Shown here: positions 1 through 64,000 of the stretch, in pieces
How the letters are laid out: the number at the start of each line of letters is the position of its first letter
Numbering within the stretch: position 1 is the first letter of the stretch
Assembly (NCBI GenBank): GCA_034620365.1
Contig: JAQGEQ010000255.1
Span: 806,001-870,000 of the forward strand
DNA length: 64,000 nucleotides
From: Pegea sp. RAD2-039
Lineage: Eukaryota; Chordata; Thaliacea; Salpida; Salpidae
Reading direction: 5' to 3'
Made by a program: the position numbers and the translations under genes
Notes under the pieces: generated by a model
Databases searched by the model: none
The model's input: only the letters and a program-made list of their open reading frames with translations
Told to the model about the DNA's origin: nothing

Positions 1-454
1 TAATTCTTTATAATTTTTGTTAAAATTTGTACTTGTAAAGAAATTTTTAATAATAAAGTTTATTAAATTAAGGAAAAAAATAATATTGCATTCTTTATTG
101 TAATGATTTAATTCAATTTTTTTTGTTTATGTTTTTAGTAGACAATTAAATTTTTGTTTATATGATATTTTACAAAAATATATATTTTAAATTTATGAAC
201 TTAATGTGTTGTACACAAGTATTTTTGTTTATTCTAAACTTTCAATAAGTTATTATTATAAAACTAAAAAATTAAGATAATTTATGATTTTTATACTGCA
301 ATTAAAGCATTTCATTTCGCTTAAGTATAAAAGATCATTTCACTCCTTAGTTATATGATTTTAGTGTGATGTGTTCATCAGCTTATTTTACTTTTTATAG
401 AAATTATTTATTTAAATTTTGATTCAAAACCAAAGTGACACTTCCATAAAACAG
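1..454. other. Non-coding, A+T-rich upstream DNA
   Basis: No frame in this stretch looks coding. It ends in ACAG directly before the first ATG of the protease gene, which could be a splice acceptor, although the pyrimidine tract is poor. Confidence 0.5.
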
Positions 455-1494
455 ATGGCTGACAGTAATCAAACAATTTTGGAAGAATTAGAAAGATTAA
501 AAAACCCATCAAGCTGGCTTAATGATGTAATAATAAACTCTTACATTAAATTAGTTTTAAAGGATAGATCAAATTGGATTGCTGTGGACTCTTTTTTGAT
601 TGAACATGTAAGACAAATGAAGAAAAAAAATTCTACAAGAAAACGATCTTTTTTACCCTCCGGATGGGTGGAAACTGGTAATATGTTGATTCCAATTTTT
701 AGTGGAAATCACTGGTCACTAATACATGTCCAACTGCCCCAGGGAAAACTGAGGTATTATAACTCACTATCCCCTTCATTTAAAGATACTGAAGCAGTTG
801 ATGTAAGTTTTGGTTTAATGTTTTTTTTCAATTATATATTTGATTATTTAGAAACTTTTAGTTACCTGATAAACTAATTTGATAAATGTCCTAATTATTA
901 TAGCATCAAAGACACAGTTTGTTGTAGTAAGATTTAGATAAAAAATGACTTTCAGACTGATCCCAGCATACATTGAAAAGCTCAGACACAACTTGACAAC
1001 TGAAAGCTTCATTAAAAAGAATATAATTAGTTTGAAATTAAACTTACAACTAAGAAAAACTAAATTATATTCTTGAACAGTTAATTGCTGAATATTTAGC
1101 TGAGGAGTATCGTTTGGCTTGTGGAAAAGAAATAGTCTGGGAACGTATCACAGAAATGGTTAATATTTAAGTGATTTATTTAAATACAAAACTTCAATTG
1201 TAAGAAGTTCAGAGTTTAAAATTTTATTAATATATTCTACAGTTAAATAAATAATAGATTTAGCAGATCTTTTAGTCTTGAAGAACTTTAAATAATTTAT
1301 AAATTATTAAGCAAACCATTTGATTTATTATGTTTCAGGAACCATTACAAACTAACTCATATGATTGTGGAGTATTCGTCTGCATCTTTGCAAGAATCGT
1401 TGCTGAAGATTTATCTAAACGAATAACACCATCAGATGTTCAAAGTTACCGCAAAGTGATCCAAATTGAGCTAACTCAACAAAGCCTTGCTTAA
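455..1494 (+). CDS. Ulp1/SENP-like (peptidase C48) cysteine protease, three exons
   Basis: Exons 455-802, 1081-1158 and 1339-1494 are joined by phase-0 GT-AG introns and encode 193 residues. C48 proteases cleave SUMO, NEDD8 or similar modifiers from target proteins. Visible signatures are WLNDVIINSY (residues 21-30), NHWSLI with catalytic-type His86, and QTNSYDCG with the oxyanion Gln146 and nucleophile Cys152. The length is close to that of the compact family members such as SENP8. The N-terminal match to SENP1-type LNDVIINFY is also good, so the exact substrate class is open. The residue after the His strand that is normally the catalytic Asp (YxDS) is Asn103 in YYNSLS. An upstream in-frame TTG at 419 opens the frame earlier, but ATG at 455 is the first in-frame ATG. 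AATAAA lies 117 bp past the stop. The family call is firm; activity is uncertain. Confidence 0.88.
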
Positions 1495-1610
1495 AACAGC
1501 CAAGAAGATCTATAAGACTACTAGAAGTTTATCAGCACATTCTACTCCTTTAAGTTATATATTTTCAAACCGTTGCTCTTTAAGTTAAATTTCTATTTGC
1601 TATTTTGTTC

Positions 1611-1616
1611 AATAAA
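1611..1616 (+). terminator. Polyadenylation signal of the protease gene
   Basis: AATAAA occurs 117 bp downstream of the TAA stop of the C48 protease gene, on the same strand. Confidence 0.6.
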
Positions 1617-2904
1617 AACCTCATTTTTTCAAATGTTCAATGAATGGTCTTTAAGGTGATTGATTGAGTTTAAACAAACAAAAAGTTAAAGCTGCGTTTG
1701 TGAGCATAAATCACATTCTAAATGGTTGGAAGCTAAGGACTTTATAGTGTATATATCTTATTTCTAATAGAATTTAGTTTAATTCATCTATAACTACCGC
1801 TAATAGTGATATGACCAAGCTTTCGTTTAGTAGAGCTTATTGATAGCTACCAACATTCCTGTACCAAAGACTTTACAAAAATCAAACATAATTATCTTTC
1901 TACAACTATTTCTTCCTATTATTGACCAAATTTTTGTTTAGTTAAAATATTCAATTAAGTAAAAACTCGTTATTACATTAAAATGCTTTTAAATAAGAAA
2001 AATCTCTTACAAAATATCAACAATTCAAAATTCTACTAGTCGATAGAAAAATTAAGTGTATTATATATAAAAATGTAAAAAATATGCAACACAATTATGC
2101 AAAGTTGAACAGCCTGTTCAGACATGTGTAAGAAAATTGAAAGAACGATGTCGTTGAAAATCGATCTCTGAAATTTAAAACTCATATCGTCAAAGACTCA
2201 TGTTTAAACTTACAAAAACATAATCTAAATGGGATAAAGTAATTAGCAACAAATTTACTGAACACAGATAGTCATAACCAGGTAAATAGTTATCTCAGAA
2301 GCTTTATTCCAGATCGGCGTTGAGACGCGTCAAATGCTGGGAGTTTCTCAAAAAAGAAAACTGCAAAAAATATAACGAGTTAAGATGTCACATTAAAATA
2401 TGATACTAAAAATAACTTTTTGGATTTTCACGAGTTACAATTAGAAATCTGTCAGGTACTTCACACCCTAAAGTGGTTAATGAGGTTTTATCGACTGCAG
2501 ACTAGTATTTGATGTTCAGAAATGTGCCTTAAAGTCGGTTAGGGTCTAGAAAATCATTTGATTGTTATATTAACAAGAAAATCTGCTCATAAATTATAGT
2601 ACTATTAGAGGCAACAATGACAGTATTTATTAGAGTTAAAGATTCAGTTTAATCATGTACTTTTCTAGAAAATGACAACTTTAACGAAACTACAAGGCTT
2701 ATATGATCTAAACCTGTTTACAAAGCCTATAAATTCTATCATAAAAAACTTTGCAAATCAAAATCAGTACCTCTATTGATATGTTTGCTGTAATTATCTT
2801 ACTTGTAATAAATACATAACCGTTTCTACTTTGGGGAAATTCCCACGAATGAAAACTGCAAAAAAAAATAATTTAAGATGTCACATTTAAATATGATACT
2901 AAAG
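1617..2904. other. Non-coding stretch with a short direct repeat
   Basis: No coding frame was recognised. A segment of about 65 bp at about 2358-2422 (CTGCAAAAAA... GATGTCAC... ATGATACTAA... ACTTTTTG) recurs at about 2850-2913, just at the entry to the larger duplicated block. Confidence 0.5.
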
Positions 2905-3932
2905 ATAACTTTTTGACATTACAATGTTTATAAGTAAGTTATCAGTGGAAGCATTTAATATCTGACTATGTCTATATCAGTTTTTAAAAGGTTAAATTGT
3001 AAATCATTGCATCATTATTTCCATTGAGACAGTTTCCATCAAATTTGTTGGTCATTTTACGAAGAAGATGTTCTATGTTGGATAAAATCACAGAAGAAAA
3101 AGAACAAATTTTCTAAAGGAAACAAAATCACAGACATTTATTCGATTAATTATTCAACAATTTTATAAGTCTCAGGCAGATATTTATGGATATCGATATC
3201 TCTATTTATGATTAACCCTTGATAATTTCTCTCTTTGGGCTATGTTGAAATCTATGTTTATACATTGATGTCTTTATACATAAACCAGCGCCAAAGTTAA
3301 TGACGTCATACTGATTCTAATTGCCTCTAAAACTCATTAGGCAAAAATCAAAAAATGGAAATAAATAAATTGGAACTATAACTTTCTGTCCACAAAAATT
3401 CCAGAAATCATAATTCTAATTTTTTTGACCATTTTTGTCACTTTAAAAACTTACCATTATTGATAGAGTTTCTTGGCTTTATTTCGTTTATATTTGATGA
3501 CGTCATTTGGTGAAGAAAGGCTGTAATGAAATTGATGAAATAGATTGATAAAGAAATTTTTAAATTACTTTAATTTCATTAGTTAAAGGTTATATGGCCT
3601 TAAATATTATTTTAGTTTAATCTAAAAATCTATCTATTTTTAAATGTTGAGAAAGTTTTTATCTCAAACCAATAGATGATATCACGTCATTATCAATTTA
3701 TCAAAAAGTTATATTTTTAATAAACTTATCTGCAGCCTTAGCCAAAAATAACATACTTATTCCAGTGGAACAGTTTTGATAATTTTAGTGCTGATTTAAG
3801 AGACTGCTTGAGTCAACCAAATTAATTATTTAAACCAATGAAAGTTTAAACCAAATTGCAATTAGAAATAACTTTTTAGTGTTTTGAAAATATTTACAAT
3901 TTAAATATCTTACCTAAATTCGACTTTGAAAC
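2905..3932 (+). repeat. Duplicated ~1 kb block, copy A
   Basis: This block matches 5083-6275 in order and orientation. Shared landmarks include TAAGTAAGTTATCAGT, CTGACTATGTCTATATCAG, TAATGACGTCATA, CTCTAAAACTCATTAGG and GATATCACGTCATTATCAA, ending near TTCGACTTTGAAAC. Copies differ by many substitutions and small indels, so the duplication is not recent. No terminal inverted repeats or coding frame were identified. It carries two palindromic TGACGTCA sites (3301-3308 and 3498-3505). A truncated SINE follows directly. Confidence 0.75.
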
Positions 3933-3949
3933 TCCGAGATATAATTTTA

Positions 3950-4290
3950 TGGAACTCTACCGGCGCAGGTTCGAATCCTGCTGACGACGTTTTTCAAACT
4001 AACGTTTTAATTCTATTGAAGATGTGATATACTTTTTTGCGATAGAATATACTCGATCCATCGTTGTGGTGAAGTATTTGTCATACTTGTCTAATTAGCA
4101 GGAGATTCAGTGCTCGATTCTAGGTCGGTAGATACCTGGCAGAAGGGACCCGTTAGTTTGGTAAAAAAAAACACTTTGAGAGATGCAAAATTTAAAGTAA
4201 TAGAAGTTTGAAATTAAAGCACGCAGTTCGTCACTATACCCAATGTCGCTGTGGTAGATCTTAAGACGCCAGATAGGCGCGGCTGCATCC
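3950..4290 (+). mobile_element. tRNA-derived SINE, 5'-truncated copy
   Basis: The element starts inside the T-arm of a tRNA-like head: GCAGG/TTCGAAT/CCTGC forms a perfect 5-bp T-stem (B box 3968-3978). The head ends in GACGACG followed by a T run. A second, weaker tRNA-like segment follows (about 4058-4130, B-box-like GCTCGATTC). The body then shares CACTATACCCAAT and GACGCCAGATA.GCGC.GCTGCATC with the copy at 9.85-10.28 kb. SINEs use internal Pol III promoters and borrowed LINE machinery; no LINE partner was seen here. Confidence 0.75.
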
Positions 4291-5082
4291 GTTTGTCTGC
4301 TCGGCTACATAAACTGGCTGGCTTGGAGAGTATAAATTTCCTGTATGGTCAATTACTGGATCTCTAAACATTCTACCCATCACATATCTGCATAGCACAA
4401 TTATACCCCGGGCAAAATAGCACATAACACTAAATTCCAAAAAAAATCGTTAGTGTTCCAAAATAGTAAAATTCAATCATACAAAATTGAAAATCTTTTT
4501 ATAAGTTTTGTACTGATCAATCTGTAAGATTTGAAAAAAAATTCTACACCTAATAAGATTTACACGTATTTTTGTATTTGTTTCTATGATTTATTTCTGT
4601 TTATTAGTTTTCAGAATTTTCAAAGAATCAGTTAATAAATGAAACTCTTATAAAACTGATGATTCTCTATAAGTGGTGCGACGGTCACGTGAAAATAGTA
4701 AGATGATGTTGGAGTTGATAAAAATGACAAAGTTATAAATATTGTTATAGGAATTTTTATCACTAACAACTGAACAAAAAATTGAATCTTTCTTTTTATA
4801 AAACCTATAAAGTAAATTCTCACAACATATAATTATGCAATTCTAGATTTCCTGCCATAATTTAATAAATAAACACATTTAGTTAAAAATAAAGAAATAA
4901 AAAAGTTCATTATAAAAGATTGTAGTTAAAATCGTTTAATTTAATACTTGTCAAACAAACATCCCTAATAAAAATTTTATGCTGATTATAATTAAGTAAC
5001 TTACCATTTACAAAATAAATCCCTAATTTTTTTAAATTGAATGTTTTTCATAAAAAAACACTGTTTAAATTTGATACTTGAA
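4291..5082. other. Non-coding spacer
   Basis: Nothing convincing is present. A 63-codon minus-strand frame at 4632-4823 is short and of random-looking composition, as expected by chance in DNA this A+T-rich. Confidence 0.4.
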
Positions 5083-6275
5083 AACATTGACAATACAATG
5101 TTAGTAAGTAAGTTATCAGTAGAATTATTTAACATCTGACTATGTCTATATCAGTTTTAAAAGGTGAAATGGCAAGTTATTCCATCATTGTTTCCATTGA
5201 GATAGTTCCCATCACATTTTGTGATTATTTTAATTAAAACATTTTGTTTGTTGAATCAAATCACCAAAAAGAATAGAACAGACTTTCAACAATAATATTA
5301 TAAATCACAGAAAAATATTTATGGATGTAGATATCTTTGTTTGTGATTGGTCTTTGATAACTCCTTTCTTTGGGCTATCTACAAATCTATATTTAAACAT
5401 TGATGAGTTTTTATATTAAACAAGCGCGGAAGTTAATGACGTCATATTGATTCTAATTGCCTCTAAAACTCATTAGGGAAAAATCAGAGAAATGATATCA
5501 AATAAACTTTGACTCTAACATTTTGACAAGAAAAATACCAGAAATGATAACTTTAACCATAAATTTTTAACCATTTTTGTCACTTTAAAAACTAACCATT
5601 AATCATAAGGTTTGTTGACTTTAGTTGGTTCATACTTGATGACGTCATTCAGTGACGAAAAGCTGCAATGAGCTTGACTGAGAATGATATATGAAGAATT
5701 TTTTTGATTTACTTTAATTTCATTATTTAAGGTTTTATGGCCTTAAAGTTAAACCTAATTTAGTTCAAGAAATTCATTATAATTTTTAGACTTAAGAAAG
5801 CTTCTATCTTAAAATAATAGATGATATCACGTCATTATCAATTTATCAAAAAGTTATCTTTTTAATAAACTTATGTGTAGCCTTAGCCAAAAATAACATG
5901 CTTATTCCAGTGGTACAGATTTCATAAATCTAATTTAAGAGTCTACCAAACTGATTATTTCAAACCCATAAAAATTTAAACCAAATTGTTATTAGAAAAA
6001 ACTTCTTAGTATTGTAAAAATATTTACATAGTCTTAAAAATACAATATTTTATGTAATTTAACAAAATTGTTCAATCCCTAAAAGAATGTATAGGATAAG
6101 AAAAATTGTAAAATTAAAATTGCCTTTATAACTAGTAAGTATAAGCTTTTCAAAATTGTGAAAAAGTTTTTTAAATTTGAAAACCGAATCGGAGTAACCC
6201 AATACTTTCACTGTAGCATTTTTTATAAGGAAAGAACTTGTTACACTAAAAAACTATAAGTTCGACTTTGAAACA
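5083..6275 (+). repeat. Duplicated ~1 kb block, copy B
   Basis: This is the partner of 2905-3932. It keeps both CRE palindromes (5437-5444 and 5640-5647) at the same relative positions. It is longer by about 200 bp near its 3' end, between the ATATTTACA and TTCGACTTTGAAAC landmarks, so one copy has an insertion or the other a deletion. Confidence 0.75.
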
Positions 6276-7835
6276 AAAATAATCAGTAATATTGATTATA
6301 ATTTATGAATAGCTTGGAAAAGCTTATTAAGATGATTTTTTATAATAATCTTATCAGGAACTGAATTCAGCAATAAAAATTATTTTTAATTTTTTGTTTG
6401 TTTCATCAAGAGTTTTTATATTTGACTTTTAAACGATTTTTTTAGATTGTTGAGGGCTGGTAGTGATGACGATGAAGATAGATCTGAGATAAGAGAAGTA
6501 ACTTTGTCATGTTCTGTAATAAACTTCGTAATACAATTTTATTCTTGCTGATTATCAAGAATAATAATGAAAACCAATCTATCAGCCAATAGATCAAGTC
6601 AAGTAGGGACCATCGAATTTTATGTCTCTTGTTTAATGTTTGCATATTGAAATAAAAATTTCAAAAAATGTGAACGATTATTAATCTAATGGACTTTCAT
6701 AAAAAACTGCCATTTTGAGTAATGCATAAAGAGCTATTCAACAAAACAGTTGCTAGTTAATTGCTGTAGTAATCATCAGTTAGTCTGCTGACCAGTAAAT
6801 GACGTAAGGCTAATGACGTATTAACCTTTGAAGGGTGTAACTTCAAGTGCGTTAGACGTTTGTGATTACTCATGTAGAACAAAGTTTAAATGTTTAAATT
6901 TTAAAATACTTTCATCTCTACCAGCTCAAGTAATATCTAAGAAGATCACCAATTATGTTCAAATACTTATGATTTAACAACTTATAAGAAGTTTAACAAT
7001 ACTCGATACGTTTGTGACGTCATTACTACTGTATTTCTACACCATCAACACTGTTTGTTTGACTCTTGGTATGGAAAGCTGCCGACTTTATGTCGTGCCC
7101 TTTAACAAATAGATAAATTCTTGACACTTTCATCTTCTTTAAAACCTTTTGAATTAGGTTTAGTTTGAATGTTGAGATTTTTAAAATAAACCCCTGATAA
7201 CAACTTACGAATATTTCCAATGAATTAAATTTTAAGGGTGTTTTCAATCTAATCATAAGTCAACAATTTTTAATCGTTTATTATCATCTATTATCTAAAA
7301 CTGTCGATTAATATCTTGGACTATCTGAAAATTATAGTTTTGCAATTTATTTTGATTTTCATGTCACACCCAAAATTTTCATATTGATATAATTTTCAAA
7401 TGCATTCTGTACAAGCTATTGAACTTTCTTGGCATTGTGGTACTCTTACACAGCTATGTATACTAAAAACTAATTCCTTATGTTTCTATACAATTACCAA
7501 GTGTTTGAATAAGGCCATTATTACTTACAAGTTCTTCCAAATAAGATTTAATAACTAATGTATACTTAACTGTATAATTCAATGAAATGATTCTACTTAT
7601 TTCTGGTAAGTTAAAAACCTTATATTTTGAGCTTTTGCAATCAAACAATGGACTAGGGATATATGTTAAAATGTTTCACGAGTTTTTTTCCTTCACTTTA
7701 AACCTTTTTTGACTATACCTATTTTTCAAACTAATTGAAAAGTGAGTGAACATTAGGTTCTTGTTTATTATGATTCGTTTTTTTTTTATGCTGATTAAAA
7801 AATTGAATAAGTAAAACCAAGTATTTTTAAACAAT
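6276..7835. other. Intergenic stretch
   Basis: Only short chance-length frames occur here (6442-6645 and 7026-7256, both minus). The second begins at a true ATG and has a mixed composition, but its 76 codons are not beyond chance. A TGACGTCA palindrome lies at 7015-7022. No repeat or RNA gene was recognised. Confidence 0.4.
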
Positions 7836-7841
7836 TTTATT
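7836..7841 (-). terminator. Polyadenylation signal of the minus-strand 175-residue gene
   Basis: AATAAA on the minus strand lies about 20 bp beyond the stop codon at 7862, which supports transcription of that gene in this direction. Confidence 0.6.
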
Positions 7842-7861
7842 CATGATTAACCACATCAAAG

Positions 7862-8389
7862 TTAAAATTCAAAGAGGTTACGCTCTCTAATAAAATTGAG
7901 TTTTTTCTTTACATCATTCTTGTGGAGATTAAGCCAGTTGAGTTTGGCATCCACCTCTAACGCAGTCATCTTCATTTTTCCGACCAAGGCTTTTTTAACT
8001 TCTTTGTAATGCTTGAACATCTCAGTCACTTCTTTAGGTAAAAGAGAAATGACTTGTTGACAGCTACAATAAAATAATCTTAGTATTTGGTTGCAGGTCA
8101 CGTACGTGCTTGGGTGATAATCAGTTGAACTCTCAAGTTGACAAGCTTCTGCAGATCTACGTAGATCTGCAAAAGACTCTTCTAACACCGATCGAGGTGG
8201 AATAGCCAAATTGGGAACTCTTGCTGTATCGATCTCATCCAAAAAGTGAAAAATTTCAGTTATGACGAATTCTATCCAGAATTTTCTCATAAAGAAAATT
8301 CTCTTCATTTTGTTTTCGATGTCAACTTTAAGTAGACAAAAGAAAATGTAGATGGGCATTTTCGGCAAAGATTTTTTTCTATTATTCAT
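7862..8389 (-). CDS. Unrecognised 175-residue protein, single exon or last exon
   Basis: The ATG is at 8389 and the stop at 7862. A clean acceptor (TTTGTTTTTCAG) lies 16 nt upstream, with the exon starting at 8405. So the message is either spliced from an upstream 5' UTR exon or receives a trans-spliced leader. A frame this long is very unlikely by chance at this base composition, and AATAAA follows the stop. The protein starts basic (MNNRKKS), has a hydrophobic/aromatic stretch near residues 12-45, and a more polar middle including PNLAIPPRS. A probably helical C-terminal half contains CSCQQ and several Lys-rich segments. I do not recognise a family and see no clear signal peptide. The coding sequence contains a perfect 20-bp palindrome (8151-8170) encoding the DLRRSA region. 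Confidence 0.7.
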   Translation of the reverse strand: MNNRKKSLPKMPIYIFFCLLKVDIENKMKRIFFMRKFWIEFVITEIFHFLDEIDTARVPNLAIPPRSVLEESFADLRRSAEACQLESSTDYHPSTYVTCNQILRLFYCSCQQVISLLPKEVTEMFKHYKEVKKALVGKMKMTALEVDAKLNWLNLHKNDVKKKLNFIRERNLFEF

Positions 8390-8405
8390 CGTAAGCGTTG
8401 ACAAC

Positions 8406-9849
8406 CTGAAAAACAAATAAAAATTTATTTGAATTATTTTGAATTCATAAATAGTTCAATCAGAATTATTATAGAAAAGTTATATTTTTGAAACAAAAAG
8501 TAAAACAAACTCCTAAAAGCAAATTTTGAAGGTAACAGATGACATAAAAGAGAATTTTAAAGCAATGGCCACTCCTTTCAAATTAAACTGATCAATTGGC
8601 TTTGAGAGAGAAAAAAACTCTTTTTTTGTTTGCAGCTTTTTGTTGAGTCACAAAATTTTCTCTCGGAATCTATTCAACTGATTCTCATTAATAAAACTTG
8701 TTTTTAAACTTACAAACGAAATAATGACCTTATTTAAATTTAAAAGAACTTTAGTTAAATTGTTTTCTAGTGCCTCTAGAAATAAACCTAAGAACTTAAT
8801 AGATTACTGAAAATGACTTTTTGCGTCAAAAAATAATTGTAAATTTTAATTTATGAAATTTTTGAGAAACATTTTTTAAACAATACTTTGGCTTGTTGCT
8901 AGAATGATAATGTTTAGAAACTAAACTATCTTAGTAATTTTTCTTATGTTACTAATAATATAAAAAGAATTAATTTGTTATTTTAACTAATTCTTTATGA
9001 AGAATCTATCACCAAACTTAAACCAATGATAAAACAGCAAAAACCTATATAACAAAAAACAAACAATTCTCACTAGACTCAACTTTTCTTGTTAGACATA
9101 TTATTTTAGAAGTTGACGTCATTAGCTGTTTCAACGGTATTGTTTCAAGTTTAGTTTCTTTCTCTTTACTGAATTTAAATTTAATTTAGCTGAATAACTT
9201 AATATAACTTCTGAATATATTTTAAAATTTTAAAGAATTTAGTTGAAAAATAAAAGCAATTTCGTTTAAGAAGTTATATTTCATTAAATATATATAGAAA
9301 TATATTTTTCTTAAAAACAGCACTTTACTAGTCTACGCTGATAATACCAGTCAGCAAAAGTTACAAGATGAGAATAATAATCAATCTTTAAAAAAATACA
9401 ATTTAAAAAAAAACTAAAACGGTATTACTAATATGATTTATGTAAGAGTTTAACCAGAAATAAATCTAATAATTTATGAAAGTAAAAAGATGTTTTGTTA
9501 GTTTATAAGTAGCTAAACTTTTACTAGCTGATGGTTTTAGGTGATAATGGTTCTTAAAATTAATTTTATTTAAAAGTGACTCACATTTTTATTTAGTTTT
9601 AATAATATATAAATGGCTTTGGTTTTCTGCCCAAGAGTTTCATATAAATAGGCTTATAAATTTATGAATTATTTCAAATCAATCCATACTATCCGTTTAT
9701 ATAAAATATTCATACATTTATAAAAAGCACAAAATCCAGGTAAAATGGTCAATTTTGTCTATATCTTGACAGTTTTTCCATATTTTTTTTTATTCAGCTC
9801 ATAATTTTGATTTAACTTCTTATTATTAAATTGTAGTGTTTTAACATCG
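8406..9849. other. Non-coding stretch upstream of the minus-strand gene
   Basis: No coding exon was found. A minus-strand GTAAGT donor near 8709 could end a 5' UTR exon of the 175-residue gene. One TGACGTCA palindrome lies at 9114-9121. Confidence 0.4.
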
Positions 9850-10275
9850 AAATGTCGTCGCTATGGCCGAGCAATTATGGCGATAAGCTGTGAGTTAGTT
9901 GAAATCTGCCGGCGCAGGTTCGAATCCAGCAGACGACGTTTTTAAATGTAGCGTTTTAGTTCTTTTAAGGTAGCTGTATACTTTTTTGCAACAACACTTT
10001 TAGTTTATCTTTGTGACGAAGTGGTTACCATACCTGCCTACCTAGCGATAGTTTTCGGGTTCGATCCTAAGTGTAAAGATATCAATGAAAACTTAAAATT
10101 CATATAAAATGCCTGACAGAAGAGACCCTCTCTGGTAAAATGACAATATTTTAGGAGATGCAAAACTTTGAGATGGAAAGTTAAAAGCCTGAGTTGAAAC
10201 ACGCAGCTTGCACTATACCCAATTTCGATGTTTCAGATTCTGTGACGCCAGATATGCGCAGCTGCATCAACTGAA
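9850..10275 (+). mobile_element. tRNA-derived SINE with two tRNA-like heads, near full-length
   Basis: The first head (9854-9938) folds as a class II (Ser/Leu-type) tRNA. GTCGTC pairs with GACGAC for six of seven acceptor pairs, an A-box-like TGGCCGAG follows, then a long variable region and the B box GGTTCGAATCC (9917-9927). One T-stem pair is broken. A T run follows it. The second head (about 10008-10075) has GACGAAGTGGTTA and the B box GGTTCGATCC (10058-10067). The body and tail (10105-10270) match the copy at 4.1-4.29 kb, including CACTATACCCAAT and the GACGCCAGATA end. The shared body argues for a mobile family rather than a functional tRNA gene. Confidence 0.78.
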
Positions 10276-13200
10276 CATTGTTTATTTATTTTTGATATTA
10301 TATCAATGGCAGTGCTTTTTTGGTCAAGATTTTTACACAATTAAACTTTGTATATATATGAATTAATTTAATTAAACCCATTTATTGAAAAAGTCATTAG
10401 TTAAACAGTTTTTTGATATCTTTAATTATTAAATGTTCTTCTGTTCTCATAAAAGTATTAAAGGTTGTTAACAAATTCAAACAGGTTCAAGGTCTCTTAG
10501 AATTCTTTTAGTTTTTGATTTAATTTATTTAGTCCAACTCCATCTTAATGTTTGAACATTTTCGTGCAGATGTTTTTTACAATTATCAATCCATAAACTA
10601 TCAATTCTTTTGTTTATTGAGAATGTACATAGCCTGAACAAAATACTTGCTACTCAAGTTTTAAAAGATGTTAACCATTTTGGAGTCAAATTTTGCGTTA
10701 AATATTGCTGTAAAGTTTTCGTTTAGTAAACAGAAACTTAAAAATGATTCGATGAAGAAAGTTAAAGCAATATTTGCATATAAACAAGCAGTTAAGTTTA
10801 TTAAAAAACTTTTCTTTGATACCGACAAATATAAGGTTTTATTTAACTTCTTGTTGATTGTTCTTTGTTCATTAATTTTTTCAAAAATTTGTGTTAGATG
10901 TATGAGTATTTTTTCTTCAAATCTTTATTTCGTGCTCATTCAAACATGTCAACAATAGTTCTAGAATAGTCCAATAGCAATCAATATGAGCTTTGAACTA
11001 AAAGTCGTGCACGATATCCTACTTCTATATATATTTTATCAATGTACAAGGTTGAGGCCGTAATGTACGAAATTATTATGAAATATGTGAAAATGTTTTG
11101 TCATTATATTTAGATGCAAATAGGAAAGATATACAAGCTTCATAGTATTTTAAACCATTTAAGCTATGAATAATTAACAGAAAACTATTTTTATCTTTAA
11201 TAACGTCATCATTTTAACAATAGTCATAATTTACCACTAAATAGTTGAAAAAGGGATATTTTCGTTCGGTTATTAAGTTTATTTTGAATAGAAAGTAAAT
11301 TACAAGTTTATTGCAGTAAGTATTGTTAAATTGATACAATAATTATCTAGATATTTTAAATCTTGAGAACAAGATTATATTTATTATTTAGAACTTCTTC
11401 TAATTTGACTTAAAACCAGATATTGTGACTTTTACTGCTTTGATACAGTTTGACTTTGTACTTTAAATTTGTTTATTTATTAAAAAGTTGCCACGTTTTA
11501 TACCATGAACAAAAGCCAGCAACTTTTTCAATGGTGTAGTTGAATGTTTATCAAAAGATATAAAAAAACGAAAGCTGCTTATAAAGCTGTCAAACGTATT
11601 TCAAGTTATTAGAATTAGAAATTTTTTTCTTCATTTTTGCCGTTTTAATAGATTGAATTTAGGCTTGACCGCTTGAAATCTTAATTAAAACTAATCTTCT
11701 AAAACTAATTTCGATTGAAAAAAAACTGTTCCTTTTGAACCAAAAAACCTTTTAAGTAGTTAAAAAAACATTTAAAGTAACATAGGATAAAATTGTTTGT
11801 AGTTTTGGAAAGGCTAAGAGCTTGAAAAACGAGTATTAGTGTATGATAAAACTTGTTTAATGTCTCTAACGTTAGTATACAAACAGAATTTTTTTTTTAA
11901 TTTTTTATTTACTTCTATAATTTAATTTTTTTAATTTTTAAAGGAAAGTGTTTTATAGAAATGTTTGAAAGACTACATACCTCGTGACCCTGTAAAGAAA
12001 GTGTTTTCATAAGCAAACAAACAATTTCAGTTTACTTGGCTTTGAATTATCAGCTTTAAAATCTTAACATCAGAAGAACTAAGTTCATGATAATTTAAAT
12101 TGTTTCTATATTGTGTAATATTCATTTTCTTAGAACTTCTAAGTTAACTGTTTGGCTTTTTTGTGATTCTTTTTATTAGTGTTTTTTTATCTTGTTATGA
12201 AATTTAATTTTACACTTACGTAGACACCCTTACTGGTTAACCAAACATTAATTCACCTTTGCAATTTGTTACTTTGCAATAGTCATAATTTTTCTAATTG
12301 GGATTCAAGTTTCAACTTTTATTTAATTTTGCATTTAAATTAATCTTGATTGTAACGAATCGCCTTTTCTGGGAATTAATTTTTCTTTGATTTGGTTTAA
12401 TATTTCTCGAACAGTAGTCATTGGTTTGCATTTATAATTTTTCTAATTGCTTTTTGAATTGTAACTACTGTATATAGCTAAGTAAAAGCTTTCATTTAAA
12501 GTTTTCGACATTTTTTTTTATAAAACTAAACAATAACCAAGTGTTATACTTTCTTTTTTAATTATGTTAGTCGCTGAAGAAAAGATTAGTTTTACTCCAA
12601 ACACAGTCTTTGACAGCCTTAACTTTTTCTTGGAATTTATGATTATAAAGTTGAAGAGGAAGTTCAAAGTGTAAACAATGTTCGGTAGAATTTATTTTCA
12701 TTATTTTGCTAACTAATAACTACCAAAATTTAATAAATGTAATCTCAATCCTATAAATATCTTAAATAGATAATATCTCTAATGTGATCGAAGAAAATGA
12801 GAAAGATATCAGAAAAAATAAATTTTTCATCTATATCAACTTTTATCTAAAACAAATTGCTAGTAAGATCGAAAAGATGATGGATTAATGTTTATGAAAA
12901 TCAAAAGTTCAGCAAAACTCAAAAAGGTTACTAGACTGATAAATCTAATAAAAATGAGAATTATTTAAAAACAGATCTAATCTAACACTATAGACGTCAT
13001 CAAAACAAAACTCGTCAGGATAAAGATCATTTTGTAATAAATGAGGGAAAGATAGAAAATAAAAGTCTAGTTAAAGAAGCACATACTTAAAACTGTATTA
13101 ACAACTTTGAAACAAGTTATAGGCTAGGCTTCGAGAGATATGAAACTAGCTACTTTTACTCTGATTAGTTAGTTCGTAAATCTGACTACTGCTGGCTAAA

Positions 13201-13561
13201 GTTAAGTTACTTTTTACTGTCTTATGTTACAGTTCATTTTATTGTTACTTATGTTCAGCAAGAAAACGTTTAAGCTAGCCTGAACCAGCCAAGCGTGAAA
13301 TAACTTTTTATTTTTATGTTTATATCATATAAACAATCGCTAACAATTTTGATCAATTCTCAGCAAAAGTTTGTTTTCAGTTTTGTAGTGATAAACTGGA
13401 TGTATCAAAAGCTAGTTGAATTTATTGTACTATTTACCAAAATAAAAACTGTTTATTTGTTCATCAATAGTTTTTGTTTCTTGCAAATGCTTTAAATTGC
13501 TTTAAGTTTAAACAGTGTGCGACAAATATCAATCTATACATTTAATTTTTGTTTTTTACAG
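10276..13561. other. Long intergenic stretch
   Basis: No gene can be supported. The longest frame (10668-10958, plus, 96 codons with a hydrophobic C-terminal part) begins at ATG, but a frame of this length is expected a few times by chance in a window of this composition. No repeat shared with the rest of the window was noticed. Confidence 0.4.
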
Positions 13562-13606
13562 ATCATATAGCTCAGTGATATTGTTGGAACTGTAGTAAAA
13601 ACTCGT

Positions 13607-14613
13607 ATGGATCTTCCTCAATTAAATGTAAAAATTTTCTTAATTGAAATATAACTTGAGCTTATTGTTGATTTCTTATCTTAGCCTAGCTATATATCCT
13701 GAAGGCATATGTGATTGTGTTAATCTTGTGAATATCAGTCACAACTTTTTCAAAATACAGTTGATAATATAACACTATTTCTTTTCAAACTAAAAATTGC
13801 TGTTTACATAAAACATAGCAGTTTATAAATTGTTTAAACGGCTGACTTCTTTGTTTAATCAAATAGTAAACATAAAGTAAACTTCATCAGTATACGTCAT
13901 AATAATGACTGAGTTTTATTATATTCACCAATTTAAAACTAACAGTTAACCTCTTAATAGAAACTGAATTAGTAAAAATCAGCAAACTAATCAGATTTTT
14001 CTCTTTTAGCCATTAACTGTGGAAGAGCTGTTGGACATGCTTCTACACGTAAGTAAATGTTGTTCCGATAAATTGAAAATTACTCATTGATTACTTTTAG
14101 AGCGATGTTGAGGCTGATGTGGACAGCTTACGAATTTTGGTAAATACTAAAAATTTTAAACATTGTCACTTTTCAAATTCTTCTTTTATCTCGTATAATT
14201 GCTTTGATGAAATAAATACAACAAGCAATATAGTGCAACTTTAACAATAATATAAAAATAAAATATATGACTTGTTTTTACTGTTAGATATATATAATTA
14301 TCTTGTTTCAGAGTGAAATTTCCGGCAATATACCGTATCCCAACTTTGTAAGTTCAAAACAAGTTGTCAATCATGTGCAAAAAATTAGAAGGAACAGCAA
14401 AATTAAACCAAAACTGTTTTAAGAATTTTGTTCAAATCAAATTAGTTTCAAACCAAGTAACTAAAAAAATTCTTTCTATTTAAGGCTGAGGATGCATTGC
14501 CCCCGCTGAATACAGTGCCACGTGTAGCACGTAATCGAATGACTGAAGATAATAAGGAGAATATTCCTGAAAACCAGTCCCCGGACGAAAATTTACCTGC
14601 AAATCAAAACTAA
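13607..14613 (+). CDS. Small KEN-box protein encoded by five tiny exons (87 residues)
   Basis: Coding exons are 13607-13627, 14010-14048, 14101-14139, 14312-14347 and 14485-14613 (21, 39, 39, 36 and 129 nt). All introns are phase 0 and GT-AG. The first exon starts after a strong acceptor (TTTTTTACAG, exon from 13562), leaving a 45-nt leader. The product is acidic: MDLPQLN, then LTVEELLDMLLH (probably helical), DVEADVDSL, a short hydrophobic link, and a polar tail. The tail contains KENIPEN, which fits the KENxxx[N/D] degron read by the APC/C, flanked by RNRMTED and SPDEN. No folded domain is recognised. Exon sizes, phases and codon continuity make the gene model convincing. A cell-cycle role is inference from one motif. 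AATAAA lies at 14678. Confidence 0.75.
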
Positions 14614-14677
14614 GCAGGTATTGCTTAATGAAGCAGTGAACCATTTGCTGATGGTAAAACTTCGTTGGATTTCATTT

Positions 14678-14683
14678 AATAAA
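14678..14683 (+). terminator. Polyadenylation signal of the KEN-box gene
   Basis: AATAAA lies 65 bp past the TAA stop of the five-exon gene, on the same strand. Confidence 0.6.
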
Positions 14684-15496
14684 CAGATATAAATCTCTAT
14701 TAAAACTTGTTTTTGTCTTTTGTATTAATGATTGCAGAGAAATTCTTGGTAGTTATATCAAGCCAAGAACTAAAGCAATGTTGAAAAAATAACTTTTGCA
14801 ATGTTGTAATAGTTTTGAAAGCAACAAAGCTTAAAGTCTAACTCTTTCGACTTCAAAAAACATTTTGTTTGTAAAACACTATACTAACACATTTTAAAAA
14901 CAACTTTTAAAAAAATTTACTAGAAAAACATTTATTGACTATAAACTTCTTATGAAAATTCTTACAAACAATTACCTGAAAAAAATGGCAAATATTTTCA
15001 TTTATGCTAAGGCACTTTCTACTTAAGGGAGCTGCTACATTAAATCACTTTTTGGATAAAACTAAAATCTCTCTAAGTATAAAAGGAATCAAATGTTTTG
15101 CTTTGGAAACTTTTAGATAAAGAGTGTTTATGCAATAATATCTTCTCAAAAACAAAATTTGGAGCGAATAAATTAAAAAAAGTATTCGTATATTGTTTTG
15201 ACAGTGAGAAACCAGTGTTTTTGTTCAGACTGTTATTCTAATATATTCTAACAGTCAAATTACTGGGCCCACTAGTAGTCGCACTTGAGAAACCTTAGGC
15301 CTTGATCTCTACAATGATTAGTAATTATAATTGTTGCTAATGCTTATGTTGGCTGTAGCATCTCTTTTATCAAGCGTAATATTATTTTAAGTGCAGAGAA
15401 TATGTTTTTTTTATAAGTTGAATGCTGAATAATATTTTTGTTTATTTCAAGTCTTTTACCTGATAAACAACTATCAACTGCGTGTCTCTCTATTTC
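14684..15496. other. Intergenic stretch
   Basis: No coding frame or repeat was recognised. A less A+T-rich patch around 15265-15320 (GGGCCCACTAGTAG) has no match elsewhere in the window that I noticed. Confidence 0.35.
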
Positions 15497-16848
15497 ATGG
15501 TACTACTGGAGTGTTTAATCATGGATTGTACCAATTATACATCCAAAAGTAGGTATTTTTTCTACAGTTAATAACCTACAACAAGTGTGGAACAAACGTG
15601 AAGTAAAAACGAGAGTTTTGCCAATTAGGCTATCGGCTTGGAAATCTAGCAACTCTTTTTCATAGAGAAAAAGTTGTGGTTAGTCAACAAAGTTAGTAAA
15701 GACAACTTATTATAACATATAAGAAGACATTTTAATAATTATCATCAGTAGTTTTTGAAAAATTTTGCAAATAAGATCTTAGGAAGTAAACTTGTCAACT
15801 TAAACTAGTTTTAATTTTAGGATAGCCGCTAAAGGGTTCTGACTCTATAAGTTTAGCCATCTTTTATTCAACACCGTTTCTACTAAACAAAACTATTATA
15901 CATAAAATCATTTTTGAAAATTACCATTGGTAAACAAACTTTAGAATTATTTTTACCTAATAAAAAATATTTTTTTAATTTGCCTACGTACTTCTTTATT
16001 GATGTAAACAGATTAAAAAATATATTATTTTCGAAATCTAAGATTGTTTATTGACAGATATAAGATCTGTAAGAATGATAAAATCATTATTTAAACTTTG
16101 AACAGTATATCAAGCCTTTTCTTATCTTTATGTTTTTCCAAAAGGCCTCAAAATTAAATTATAGAAAGTTAGGCCAATATCTAAAGCTTAATTTTTTGTA
16201 AGGCTATCTTAAGCTCTAATAAAAGGAAATTTCAACATATAAATAGCTTTTTAGGTTTTCATCATTAACTTGTAATTGTAATGTATTTCAAAATTAAATT
16301 AAGATAAAGGCTAATTTTTATCCATATTGATGATTTTGTTTTAAATGGTCTGATTAGAGGATAACAATTATTTCAGATGTATATATTTTTATTTGTGAGT
16401 CTTAAACAAAATAATATCACCCAGATATATCTTTTGCGAAATTACGAAGCTCATTTCTGATAAGCATCAAACTAACTTTTCTATTGAAACTTTGGTTGAC
16501 ACAACTTGTTAAAAATCCAACCTAGCTTTTTAGCCTATTTGAATTTCTTATTTTATAAAATACACTTAATCGTAAAATATTATAACAGATAAAATGCTAT
16601 GTTTTACATTATTTTATAAAACAAAATCTCTTTCTTAAAACTTTGTAGAGTTTTCTGGAAAGAAGAAACAACAAAATATTTCAGGATTTAGTGACGGTAT
16701 TTATAACGATTGTAGATCTTCACAAGATTTTGTAATTGTTGTGTCTTGGTTTCTGACCATATCAGTTATCTTGGTAAGAGATATACAGCTGGCGATGAAA
16801 AGCAAATTCAACATCAGTTTCTATGTGCTGAACTCGATAAGTAATTAA
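15497..16848 (+). CDS. Possible two-exon membrane peptide (83 residues), weak
   Basis: Exon 15497-15548 starts at ATG, with a second in-frame ATG at 15521, and ends in phase 1 at GTAGGT. Exon 16649-16848 begins after TTTGTAG in matching phase and is open to TAA. An alternative in-phase acceptor (ATATTTCAG) would start the exon at 16684. The product would read MVLLECLIMDCTNYTSK, then a Lys/Gln-rich stretch and ISGFSDGIYND. A likely membrane span (FVIVVSWFLTISVIL) and a short tail follow. The second exon is open for 66 codons, which is not beyond chance, and a weak GT donor at the span's end would cut it shorter. No family is recognised. Exon phase agreement is the only positive evidence. Confidence 0.3.
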
Positions 16849-18366
16849 TTAGTTAAGACCTTTTAATCAAACCTTTACATCAAGTAAGTCTAGACATCTT
16901 ATCAATATTTTTTTAAAGATTTTGTAGTATTTAAGGATGATATATCTGGTTGTGAACAACTAAGGTTGTCATAATATTCAGAATAGTTTAAAATTGTTTA
17001 TAAAATAAAAGCTTAACTTTTGAAACATCATAATATTTTTGCCAGAAGAGAAACATAAACAGAAATTGTTGTTAAAATTAAGCTTTATTAATAGGTTTGA
17101 TTAAATTTATTAAATTCTTAATTTTTTGATTGCTCAGTTTTTTATTTTATTTATTCTTTTCTTTTATTTTTTTTTGCTTTTCTGAAACAAGTTATTACTA
17201 TTGTAAAATTTATGATTGCATATATGTCTTCAAAGTCAACATTAATGTAGCTATCAAACACATTGAAAAAGTTTGTTGCTTTCCCATTAAAAAGAATAAC
17301 GTTTAAAACCTCTTAAATTATTAAAGTTTAAAAAGTTTAATTAAAATTTAGATATAACTTTTGTCTAAAGAGAAATGTTTTTAACGGGAAATTAAAAATT
17401 AAAAAAACAAAATTTATTTTGAACTTGTGAACTTTCAAAGTTACAAATACATAAAAAAATTCTGAAATTTCCTATAAAAACTAATTATGAAAAAGTTATA
17501 CACTAGCTTGAAATGAAATGAAATTGTTATGTGGTTAATTCTACATTGTAATCAATTAAACTATTTCCTTTATAAATTCAGATTTTTATCTAAAAAATTT
17601 ATTAGCTCTCTTATAAAAACAAATTAAAGTTATTTAAAGTGATTATTGAAGTGCTTGTTTTAAAACATATCAATTTATGCTCATATATCTATTTTCTTCT
17701 TGCGTAACCTCTGGTAATCATTGGAATTCTGAAGAACAGACCTTTATTTAACTTATTATTGTGTTGGTACAGTTTTATTTTGCAATAGCAAAAGTAAGTA
17801 CTTACAAAATTAAGTCTATTTTATTCTATCTAAAAGTTTTCAGTGTTATTCTTGGATTTTATTTTATACTGATGACACTATGTAGAAACAGTTGATTTGT
17901 ATTTTCAGGAAGCTGATAGATTTAGATCGTTTTGGAATTAGCATTCATTTTGAAATAGTCTACAGTCTAAAAAATATTTTATTTTCAACAAGCTTAATAA
18001 TAAGTTATATAAAAAATTTAGACTGAAGTTAAGTTTGCAACTAAAAAGTAAAAGATTGCATTATTTAATCACAGTAGTTAAACTTTAATTAATAAGTAAT
18101 AATTTTTCAGATCTACAATAGGTTTTTTAATGAGTACTGATTTACAATTTGTTCAAAAGAAAAAGAACCTAAGTTAGAAGCAGAATTGAAAGGATTTTTG
18201 GAAAAAAACTGTAAGTTACTTTGTCAAATATTTCCTTTGATCAGCCCTTGAGAATTATTAAAAAAAATATATTTTAATTATACTTTACATTAGTTGATTG
18301 TATATAATTTAATTGTCTGTAAAAAAAATCCAGAAGTCATCTAAAAATATTTTGTTTTTAATTTAG
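16849..18366. other. Stretch upstream of the exon-array gene
   Basis: The first coding exon of the following gene should lie here or further upstream but was not identified. A frame at about 18157-18215 reads EPKLEAELKGFLEKN and ends near GTAAGT. Its phase would create an immediate stop when joined to the exon at 18367, so it is not used in the model. Confidence 0.35.
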
Positions 18367-21300
18367 AAGGAACTAGCTGAATTTGTTGAAGAAAATTATC
18401 CTGATTGTGTGGAAAATACAGTAAGCTTTTACTTTTTTACAAGAAATCCTTAATGTTATCAGGCAATTAAGAGGTTTTACTGTTTTAAGTTTGATATAAG
18501 CATATTTTTATAGATTTAACTATATTTAACAGTCTAAAGAATATGATTTTGTAAACCAAATGTCTTTTTTTTTAATTTTTAGACAAAGTCACTAAAAGGT
18601 CATAGAGCAGCGAGTTTGGTTGAAATGGTAAGTTATAAAAAATACAATAAAACAAAAACTAATATTTTATTTCTTTTAAAATTTTATAGGTAAAAAAAAT
18701 TAAATAAAGTTTTAACTTGCTAAAATTAAATGCATGATGTGATTTCGTAAGCTTTCAGTTGCATCATTGTTTTTAGTTATTTAATTAAAAACTTAATTAT
18801 AATTGACCACTTTGTTTTAAGTAAATTGAAACTTAATACTTTCTTTTTTTGTAGTTCTAGTTTTGTTTTCTTGAAGCTTGATTAGTCTTATATGAAGAAA
18901 ACTAAAAAGCTTAATACAAATCTAACATTATAATAAAAACATAATTGTTAAAACTGATAATTTTTTAAAGTTTGAAAAAGATTAATGAAAATTAAATTTT
19001 TTCAAAGTTTAAGGGAGGTTTTTTGATGGATGAAAGTTCAAATCAGTCGTTAGTAAAAAAACCAAGAACTTCAGGAAACCTTAATAAAGATAAAGATGAT
19101 TTAGTTAACAGAGCAAGTGGGTCCAATTCCAAAAATAGGCTTTCAACGAAAAAAAAATCTTCTAAAAGTAAACCTAAAAATTTTTTGTTGAAACTGAAAA
19201 TATAAAATGGTTTTGTTGCAGGACTTTCAAATAAGGGTTCTAAGAAGTTGCGAGCAGATGAACATTCGTTGAATACTAAAGGTAAAAAAAAGAATAGATT
19301 CATTCTAGTGTAACAAAACAAGTATTGTACTTTCTTAGCGATGGAACTTCATCTTAAAAGTGATAAAACAAATTGGCAAACTTTTGACAGTTTTAATAAA
19401 AGTTCTTCAGAGTCCTCAGAAGAGTCAAACTTTGAAAAATTTGGATTATATAAAGAAGATAATATTTCAAACAAAGGTGAATACCATAAAAGTGATCCTA
19501 TTAAATAGGTTACTAAGGTATCTATAAAATATAATTGTTTTATTTTAGGATTTTCAAGTGCAGATACCTCGAATTCTGATAGTTCGTCTACTAATAAGGG
19601 TAAAAAAACAAATAAATTGATTACAGAATCTTTAAAACTAAGATTTGTATTTAATAGCAGAAGAACTGAATCCTGACGATGATGTACCAAATTGGCAATC
19701 ACCTGATAGCTTTTATGAAAACTCTTCTCCTTTCTTAAGAGAACCATTCATGAGAAAATTAAGATTGCCAAAAGAAATTCGTTGTTTAAATGATGGTGAA
19801 CATTTTAAAGAAATCCTTTTAACTTAATTTCTAAATATTCTATTATTGGTATTAATTTTATTTTAGGATTTTCAAGTGCAGACACCATTAAATCTGAAAG
19901 TTCGTCTACTAGTAAAAGTAAAAACACTAATAAATTTATTACAGAATCTTTAAAAGTAATATTTGTATTTACTAGCTGAAGAACTGAATGATGATGATGA
20001 TGTACCAATTTGGCGATCACCTGATAGCTTTTATGAAAATTCTTCTCCTTTCTTGAAAGATCCATTTATGAGAAAATTAGGATTGACTAAAGAAAATAAT
20101 TCTTTAAATGAAGGTGAATATCTTAAAAGCAATCCTTTTAAATAGATTGCTAAAAATTCTTTTATTGGTATTTGTTTTATTTTAGGATTTTCAAGTGCGG
20201 ATACCATGAAATCTGATAGTTCGTCTATTAGTGAAAGTAAAAGCACTAACAAATTGATAACAGAATCTTTAAAACCAAGATTTGTATTTAACAGCAGAAG
20301 AACTGAATGCTGACGATGATGTACCAATTTGGCAATCATCTGATAGCTTTTATGAAAACTCCTCTCCTTTCTTGAAAGATCCACTTATGAGAAAATTAGG
20401 ATTCACTAATGAAAATAATTCTTTAAATGAAGGTGAATATCTTAAAAGCAACCCCTTTAACTAAATTGCTAAAGATTCTTTTATTGGTATTTGTTTTATT
20501 TTAGGATTTTCAAGTGCAGACACCTTGGAATCTGAAAGTTCGTCTATTAGTGAAAGTAAAAAAAACTTTAATAAATTGATTACAGAATCTTTAAAACCAA
20601 GATTTGTATTTACTAGCAGAAGAACTGAATGACTGACGATGATGTACCAATTTGGCAATCACCTGATAGCCTTTATGAAAAAGTTCAGAATCTTTAAAAC
20701 TTTGTATTTACTAGCAGAAGAACTGAATTGACTGATGTAAAGATCACACCTTTATGAGAAAATCCACTTATGAGAAAATTAGGACTAATGAAAATAATTC
20801 TATAAACGAAGGTGAATATCTTAAAAGTAATCCATTTAACTAAATTGCTAAAAATTCTTTTATTGGCATCTGTTTTATTTTAGGATTTTCAAGTGTGGAT
20901 ACCATGAAATCTGAAAGTTCGTCTATTAGTGAAAGTAAAAAAATACTAATAAATTGATTACAGAATCTTTAAAACCAAAATTTGCATTTACTAGCAGAAG
21001 AACTGAATCCTGACGATGATGTACCAATTTGGCCATCACCTGAGAGCCTTTATGAAAACTCCTCTCCGTTTTTGAAAGATCCACTTATGAGAAAATTGGG
21101 ATTGACTAATGAAAATAATTCTATAAGTGAAGGTGAATATCTTAAAAGCAATACTTTTAAATAGATTGCTAAAGATTCTTTTATTGGTATTTGTTTTATT
21201 TTAGGATTTTCAAGTGCAGACACCTTGGAATCTGAAAGTTCGTCTATTAGTGAAAGTAAAAAAACACAAATAAATTTTTTACAGAATCCTTAAAACTAAG

Positions 21301-22700
21301 ATTTGTATTTAACAGCAGAAGAACTGAATGCTGACGATGATGTACCACTTTGGCGATCATCTGATAGCCTTAATGAAAACTCTTCTCCGTTCTTAAGAGA
21401 ACCATTCATGAGAAAATTAAGATTGCCAAAAGAAATTCGTTGTTTAAATGAAGGTGAAAATTTTAAAGAAATCCTTTTAACTAAATTGCTAAAGATTCTT
21501 TTGTTGGTATCTGTTTTATTTTAGGATTTTCAAGTGCAGATACCATGAAATCTGAAAGTTCTTCTATTAGTGAAAGTAAAAACACTAATAGATTACAGAA
21601 TCTTTAAAACTAAAATTTGTATTTAACAGCAGAAGAACTGAATGCTGACGATGATGTACCAAGTTGGCAATCATCTGATAGCTTTTATGAAAACTCTTCT
21701 CCTTTCTTAAGAAATCCATTTATGAGAAAATTAGGTTTGACTAATGAAAATAATTTTTTAAATGAAGGTTAAAATTTTAAAAGAAATTCTTTTTACTAGC
21801 TTGCTAAAGAATGTTTTATTGGTATTTGTTTTATTTTAGGATTTTCAAGTGCAGACACCATTAAATCTAATAGTTCGTCTACTAGTAAAAGTAAAAAAAA
21901 ACAAATAAATTGATTACAGAATCCTTAAAACTAAGATTTGTATTTACTAGCAGAAGAACTGAATGATGAGAATGATGTACCAATTTGGCAATCAACTGAT
22001 AGCTTTTATGAAAACTCATCTGGGTTTTTATCTAACGATTCAGCTCTTAACTTAGTTGGATTTGATCAAGAAAACACACTTTCTAAAAGTAATTTTTTTT
22101 AAGTAGTTTATTGAGTTCTTTTGAAAAACTAATCTAATCTAAATTAGTCTAGGTGAAACCAAGACAAGTTTATTCTGGTTAAGTAAAGCTAATATTTCAT
22201 TTTTTTAGTAGATAAATTTAAAGAAGAAAATACTAAGACAATCCACCAAGCATCTGAATATGTTTATGGAAATTCCTCTGAGCTTGTAGTAAAAGATTCA
22301 GCGTTTACAATGAATGGATTTGTTAAAAATAAGAAGAATTTTAACAAAAATGGATTTTCTAAAAGTATTTCTAACAATTAGTTTGTAAAAGATTGCCTAC
22401 AAAATTGATTGTTCTTTTTTCAGAAGACTCAAACAATGATACTAAAATGATCAGAACTGGTGAAAATTCTTTAATTATTAATGAAGGTGAAATTCAAATA
22501 ATGTATAACTGGTTTTAACAAGCCTAATAATTGATTTTTAAGCAGAACTGAATGAGGGATATGCTAAAACAACTAGACAAGAAACTAAATGTTCTAGAGC
22601 AAAGTCTTCTGGATTATCATCAAAGAAAATATTTCTTAAAAAACACAAGAAAGAAACCAATCATAGAAACGAAAAATCTAAGAAATCGAAGCAATTTTGA
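18367..22700 (+). CDS. Ser/acidic-rich nuclear-type protein with tandem exon array (5' end missing)
   Basis: Leading exons are 18367-18420, 18583-18627, 19014-19167, 19222-19281 and 19339-19476. Then come alternating 51-nt A exons and 138-nt B exons from 19549 to 22088, and final exons 22209-22364, 22424-22486 and 22543-22700 (TGA). The first two introns are phase 0; every later intron is phase 1. From ATG 19026, with the broken B4 skipped, it encodes about 696 residues. The start is not fixed, because 18367-18627 reads in frame into it (KELAEFVEENYPDC, then TKSLKGHRAASLVEM). Basic clusters near the N-terminus (KKPRTS) and at the end (KKIFLKKHKKE, KSKKSKQ) look like nuclear signals. The repeats are Ser/Asp/Glu-rich with no folded domain recognised. 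Treacle and NOLC1 also build acidic-serine repeats from duplicated exons, but that is analogy only. Confidence 0.75.
19549..22088 (+). repeat. Tandem array of eight two-exon cassettes
   Basis: A exons (51 nt each): 19549-19599, 19867-19917, 20186-20236, 20505-20555, 20884-20934, 21205-21255, 21525-21575 and 21840-21890. B exons (138 nt each): 19658-19795, 19976-20113, 20295-20432, one broken copy from 20617, then 20995-21132, 21316-21453, 21630-21767 and 21951-22088. The cassette period is about 315-380 bp and the introns are duplicated too. A exons encode FSSADT...SSS, and B exons encode EELN.DDDVP.W followed by DSFYENSSPFL and MRKL. Exon 19339-19476 (NWQTFDSFNKSS) has the same 138-nt length and is a diverged founder. 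Because all exons are multiples of three in phase 1, copy number can change without a frameshift. Confidence 0.85.
20617..20872 (+). pseudogene. Broken B4 exon with partial internal re-duplication
   Basis: After EELND an extra base gives an in-frame TGA where the other copies continue into DDDVP. About 60 bp later the sequence jumps back into a second shortened intron/B start (around 20684-20735), which again meets TGA. It then continues into a diverged MRKL end and the usual GAAGGTGAAT donor. Skipping it joins A4 to A5 in frame, so the gene can tolerate the loss. Confidence 0.7.
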
Positions 22701-25700
22701 AAAAAAATTGGAGTCTTCTTAGGTTTTTAAAATAAGAACTTACTATTGACCAGAAATATTTATGTAAATTTTAAGTTAAACATTAATGTTTTTGCTAATC
22801 CCAGTTTTAGTAAACGTTTAATTTTTTCATTGTTAAAACTGATAACTCTAAAATGTTCAAAGAAATTTTTGTCCACAAGTTTCACTAATTAAACATTTAA
22901 TGTTACTAGAAAGTTTTATTTAAAAACTTAAATGTTTCAACTTTAATTAGTTTAATCACTAAAATATTAAAATTCATATTAAAATCGTTACTTTCATTAA
23001 TACTGTGTTTATTTAGCGAGTTTTTTTTTTCATTTATCTGACATTTCTTTATTCACTTAATGCAAAGTAATTAATTGCTAAGTATTTAGCTAAACCTAGA
23101 AGATTTTTTAGCCAGCTTAGCTATTGCAAAATATGTATTAAATTATATTTTATTACTTTTAATACAACCCTGAAATGAGTTGAACTCTGATACTCGTTCA
23201 TTAATGACAGAGTATGAGGAACTCTTTAATATTAATCAATACTAAAAAGTGTCAAAAAATAGTTTGAACTCATGGTTGAAGATTGTTATAAGATTTAAAA
23301 GTTTCTTAGATAATTACTTTAGACAAGAGAGCTCTTGCATCATCTCATTTTCTAGAAGTAGCTTTTGAAAAAGATTTAATCAACTCTAAGCTTCTTGTTC
23401 AGCATATATTGAGTAAACAAAAATCTGTTAAAAATTTGATTTTTCAATTTACTTGGTTTAAATTTTTTGAAGTCTTTTGCTGAAGTTTGACTAACTTCAT
23501 TTTCATTTGTTTAGTAACAAACTTGTTTAGTAAGCAACTAAAAATTCTTAAGAACTGGTCTCAACTGTTAAAAGTAAAATTTTAAAAGCTTAGTTGATAG
23601 TGCAAGTGATTAGATCTACAAACTTTATATAAAAATAACTTTTAATTTTGTCTTCCTTTCCTACAACTCAAAATAATAAAAAAAGATCTCCTCTAGAATT
23701 ATACATGTCTACTTTTACTCAAGTAAAACAAAGTTTTAGTTAAAAAAAGGTTAAATGCAAATGCCTTCTGGTAACATCCAGAGTTTTCGAATCATTTTAC
23801 TTTATACCCAGTAAAAAAAATTATTTATTAAAAGAGTACTATAGCTTGGTATTGATAGTTTTATTTTCAGCTACTAAAAGTTTTATAACAATTTTAAACA
23901 TATTTTTTTAAGATTTAAAAGTAAATTAATATTATTTTTAATATTATAAGATACTACATTCTCTTATAAGTATTGTTGTATTAGATATATCTCTCTGTTA
24001 ATGAGCACAGACAAACTAAACATCTTCACCAACCTAATTGATTGAAGCTTTGTAAGTAAGTATTCAACTTTAAGCAAATGACAAATAATGTAAAATTTTA
24101 AATACAGCGGTATTTTGATGCAAGCAGTAAATCGTAGTTTCAATGTTTAAATGGTTAAAAATTTAAACTTTCTTGAATGCATTTCTGGATTCAACAAGAA
24201 TGTATTTTTCTTGCATTTGTTTACTGTTGGGTATAGATCGAGGCAGTCTTGGTCTTACTTTCACTACTATTCATGTAACCGCAAGTAGTCGCAACATACA
24301 CAAAGCTACAACGTTATTAGTTTTGGCTGAAATTTACTATTTGCTCTTTCGTAATGGAACATAATTGTTATAATATTAATAAAAATATATTTCAAATCAT
24401 AACTTATCTTAAAACATTGTAATAAATCTCAATAAAGATCAAAACAAAAAAGTTATGTTGCTGAAAATATTTATTTTTTTTAAGTTATTAAGTAGTTTTA
24501 TCCTTTTTTAAAACTAACTCTAAATGAAAATTCTTAATTGTAAAATTCTCTCGAAAGTATATTGCTTATTTTTTAGATTTCTTTAAAATTCACGACTCAA
24601 ACATAAAATCTACATCTTAAGCACCAAAACTGAATTTATTTTTTATTTCTCAGCTGTCATGTGATGATGTAGGTAATGACGTCACTGACTGAATAATCTA
24701 AAAGTTTTAAATAAATGCTAAAGAGCTGGAAGGCTTCTTTTTATAACACAATTGTAATGCTATCGGCAGAAAAATGATAAATCGTTTTTTAAATTGACAG
24801 AAGAATGGATGCAGAAGTAGAAAATTCATCTGTGATGTCATCAGCTAAGAATACTTTAAATGTCGATTGATTACTGGATTTAATTCAACCAAACAGTTAA
24901 CGATGATTTAAGAATAGACTTAAGATAAATCTCATTACACATAAACATTTGTTATCAAAATATTGGTAGTTTGTTCATGTGTTTACTCGTACAGAGTATC
25001 AGTTCTTTTTACTAGTGCATTATATTTTAACGCCCTTGATCTCGTAATCTCATAAAAAGAAATGCATTTTAAGTGCTTAATGGTACAGAATTTCACCTAT
25101 TTGTTTCTTTGCATTATGTTGTATTGCCCTCATAATAATAGTGTTCTTAAAACACATCAAAACTGGAAATTAAAAAAAGTTATAAAAAGTAATTACAACT
25201 TATTTGTTTGCCAGACTCCAGGAAGTACACAAAGCAGCAAATGCTAAAAATTTTAACAATTGTACAAAGTTAAGAAACTTAGAAAAGTAAAAGTAAGAAA
25301 TAAAAGTAAGTTTTGTTTTAAAACTAATTTCTATCAACAGTAAAATAATAAGTTAAAATCTTGTTTTTGTTTTTAAAATAAAGCTATTGTAAAAAGTTTT
25401 CAATTTTATGTTTTTAACTTGAAACAATCAGACATATATTATTTATATTAAAACAAAACAAATGATGAAAACAAAGCTTAATATTTCAATCTGCTAAACT
25501 ATCAAAGCATACACCTAATACAAAATTTAAACCAGCTTTCATTATCATCCATATTTCTATTTAAGATTGTGTTTTTGATACTTGTTTATGAGTAATCTAT
25601 TATTTAATTCATATATCGCTACTTGTAAATATCTCATTTTTAAATAACAAATACGTTTATTTAAAGTAAAATGTTAAGGGTTCTTTAGTTTCCTAAATAT

Positions 25701-25805
25701 TTTTGAAATACAATGATATATAAAAAGAGCAATAAGTAAAAAGTTAATTCTGTGTCCTAAAAACATCTGTTCTTAAAGACAAAAAGACAAACATTCATTA
25801 GCTAA
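22701..25805. other. Intergenic stretch with short unproven frames
   Basis: No gene is supported. At 24173-24364 (+) a 63-codon frame is richer in G+C and CpG than its surroundings (TFTTIHVTASSRNIH) but has no recognised relative. At 24805-24870 an ATG directly after a good acceptor (AAATTGACAG) opens 21 codons (MDAEVENSSVMSSAKNTLNVD) and could be a first exon or microprotein. A TGACGTCA palindrome lies at 24677-24684. Confidence 0.35.
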
Positions 25806-25811
25806 TTTATT
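25806..25811 (-). terminator. Polyadenylation signal of the five-exon minus-strand gene
   Basis: AATAAA on the minus strand lies about 95 bp past the TAA at 25907. Confidence 0.5.
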
Positions 25812-25906
25812 ATTAATTGATGAGATTATCTGTTAGTTTACTTAAACAAGTAACTCAACGTTTACAAAGGAACATTCTCTTAAGGTTTTCCCAACAAGTT
25901 TTTTAA

Positions 25907-27417
25907 TTAATAAGTTCCGAAATGTTTATAAATCCAATGCTTTTTTGTTTTTGCACATGGATGAGGTCCAAAGACTTTTTCATGTTCATCCTGATACAAA
26001 TCCTGGGACATCTTTTTCATGAAGATAGGGATTTGGTGGGTTGGTACCTGCTTGGATACAATTGTTATTTCTGATTAAGTTTTTCCATGAGTTTATTTAC
26101 CTTATATGGGTCTTGTAAGTAGTTAGGAAGAGGTTTAACATCTGTAAAATAAGAATGGAGAAGTTTTATTGATAAAATATTTAGAAATACTATTCCTAAA
26201 AAAACTTTACATGATTTAGTGATTCCTAAAACATAAATAAAATACTTAATTGCTAATTTTTTAATTTTTTAAAGATGCAACAAGATGTCTGAATAAGTAA
26301 CCTGTTAGTTTGTGTTTAGGCCATGAAAACATAAAAAGAAACTAGACTTTTAAAAATGATGTAGCAAAAAAATATAAAATATTCAGCAAATTAATTTCAA
26401 TTTTCTCGTTAGATAAAGAAACTTACTTGATTTCGGAATAGGTATCGGCTCAGAAACTGGTCGCTTATTAGCAGAAACTATTTTAGTGTCAACTGGAGAT
26501 TGATCATCTTCTGAAATAATAAAATATTAAAAAATTTGGTTTCTGTTTAACAATTCAGGTAGATTAAAAGTGAACTATATTCTTTAACGACTTAATTTTT
26601 TGTTATATGTAATGATTATGGTTTTGATATAAAAGATTTATCACAAAATGATCTGATATTTATTTTTCAACTTGCTGAAAACAAACTTTATACTTATATT
26701 CAAAGTTGTTTTCTCACTTTTTAGTTTGTTTTTATCACTTTCTTTCAGTTGCTTTTCTTCAACGGGAGTAAAGTAAGCTGAAAAATATTTTTAATTAACT
26801 ATAATTATTCAAATATAGTTTAGTTTCGAAAAAAAAATAACTAAAATTATCATCTAATTTTAAAATTTTGTTTTAAACGTTGAACTAAGAAAAGAAACAA
26901 CTTTATTTTAAATTACGCTTAAATTTATATAAAAGCTTTCCAAGATAAATCATTCTAAATTCGTAATAAAATCATAAAAAGTTAAAAAAAAAAACAAGTT
27001 TATTTAGCACATTTAAATTTATCCAGATTATCAAAAATATCAAAAAAGTGTATTATACTTATTTCAATTTTCTTTGAGTGTTTAAATGCTGCTTAATAAA
27101 AATAACTAAACATTTCGCGCCGTTGAAAACAAAGTTAGTAATTATTAATTTAAAAAGACTTGAAGGAGTTGATGAGCTTTTTGATAAACTAGAAGCTTGT
27201 GATAAATCACTTGTTAGGGAAGAAGACCCTTTAATTATGATAATTTTAATTTGATTTAATTACAGATACAGTCTTAAGCAAAATATTAGAATATTTTCAT
27301 TATTGAAATAAAGACTCGGTATTTACTTCTAAAATAGATACTTTAAATACAAAATGTTTTTAAAGTAAACATACTTGCTTTAGCAACTTCGTCACTTTTT
27401 GAGTTTCGACTAAACAT
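25907..27417 (-). CDS. Unrecognised small basic protein, five exons (122 residues)
   Basis: Minus-strand exons in order are 27417-27375, 26777-26718, 26510-26427, 26141-26101 and 26047-25907. The first three introns are phase 1 and the last is phase 0, all GT-AG with good donors (GTATGT, GTGAGA, GTAAGT, GTAAAT). The 53-bp last intron matches the minimal size seen elsewhere here. The product starts MFSRNSKSDEVAKA, continues through charged YFTPVEEKQLKESDK and a Pro-rich linker (PVSEPIPIPKS, then KPLPNYLQDPYK). It ends in an aromatic/His-rich tail (FGPHPCAKTKKHWIYKHFG). An acceptor (CACTTTTCAG) lies 10 nt before the ATG. No family is recognised. If the last intron were retained, the protein would stop after NKLMEKLNQK. 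Continuity of five exons makes the model credible. Confidence 0.65.
27160..27228 (-). CDS. Possible extra Ser-rich cassette exon of the five-exon gene
   Basis: Inside intron 1 a 69-nt minus-strand block lies between AATTAAAG and a weak GTCTTT donor. It is phase 1 at both ends, so it could be inserted without a frameshift. It would add SSSLTSDLSQASSLSKSS and a few more residues. The opposite strand is also open here and reads LEGVDELFDKLEACDKS, so one of the two readings is a shadow. Confidence 0.3.
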
Positions 27418-27430
27418 CCTATAATACCTG

Positions 27431-29569
27431 AAAAGTGAAATGTTTATTTATTTGTTTATTTAAGGTCATTTAGTGCAGCATATTTAAAAACAAGTTTCAC
27501 TAAAAGTGTACTTAAAATTTCTTCACAACAAGATAATTAATTTTCTTTGCAAACTAGCATCATTAAAAGAAAATTTGTATTACTTTTATTTAAACAAATA
27601 ATTAAACCTTTTTTTATTGCACTTCAAAATTTAAATTTAGGTCAACTATATATATCATAATTATAAAAATAATTTCATATATAGCTTAATGATAAAAAAA
27701 AAATTAAATTAAGCTGAAAATACTATTATTTTTATAGTATTTTAAGTTAGCAAGCTCTGTACGGCTGGCTGAGTTATAAAAAAACATTTTGTTGTTGATT
27801 TGCTTTATATATTTTTCATTATAAATCTGTTTTTATTCTCTTCAAAAAAGTATTTTGAAAATTTATCGCGACCAATAATATTGTTCTATTATAGAATAAA
27901 ACTTATTCATTATTCAAATACATTATGATTTTTAATCATCTAATCCTTTGAAAAAAACGTATGTAAAAATGCAACATAATAGACATAAATGTAGATAAAA
28001 TATTTTACAATAGTAAGCCTTCAACAACTTTCTATTATTCTTTGTTTTAAGGAAATTGTTAAGTGTAGAATTTGATAATCTACTTTACTTAAGTTTCTAA
28101 GACCTTATGAAAAAACATACTTTTTAAAAACTAGAAATTATAAGTCTTAAATCGTTCTTAGACTTGAAATCATTACTTAGGTGGTAAATGATCTGGTAAA
28201 TTTGGATAAACGAAAGATTAACTTTGTAGACAAATGCTATTTCTATGTTCAGCTTTTTTTTACTGAACAAACAGTTTTTTTTTCAAATTATTTGATTTTA
28301 TTCTTTTTTTCGATCAATATTAGTTCAATCATTCCCAAAAACGGTAATTATATGAGATTTAAATTCGATGAAATAGCCAACGTTTTTGTCTTATTTTATA
28401 ACTGTCCTTCTAAATAAGAGACCGAACAAAAAGAAATATAAAGAAAACAGAAGAGGTTCATATAATTACACAACTTTGTTTGCTTGACTCAAAATTATTC
28501 TTTAACATCCAATATATGTTTACAATACAAGTTTTATTGATTATATTTGCTAGATCAGGATCTATAGATAATGCAGAACCATGATTTTACAAAATCAGAT
28601 TAATAATTTAAAGGATGATAAAAATAGCCACAACTTGAGCAAAAGAAATTTGAAAGAAAAATCTTTTAGTAGTTGTAAGTTTGTTTTTATGATGAAAATA
28701 AGTTCAGTTTTACTAGTTTAGTATTCGCTTTAAATACAAAGATTATTAAAATTTTCGTCAAAGCCAAATTTAAAATATTAATTATCTTCATCTTTTACAC
28801 CTGAAAAAACTGTGATCTTTATGCTTTAAACTAGAAATAAAATAGTTTGCATGTAGTTATCTTCATCATTTATATTAGATTTAGTAAATGAAGCTTATTT
28901 GAAATCAATGTAATCTTTTTTTATAAAATGCATAGGTGCATTCAAATAAAAAAAAGTGATTTCAAACATAACATTAGTCTCTGCAGAAAATATACTTTTT
29001 TATTCAAATTTTGGATTGGTTACCGAGCAACAAATTTATTTAATTTTAAACTAGCTAATGAATATTCACATGATAGAATTGAACTTAGATTGAACTTATT
29101 GGTTTTAATGTTCAGCATTCAGTTGTAGATGCTAAAATTTTAATTATCGCAGATTAGATGAAAGCTAGACGTTATACAAGTAAATAGTTTTTTTCTTTCT
29201 AAAACATGTCAAAATAAAGTTTAAGACTGTCATAAAAAATAAAAAATCAGTCTTTATTCTCTTTGTAAAATTATGTGGTTTATTTCAACTTAAAATTAAA
29301 AAAAAAACTCTTAATGTTTGAACGTCTAATTTCATATTAAGTTTTATACTTTAAAACATTTTTAGGAATCTTATCAATTTGATTCAAATACCATATGTAG
29401 TCAATTTACTTGATATGTTTCAGGGTATCTGGAAGAGCAACAAAATTGTTTAAATTTATCCCCAAACTTCAAGGTTTGCCAACAAACATTAACATTTGAT
29501 GATTGCTGTTGTCTTTTTATAAAGTTAGCAGTACCTTAAAAGTAATTATCAAAATACTTTTAAAACTAG
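27431..29569. other. Intergenic stretch before the tandem array
   Basis: Very A+T-rich. The frames at 28181-28417 and 28928-29128 are low-complexity, Phe/Leu/Ile-rich and of chance length. No array module was recognised until about 29570. Confidence 0.4.
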
Positions 29570-31760
29570 TAATGGAACGTCATAAACTGATTTTTAATTC
29601 TAGGCCATTAAATATAAAAGTACTAAATGTATTATTTAAGTTTTCTTATTACTTTTTTGAATAGTTTTTTTCACATCTGTTAAAGTGTTTTTGTTTATAC
29701 AGATTTTTTTTAAATATTCATGAGTTTTTTCATTTTAAAACCAAAATCATTATTTTGCTTAAATCAGCATATATCTTTGTGATATCTTTTCTTCAATTGA
29801 TTAGATAAGAGTTATTTTAGAGTTTGACTATTTTTTAATAACTTTTAATCATTTTATTAAAAGAATATTTGTACTTATTTAAAGATATTTTGAATTTTAT
29901 CTATTTAATTAAATAGTGTTTACTATTTTTAAACTAAAGTTTTATGAATTATGTATAGAATTCTTGATAATTCAATTATACTTAGAGGTAAGTTTTTTGA
30001 ATAAATAGAATTTCATTACATTTCCTAAATCTTTGATAATCATACCTTTAGATAATGATGAAATTTTTCACATTTATACATATATTGAAACTAAATTATA
30101 ATTTTTATTAATACAATTATTGATGTTGATTGAAATGTTTGATGGTGATGATTTTAGATATATTTGAATTAAAAAGTATTTATTTGTTATAAGATACAAA
30201 AAATATGTTTATGAAAGTTGATATGTCAAAATATAATAATTGATTTAATAAAAGTAATTTTTGCTTTTTAAACAAGATTTTTAGTTAAACTTTTTATCTT
30301 CTGAAATTTATATTTGGTTTTATATTTAGATTTATTTTTTCATTTAGGTTATAAGTTAGTAACTTCTGGACTAGTTCAAACATTTGCAGTGAGAGTTTCT
30401 ACATCATTTTCTAAATGGATTAACATTTCTTGTCATTTCTAAACAAATTGTTGTTAATTCAATCATTTTTCTACAAATAATGATAAGGTAAGTGATAATT
30501 ATGATAGCAAATGGTAGTGTTTTTTTCTCAATTTCCTTTGTTAATGTGGTTTTTATCATCTTTCTTTTAAGGATGTTTATTGTAAAGTTGTTTTTCTTGT
30601 ATCAGTTTGGTTACAAACTATATTGAGAGATTTAAATTAATTATAACTTAGGAGTCTTTTTTTGAAAATGAACATTTGATTAAACAGAATTTAGTATATT
30701 GGTTTTTATATCATCAATGTTCTGAAAAATCTTTACTGTATGTTTCTTAACACCCTTTACACTTTTTTTGAAAACCTTTGAATGATAGTTGTTAAGTTAT
30801 TTATTTAAAACTTAAGTTGCATTAACTATAATCTATTTCAAATTAAGTTGGTATATTTGTCTTTTTGTTATAGCTGGTGGAGAGAAATTATTAAACATTT
30901 TTTGATTTTTAAATGACTTTTTAGCTAAAGACAAATTCATCAATATATAATATTATTTGTGAAGGTTATTTGAAAACTAGTCTACTAACTGCTGATAAAA
31001 ATGTTTTTAAAATTACTCATTGTTTATCATAAGATTTAATAAATTCATAACACACTTAGCAGTTTTCAAACAAGCATCAACTAAAAAAAAAAACTAATCA
31101 AGATTTTGAATGAAATATCAGAAGAAGAAAAACTTTTTCTAGTTTTGTTAAGTCACAACTACTTATAATGTATGGCTACAAATAATTATCTTTACAGCTC
31201 TAAAAGGCAAATGCAGAACAATATGACACCCTTAAATAATAAAAACGTCCTAAGTATAAACAAATAATGACTAATTTGCATGAATACTTTTTGCTTGTTT
31301 TATCTATTAATATTAAAATTCATTAAACTTCAAGTAAATATAAAGAATATTATGTGTAGCTTAAATTTTTACTAATGTTGCCTCTTCATTTTTTTCATCA
31401 AATCTAATGATACATCATTTCATATTTAGATATAAGATACTTTAGTTTAGCTGATAGATAAAATTGAGTTTTCAAACTCTTCAAAATTAGTTTGTATTAA
31501 AGTTTTGTTTTAATTATATCGTTTATCTTAACTGATTTAGTTTGCAGATCAAATGGATCAAATCGAAACTTCAAGAGGTTTTATTAGTAAGTTAAAACAA
31601 CATTAAAAGTAAAATATAAAAATATCAATTTATAAAACTCTTTCAGAAACCACTTTCTAGAGTAAATTGAAGGACAAAAACTATTCCTTTTATAAGATAT
31701 ACTATATACAGGTAATTTATAATCCAAAATCTAACTATAATGCATATAACTATACCGCAG

Positions 31761-31917
31761 AGAATCTTTAAGAAAACCAACTTTATCCAAATACTACAAA
31801 TTAAACCAGTTGGAAAATAGAAAAGGAGAAAGTAAAGGAAAACAACAAAATGGAGTTGCAAATGAAACTCTAAATATAAAAAAGTATTTTATATTTTTGT
31901 TCACTTTGGTTGTTTGG
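31761..31917 (+). CDS. Exon-like block with membrane segment, U1 copy
   Basis: The block runs from the acceptor TATACCGCAG to the donor TGG|GTAAGC. It is 157 nt, open in one frame, and encodes ESLRRPTLSKYYKLNQL, a Lys-rich stretch and the hydrophobic YFIFLFTLVVW. Joined in phase 0 to the next acceptor (CTTTGTAG, exon from about 32108) it ends NNQIETKTSKKLYRKEM plus stop. An upstream exon in the required phase was not found. The preceding block (31650-31711) has a one-base deletion relative to U6 and is closed in all frames, so this gene copy may be dead. Confidence 0.35.
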
Positions 31918-33021
31918 GTAAGCTTTTTAATATCTTCAAATTTTATTTGTTTGTTTTTCTGACTCCATACAAAGATTTTCACTTTTTCTAATTATAATTG
32001 AAGTCAGATTATTATTTATATAAGTAACAACTTCACTTAAATTCATTCAGATATTTGTCAGATTTAATTTTAAAAAACATTCTATTTAAATTACTTATAC
32101 TTTGTAGAATAATCAAATTGAAACAAAAACTTCAAAGAAATTGTACAGAAAAGAGATGTAGCTGTCAACTCAGCTGTATCTTTGAAAGAAAATGTTAAAT
32201 ACAACCAACAGTAAGTAAAATATGAATAAAGAACTTCTTCTACTTACAAATCATTATTTTACTACAAACTTTCATACAGCAGAAGGACGTCAGTATAGAT
32301 CTACAGACACAAGTGATGCCAAATACAGAACATCTTACAAATCATCCCGAGCTAAAACTCCAATTCAAGTCTAAAGTGTGAAGAAAATGGTTGACTTCTT
32401 GTAATTTGACAATGTCAGAGACAAGTATCAATCAAATGTTCAAGCAAAGCAGAGATGATATTATCAATCCTCTAAAAGTCATCTTCAAAAAAAGATTTAA
32501 AGTTCTAGTCTTGAGATCGTTGACCATGCGGGTTCCAAATTTGCTAATCTAAGCACTATTCATAACAAATACGTTTTGTCAATTAATACAAATAATTTAA
32601 ACAATTATTAAGATCTGATATTCATAGATTAAGGTTTTATACATATCACTAATTATTCATAATTTCCGTAGAATCAGAAAAAAATTTTAAATGTCTGAAG
32701 TGACAGATTTATTTAGTAATTTTATTATAAACTTGCTAAATGATTTATAACAATCATAATGCAAACTATTACTATAGCGACTAAAAAATCATCTTTTAGC
32801 TCAATTTTCTATCCTCAGAGTGACTCAATAAAGATATACAGACACAAGTGATGGCATCTGCAGAGTGTCTTGCTGATCATTTCAAGCAGAAACTCTGATT
32901 GAAACCTAAAATTTAAAGAAAAATTTGCAGAAAAAAGTTTAAAGTTGACTTCTTGCAAACTGATTCAAGTATCAATAAATTCTTTAAGCAAAAATTGCAG
33001 ATAGAGATACTGATGTCATAA

Positions 33022-33192
33022 ATTTCTAACAAAAAAAAGTTGTTATTATCTAGTAGTCGACCTTACATTTTAAGGGTTTCACAATCTCCAAATAATCCCA
33101 TTTATTATATAGATGAAAAATATGCTGCTCTGTTTCTCTTTTACATCTTTAGATTTGATCTTTTAATTTTTTATCAAGCTCTATTGCTGTAA
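33022..33192 (+). CDS. Conserved open frame of the array, U1 copy
   Basis: Open between stops and encodes SSRPYILRVSQSPNNPIYY, then FLFYIFRFDLLIF. It lacks an ATG, so if real it is an internal or last exon. It corresponds to the frames in U2-U6 with many amino-acid changes but no frameshift. Confidence 0.3.
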   Translation: MSNKKKLLLSSSRPYILRVSQSPNNPIYYIDEKYAALFLFYIFRFDLLIFYQALLL

Positions 33193-33760
33193 CAGTTTCT
33201 TTCTTTGAAATTAAAGCTTGTTTGATTTGTGTTCTTTAAAAAATGATTCAAATGATTATTTCATATCAATTAGTTTGATTCAGTATCATTTCATCTTATC
33301 AAAGCTTCATTTAAACAGTAAACTGCTTAAAATATGGTTGGGATGCCTTAATTTATATACACTGCAGCAATTAATAATTTTTTTTGTATAAAATCAAACA
33401 TACAAGCACAATTCATCAAAATTGGTTATTTAAATCTGTGATTTTGTTATATATATTAAGGTTTACGACAGTTTGAAAACAAATTCAAAACACAGCGTCT
33501 TATCGAATCCCTTAAAAGATCTTAATGAGTATTGGAATGAATCATTTAACTCGGTAGATTTGTACCAATGGTAATACAAACTGTTACTACAGTGTCTAGA
33601 TCATTCTTTCTAAAGATTAAATTGCAATAAAGATACAAATCGTAAAAAATTAAATCACAAACTTATTTACATACTAATTAATTTGAAATATTTTGTTTCA
33701 ACTTTGTGTAAATGCTGTGGATAAAATTAGACTTTCTAGAAATTTGTTTTAATTGCAACA

Positions 33761-33800
33761 GAATACCGCTGCAGTTGATATATAAGATGACTCATCAAAT
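33761..33800 (+). promoter_or_regulatory. ACCGCTG / TATATAAG / AP-1 box (P1), first of eight
   Basis: The order is ATACCGCTGCA, TTGATATATAAG, ATGACTCATCAAAT. Identical or nearly identical boxes have their TGACTCA at 33788, 38706, 40610, 42851, 47639, 49543, 55154 and 61900. TATATAAG is a plausible TATA box, and TGACTCA is the classic AP-1 (bZIP) site. Promoter function is inferred from motif grammar and conservation. Confidence 0.5.
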
Positions 33801-34871
33801 AAACACAATTCAGTATAGAGCTGAACAATTTTAAACAATTGAGTGTATAGAGCTGAATTTGTTAAATTAAAAGAAATAATAGAATTATTAGTTGTTATAT
33901 TACATCAAAATTAAAATAAAGCAACACATAGCCAAAAACGAAGAAATACAAGAAGTACTATCTACTATACTAAGTTAAACATGATAACATACTTTTCTGC
34001 CGAAGTTTATGACTTACCACTTAAAGATTAAGTTGATGGTTATCGCACAGAGCAATAGTATTTCGTTTTTACCTTATTCGAACTGCTCTTTCAATAAAAC
34101 TCATTTTTAGTAATAAAATCAGTTGTAGATTTAAAATTTAATTGCCATGTTATATTGGTGTTACCATTGTTTTAATATATGTAAAAAGAAAGCTATTATA
34201 AGTATTTAAATTATTACACTTAGTTCATGTGCTTTGCACTAAGTAGACCAAAACAAGTTTGTGTATTAATAATTCTAAATGCCAAATCCAAATTTTTTCG
34301 AGAACTCGTTGGTATGCTAATTAATTAAGAGCACTAACTTGACAATGCTTCTTACTCGATAAAAGACAAGAGAAAAGGCATCATAAACATTCCTTTGTAT
34401 ACTTTGTTTACTATTCATTAAACAGAACGTTAAAAAATAAATATATGTCGAATTGAAAAAATTATTAAACCTTTTAAAATTTGCTTTTGAATTTTTTTAC
34501 TAATGATGTTGTAGAGATGTAGCAAATTTTAAATCTTTCTGTACTAATCAAACAAAAATTCCTAAATTGATTTTTTCAGTTTGTAGATTTGTACAAAAAA
34601 TAATATTTTATCAATTGCAGCACAAATCACAAATCACAAAAAAAATCATGAAACCAAATACTACAATGTCATAAAATTTTAATTAAATATTTCAAAAGAA
34701 CAAGGTAAAAGTTGAGATAATATTAAGTTAAAAAGTTAGTTTTGACATTAACTGTTTAACTAATAATCTATTAATTGTTAACTGTTCGTTTAAAATAAAT
34801 TTAAACTGTACTATTATACTACTATTATAGTAATACTACACTTTAAAGAGATTTACTTCAGATAAATAAAA

Positions 34872-35060
34872 AACCACTGTATCTTATAATCCAAATGAGT
34901 CACTAAATGCTAATAATCAAATAATTTGGATGAATTAAAGAAGTAAGTGAAAAGGTCATTAAATACAAATGAAATCAAATCTAAACAAGCTAACTGTAAT
35001 AAGTCATAAATGAAAATCTTATCGTGACGAAGCAGGATATGACGTCATAGACTCTTCTTC
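34872..35060 (+). promoter_or_regulatory. ACCGCTG / TGAGTCA box (P2) plus CRE palindrome, first of seven pairs
   Basis: ACC(G/A)CTGTAT...AATCCAAATGAGTCA is followed 144-149 bp later by GGATATGACGTCATA. Pairs (TGAGTCA start / TGACGTCA start) are 34896/35040, 39538/39687, 43678/43826, 48471/48620, 50646/50790, 56268/56412 and 63009/63153. An eighth CRE at 54230 has lost its P2 partner in a deletion. TGAGTCA is the same AP-1 site as in P1 read from the other strand, and TGACGTCA is the full CRE, so both are bZIP targets. Confidence 0.5.
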
Positions 35061-36478
35061 TGGTTGACTTTTAGTGCTGACAACTTGATGATTCAGTTTT
35101 AATTATTAAACAATATAATGAAGGATAGAGTATCATTTTTAAGAATAAAAGGATGTTTAGCTATTAATAAACTTATTAGTTTGACAAGGTTGAAATTAAG
35201 TCATAAACCGCTTTTTTGGTGTACTGTTAACGCTGATGATTTAACAATTCATTTTTCATCTTAAAGATGATGGTGAAGAATATATTTTCAATTTTATACA
35301 TCAAATGAAAACTGAACTAAAGATAACTTAAATAGCACATAAATGTTCTTAAAATTTTTGGTACTTTAAAAAAAATTTTAAAAATACGTTTCATTACTTT
35401 TGTTAGAGATTACAATTACTACAATAAATATGAAAAAATACTTTATATAAGAACAACAAATTAAGTTAAGCAAAGTATAATCATAAAGAACAATCCTACT
35501 CTGAAAGATAAGTAATATTAATTTATAGAAAATAAAATTTATCTATACTTATTAGTAGGAAATTATTGATTTATTTCAGAAGCACTTAATACTAATATCT
35601 TTGTCTCTTTTAAAATTATGTTTCAGAAACCTCCTAAGTAGGTAAGATCTCAAATTTCTGCCGATAATGGTTAAACGATTTTTTAATAACTGCTTTTGTT
35701 TTTTGAAAAGTTTAAAATCACCATAAAACAACTTTTACAATAATTAATAGTAGCTATTAAGACATCTATATCATTTATATTGCAATTTATTGCAATGCTT
35801 GTAAACAAATTGTTGTTAAATTACTTAATATTTCTAGGCCACTAAAAATAAAAGTACTAATAGTTTAATTTACTACTATAGTATGTCATTTTCCCTATCA
35901 ACTAAGTATTTGTTTTCATACAATTTTTTATAATGGTTTGTAATCTGGTAGTATATTCTTTATGATTTTGCTAAGACTAAAAATTGAATATTAGAACTCT
36001 ATTTTAAAGTTAAATAATTGAGAAATCAGGTAATTATTGAATTATTATTAATTATTTAATGATATAAGTATTTATTTAAATATAAGTCAATAGTTTTGAG
36101 AGTTAATATTTTGTCCTTTTAACTTAAAAAATGTTTTTTCTTATGAATTTTTCCTATAGAGTTCTCTTTAAGAATTATTCTACCTAAATAAAAAGTATTT
36201 ATGTTTTTTAATATTGAAATTTGAGATATATTTTAATTTATTTTACTTCATTCTTAGTTATTTCATATTCCTAAATTTCTAATAATAAAGCAAATTTTGT
36301 ATCACACTTTTATATAGTTATAAATTATTTCAAAAGTATACTTAAAGATTTATAAATTTTAACTAAATCTTTAAATAGTATAATTAATAATATTAAACTT
36401 ATCTTTACATTTAGAAAGGATAATTATATTTAAATTTTTTGTTTGTTTAAGTTTTACTATTTAGTAATTATCTAATGA

Positions 36479-36754
36479 ATGAATATTATGGTACTGGTTG
36501 ATATATTAAATGAAATCTTTGTTTTAATCAAAAAGGAATACTTTAAACAGAAGTTTGGTAGACTTGGTTTGTATGCAAATTTTGATTTAATTAGTTTGAT
36601 AACTTCTGAACTTAAGAGTTTGTTTATTATTATTTCAAATTCTATTTTTCATTTAGATATAAAATCTAACAACTTTAAAATGAATGTGAATGCCTTTAGT
36701 GTCTTGAGTTCATCTATTATTTATATCATATTGACTCAGTATCCTTTATATTGA
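36479..36754 (+). CDS. Small ORF of the leading module, U2 copy (91 codons)
   Basis: Begins MNIMVLVDILNEIF and continues EYFKQKF, LGLYANFDLISL. This copy lacks the stop that ends the other three after HLDL/F, so it runs about 30 residues longer. The hydrophobic, A+T-driven composition makes a real product doubtful. The persistence of ATG and an open frame in four copies is the only support. Confidence 0.25.
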   Translation: MNIMVLVDILNEIFVLIKKEYFKQKFGRLGLYANFDLISLITSELKSLFIIISNSIFHLDIKSNNFKMNVNAFSVLSSSIIYIILTQYPLY

Positions 36755-37478
36755 TTAATTAACAACCTATTGTTGATTCAATGTTACCTTTTTTTGCAAT
36801 TTCAATTATGAAAAAATAAGTATCAAGCTTGATAATAGCTGAAAGTATTTCATTTTCAACTTCTTTGTTTTATGTGGTTTATATCATCTTTCATTTATGG
36901 ATGTTCATTTTAAAGTTGATTCACTGATACCTGTTTGTTCATAAACTTTACTCAAAGATTTAAAATTAATTTCAAATTTGACACAATCTCCTATAAACAG
37001 ATTATAGAATATCATATTTATCTTTATACTATTTATGAAACATTGCTTAATAAATAGTTTTGATATTCTTTTACCTTTTTCTTAAAATTAACCTTTGGAT
37101 GATTGTTGTGAAGTTAGTTTTTTTTAACCTATAAGTTAGATTTCTTTAATCTCTTTTTTACAATTCAATTGAAATATTTTTCTTTCTAAAATTGTTGCTT
37201 TAAGACAACAATGAAGTTTTTGGATTTCTAATTGACTTTTATAGCTAAAGACAGATTCATCAATATCTAATAAGTTTGTTGAATGTTAGTTGAAATGTAT
37301 TTTGCTAACTGCTGATAAACTTTTGTTTAATGTTACTTTTTATTGATCTTTAGATTTAACAAAAATATAATACACCTTACATTTGTCAAACAACCATAAC
37401 TAAGTAAAAGATCTAATCAAGATTTTAAATGAAACATCAGAAGAAGACTTATAACTTGTTCTTTCAAATGCTTTTTAG

Positions 37479-37601
37479 TCATACCAGCTTACACAACACA
37501 TGACTGATGGTGAACAATTGTATGATAGTAAAAAGCGAATACAGAAGAATAAGATCTCAGAAAATAGGAAATTTCTTCAGTATGATCAAGTGGTTAATAT
37601 T
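37479..37601 (+). CDS. Exon-like block SYQLTQHM...YDQVVNI, U2 copy
   Basis: The block runs from CTTTTTAG to the donor ATT|GTGAGT: 41 codons in phase 0, charged and well-mixed (MTDGEQLYDSKKRIQKN, SENRKFLQYDQ). Equivalent blocks in U3 (from 41590), U4 (from 46281) and U6 (near 58857) all shift frame at the same spot after SEN. U4 has also lost the donor. A diverged equivalent in U1 and U6 (SKRQMQNNMTPLNNKN / SKGQLQNNMTPLNNKN) ends at a GTATAA donor in phase 1. Upstream and downstream exons were not joined with confidence. Confidence 0.35.
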
Positions 37602-38140
37602 GTGAGTTAAATTCTTTTCTTGTTGTATTCATTAATAATAAGTTGAAGTAGTTTTAATGTGATTTTATATATATGGTTAAATTTCCATTACTATTATATT
37701 TCAATTACATCTTAACCAAATGAACTAATATATCATTTTTCTATACTTATGAAAATATTTAGTTTATCTGATGTAAAATATTGACTTTTAAAAATTCTTC
37801 AAAATCGATTTATACTAATCATTTGGTTTAATTAGTTTACTTTATCTAAATTGAATTAGTTTGCAGATTGAATGAAAGAAAAGAAACATCATAAGGTTTA
37901 TTGTTTACAGCATTCAAACTAAAGTGGAAACAAATTATGATGCTTTCAGGAAGCAACTTTCGTATAAAATCAGAATAAACAGAAGAAATTAGAAGAAATT
38001 TTTCCTTAGTGACGTCAGTAAAGATGTAAGTGATGCCATCTGCAAACTGTCTTGCTGATCAGTGCAAGCTGAAACTCTGATTCAAACCTAAAATTTGTGG
38101 GAAGATTTGGAGAAAAAACATTCAAGTTAACTTCTTTTAA

Positions 38141-38392
38141 TTTAAGAATGTCAGAGTCAAGTATCAATCAAATCTTCAGGAAAATACTGAAGACCGTGAC
38201 GATAGTACTGATATTTTAAACAAAGATGAAAAATGTTTTATATCTAGTAGTCGACCTTACATTAGAAGGGTTTCACAATCACCAAATGATCTCATATATC
38301 AAACAGATGTAAAAAATGGTTCTGCGTTTCTCTTTTACCTGGTGAGGTTTGATCTTTTAATTTTTTGTCGAGATCTTTTGTTGAAGGTTTAA
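38141..38392 (+). CDS. Conserved open frame of the array, U2 copy
   Basis: Open for 84 codons up to its stop, starting after an acceptor-like TTTAATTTAAG. It encodes VKYQSNLQENTEDRDDSTD, KDEKCFISSRPYIRRVSQSP and GSAFLFYLVRF. A GTGAGG after FLFYL could be a donor. The composition is coding-like (mixed acidic and basic). No relative is recognised. Confidence 0.4.
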   Translation, partial: FKNVRVKYQSNLQENTEDRDDSTDILNKDEKCFISSSRPYIRRVSQSPNDLIYQTDVKNGSAFLFYLVRFDLLIFCRDLLLKV

Positions 38393-40858
38393 TTTTTTTG
38401 AAATTAAAGTTTGTTTGATTTAATGTTCAATAAAAAATGATTAAGATGATTATTTCACATCAATTAGATGATTATTTTAAATGGTTTTAGAATACCGTCT
38501 AGTTAATTTCATTTACAGATTAATAAGAAATTGAGATGTAGAAAGTAATAATTGAACCACAGAGTTTTCTATGAGTTTTATCAATTAATTATTTGTTAAT
38601 TTTAAACAGTTTCTTTTAACTTTGTGAAAATACTCTACTTTAAGTTAGACTTTCTAGAACTTTTTTGTAATTGCAACAGAATACCGCTGCATTTGATATA
38701 TAAGATGACTCATCAAATGCAAACAGTATAGTATATAGCTGAGATTATTAAATCAATGAATTTTGTTGATTGATTAATTGCCATTTTACATCAAAAATAG
38801 AGAGAAAAAAACAACATCCTAACGAAAAACCAAGAATTACCACAAGCAATATCTATTATGACATAATTGAACAAGATAAGCTACTTTTAAGCTCATTTCT
38901 CCGACTTTGTAGACCTAAAAAAGTTTTTATCTCATTAGTTTCAAATACTATATCAAAATTATTTCAAATATCTCGTTTTTATGCTAAATTATAAGTAGCG
39001 CTAACTTGGTAAGGTTTCTTACTCAATAAAAGACATAAGAAGAAGATTAAAATTCAATATTTTAGGTACTTCGTCGAATATACATTAAATAGAATATTAA
39101 TATAGATATCTAAATTGAAATATGAATTGAAGCTTTTGAAGTTTTTTTACTAATGAAGTTGTTGTGTAATAGAAAAACACTTTTTAAAACTTTCTAAACT
39201 AATCAAAAGAGAAATCCTAAATTGATTGATTCAGTTGGTTGATTTGTTCAATAAAAATTTTAAATATCATTTGCAGCACAAACTGAATCAAATCACAAAA
39301 CATATCATGAGACTAAATACTACTAAGTCGTAAAATTTTAATTGAATATTTCAAAACAACAAGCTAAAAGCTGAGACCAAAGCTAATTAAAAAAATTAAT
39401 CTTGACTTTTACTGTTTAACTAATAATTTATTTATTTTTAACTGTAGGTTTGATATATGTTCAAACTGTTTAATTAGCACTACACTATAGAAATTTACTT
39501 CAGATGAACAAAATACCGCTGTATGTTATAATCCAAATGAGTCAATAAATACTGATAATGAAATGGTAAGATCAGCAGAATTAGAAAAGTTGGTGAAAAG
39601 GTCAGTTATTATAAATGACTTCAAATCTAAATTACTCTCACTGTAGAGAGTTATGAGTTTATATACTATCATGATGCTGCTGGATATGACGTCATACACT
39701 CTTCTTCTGGTAGAATTTTAGCGATGACAACTTGATGATTCAGTTTTATTAATTAAATAACATAATGAAGAATAGATTATTGTTTTTAGAATGAAAGAAT
39801 GTATAGTTATCGTTAAACTTTTTAGTTTGACAAGATTGAAAATGAAATCTTATATCGCTCGTTTGGTGTACTATTAGTGCTGATAACTTTACGATTCATT
39901 TTCCATCTAACAAAGATGATGGTGAAGAACATATTTCCCATTTCATACATCAAATGAAAACTCAATTATAGATAACTTAAATAGCATATAAATGTTCTTA
40001 AAGTTTTTGGTACATAAATAAAAAAAAATTGTTTAAATCATACGTTTCAGTACTTTTGTTAGAGATTACAATTACTATAATGACTATAAAATAACTTTAT
40101 ATAAGAACAACAATTTAAGTTAAGCGAAGTAAAATCAGTTGAAAAAATCTTACTCAGAAAGATAAGTAATATCAGTTTAAAGAAAATACAAATTGATCTA
40201 TACTTATTATTAGGAAATTCATGTTTTATTTTCAAAGCACCTAATACTAATACCTTTGCTTTATATTGTTATATATATTAAGGTTTACGACAATTTCAAA
40301 ACAAATTCAAAACACAGCGTCTTATCGAATCCCTTCAAAGATCTTAATGAGTATTGGAATGAATCACTTAACTCGGCAGATTTGTACTAATCGTAATACA
40401 AACTGTTACTACAGAGTCTAGATCATTCTTTCTAAAGAATAAGTTGCAATAAAGATAAAAATCGTAAAAAATTAAATCACAAACTTATTTACATACTATT
40501 TAATTTGAATTACTTTGTTTCAACTGTGTGTAAATGCTGTGGATAAAATTAGACTTTCTAGAAATTTGTTTTAACTGCAACAGAATACCGCTGCAATTGG
40601 TATATAAGATGACTCATCAAATAAACACAATTCAGTATAGAGCTGAACAACTTTAAACAATTGTGTGTGTAGAGCTGATATTGTTAAATTAAAGAAGATA
40701 ATAGAATTATTAGTTGTTAAATTACATCAAAATTAAAATGAAAAAACAACATCGAAACCAATAACGAAGAATTACCACAAGTAATATCTACTATGACAAA
40801 GACAAACATGAAAAGCTACTTTTCTAGCAACTATTTAGCATATACCATTGTCTTTTAT

Positions 40859-43800
40859 TGTGATTAAATGACAACCTATTGTTGATTCAATGTTACCTTT
40901 TGTTGCAAATTTAATTATGAACAAATAAGTATCAAGCTTGATAATCGCTGAAAGTATTTCATTTTCAACTTCTTTGTTTTATGTGGCTTATATCATCTTT
41001 CATTAAAGGATGTTTGTTTTAAAGTTGCTTCTTTGATACTTGTTTGTTCATGATCTTTAATAAAAGATTTAAAATTAATTTCAAATTTGACACAATGTCC
41101 TATAAACAGATTATAAAATATCATATTTATCTTTATACTATTTATGAAACATTGCTTAATTAAAAGTTTTGATATTCTTTTACCTTTTTCTTAAAAATAA
41201 CCTTTGGATGATTGTTGTGAAGTTAGTTTTTTTTAACCTATGAGTTAGATTTATTTAATCTCTTTTTTACAATTCAATTGAAATATTTTTCTTTCTAAAA
41301 TAGTTGTTAGTAAGACAACAATGAAGTTTTTGGATTTTTAATTGACTTTTATAGCTGAAGACAAATTCGTAATTGTTTAATAAGTTTGTTGAATGTTAGT
41401 TAAAATGTATTCTGCTAACTGCTGATAAACTTATGTTTAATGTTACTTTATATTGATCATAAGATTTAACAAGATTATAACCCATCTTACATTTGTCAAA
41501 CAACCATCAGCTAAGTAAAAGAAGTAATTAGGATTTTAAATGTAACATCAGAAGAAGACTTATAACTTGTTCTTTCAAATTTTTTTTAGTCATACCAGCT
41601 TAAACAACACATGGCTGATGGTGAACAATTGTATGGTAGTAAAAAGCGAATACCGAAGAATAAGATCTCAGAAAATGGTGGAAATTTCTTCAGTATGATC
41701 AAGTGGTTAATATTGTGAGTTAAATTCTTTTATTGTTGTATTCATTAATAATAAGTTGAAGTAGTTTTAATGTGATTTTATATATGGTTATATTTCCTTT
41801 ATTATTTTACTTCTGTTACATCTTAACCAAATAAACTAATATATCATTTTGATATACTTATGAAAATATTTAGTTTATCTGATGTAAAATATTGACTTTT
41901 AAAAATTCTTCAAAATCGATTTATACTAATCATTTGGTTTAATTAGTTTACTTTATCTAAATTGAATTAGTTTGCAGATTGAATGAAAGAAAAGAAACAT
42001 CATAAGGTTGTATTGTTTACAACATTCAAACTAAAGTGGAAACAAATTATGATGCTTTCAGGAAGCAACTTTCTTATAAAATCAGAATAAACAGAAGAAA
42101 TTAGAAGAAATTTTTCCTTGGTGACGTCAGTAAAGATGTAAGTGATGCCATCTGCAAACTGTCTTGCTGATCAGTGCAAGCTGAAACTCTGATTCAAACC
42201 TAAAATTTGTGGGAAGATTTGGAGAAAAAACATTCAAGTTAACATCTTTTAATTTAAAAATGTCAGGGTCAAGTATCAATCAAATCTTCAGGAAAATACT
42301 GAAGACCGTGACGATAGTACTGATATTTTAAACAAAGATGAAAAAGGTTTTATATCTAGTCGTCAACCTTACATTAGAAGGGTTTCACAATCACCAAATA
42401 ATCTCATTTATCAAACAGATGTAATAAATGGTTCTGCGTTTCTCTTTTACCTGTTGAGATTTGATTTTTTCATTTTTTGTCAAGATCTCTTGTTGAATGT
42501 TTACTTTCTTTGAAATTAAAGTTTGTTTGATTTTATGTTCAATAAAAAATGATTAAGATGATTATTTCACATCATTTAGATGACTATTTTAAATGGTTTT
42601 AGAATACCGTCTAGATAATTTCATTTACAGATTAATAAGAAATTGAGATGTAGAAAGTAATAATTGAACCACAGAGTTTTCTATGAATTTTATCAATTAA
42701 CTATTTGTAAATTTTAAATAGTTTCTTCAAACTTTGTGAAAATACTATACTTTAAGTTAGACTTTCTAGAACTTTTTTGTAATTGCAACTAAATTTCAAA
42801 TCATAATTTTTTTAATTGCAACAGAATACCGCTGCATTTGATATATAAGATGACTCATCAAATGCAAACAGTATAGTATATAGCTGAGATTATTAAATCA
42901 ATGAATTTTGTTGATTGATTAATTGTCATTTTACATCAGAACTAGAAAAAAAAAACAGCAAAACCAAGAATGATGAATTACCACAAGTAATATTGCTATG
43001 ACAAAGTTAAGCATCATGAGCTACTTTTCAGCTTTTGTGTTCTGATGTAGTAGACCATAACAAGTTTGTATTTTAATACTTTCAAATACCAAATCCAAAT
43101 GATTTCAATTAACTCGTTTTTATGATAATTTATTAATAGCGCTTAATTGATAATGTTTCTTAATCGATAAAAGTCATAAGAAGAAGAATAAAAATCAATT
43201 ATTGGTGTACTTCATCGTCTATGCTTTTAATAGAGTATTAATATATATATATCTAAATTGAAAAAAAGTATTGAAGCTCTTCAAGTTTTTTTTAAAATGA
43301 TGTTGTGTAATGCATGAAACAATTTTAAAAAAATTTTAAACTAATCAAAAGAGAATTTCTAAATTGATTGTTTCAGTTGGTTGAATTATTTAACAAAATG
43401 TTAAATATCATTTGCATCACTAACTGAAACAAATCACAAAACATATCGTGAGACCATATACTACTACGTCGTAAAATTTTAATTAAATATTTCAAAACAA
43501 CAAGCTAAAAGCTGAGACCAAAGCTAAGTACAAAAATTAATTATGACTTCTACTGTTAGCTAATTATTCAATTATTTTTCACTGTTGATTTAATATATTT
43601 TCAAACTGTATATTTAGCACTACACTATAGAAATTTACTACAGATAAACAAAATACCGCTGTATCTTATAATCCAAATGAGTCACTTAATGCTGATAATC
43701 AAATAGTAATATAAGCTGAGTAGAGAAGTTTGTGAAAAGGTCATTTGTTATATATGAGTTCAAACCTAAGACACTCTCACTGTAGAGAGTTATGAATTTA

Positions 43801-44620
43801 CATAATTTAATGACGCTGCTGGATATGACGTCATACACTCTTCTTCTGGTAAACATTTAGTGCTGACAACTTGATGATTCAGTTTTATTAATTAAACAAC
43901 ATAATGAAGAATAGATTATCTTTTTTAGAATGAAAGGATGTATAGTTAATAGTAAACTTTTTAGTTTGACAAGATTGAAAATGAAATCTTATATCGCTCT
44001 TTTGGAGTACTGTTAGTGCTGAAAACTTTACGATTCATTTTTCATCTAGCAAAGATGATGGTGAAGAACATATTTCCCATTTTATACATCAAATGAAAAC
44101 TGAATTATAGATAACTTAAATAGCATATAAATGTTCTAAGAGTTTTTGGTACTTAAAAAAAATATTTAAAACATACGTTTCGGTAATTGTGTTAGAAATT
44201 ACAATTACTATAATGACTTTAAAAAATACTTTATAAAAGAACAACAGATTAAGTCAAACAAAGTAAATCCATTTGGAAAAATCTTACTCTGAAAGATAAG
44301 TAATATTAATTTACAGAAAAGACAAATTGATCTATACTCATTAGTAAGAATTCATGATTTATTTCAAAATAACCTAATATCTTTGCCTCTTTTGAAATAA
44401 CTTTTCAGAAACCTCCTAAGTAGGCAAGATCTGTAACTCAGTTCAAATATCTGCCGATATTGATTAAATGATTTTTGTAATAACTACTTTTGTCTTTTGA
44501 AATTTTTAACATCAACTTGAAACAGCTTTTAAAATACTTGATTGTTGCTAATAAGACATCTATATCATTTAAATTGCAATTTATTACAATAATTGTAACA
44601 AATTGTTGTTAAATTACTTA
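40859..44620 (+). repeat. Array unit U3 (shortest)
   Basis: Enters midway through the leading module (equivalent to about 36755 in U2), so the small ORF is missing. Boxes: CRE 42122 and 43826, TGACTCA 42851, TGAGTCA 43678. The second TATA/AP-1 module present in U2, U4, U5 and U6 is absent. Confidence 0.8.
42253..42513 (+). CDS. Conserved open frame of the array, U3 copy
   Basis: 87 codons between stops, with no indel relative to U2 through SQSPNNLIYQTDV and GSAFLFYLLRF. It stops at TGA after VYFL, as the U5 copy does. The AG of the U2 acceptor is mutated here (TTTAAAAA). Confidence 0.3.
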   Translation, partial: FKNVRVKYQSNLQENTEDRDDSTDILNKDEKGFISSRQPYIRRVSQSPNNLIYQTDVINGSAFLFYLLRFDFFIFCQDLLLNVYFL

Positions 44621-45278
44621 ATATTTCTAGGCCACTAAAAATAAAAGTACTAATAGTTTATTTTTACTACTGTAATACGTCATTTTCATTTTTCCCTATA
44701 TACTTAGTATATGTTTTCATGCAGTTTTCATAATGGTTTGTAATCTATTAAAATATTGTTTATAATTTTGCTAAAACTAAAAGTGTACTATTAGAACATT
44801 ATTTTAGATTTAAATAATTGAGAAATCAGGTAATTATTGAAGTATTATTATTTATTTAATCTTATAAGTATTTATTTAAATGTAAATCATTAGTTTTGAG
44901 AGTTAATATTTTGTCCTTTTAATTTAAAAAATGTTTTTTTTTCTGATAGATTTTTTCTATGGAGTTCTCTTTATGAATTTTTCTACTTAAATAAAAAGTA
45001 TTTATTTTTTTTAAACTAGAAATTTTAGATATATTTTAATTTATTTTACTCCATATACTATTTTTTAAATTTCTATTTTTTAATCATAAAGCAAGTTTTG
45101 TATCACACTTTTATATAGTTATAAATTATTTCAAAAGTATATTTAAAGATTTATGAGATTTAACTAAACCTTTAAACAGTATAATTAATAGTAATAAAAT
45201 TATTTTACATTTAGAAAGGGTAATTATATTTAAATTTTTTGTTTGTTCAGGTTTTACTATTTAGTAATTATCTAATGG

Positions 45279-45464
45279 ATGAATATTATGGTAATGGTTG
45301 ATATATTAAATGAAATCTTTGTTTTAATCAAAAAGGAGTACTTTAAACAGAAGTTTGATGGATTTGGTTTGTATGCAAATTTTGAATTAATTAGTTTGAT
45401 AACTTCTGAATTTAAGAGTTTGTTTATATTTATTTCAATTTCTATTTTTCATTTAGATTTATAA
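45279..45464 (+). CDS. Small ORF of the leading module, U4 copy (61 codons)
   Basis: MNIMVMVDILNEIF to IFHLDL. An acceptor-like TTTGTTCAG lies about 30 bp upstream of the ATG. Doubtful as a protein, as for the copy at 36479. Confidence 0.25.
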   Translation: MNIMVMVDILNEIFVLIKKEYFKQKFDGFGLYANFELISLITSEFKSLFIFISISIFHLDL

Positions 45465-47039
45465 TTTAAGAACTTCAAAATGTCTGTGAATGCGTTTAGT
45501 GTCTTGAGTTCTTGTATTATTTATATCATAAAGACTAAGTATCCTTTATTGTGATTAATTAACAACCTATTGTTGATTCAATGTTACCTTTTGTTGCAAT
45601 TTTATTTATTAACAAATAAGTATCAAGCTTGATAATAGCTGATAGTATTTCATTTTCAACTTTTTTGTTTTATGTGGTTTATATCATCTTTCTTTTAAGG
45701 ATGTTTATTTTAAAGTTGCTTCACTGAAACCTGTTTGTTCTTAAACTTTACTTAAAAATTTAAAATTAAGTTTGAATTTGACAAAATCTCCTTTAAACAG
45801 ATTATAGAATACTTTATCTTTCATTATACTAATTATGAAACATTGCTTAATAAATAGTTTTAATATTCTTTAACCTTTCTCTTAAAAATAACCCTTGGAT
45901 GATTATTGTTAAGTTAGTTTTTTCAACCTTGAAGTTAGATTTGCTCTAATCTCTTTTTTACAATTTCATTGAAACATTTTCCTTTCTAAAATAGTTGTTA
46001 GTAAGACAGCAATGAAGTTTTTGGATTTTTAATTGACTTTTATAGCTGAAGACAAATTCATAAATGTGTAATAAGTTTGATGAATGTTAGTTGAAATGTA
46101 TTTTGCTAACTGCTGATAAACTTTTGTTTAATGTTACTTTTTAATGATCTTTAGATTTAACAAAAATATAACACACCTTACATTTGTCAAACAACCATCA
46201 GCTAAGAAAAAGAAGTAATTAAGATTTTAAATGAAACATCAGAAGAAGACTTATAACTTGTTCTTTCAAATGTTTTTTAGTCATACCAGCTTATACAACA
46301 CATGACTGATGGTGAACAATTGTATAATTGTAAAAAGCGAATACAGAAGAAAAAGATCTCAGAAAATAGTGAAATTTCTTCAGTATGATCAAGTGGTTAA
46401 TATTGACAGTTAAATTCTTTTCTTGTTGTATACATTAATAATAAGTTGAGTTAGTTTTAAAGTGATTTTATATATATGGTTAAATTTCCATTACTATTAT
46501 ATTTCAATTACATCTTAACCAAATGAACTAATATATCATTTTGATATACTTATGAAAATATTTAGTTTATCTGATGTAAAATATTGACTTTTCAAAACTC
46601 TTCAAAATTGATTTATCCTAATCATTTGGTTTAATTAGTTTACCTTATCTAAATTGAATTAGTTTGCAGATTGAATGAAAGAAAAGAAACATCATAAGGT
46701 TTATTGTTTACAACATTCAAACTAAAGTGGAGACAAATTATGATGCTTTCAGGAAGCAACTTTCTTATAAAATCAGAATAAACAGAAGAAGTAAGAGAAC
46801 AATCTCTTTTAGGTAACTATTTAAAAGTAATAGTCAAAATCTAACTATAATGTTCAATCAACAGGTGTTGTAGAATACAAACTTAGTTCAAGTGATATTT
46901 TTCCTCAGTGACGTCAGTAAAGATGTAAGTGATGCCATCTGCAAACTGTCTTGCTGATCAGTGCAAGCTGAAACTCTGATTCAAACCTAAAATTTGTGGG
47001 AAGATTTGGAGAAAAAACATTCAAGTTAACTTCTTTTAA

Positions 47040-47306
47040 TTTAAAAATGTCAGGGTCAAGTATCAATCAAATCTTCAGGAAAATACTGAAGACCGTGACG
47101 ATAGTACTGATATTTTAAACAAAGATGAAAAATGTTTTATATCTAGTCGTCGACCTTACATTAGAAGGGTTTCACAATCACCAAATAATCCCATTTATCA
47201 AACAGATGTAATAAATGGTTCTGCGTTTCTCTTCTACGTGGTGAGGTTTGATCTTTTGATTTTTTGTCGAGATCTTTTGTTGAAGGTTTACTTTTTTAGA
47301 AATTAA
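47040..47306 (+). CDS. Conserved open frame of the array, U4 copy
   Basis: 89 codons between stops, with CFISSRRPYIRRVSQSPNN and GSAFLFYVVRF. One substitution extends it past the U3/U5 stop to VYFFRN. No frameshift relative to U2, U3 and U5. Confidence 0.3.
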   Translation, partial: FKNVRVKYQSNLQENTEDRDDSTDILNKDEKCFISSRRPYIRRVSQSPNNPIYQTDVINGSAFLFYVVRFDLLIFCRDLLLKVYFFRN

Positions 47307-50300
47307 AGCTTGTTTGATTTTATGTTCAATAAAAAATGATTAAGATGATTATTTCACATCAATTAGATGATTATTTTAAATGGTTTTAGAATACCGTCTA
47401 GATAGTTTCATTTACAGATTAATAAGAAATTGAGATGTAGAAAGGAACTAATTAAACCACAGAGTTTTCTATGAGTTTTATCAATTAACTACTTGTTAAT
47501 TTTAAACAGTTTCTTTTAACTTTGTGAAAATACTCTACTTTAAGTTAGACTTTCTAGAACTTTTTTGTAATTACAACTAAATTTCAAATCATAATTTTTT
47601 AAATTGCAACAGAATACCGCTGCATTTGATATATAAGATGACTCATCAAATGCAAACAGTATAGTATATAGCTGAGATTATTAAATCAATGAATTTTGTT
47701 GATTGATTAATTGTCATTTTAAATCAAAAATAGAGAGAAAAAAACAACATCCTAACAAAAAGCCAAGAATTACCACAAGCAATATCTATTATGACATAAT
47801 TGAACAAGATAAGCTACTTTTAAGCATATTTACTCCGACTTAGTAGACCTAAAAAAGTTTGTATCTTAATAGTTTCAAATACTATATCAAAATTATTTCA
47901 AATAACTCGTTTTTATGCTAAATTATAAGTAGCGCTAACTTGGTAAGGTTTCTTACTCAATAAAAGACATAAGAAGAAGATTAAAATTCAATATTTTAGG
48001 TACTTTGTCGAATATACATTAAATAGAATATTAATATAGATATCTAAATTGAAATAGGAATTGAAGCTTTTGAAGTTTTTTACTAATGAAGTTGTTGTGT
48101 AATAGAAAAACACTTTTTAAAACTGTCTAAGCTAATCAAAAGAGAATTCCTAAATTGATTGTTTCAGTTGGTTGATTTGTTCAATAAAAATTTTAAATAT
48201 CATTTGCAGCACAAACTGAATCAAATCACAAAACATATCATGAGACTAAATACTACTAAGTCGTACAATTTTAATTGAATATTTCAAAACAACAAGCTAA
48301 AAGCTGAGACCAAAGCTAAGTAAAAAAATTAATCTTCACTTTTACTGTTTAACTCATAGTTTATTTATTTTTAACTGTAGGTTTGATATATGTTCAAACT
48401 GTTTAATTAGCACTACACTATAGAAATTTACTTCAGATGAACAAAATACCGCTGTATCTTATAATCCAAATGAGTCAATAAATACTGATAATGAAATGGT
48501 AAGATCAGCAGAATTAGAAAAGTTGGTGAAAAGGTCATTTATTATAAATGACTTCAAATCTAAATTACTCTCACTGTAGAGAGTTATGAATTTATATACT
48601 ATCATGATACTGCTGGATATGACGTCATACACTCTTCTTCTGGTAGAATTTTAGTGATGACAACTTGATGATTCAGTTTTATTAATTAAATAACATAATG
48701 AAGAATAGATTATCGTTTTTAGAATAAAAGAATGTATAGTTATCGTTAAACTTTTTAGTTTGACAAGATTGAAAATGAAATCTTATATCGCTCGTTTAGT
48801 GTACTATTAGTGCTGATAACTTTACGATTCATTTTCCATCTAACAAAGATTATGGTGAAGAATATATTTCCCATTTTATACATCAAATGAAAACTCAATT
48901 ATAGATAACTTAAATAGCATATAAATGTTCTTAAAGTTTTTGGTACATAAATAAAATAAAATCCTTCAAAACATACGTTTCAGTACTTTTGTTAGAGATT
49001 ACAATTACTATAATGACTATAAAATAACTTTATATAAGAACAACAATTTAAGTTAAGCGAAGTAAAATCAGTTGAAAAAATCTTACTCAGAAAGATAAGT
49101 AATATCAGTTTAAAGAAAATACAAATTGATCTATACTTATTATTAGGAAATTCATAATTTATTTTCAAAGCACCTAATATTATTATCTTTGCTTTATATT
49201 GTTATATATATTAAGATTTACGACAATTTCAAAACAAATTCAAAACACAGCGTCTTATCGAATCCCTTAAAAGATCTTAATGAGTATTGGAATGAATCAC
49301 TTAACTCGGCAGATTTGTACTAATCGTAATACAAACTGCTACTACAGAGTCTAGATCATTCTTTCTAAAGATTAAATTGCAATAAAGATACGAATCGTAA
49401 AAAATTAAATCACAAACTTATTTACTTACTAATTAATTTGAATTATTTTGTTTCAACTTTGTGTAAATGCTGTGGATAAAATTAGACTTTCTAGAAATTT
49501 GTTTTAACTGCAACAGAATACCGCTGCAGTTGATATATAAGATGACTCATCAAATACACACAATTCAGTATAGAGCTGAACAATTTTAAACAATTGAGTG
49601 TATAGAGCTGAATTTGTTAAATTAAAGAAGATAATAGAATTATTAGTTCTTATATTACATCAAAATTAAAATAAAAAAACAACATCGAAACCAATAACAA
49701 AGAATTACCACAAGTAATATCTACTATGACAAAGTTAGACATGATAAGCTACTTTTCTAGCAACTATTTAGCACATAACACCTAAAGATTAAGTTGTGAG
49801 TTATCACACAGAGCAATAGTATTTCTTTTTTACCTTATTCGAACTGCTCTTTCAATAAAACTCATTTTTAGCAATAAAATCAGTTGTAGATTTAAAATTT
49901 AATTGTCATGTTATATCGGCATTAGCATTGTTTTAATACATGTAAAAAGTAAGCTAATATAAGTATTTAAATTATTACACTTAGTTCATGTGCTTTGCAC
50001 TAAGTAGACCAAAACAAGTTTGTGTATTAATAACTCTAAATACCAAATCCAAACTTTGTTCGAGAACTCGTTGGTATGCTAATTAATTAAGAGCACTAAT
50101 TTGATAATGCTTCTTACTCGATAAAAGACATGAGAAATGGCATCAAAAACATTGTTTTGTATGCTTTGTTTACTATTCATTAAACAGAATGTTTAAAAAA
50201 TAAATATATGTCGAATTGAAAAAAGTATTATACCTTTTAAAATTTGCTTTTGAATTTTTTTACTAATGATGTTGTGGAGATGTAGCAAATTTTAAATCTT

Positions 50301-52257
50301 TCTGTACTAATCAAAAAAAATTACTAAATTGATTTTTTCAGTTTGTAGATTTGTACAAAAATTAATATTTTATCAATTGCAGCACAAATCACAAATCATG
50401 AAACCAAATACTACAATGTCATAAAATTTTAATTAATTATTTCAAAAGAACAAGGTAAAAGCTGAGATAATGTTAAGTTAGAAAGTTAGTTTTGACATTA
50501 ACTGTTTAACTAATAGTTTATTAATTTTTAACTGTTCGTTTAATAAAAATTTAAACTGTACTATTATACTACTATTATAGTAATACTACACTTTATAGAG
50601 ATTTACTTCAGATAAATAAAAAACCGCAGTATTTTATAATCCAAATGAGTCACTAAATGCTAATAATCAAATAATTTGGATGAATTAAAGAAGTAAGTGA
50701 AAAGGTCATTAAATACAAATGAAATCAAATCTAAACAAGCTAACTGTAGTAAGTTATAAATGAAAATCTTATCGTGACGCAGCAGGATATGACGTCATAG
50801 ACTCTTCTTCTGGTTGACTTTTAGTACTGATGACTTGATGATTCAGTTTTATTAATTAAACAATATAATGAAGGATAGATTATCATTTTTAAGAATAAAA
50901 GGATGTTTAGCTATTAATAAACTTATTAGTTTGACAAGGGTGAAATTAAGTCATAAACCGCTTTTTTGGTGTACTGTTAACGCTGATAAATTAACATTTC
51001 ATTTTTCATCTTAAAGATGATGGTGAAGAACATATTTCCCATTTCATACATCAAATGAAAACTGAATTATGGATAAAATAAATAGCTGATAAATTTTCTT
51101 AAAGTTTTTGAAACTTAAATTTAAAAAAATATTTAAAGAAATAACTTTCCATACTTGGGTTATAAATTACAATTACTACAATAGATATGAAAAAATACTT
51201 TAGATAAGAACAACAACTCGAGTTAAAAGAAGTAAAATCGTTTGTAAGAATCTTACTATGACAGATAAGTAATGTTAGTTTAAAGAAAATAGAATTTGAT
51301 CTATAATTATTATTAGGAAATTCATGATTTTTTTCAAAAGAACCTAATACTAATATATTTGCCTTTTTTAAAATAACTTTTCAGAAACCTCTTAAGTAGT
51401 TAAAATCTTAAGATCTGTTTAAACTTCTGCCGATATTGATAAAAAGATTTTTTTAATAATTCCTTTTGTCTTTTGAAAAGTTTAGCATCATTATAAAACA
51501 ACTTTTAAAATACTTAAAAAAATCAATTAATAAAAGCAAAAATATCATTTTCATTGCAATTTGTATCAAGGCTTGTAACAAAATGTTGTTAAATTACTTA
51601 ATATTTTTAGGCCACTAAAAACAAAAGTACTAATAGTTTATTTTACTACTGTAATACGTCATTTTCATTTTTCCCTATATACTTAGTATTTGTTTTCATG
51701 CAATTTTCATAATGGTTTGTAATCTATTAAAATATTGTTTATAATTTTGCTAAAACTTCAAATGTACTATTAGAATATTATTTAATATTTAAATAATTGA
51801 GAAATTAGGTAATTATTTAAGTATTATTAATTATTTAATGTTATAAGTATTTATTTAAATATAAATCATTAGTTTTGAGAGTTAATATTTTGTCCTTTTA
51901 ATTTAAAAAATGTTTTTTTTCTTATGGATTTTTTACTATAGAGTTCTCTTTATGAATTTTTCTACTTAAGTAAATAGTATTTATGTTTTTAAACTTGAAA
52001 TTTTAGATATATTTTAATTTATTTTACTCCATATACTATTTTTTAAATTTCTAATTTTTAATCATAAAGCAAGTTTTGTATCACACTTTTATATAGTTAT
52101 AAATTATTTCAAAAGTATACTTAAAGATTTATGAATTTTAACTAAATCTTTAAACAGTATAATTAATAATAATAAATTTACTTTTACATTTAGAAAGGAT
52201 AATTATATTTAAATTTTTTGTTTTTTCAGGTTTTACCATTTAGTAATTATCTAATGG

Positions 52258-52443
52258 ATGAATATTATGGTAATGGTTGATATATTAAATGAAATCTTTG
52301 TTTTAATTAAAAAGGAGTACTTTAAACAGAAGTTTGATAGATTTGGTTTGTATGCAAATTTTGATTTAATTAGTTTGATAAATTCTGAATTTAAGAGTTT
52401 GTTTATATTTATTTCAATTTCAATTTTTCATTTAGATTTATAA
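52258..52443 (+). CDS. Small ORF of the leading module, U5 copy (61 codons)
   Basis: Same start, length and stop position as the copy at 45279, with scattered replacements (FDRFGLYANFDLISLINSEF). Low confidence as a gene. Confidence 0.25.
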   Translation: MNIMVMVDILNEIFVLIKKEYFKQKFDRFGLYANFDLISLINSEFKSLFIFISISIFHLDL

Positions 52444-53602
52444 ATTAAAAAGTTCATAATGTCTGTGAATGCGTTTAATGTCTTGAGTTCATGTATTATT
52501 TATATCATAATGACTCATTGTCCTTTATTGTGATTAATAAACAACCTATTGTTGATATGATGTTACCTTTTGTTGCAATTTCAATTATGAACAAATAAGT
52601 ATCAAGTTTGATAATAGCTGATAGTATTTCATTTTCAATTTCTTTGTTTTATGTGGTTTATATCATCTTTCTTTTAAGGATGTTTGTTTTATAGTTGCTT
52701 CACTGATACCTGTTTGTTCATAAACTTTAGTCAAAAATTTAGAATTTAGTTTAAATTTGACACAATGTCCTATAAACAGATTATAGAATATTATCTTTAT
52801 ACTATTTATGAAACATTGCTTATTTAAAAGTTTTGATATTCTTTTAACTTTTTATTATAAATAACCCTTTGCTGATTTTTGTTAAGTTAGTTTTTTCAAC
52901 CTATGATTTAGATTTGCTGTAATCTCTTTTCTACAATTCAATTGAAATAATTTTCTTTTTAAAATAGTTGTTAGTAAGACAACAATGAAGTTTTTGGATT
53001 TTTAATTGACTTTTATAGCTGAAGACAGATTCATCAATATCTAATAAGTTTGTTGAATGTTAGTTAAAATGTATTCTGCTAACTGCTTTGAAACTTATGT
53101 TTAATGTTACTTTTTATTGATCATAAGATTTAATGAAATTATAACACAACTTACATTTAAACTTTATTTATCCTAATCATTTGGTTTAATTAGTTTACTT
53201 TATCTAAATTGATTTTTTTATAGAATGAATGAAAGAAAAGAAACATCATAAGCTTTATTGTTTACAACATTCAAACTAAAGTGGAAACAAATTATGATGC
53301 TTTCAGGAAGCAACTTTCTTATAAAATCAGAATAAACAGAAGAAGTAAGAGAACAATCTCTTTTCAGGTAACTATTTAAAAGTAATAGTCAAAATCCAAC
53401 TATAATGTTTAATCAACAGGTGTTGTAGAATACAAACTTAGTTCAAGTGATATTTTTCCTCACTGACGTCAGTAAAGATTTACAGACACAAGTGATGCCA
53501 TCTGCAAACTGTCTTGCTGATCAGTGCAAGCTGAAACTCTGATTCAAACCTAAAATTTGTGGAAAGATTTGGAGAAAAAACATTCAAGTTAACTTCTTTT
53601 AA

Positions 53603-53863
53603 TTTAAAAATGTCAGGGTCAAGTATCAATCAAATCTTCAGGAAAATACTGAAGACCGTGACGATAGTACTGATATTTTAAACAAAGATGAAAAATGTTT
53701 TATATCTAGTAGTCAACCTTACATTAGAAGGGTTTCACAATCACCAAATAATCTCATTTATCAAACAGATGTAAAAGATGGTTCTGCGTTTCTCTTTTAC
53801 CTGGTGAGGTTTGATCCTTTAATTTTTTGTCAAGATCTCTTGTTGAATGTTTACTTTCTTTGA
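53603..53863 (+). CDS. Conserved open frame of the array, U5 copy
   Basis: Identical in length and stop to the U3 copy, with CFISSSQPYIRRVSQSPNN and DGSAFLFYLVRF. Directly upstream (53460-53550) this unit alone keeps TDVSKDLQTQVMPSANC in one open frame. Confidence 0.3.
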   Translation, partial: FKNVRVKYQSNLQENTEDRDDSTDILNKDEKCFISSSQPYIRRVSQSPNNLIYQTDVKDGSAFLFYLVRFDPLIFCQDLLLNVYFL

Positions 53864-56800
53864 AATTAAAGTTTATTTGATTTAATGTTCAATAAAAAAT
53901 GATTAAGATGATTATTTCACATCAATTAGATGACTATTTTAAATGGTTTTAGAATACCGTCTAGATAATTTCATTTACAGATTAATAAGAAATTGAGATG
54001 TAGAAAGTAATAATTGAACCACAGAGTTTTCTATGAATTTTATCAATCAACTATTTGTTAATTTTAAACAGTTTCTTTTAACCTTGTGAAAATACTCTAC
54101 TTTAATTTAAACTTTCTAGAACTTTTTTGTAATTGCAACTAAATTTCAAATCATCATTTCACTTCAAATCTAAATTACTCTCACTGTAGAGAGTTATGAG
54201 TTTATATACTATCATGATGCTGCTGGATATGACGTCATACACTCTTCTTCTGGTAGAATTTTAGCGATGACAACTTGATGATTCAGTTTTATTAATTAAA
54301 TAACATAATGAAGAATAGATTATCGTTTTTAGAATGAAAGAATGTATAGTTATCGTTAAACTTTTTAGTTTGACAAGATTGAAAATGAAATCTTATATCG
54401 CTCGTTTGGTGTACTATTAGTGCTGATAACTTTGCGATTCATTTTCCATCTAACAAAGATGATGGTGAAGAACATATTTCCCATTTTATACATCAAATGA
54501 AAACTGAATTATAGATAACTTAAATAGCATATAAATATTCTTAAAGTTTTTGGTACATAAATAAAATAAAATCTTTCAAAACATACGTTTCAGTACTTTT
54601 GTTAGAGATTACAATTACTATAATGACTATAAAAATAACTTTATATAAGAACAACAATTTAAGTTAAGCGAAGTAAAATCAGTTGAAAAAATCTTACTCA
54701 GAAAGATAAGTAATATTAGTTTAAAGAAAATACAAATTGATCTATACTTATTATTAGGAAATTCATGTTTTATTTTCAAAGCACCGAATACTATTATCTT
54801 TACTTTATATTGTTATATATATTAAGTTTTACGACAATTTCAAAACAAATTCAAAACACAGCGTCTTATCGAATCCCTTAAAAGATCTTAATGAGTATTG
54901 GAATGAATCACTTAACTCGGCAGATTTGTACTAATCATAATACAAACTGCTACTACAGAGTCTAGATCATTCTTTCTAAAGATTAAATTGCAATAAAGAT
55001 ACAAATCGTAAAAAACTAAATCACAAACTTATTTACATACTAATTAATTTGAATTATTTTGTTTCAACTTTGTGTAAATGCTGTGGATAAAATTAGACTT
55101 TCTAGAAATTTGTTTTAATTGCAACAGAATACCGCTGCAGTTGATATATAAGATGACTCATCAAATACACACAATTCAGTATAGAGCTGAAAAATTTTAA
55201 ACAATTGAGTGTATCGAGCTGTATAGGTTAAATTAAAGAAGATAATAGAATTATTAGTTGTTATATTACATCAAAATTAAAATAAAAAAACAACATCGAA
55301 ACCAATAACGAAGAATTACCACAAGTAATATATACTATGACAAAGTTAAACATGATAAGCTACTTTTCTAGCAACTATTTAGCACATATCACCTAACGAT
55401 TAAGTTGTTGGTTATCACACAGAGCAATAGTATTTCTTTTTTACCTTATTCGAACTGCTCTTTCAATAAAACTCATTTTTAGCAATAAAATCAGTTGTAG
55501 ATTTAAAATTTAATTGCCATGTTATATTGGTATTACCATTGTTTTAATACATGTAAAATGTAAGCTATTATAAGTATTTAAATTATTACACTTAGTTCAT
55601 GTGCTTTGCACTAGGTAGACCAAAACAAGTTTGTGTATAAATAATTCTAAATACCAAATCCAAACTTTTTTCGAGAACTCGTTGGTATGCTAATTAATTA
55701 AGAGCACTAACTTGACAATGCTTCTTACTCGATAATAGACAAGAGAAAAGGCATCATAAACATTCCTTTGTATACTTTGTTTACTATTCATTAAACAGAA
55801 CGTTAAAAAATAAATATATGTCGAATTGAAAAAATTATTAAACCTTTTAAAATTTGCTTTTGAATTTTTTTACTAATGATGTTGTAGAGATGTAGCAAAT
55901 TTTAAATCTTTCTGTACTAATCAAAACAAAATTACTAAATTGATTTTTTCAGTTTGTAGATTTGTAAAAAAAATAATATTTTATCAATTGCAGCACAAAT
56001 CACAAATCACAAAAAAAATCATGAAACAAATACTACAATGTCATAAAATGTTAATTAAATATTTCAAAAGAACAAGGTAAAAGCTGAGATAATATTAAGT
56101 TAAAAAGTTAGTTTTGACATTAACTATTTAACTAATAATTCATTAATTTTTAACTGTTCGTTTAATAAAAATTTAAACTGTACTATTATACTACTATTAT
56201 AGTAATACTACACTTTATAGAGATATACTTCAGATAAATAAAAAACCGCTGTATTTTATAATCCAAATGAGTCACTAAATGCTAATAATCAAATAATTTG
56301 GATGAATTAAAGAAGTAAGTGAAAAGGTCATAAAATACAAATGAAATCAAATCTAAACAAGCTAACTGTAGTAAGTTATAAATGAAAATCTTATCGTGAC
56401 GCTGCAGGATATGACGTCATAGACTCTTCTGGTTGACTTTTAGTACTGATGACTTGGTGATTCAGTTTTATTAATTAAACAATATAATGAAGGATAGATT
56501 ATCATTTTTAAGAATAAAAGGATGTTTAGCTATTAATAAACTTATTAGTTTTACAAGGTTGAAATTAAGTCATAAACCGCTTTTTTGGTGTGCTATTAAC
56601 GCTGATAATTTAACAATTCATTTTTCATCTTAAAGATGATGGTGAAGAACATATTTCCCACTTCATACATCAAATGAAAACTGAATTATGGATTAAATAT
56701 ATAGCTGATAAATTTTCTTAAAGTTTTTGAAACTTAAATTAAAAAAAATATTTAAAAAAATAACTTTCCATGCTTAGGTTATAAATTACAATTACTACAA

Positions 56801-57859
56801 TAGATATGAAGAAATACTTTAGATAAGAACAACAACTCGAGTTAAAAGAAGTAAAATCATTTGTAAGAATCTTACTTTGACGGATAAGTAATGTTAGTTT
56901 AAAGAAAATCCAAATTGATTTGTACTTATTATTAGGAAATTCATGATTTGTTTCAAAAGAACCTAATATCTTTGCCTTTTTTAAAATAACTTTTCAGAAA
57001 CCTCCTAAGTAGGTAAGATCTCAAACTCAGTTTAAATATCTGGCGATAATGATTAAAGATTTTTTCTAATAATTCCTTTTGTCTTTTGAAAAGTTTAACA
57101 TCATCTTAAAACAACTTTTAAAATGCTTAAAAGTTTTTAATAAAGCAAAAATATCATTTTGATTGCAATTTATATTAAGGCTTGTTGTACAAATTGTTGT
57201 TAAATTACATAAAATTTCTAGGCCACTAAAAATAAAAGTACTAATAGTTTATTTTACAACTGTAGAACGTCATTTTTAATTTTCCCTATCAACTAAGTAT
57301 TTGTTTTCATACAAATCTTAAAACGGTTTGTAATTTGTTAATATATTCTTTATGGTTTTGCCAAGAATAAAATTGAATATTAGAACTCTATTTTAAATTT
57401 AAATAAGTGAGAAGTCAGGTAATTATTATTAACTATTTAATGTTATAAGTATTTATTTAAATATAAATCATTAGTTTTGAGAGTTAATATTTTGTCCTTT
57501 TAACTTAAAAAATGTTTTTTCTTATGAATTTTTCCTATAGAGTTCTCTTTAAGAATTATTCTACCTAAATTAAAAGTATTTATGTTTTTTAATATTGAAA
57601 TTTGAGATATATTTTAATTTATTTTACTTCATTCTTAGTTATTTCATATTCCTAAATTTCTAATCATAAAGCAAGTTTTGTATCACACACTTATATAGTT
57701 ATAAATTATTTCAAAAGTATACTTAAAGATTTATAAATTTTAACTAAATCTTTAAATAGTATAATTAATAATAATAAACTTATTTTTACATTTAGAAAGG
57801 ATAATTATATTTAAATTTTTTGTTTGTTCAGGTTTTACTACTAAGTAATTATCTAATCA

Positions 57860-58045
57860 ATGAATATTATGGTACTGGTTGATATATTAAATGAAATGTT
57901 TGTATTATTAAAAAAGGAATACTTTAAACAGAAGTTTGATGGATTTGGTTTGTATGCAAATTTTGATTTAATTGGTTTGATAAATTCTGAATTTAAGAGT
58001 TTGTTTATATTTATTTCAATTTCTATTTTTCATTTAGATTTTTAA
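57860..58045 (+). CDS. Small ORF of the leading module, U6 copy (61 codons)
   Basis: MNIMVLVDILNEMF to IFHLDF. Same ATG and stop as in U4 and U5. Low confidence as a gene. Confidence 0.25.
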   Translation: MNIMVLVDILNEMFVLLKKEYFKQKFDGFGLYANFDLIGLINSEFKSLFIFISISIFHLDF

Positions 58046-59875
58046 ATTAAAAAGTTCAAAATGAAAGTGAATGCGTTTAGTGTCTTGAGTTCATGTATTA
58101 TTTATATAATATTGACTCATTGTCTTTTATTGTGATTAATTAACAACCTATTGTTGATTCAATGTTACCTTTTGTTGCAAATTTAATTATGAACAAATAA
58201 GTATCAAGCTTGATAATAGCTGAAAGTATTTCATTTTCAACTTCTTTGTTTTATGTGGTTTATATCATCTTTCTTTTAAGGATGTTTGTTTTATAGTTGC
58301 TTCACTGATACCTGTTTGTTCATAAACTTTACTCAAAAATTTATAATTTAGTTTAAATTTGACACAATGTCCTATAAACAGATTATAGAATATTATATTT
58401 ATACTATTTATGAAACTTTGCTTATTTAAAAGTTTTGATATTCTTTTACCTTTTTCTTGAAAATAACTCTTAGCTGATTGTTGTGAAGTTAGTTTTTTCA
58501 ACCTATGAGTTAGATTTGCTGTTATCTCTTTTCTACAATTCAATTGAATTAATTTTCTTTTTAAAATAGTTGTTAGTAAGACAACAATGAAGGTTTTGGT
58601 TTTTTAATTGACTTTTAAAGCTAAAGACAGATTCATCAATATCTAATAAGTTTGTTGAATGTTAGTTGAAATGTATTCTGCAAACTGCTGGTAAACTTAT
58701 GTTTAATGTTACTTTATATTGATCATAAGATTTAACAAAATTATAACACACCTTACATTTGTCAAACAACCATAACTAAGTAAAAGATCTAATGAAGATT
58801 TTAAATGAAACATCAGAAGAAGACTTATAACTTGTTCTTTCAAATGTTTTTTAGTCATACCAGCTTATACAACACATGGCTGATGGTGAACAATTATATG
58901 ATAGTAAAAAGCGAATACCGAAGAATAAGATCTCAGAAAATTGGAATTTCTTCAGTATGATCAAGTGGTTAATATTGTGAGTTAAACTCTTTTATTGTTG
59001 TATTCATTAATAATAAGTTGAATTAGTTTTAATGTTATTTTATGTATGGATTTATAACTCTTCAAAGTTGATTTATGCTATTCATTTGATTTAATTATAA
59101 ATCTGCTGATAAAAATTTTTTTAAGATTATTCGCTGTTTATCATAAGATTTAATAAATTCATAACACACTTAGCAGTTTTCAAACAAGCATCAACTAAAA
59201 AAAAAACCTAATCAAGATTTTGAATGAAATATCAGAAGAAGAAAAACTTTTTCTAGTTTTGTTAAGTCACAATTACTTATAATGAATGGCTACAAATAAT
59301 TATCTTTACAGTTCTAAAGGGCAACTGCAGAACAATATGACACCCTTAAATAATAAAAACGTCCTTAGTATAAGTAAATAATGACTAATTTCCATGAATA
59401 CTTTTTGCTTGTTTTATCCATTAATATTAAAATTCATTAAACTTCAAGTAAATATAAAGAATATTATGTGTAGCATAAATTTTTTCTATTGTTGCCTTTT
59501 CATTTTTTTCATCAAATCTAATGATATATCATTTCATATTTAGTTATAAGAGAATTTAGTTTAGCTGAAAGATAATATTGAATTTTCAAACTCTTCAAAA
59601 TTAGTTTGTATTAAAGTTTTGTTTTAATTATATCGTTTATCTTAACTGATTTAGTTTGCAGATCAAATGGATCAAATCGAATCTTCAAGAGGTTTTATTA
59701 GTAAGTTAAAACAGCATTAAAAGTAAAATATAAAAATATCAATTTATAAAACTCTTTCAGAAACCACTTTCTAGAAGTAAATTGAAGGACAAAAACTATT
59801 CCTTTTATAAGATATACTATAAACAGGTAATTTATTATCCAAAATCTAACTATAATGCATATAACTATACCGCAG

Positions 59876-60032
59876 AGAATCTTTAAGAAGACCAACTTTA
59901 TCCAAATACTACAAATTAAACCAGTTGGAAAATAGAAAAGGAGAAAGTAAAGGAAAACAAAAAAATGGAGTTGCAATTGAAACTCTAAATATAAAGAAAT
60001 ATTTTATATTTTTGTTCACTTTGGTTGTTTGG
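59876..60032 (+). CDS. Exon-like block with membrane segment, U6 copy
   Basis: Same 157-nt length, acceptor and donor as 31761-31917, with a few replacements (KGKQKNGVAIETLNIKKYF). The preceding block (about 59757-59823) keeps one frame open (PLSRSKLKDKNYSFYKIYY) that is broken in U1, but its phase does not match this exon. The next exon, from about 60224, ends NNQIETKTSMKLYRKEM in phase. Confidence 0.35.
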
Positions 60033-61131
60033 GTAAGCTTTTTAATATCTTCACATTTTATTTGTTTTTTTTTTCTGACTCCATTCAAAGATTTTCACTT
60101 TTTATAATTATAATTGAAGTCAGATTATTATTTATATAAGTAACAACTTCACTTAAATTTGTTCAGATATTTGTCAGATTTAGTTTAAAAAAACATTCCA
60201 TTTAAACCACTTATACTTTGTAGAATAATCAAATTGAAACAAAAACTTCAATGAAATTGTACAGAAAAGAGATGTAGCTGTCAAGCAGTTGTATCTTTGA
60301 AAGAAAATGTTATATACTACCAACAGTAAGTAAAATATGAATAAAGAACTTCTTCTACTTATAAATCATTATTTTACTACAAACTTTCATACAGCAGAAG
60401 GACGTCAGTAAAGATCTACAGACACAAGTGATGCCAAATGCAGAACATCTTACAAATCATCCCGAGCTAAAACTCCAATTCAAGTCTAAAGTGTGAAGAA
60501 AATGGTTGACTTCGTGTAATTTGACAATGTCAGAGACAAGTATCAATCTTCAAGCAAAAAGCAGAGATGATATTATCAATCGTCTAAAAATCATTTTCAA
60601 AAAAAGATTTAAAGTTCTAGTCTTGAGATCGTTGACCATGCGGGTTCCAAATTTGCTAATCTAAGCACTATTCATAACAATTACTTTTTGTCAATTAATA
60701 CAAATAATTTAAACAATTATTAAGATCTGATATTCATAGATTAAGGTTTTATACATATCACTAATTATTCATAATTTCCGTAGAATCAGAAAAAATTTTA
60801 AATGTCTGAAGTGATCGATTTATTTAGTAATTTTATTATAAACTTGCTTAATGATTTATAACAATCATAATGCAAACTATTACTATAGCGACTAAAAAAT
60901 CATCTTTTAGCTCACTTTTCTATCCTCAGAGTGACTGAATAAAGATATACAGACACAAGTGATGGCATCTGCAGAGTGTCTTGCTGATCATTTTAAGCCG
61001 AAACTCTGATTGAAACCTAAAATTTAAAGAAAGATTTGCAGAAAAAAGTTTCAAGTTGACTTCTTGCAAACTGATTCAAGTATCAATAAATTCTCAAGCA
61101 AAAATTGCAGATGGAGATACTGATGTTATAA

Positions 61132-61302
61132 ACTTCTAACAAAAAAAAGTTGTTATTATCTAGTAGTCGACCTTACATTTTAAGGGTTTCACAATCACCA
61201 AATAATCCCATTTATTATATAGATGAAAAATATGCTGCTCTGTTTCTCTTTTACATCTTTAGATTTGATCTTTTAACTTTTTATCAAGCTCTTTTGGTGT
61301 AA
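61132..61302 (+). CDS. Conserved open frame of the array, U6 copy
   Basis: Same 171-nt span as the U1 copy (33022-33192), open between stops and reading PYILRVSQSPNNPIYY and FLFYIFRFDLL. Confidence 0.3.
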   Translation, partial: TSNKKKLLLSSSRPYILRVSQSPNNPIYYIDEKYAALFLFYIFRFDLLTFYQALLV

Positions 61303-63940
61303 CAGTTTCTTTCTTTGAAATTAAAGCTTGTTTGATTTTCTGTTCTTTAAAAAATGATTTAAAAGATTATTTCACATCAAATAGTTTGATTCAGTATCAT
61401 TTTATCTTATCAAAGCCACATTTTAACAGTAAACTGCTTAAAATATGGTTGGGATGCCTTAATTTATATACACTGCAGCAATTAATAATTTTTTTTGTAA
61501 AAAATCAAACATGCAAGCACAATTCATCAAAATTAGTTATTTAAATCTGTGATTTTGTTATAAATATTAAGATTTACGACAGTTTGAAAACAAATTCAAA
61601 ACACAGAGTCTTATCGAATCCCTTAAAAGATCTTAATGAGTATTGGAATGAATCATTTAACTCGGCAGATTTGTACCAATCGTAATACAAACTGTTACTA
61701 CAGTGTCTAGATCATTCTTTCTAAAGATTAAATTGCAATAAAGATACAAATCGTAAAAAAATTAAATCGTAAACTTATTTACATACTAATTAATTTGAAA
61801 TATTTTGTTTCAACTTTGTGTAAATGCTGTGGATAAAATTAGACTTTCTAGAAATTTGTTTTAATTGCAACAGAATACCGCTGCAGTTGATATATAAGAT
61901 GACTCATCAAATACACACAATTCAGTATAGAGCTGAAAAATTTTAAACAATTGAGTGTATAGAGCTGAATTTGTTAAATTAATGAAGCTAACAGAAATAT
62001 TAGTTGTTATATTACATCAAAATTAAAATAAAGCAACACATAGCCAAAAACGAAGAAATACAAGAAGTACTATCTACTATACTAAGTTAAACATGATAAC
62101 ATACTTTTCTGCCGAAGTTTATGACTTACCACTTAAAGACTAAGTTGATGGTTCTCGCACAGAGCAATAGTATTTCTTTTTTACCTTATTCGAACTGCTC
62201 TTTCAATAAAACTCATTTTTGGCAATAAAATCAGTTGTAGATATAAAATTTAATTGCCATGTTATATTGGTATTACCATTGTTTTAATACATGTAAAAAG
62301 TAAGCTATTATAAGTATTTAAATTATTACACTTAGTTCATGTGCTTTGCACTAGGTAGACCAAACAAGTTTGTGTATTAATAATTCTAAATACCAAATCC
62401 AAACTTTTTTCGAGAACTCGCTGGTATGCTAATTAATTAAGAGCACTAACTTGACAATGCTTCTAACTCGATAAAAGACAAGAGAAAAGGCATCAAAAAC
62501 ATTCCTTTGTATACTTTGTTTACTATTCATTAAACAGAATGTTAAAAAAATAAATATATGTCGAATTGAAAAAATTATTAAACCTTTTAAAATTTGCTTT
62601 TGAATTTTTTTACTAATGATGTTGTAGAGATGTAGCAAATTTTAAATCTTTCTGTACTGATAAAAAAAAATTCCTAAATTGATTGTTTCAGTTTGTAGAT
62701 TTGTACAAAAAATAATATTTTATCAATTGCAGCACAAATCACAAATCACAAAAAAAAATCATGAAACCAAATACTACAATGTCATAAAATTTTAATTAAA
62801 TATTTCAAAAGAACAAGGTAAAAGCTGAGATAATGTTAAGTTAGAAAGTTAGTTTTGACATTAACTGTTTAACTAATAATTTATTAATTGTTAACTGTTC
62901 GTTTAATAAAAATTTAAACTGTACTATTATACTACTATTATAGTAATACTACACTTTAAAGAGATTTACTTCAGATAAATAAAAAACCACTGTATCTTAT
63001 AATCCAAATGAGTCACTAAATGCTAGTAATCAAATAATTTGGATGAAATAAAGAAGTAAGTGAAAAGGTCATTAAATACAAATGAAATCAAATTTAAACA
63101 AGCTAACTGTAGTAAGTTATAATTGAAAATCTTATCGTGACGCTGCAGGATATGACGTCATAGACTCTTATTCTGGTTGACTTTTAGTACTGATGACTTG
63201 ATGATTCAGTTTTAATTATTAAACAATATAATGAAGGATAGAGTATCATTTTTAAGAATAAAAGGATGTTTAGCTATTAATAAACTTATTAGTTTGACAA
63301 GGTTGAAATTAAGTCATAAACCGCTTTTTTGGTGTACTGTTAACGCTGATGATTTAACAATTCATTTTTCATCTTAAAGATGATGGTGAAGAATATATTT
63401 TCAATTTTATACATCAAATGAAAACTGAACTAAACATAACTTAAATAGCACATAAATGTTCTTAAAGTTTTTGGTACTTTAAAAAAAATTTAAAAAATAC
63501 GTTTCATTAATTTTGTTAGAGATTACAATTACTACAATAAATATGAAAAAATACTTTATATAAGAACAACAAATTAAGTTAAGCAAAGTATAATCATAAA
63601 GAACAATCCTACTCTGAAAGATAAGTAATATTAATTTATAGAAAATAAAATTTATCTATACTTATTAGTAGGAAATTATTGATTTATTTCAGAAGCACTT
63701 AATACTAATATCTTTGTCTCTTTTAAAATTATGTTTCAGAAACCTCCTAAGTAGGTAAGATCTCAAATTTTTGCCGATAATGGTTAAACGATTTTTTAAT
63801 AACTGCTTTTGTTTTTTGAAAAGTTTAAAATCACCATAAAACAACTTTTACAATAATTAATAGTAGCTATTAAGACATCTATATCATTTATATTGCAATT
63901 TATTGCAATGCTTGTAAACAAATTGTTGTTAAATTACTTA

Positions 63941-64000
63941 ATATTTCTAGGCCACTAAAAATAAAAGTACTAATAGTTTAATTTACTACTATAGTATGTC
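63941..64000 (+). repeat. Start of array unit U7, cut by the window end
   Basis: GGCCACTAAAAATAAAAGTA and the following bases match the start of U2 (from about 35828) exactly in register, so the array continues beyond the window. Confidence 0.75.

Follow-up and report, generated by a model that had tools for sequence, protein, structure and literature searches.

The array of small exons in this gene of Pegea sp. RAD2-039 raises the question of how a pair of exons came to be repeated eight times head to tail, and whether the gene that carries them could give a functional protein or is decaying. The window, that is the whole stretch of 64,000 nucleotides under analysis (C58:806001-870000; GC content of about 25%), was examined for its exon structure, and relatives of the gene were sought in the 105.7 Mb and 387 contigs of the same genome. 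The explanation favoured here, to which an even chance is given, is that tandem duplication of a symmetric exon pair has lengthened an acidic, probably disordered and probably nuclear protein ending in a lysine-rich tail, and that the modules encoded by the larger exon of the pair (B) act as docking sites. The mechanism is one already known, and the protein family is apparently unnamed.

Architecture of the cassette array

The tandem array lies on the plus strand at 19549-22088, where each unit consists of an A exon, an intron, a B exon and a second intron; Tandem Repeats Finder returns it in two rows with periods of 319 and 321. Eight A and eight B exons are present as adjacent homologous copies, and their flanking introns can be aligned and were duplicated in register, confirming the eight-fold tandem cassette of phase-1 exons proposed in the preliminary description. 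All the array exon borders given below show AG upstream and GT downstream and are in phase 1. The eight A exons are all 51 nt long (A1, 19549-19599; A2, 19867-19917; A3, 20186-20236; A4, 20505-20555; A5, 20884-20934; A6, 21205-21255; A7, 21525-21575; A8, 21840-21890) and are without exception preceded by tattttag and followed by gtaaaa, with an alternative in-frame donor 6 nt earlier in A2 and A8.

The B exons measure 135 or 138 nt in seven of the eight units. Those of 135 nt, B1 (19661-19795), B3 (20298-20432), B5 (20998-21132), B6 (21319-21453), B7 (21633-21767) and B8 (21954-22088, its second half unlike that of B1-B7), arise through the distal acceptor of the sequence NAGCAG, cut before AAG, the proximal NAG of which would give 138 nt. 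In unit 2 the distal AG has been lost, leaving B2 (19976-20113) at 138 nt with a TAG acceptor; the frame is kept with either acceptor choice. The tandem acceptor that ends most A-B introns could thus make one residue optional with no effect on the frame. The alternation of 51-nt and 138-nt exons described earlier is therefore exact for the A exons, while among the 135- and 138-nt B exons the greater length applies to unit 2 only.

Nor are all the cassette exons intact, as had been supposed. B4 (20620-20811) is 192 nt long, a length divisible by three, but it is broken: one extra base leads to an early stop, and the exon also carries an insertion of about 60 nt that includes a copy of the junction between the intron end and the B start. 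Usable B exons are thus seven out of eight, and symmetric phase with a length in multiples of three is found in all eight A exons and in these seven. Intron length is 57-64 nt between A and B and 71-72 nt after B. Four of the eight A-B introns have a length not divisible by three and four of the eight contain in-frame stops, as do all eight introns following B1-B8. Retention of any array intron would shift the frame or halt translation, and splicing is therefore required.

Older, diverged units border the array on the same strand, all with phase 1 at both ends: A0 (19222-19281, 60 nt) and B0 (19339-19476, 138 nt) upstream, together spanning 19222-19476, then B9 (22209-22364, 156 nt) and A10 (22424-22486, 63 nt) downstream. 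Symmetric (1-1) exons can be gained and lost by tandem duplication in a frame-neutral manner, and the window gene resembles such cases in that whole exons and introns lie head to tail, all in phase 1; it differs from them in that its unit is a two-exon cassette, present in 0 to about 10 copies among sister genes. Phase 1 at both ends of every copy allows units to be gained, lost, converted or skipped with no frameshift. Unit 4, being broken, would need to be skipped in splicing.

Paralogues and origin of the array

Relatives were sought with the window DNA, the unit protein, the N-terminal protein and the protein of the paralogue P1. Besides the window, they were found on contigs C122 and C190 only (63 matches in one of these searches, with E up to 0.5). 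An inverted repeat occupies C122:314000-365900, its arms being at least 23.7 kb long and 97% identical. P1, of 407 aa and 11 exons, has three A-B cassettes, the same exon order as the window gene and an additional B-like module within its E4, and it is intact in two copies (C122:321139-323602, minus strand; 356271-358737, plus strand). A decayed paralogue, P2, is also present on C122 in two copies, in one of which (P2a) GT is gone from three donors and stops occur in the frames. Six short members of the family on the same contig, S1-S6, are cassette-free: S1, S2, S4 and S5 have five exons, E4 being spliced straight to the last one, and encode 169 aa, while S6 stops at 164 and S3 is without E2-E3.

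The plus-strand exons outside the array of the window gene have counterparts in these relatives. E2 (18367-18420, 54 nt) and E3 (18583-18627, 45 nt), both in phase 0, have AG/GT borders that are conserved in the paralogues; E4 (19008-19167, 160 nt, phase 0 to 1) equals in length the E4 of S1, S2, S4, S5 and S6; and the last exon (22546-22700) encodes a lysine-rich tail and ends in TGA. Between E4 and the last exon the short genes have no cassettes, P1 has three and the window gene about 10. The repeat number thus varies among relatives, as had been anticipated, here as paralogues of one genome; the cassette-free sister genes, like the out-of-frame first exon considered below, were absent from the preliminary description. 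Set against sister genes with few or no cassettes, the array of the window gene looks like the module-wise lengthening of a protein by ordinary exon duplication.

A 16-mer, GATTTTCAAGTGCAGA, on C1, with near-matches on C3, C6, C48 and C245, was considered as a sign of further family members and rejected. Inspection of the sites on C1 and C3 revealed similarity beyond the 16-mer at chance level only, and the protein searches gave no match on C6, C48 and C245.

The intact array modules and the flanking B0 and B9 were scored against the P1 modules p0-p3 with shuffled controls. All seven intact B modules (B1, B2, B3, B5, B6, B7 and B8) scored best against p1, the second P1 module, whereas B9 scored best against p3, the fourth, and B0 against p0, the first, narrowly over p1 (50 vs 46). 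This pattern indicates that a single ancestral cassette was multiplied to eight between conserved neighbours. The units are also mosaic: A4 is identical to A6, A2 and A8 have the donor pattern in common, and units 1 and 6 share an identical tract of 62 nt spanning the B exon and the next intron. Such sharing between non-adjacent units fits unequal exchange and gene conversion better than simple serial doubling. In the favoured explanation, an A linker and a B module, forming one exon pair with phase 1 at both ends, would have been duplicated in tandem with their introns up to eight copies. If expressed, the gene would be a clear case of an exon pair reaching that number by frame-neutral duplication and mosaic exchange.

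Tandem arrays are prone to assembly errors, and the copy number of eight could in principle be an artefact of an array collapsed or inflated in assembly. One point in favour of such an origin is the end of contig C190, where 4 kb of C122 recur at 99.2%, perhaps as an allelic copy. The units, on the other hand, differ by 3-23% depending on the segment, and no exons are identical except A4 and A6. This mutual divergence makes simple collapse or stutter unlikely, and an artefactual copy number is regarded as improbable.

Reading frame, first exon and coding constraint

When E1 and unit 4 are omitted, splicing of the window gene from E2 through to the final TGA leaves one frame open over 711 codons plus the stop (2136 nt) across about 22 exons, while the other two frames of the same splice contain 51 and 135 stops. 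The first exon is a different matter. E1 (18130-18210, plus strand) is the counterpart of the first coding exon of the paralogues, and its alignment with that of P1, P2, S1, S4 and S6 shows an offset ATG and one additional base at the end, the frame being shifted between them; read from the ATG, it stops after 15 codons. As assembled, E1 is out of frame and an intact product is consequently unproven. The defect is due either to an assembly error in A-rich runs, or to a start located elsewhere, or to decay of the gene.

Constraint within the array was estimated on units 1, 2, 3, 5, 6 and 7, broken unit 4 and unit 8 with its different half being omitted. The pooled pN/pS is 0.66 over 15 unit pairs, and 52 distinct changes include no stops where 4.1 were expected (P 0.009). 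Synonymous changes number 14 against 9.8 expected, an excess that is not significant (P 0.087). Indels are found in none of the A exons and in none of the seven intact B exons, while the A-B introns vary over the 57-64 nt given above. Divergence across the array is about equal in exons (0.12) and introns (0.11-0.13). Given this similar divergence and the non-significant synonymous excess, constraint on the array is weak.

Outside the array, P1 and the five short genes compared with it give dN/dS values of 0.34-0.59 over E1-E3, and six pairs of short genes give values of 0.51-1.22. For E2-E3 of the window gene against P1 and five short genes, dN/dS is 0.27-0.48, values that rest on 33 codons only and on a high dS of 0.66-1.16. 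Coding constraint is therefore visible yet mild, and it is strongest outside the array.

These observations bear directly on the possibility of pseudogene decay in the window gene, with the start exon and one unit already lost and the array expanding neutrally. Out-of-frame E1, broken B4 and exons that diverge at the rate of introns are all consistent with decay, and other members of the family have followed this course, namely P2 twice, S3 through the absence of E2-E3 and S6 through its early stop. Nevertheless, 711 codons that remain open across some 22 exons, the depletion of stops together with the pN/pS of the array, and the dN/dS of E2-E3, albeit from few codons and at high dS, argue against it. 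Decay is a serious competitor but, on balance, an unlikely one; should it hold, the array would be an ordinary by-product of exon duplication.

Properties of the predicted protein and comparison with known systems

The product favoured here, if made, would consist of a conserved N-terminal segment, acidic serine-rich modules and a lysine-rich tail, and would probably be nuclear. The array-encoded part contains 20.2% Ser and 19.1% Asp and Glu, with a net charge of -42 over 435 residues, in agreement with the Ser/Asp/Glu-rich repeat first described. The tail of the window gene, of 51 aa, has a net charge of +11 and 31.4% Lys and Arg, and lysine-rich C-terminal regions are also encoded by P1 (30.0% Lys and Arg) and S4 (35.7%). 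In charge-hydropathy analysis the array and P1 fall on the disordered side (-0.14), suggesting that the modules are disordered. Each B module contains one W..DSFYENSS motif with an acidic lead. The P1 protein begins with MKPKSKGSSKEEE, in which no signal peptide is evident by eye.

The failure of the preliminary description to recognise the repeat family was borne out by database comparison, as the family of the window gene and P1 has no convincing relative in Pfam, NCBIfam or PDB, NCBIfam giving no match at all. Against PDB the first 151 residues of P1 reached a best E of 0.83. The B-module profile gave no match up to E 10 and the N-terminal profile a best E of 0.37. One match, at E 4.7, was obtained with a reversed stretch of the window protein. 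No relative was found when viral contigs were scanned with one unit. The sole Pfam match of the 711-aa window product, to PF01409 (Phenylalanyl-tRNA synthetase core; 24.9 bits with a cut-off of 19.8), was rejected as a sum of weak matches over repeats: the matched stretch, in units 7-8, gives 12.7 bits alone and covers 70 of 246 positions, two to four units give 14.8-15.6 bits, below the cut-off, and the domain is absent from P1 and S4.

The array was also compared with repeat proteins of known working. In treacle (TCOF1), as described in PMC9133508, the central repeats are exon-encoded and contain CK2 sites, and the C-terminal region is rich in lysine. With treacle and Nopp140 the window gene shares acidic, serine-rich repeats on separate exons and a lysine-rich C-terminal region, and could accordingly encode a phospho-scaffold of this style, in which exon-encoded acidic modules are kinase targets followed by a basic tail. 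CK2-type sites pooled over the array appear to point the same way, at 29 against 19.8 in shuffled sequences (P 0.01), but this count tallies copies of one unit. The enrichment is lost on unit-by-unit testing (P 0.09-0.60 in seven units), the P1 modules contain fewer such sites than their shuffled versions (5 vs 7.2 expected), and kinase-site enrichment was therefore rejected; the suggestion that the repeat is a phosphorylation motif is thus not supported. The window gene further differs from treacle and Nopp140 in having no lysine-rich spacers between its acidic modules and in having W..DSFYENSS instead. An N-terminal LisH domain was likewise not found, at E up to 5 for P1 and up to 10 for S4, in searches whose HMMER filters may drop weak matches; no other Pfam domain was found in P1 or S4. 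A phospho-scaffold of the treacle kind is consequently given little credence.

The MELT arrays of Spc105/KNL1 form a docking scaffold that depends on repeat number, according to PMC7292645. The window gene resembles them in principle only, as a pattern search for MELT-like motifs in seven units and four P1 modules found none; with the pattern and the profile searches taken together, no known binding motif was identified. Treacle and KNL1 are thus best taken as models of how the protein may work and not as its family. The SP7-like proteins of mycorrhizal fungi (PMC11333574) likewise combine variable repeat number with a gene family and a shared intron position, but they are fungal and secreted, whereas P1 is without an evident signal peptide and the genome analysed here has at least 57 homeodomain matches, indicating an animal. 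Two spliced-leader patterns, nematode SL1 and one from rotifers, did not occur with up to 2 mismatches allowed; Col_cuticle_N and Chitin_bind_4 gave no match, nor did their controls. Nematode epicuticlin, with repeats that lie within a single exon (PMC9612446), did not match either.

In the docking explanation, each B module would most likely be one weak docking site, and the number of cassettes would set the valency of the protein; multivalent binding by the B modules is our conjecture. A bolder version, in which the family is lineage-restricted, its proteins are multivalent and nuclear, and cassette number is what evolves, with forms of 0 (about 169 aa), 3 (407 aa) and about 10 cassettes coexisting in one genome, valency under diversifying pressure and B4 obligately skipped, is judged rather unlikely. 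If expressed, these forms, with the same ends and 0, 3 and about 10 cassettes, would provide a compact natural series relating repeat number to the behaviour of a disordered protein. The forms with 0 and 3 cassettes sit in the large inverted-repeat amplicon on C122.

Inverted repeat on contig C122 and a candidate small exon

On C122, another contig of the same genome, positions 314000-365900 (loci L018, L075-L078 and L019) form an inverted repeat whose arms are at least 23.7 kb long with 97% identity, and within which ten members of the window gene's family are located, several of them decayed. A candidate exon of 9 nt (GATATGNTG, preceded by AG and followed by GTAATG) was noted in the interval between the shared upstream exons E3 and E4, and is kept in the three-cassette paralogue P1, the decayed paralogue P2 and the short members without cassettes S1, S4 and S6 (L018 and the short genes). 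This candidate was not found within positions 18561-18800 of the window gene.

Other features of the window

Two pieces on the plus strand, 416-877 and 1324-1491, matched the Ulp1/C48 peptidase family (E values of 4e-8 and 5e-8). Positions 2886-3898 and 5064-6028 hold two directly repeated copies of a sequence of roughly 1 kb, 76% identical to each other. ARAGORN called a tRNA-His at 9856-9939 (+), but comparison of the window with Rfam gave no match at or above a family's gathering score.

Positions 30400-64000 hold a nest of segmental duplications, many pairs of which are 85-97% identical; one such pair, 30989-35887 and 59103-64000, stands at 96.6%. Within this stretch one exon-like reading frame is repeated at 38141, 42253, 47040 and 53603.
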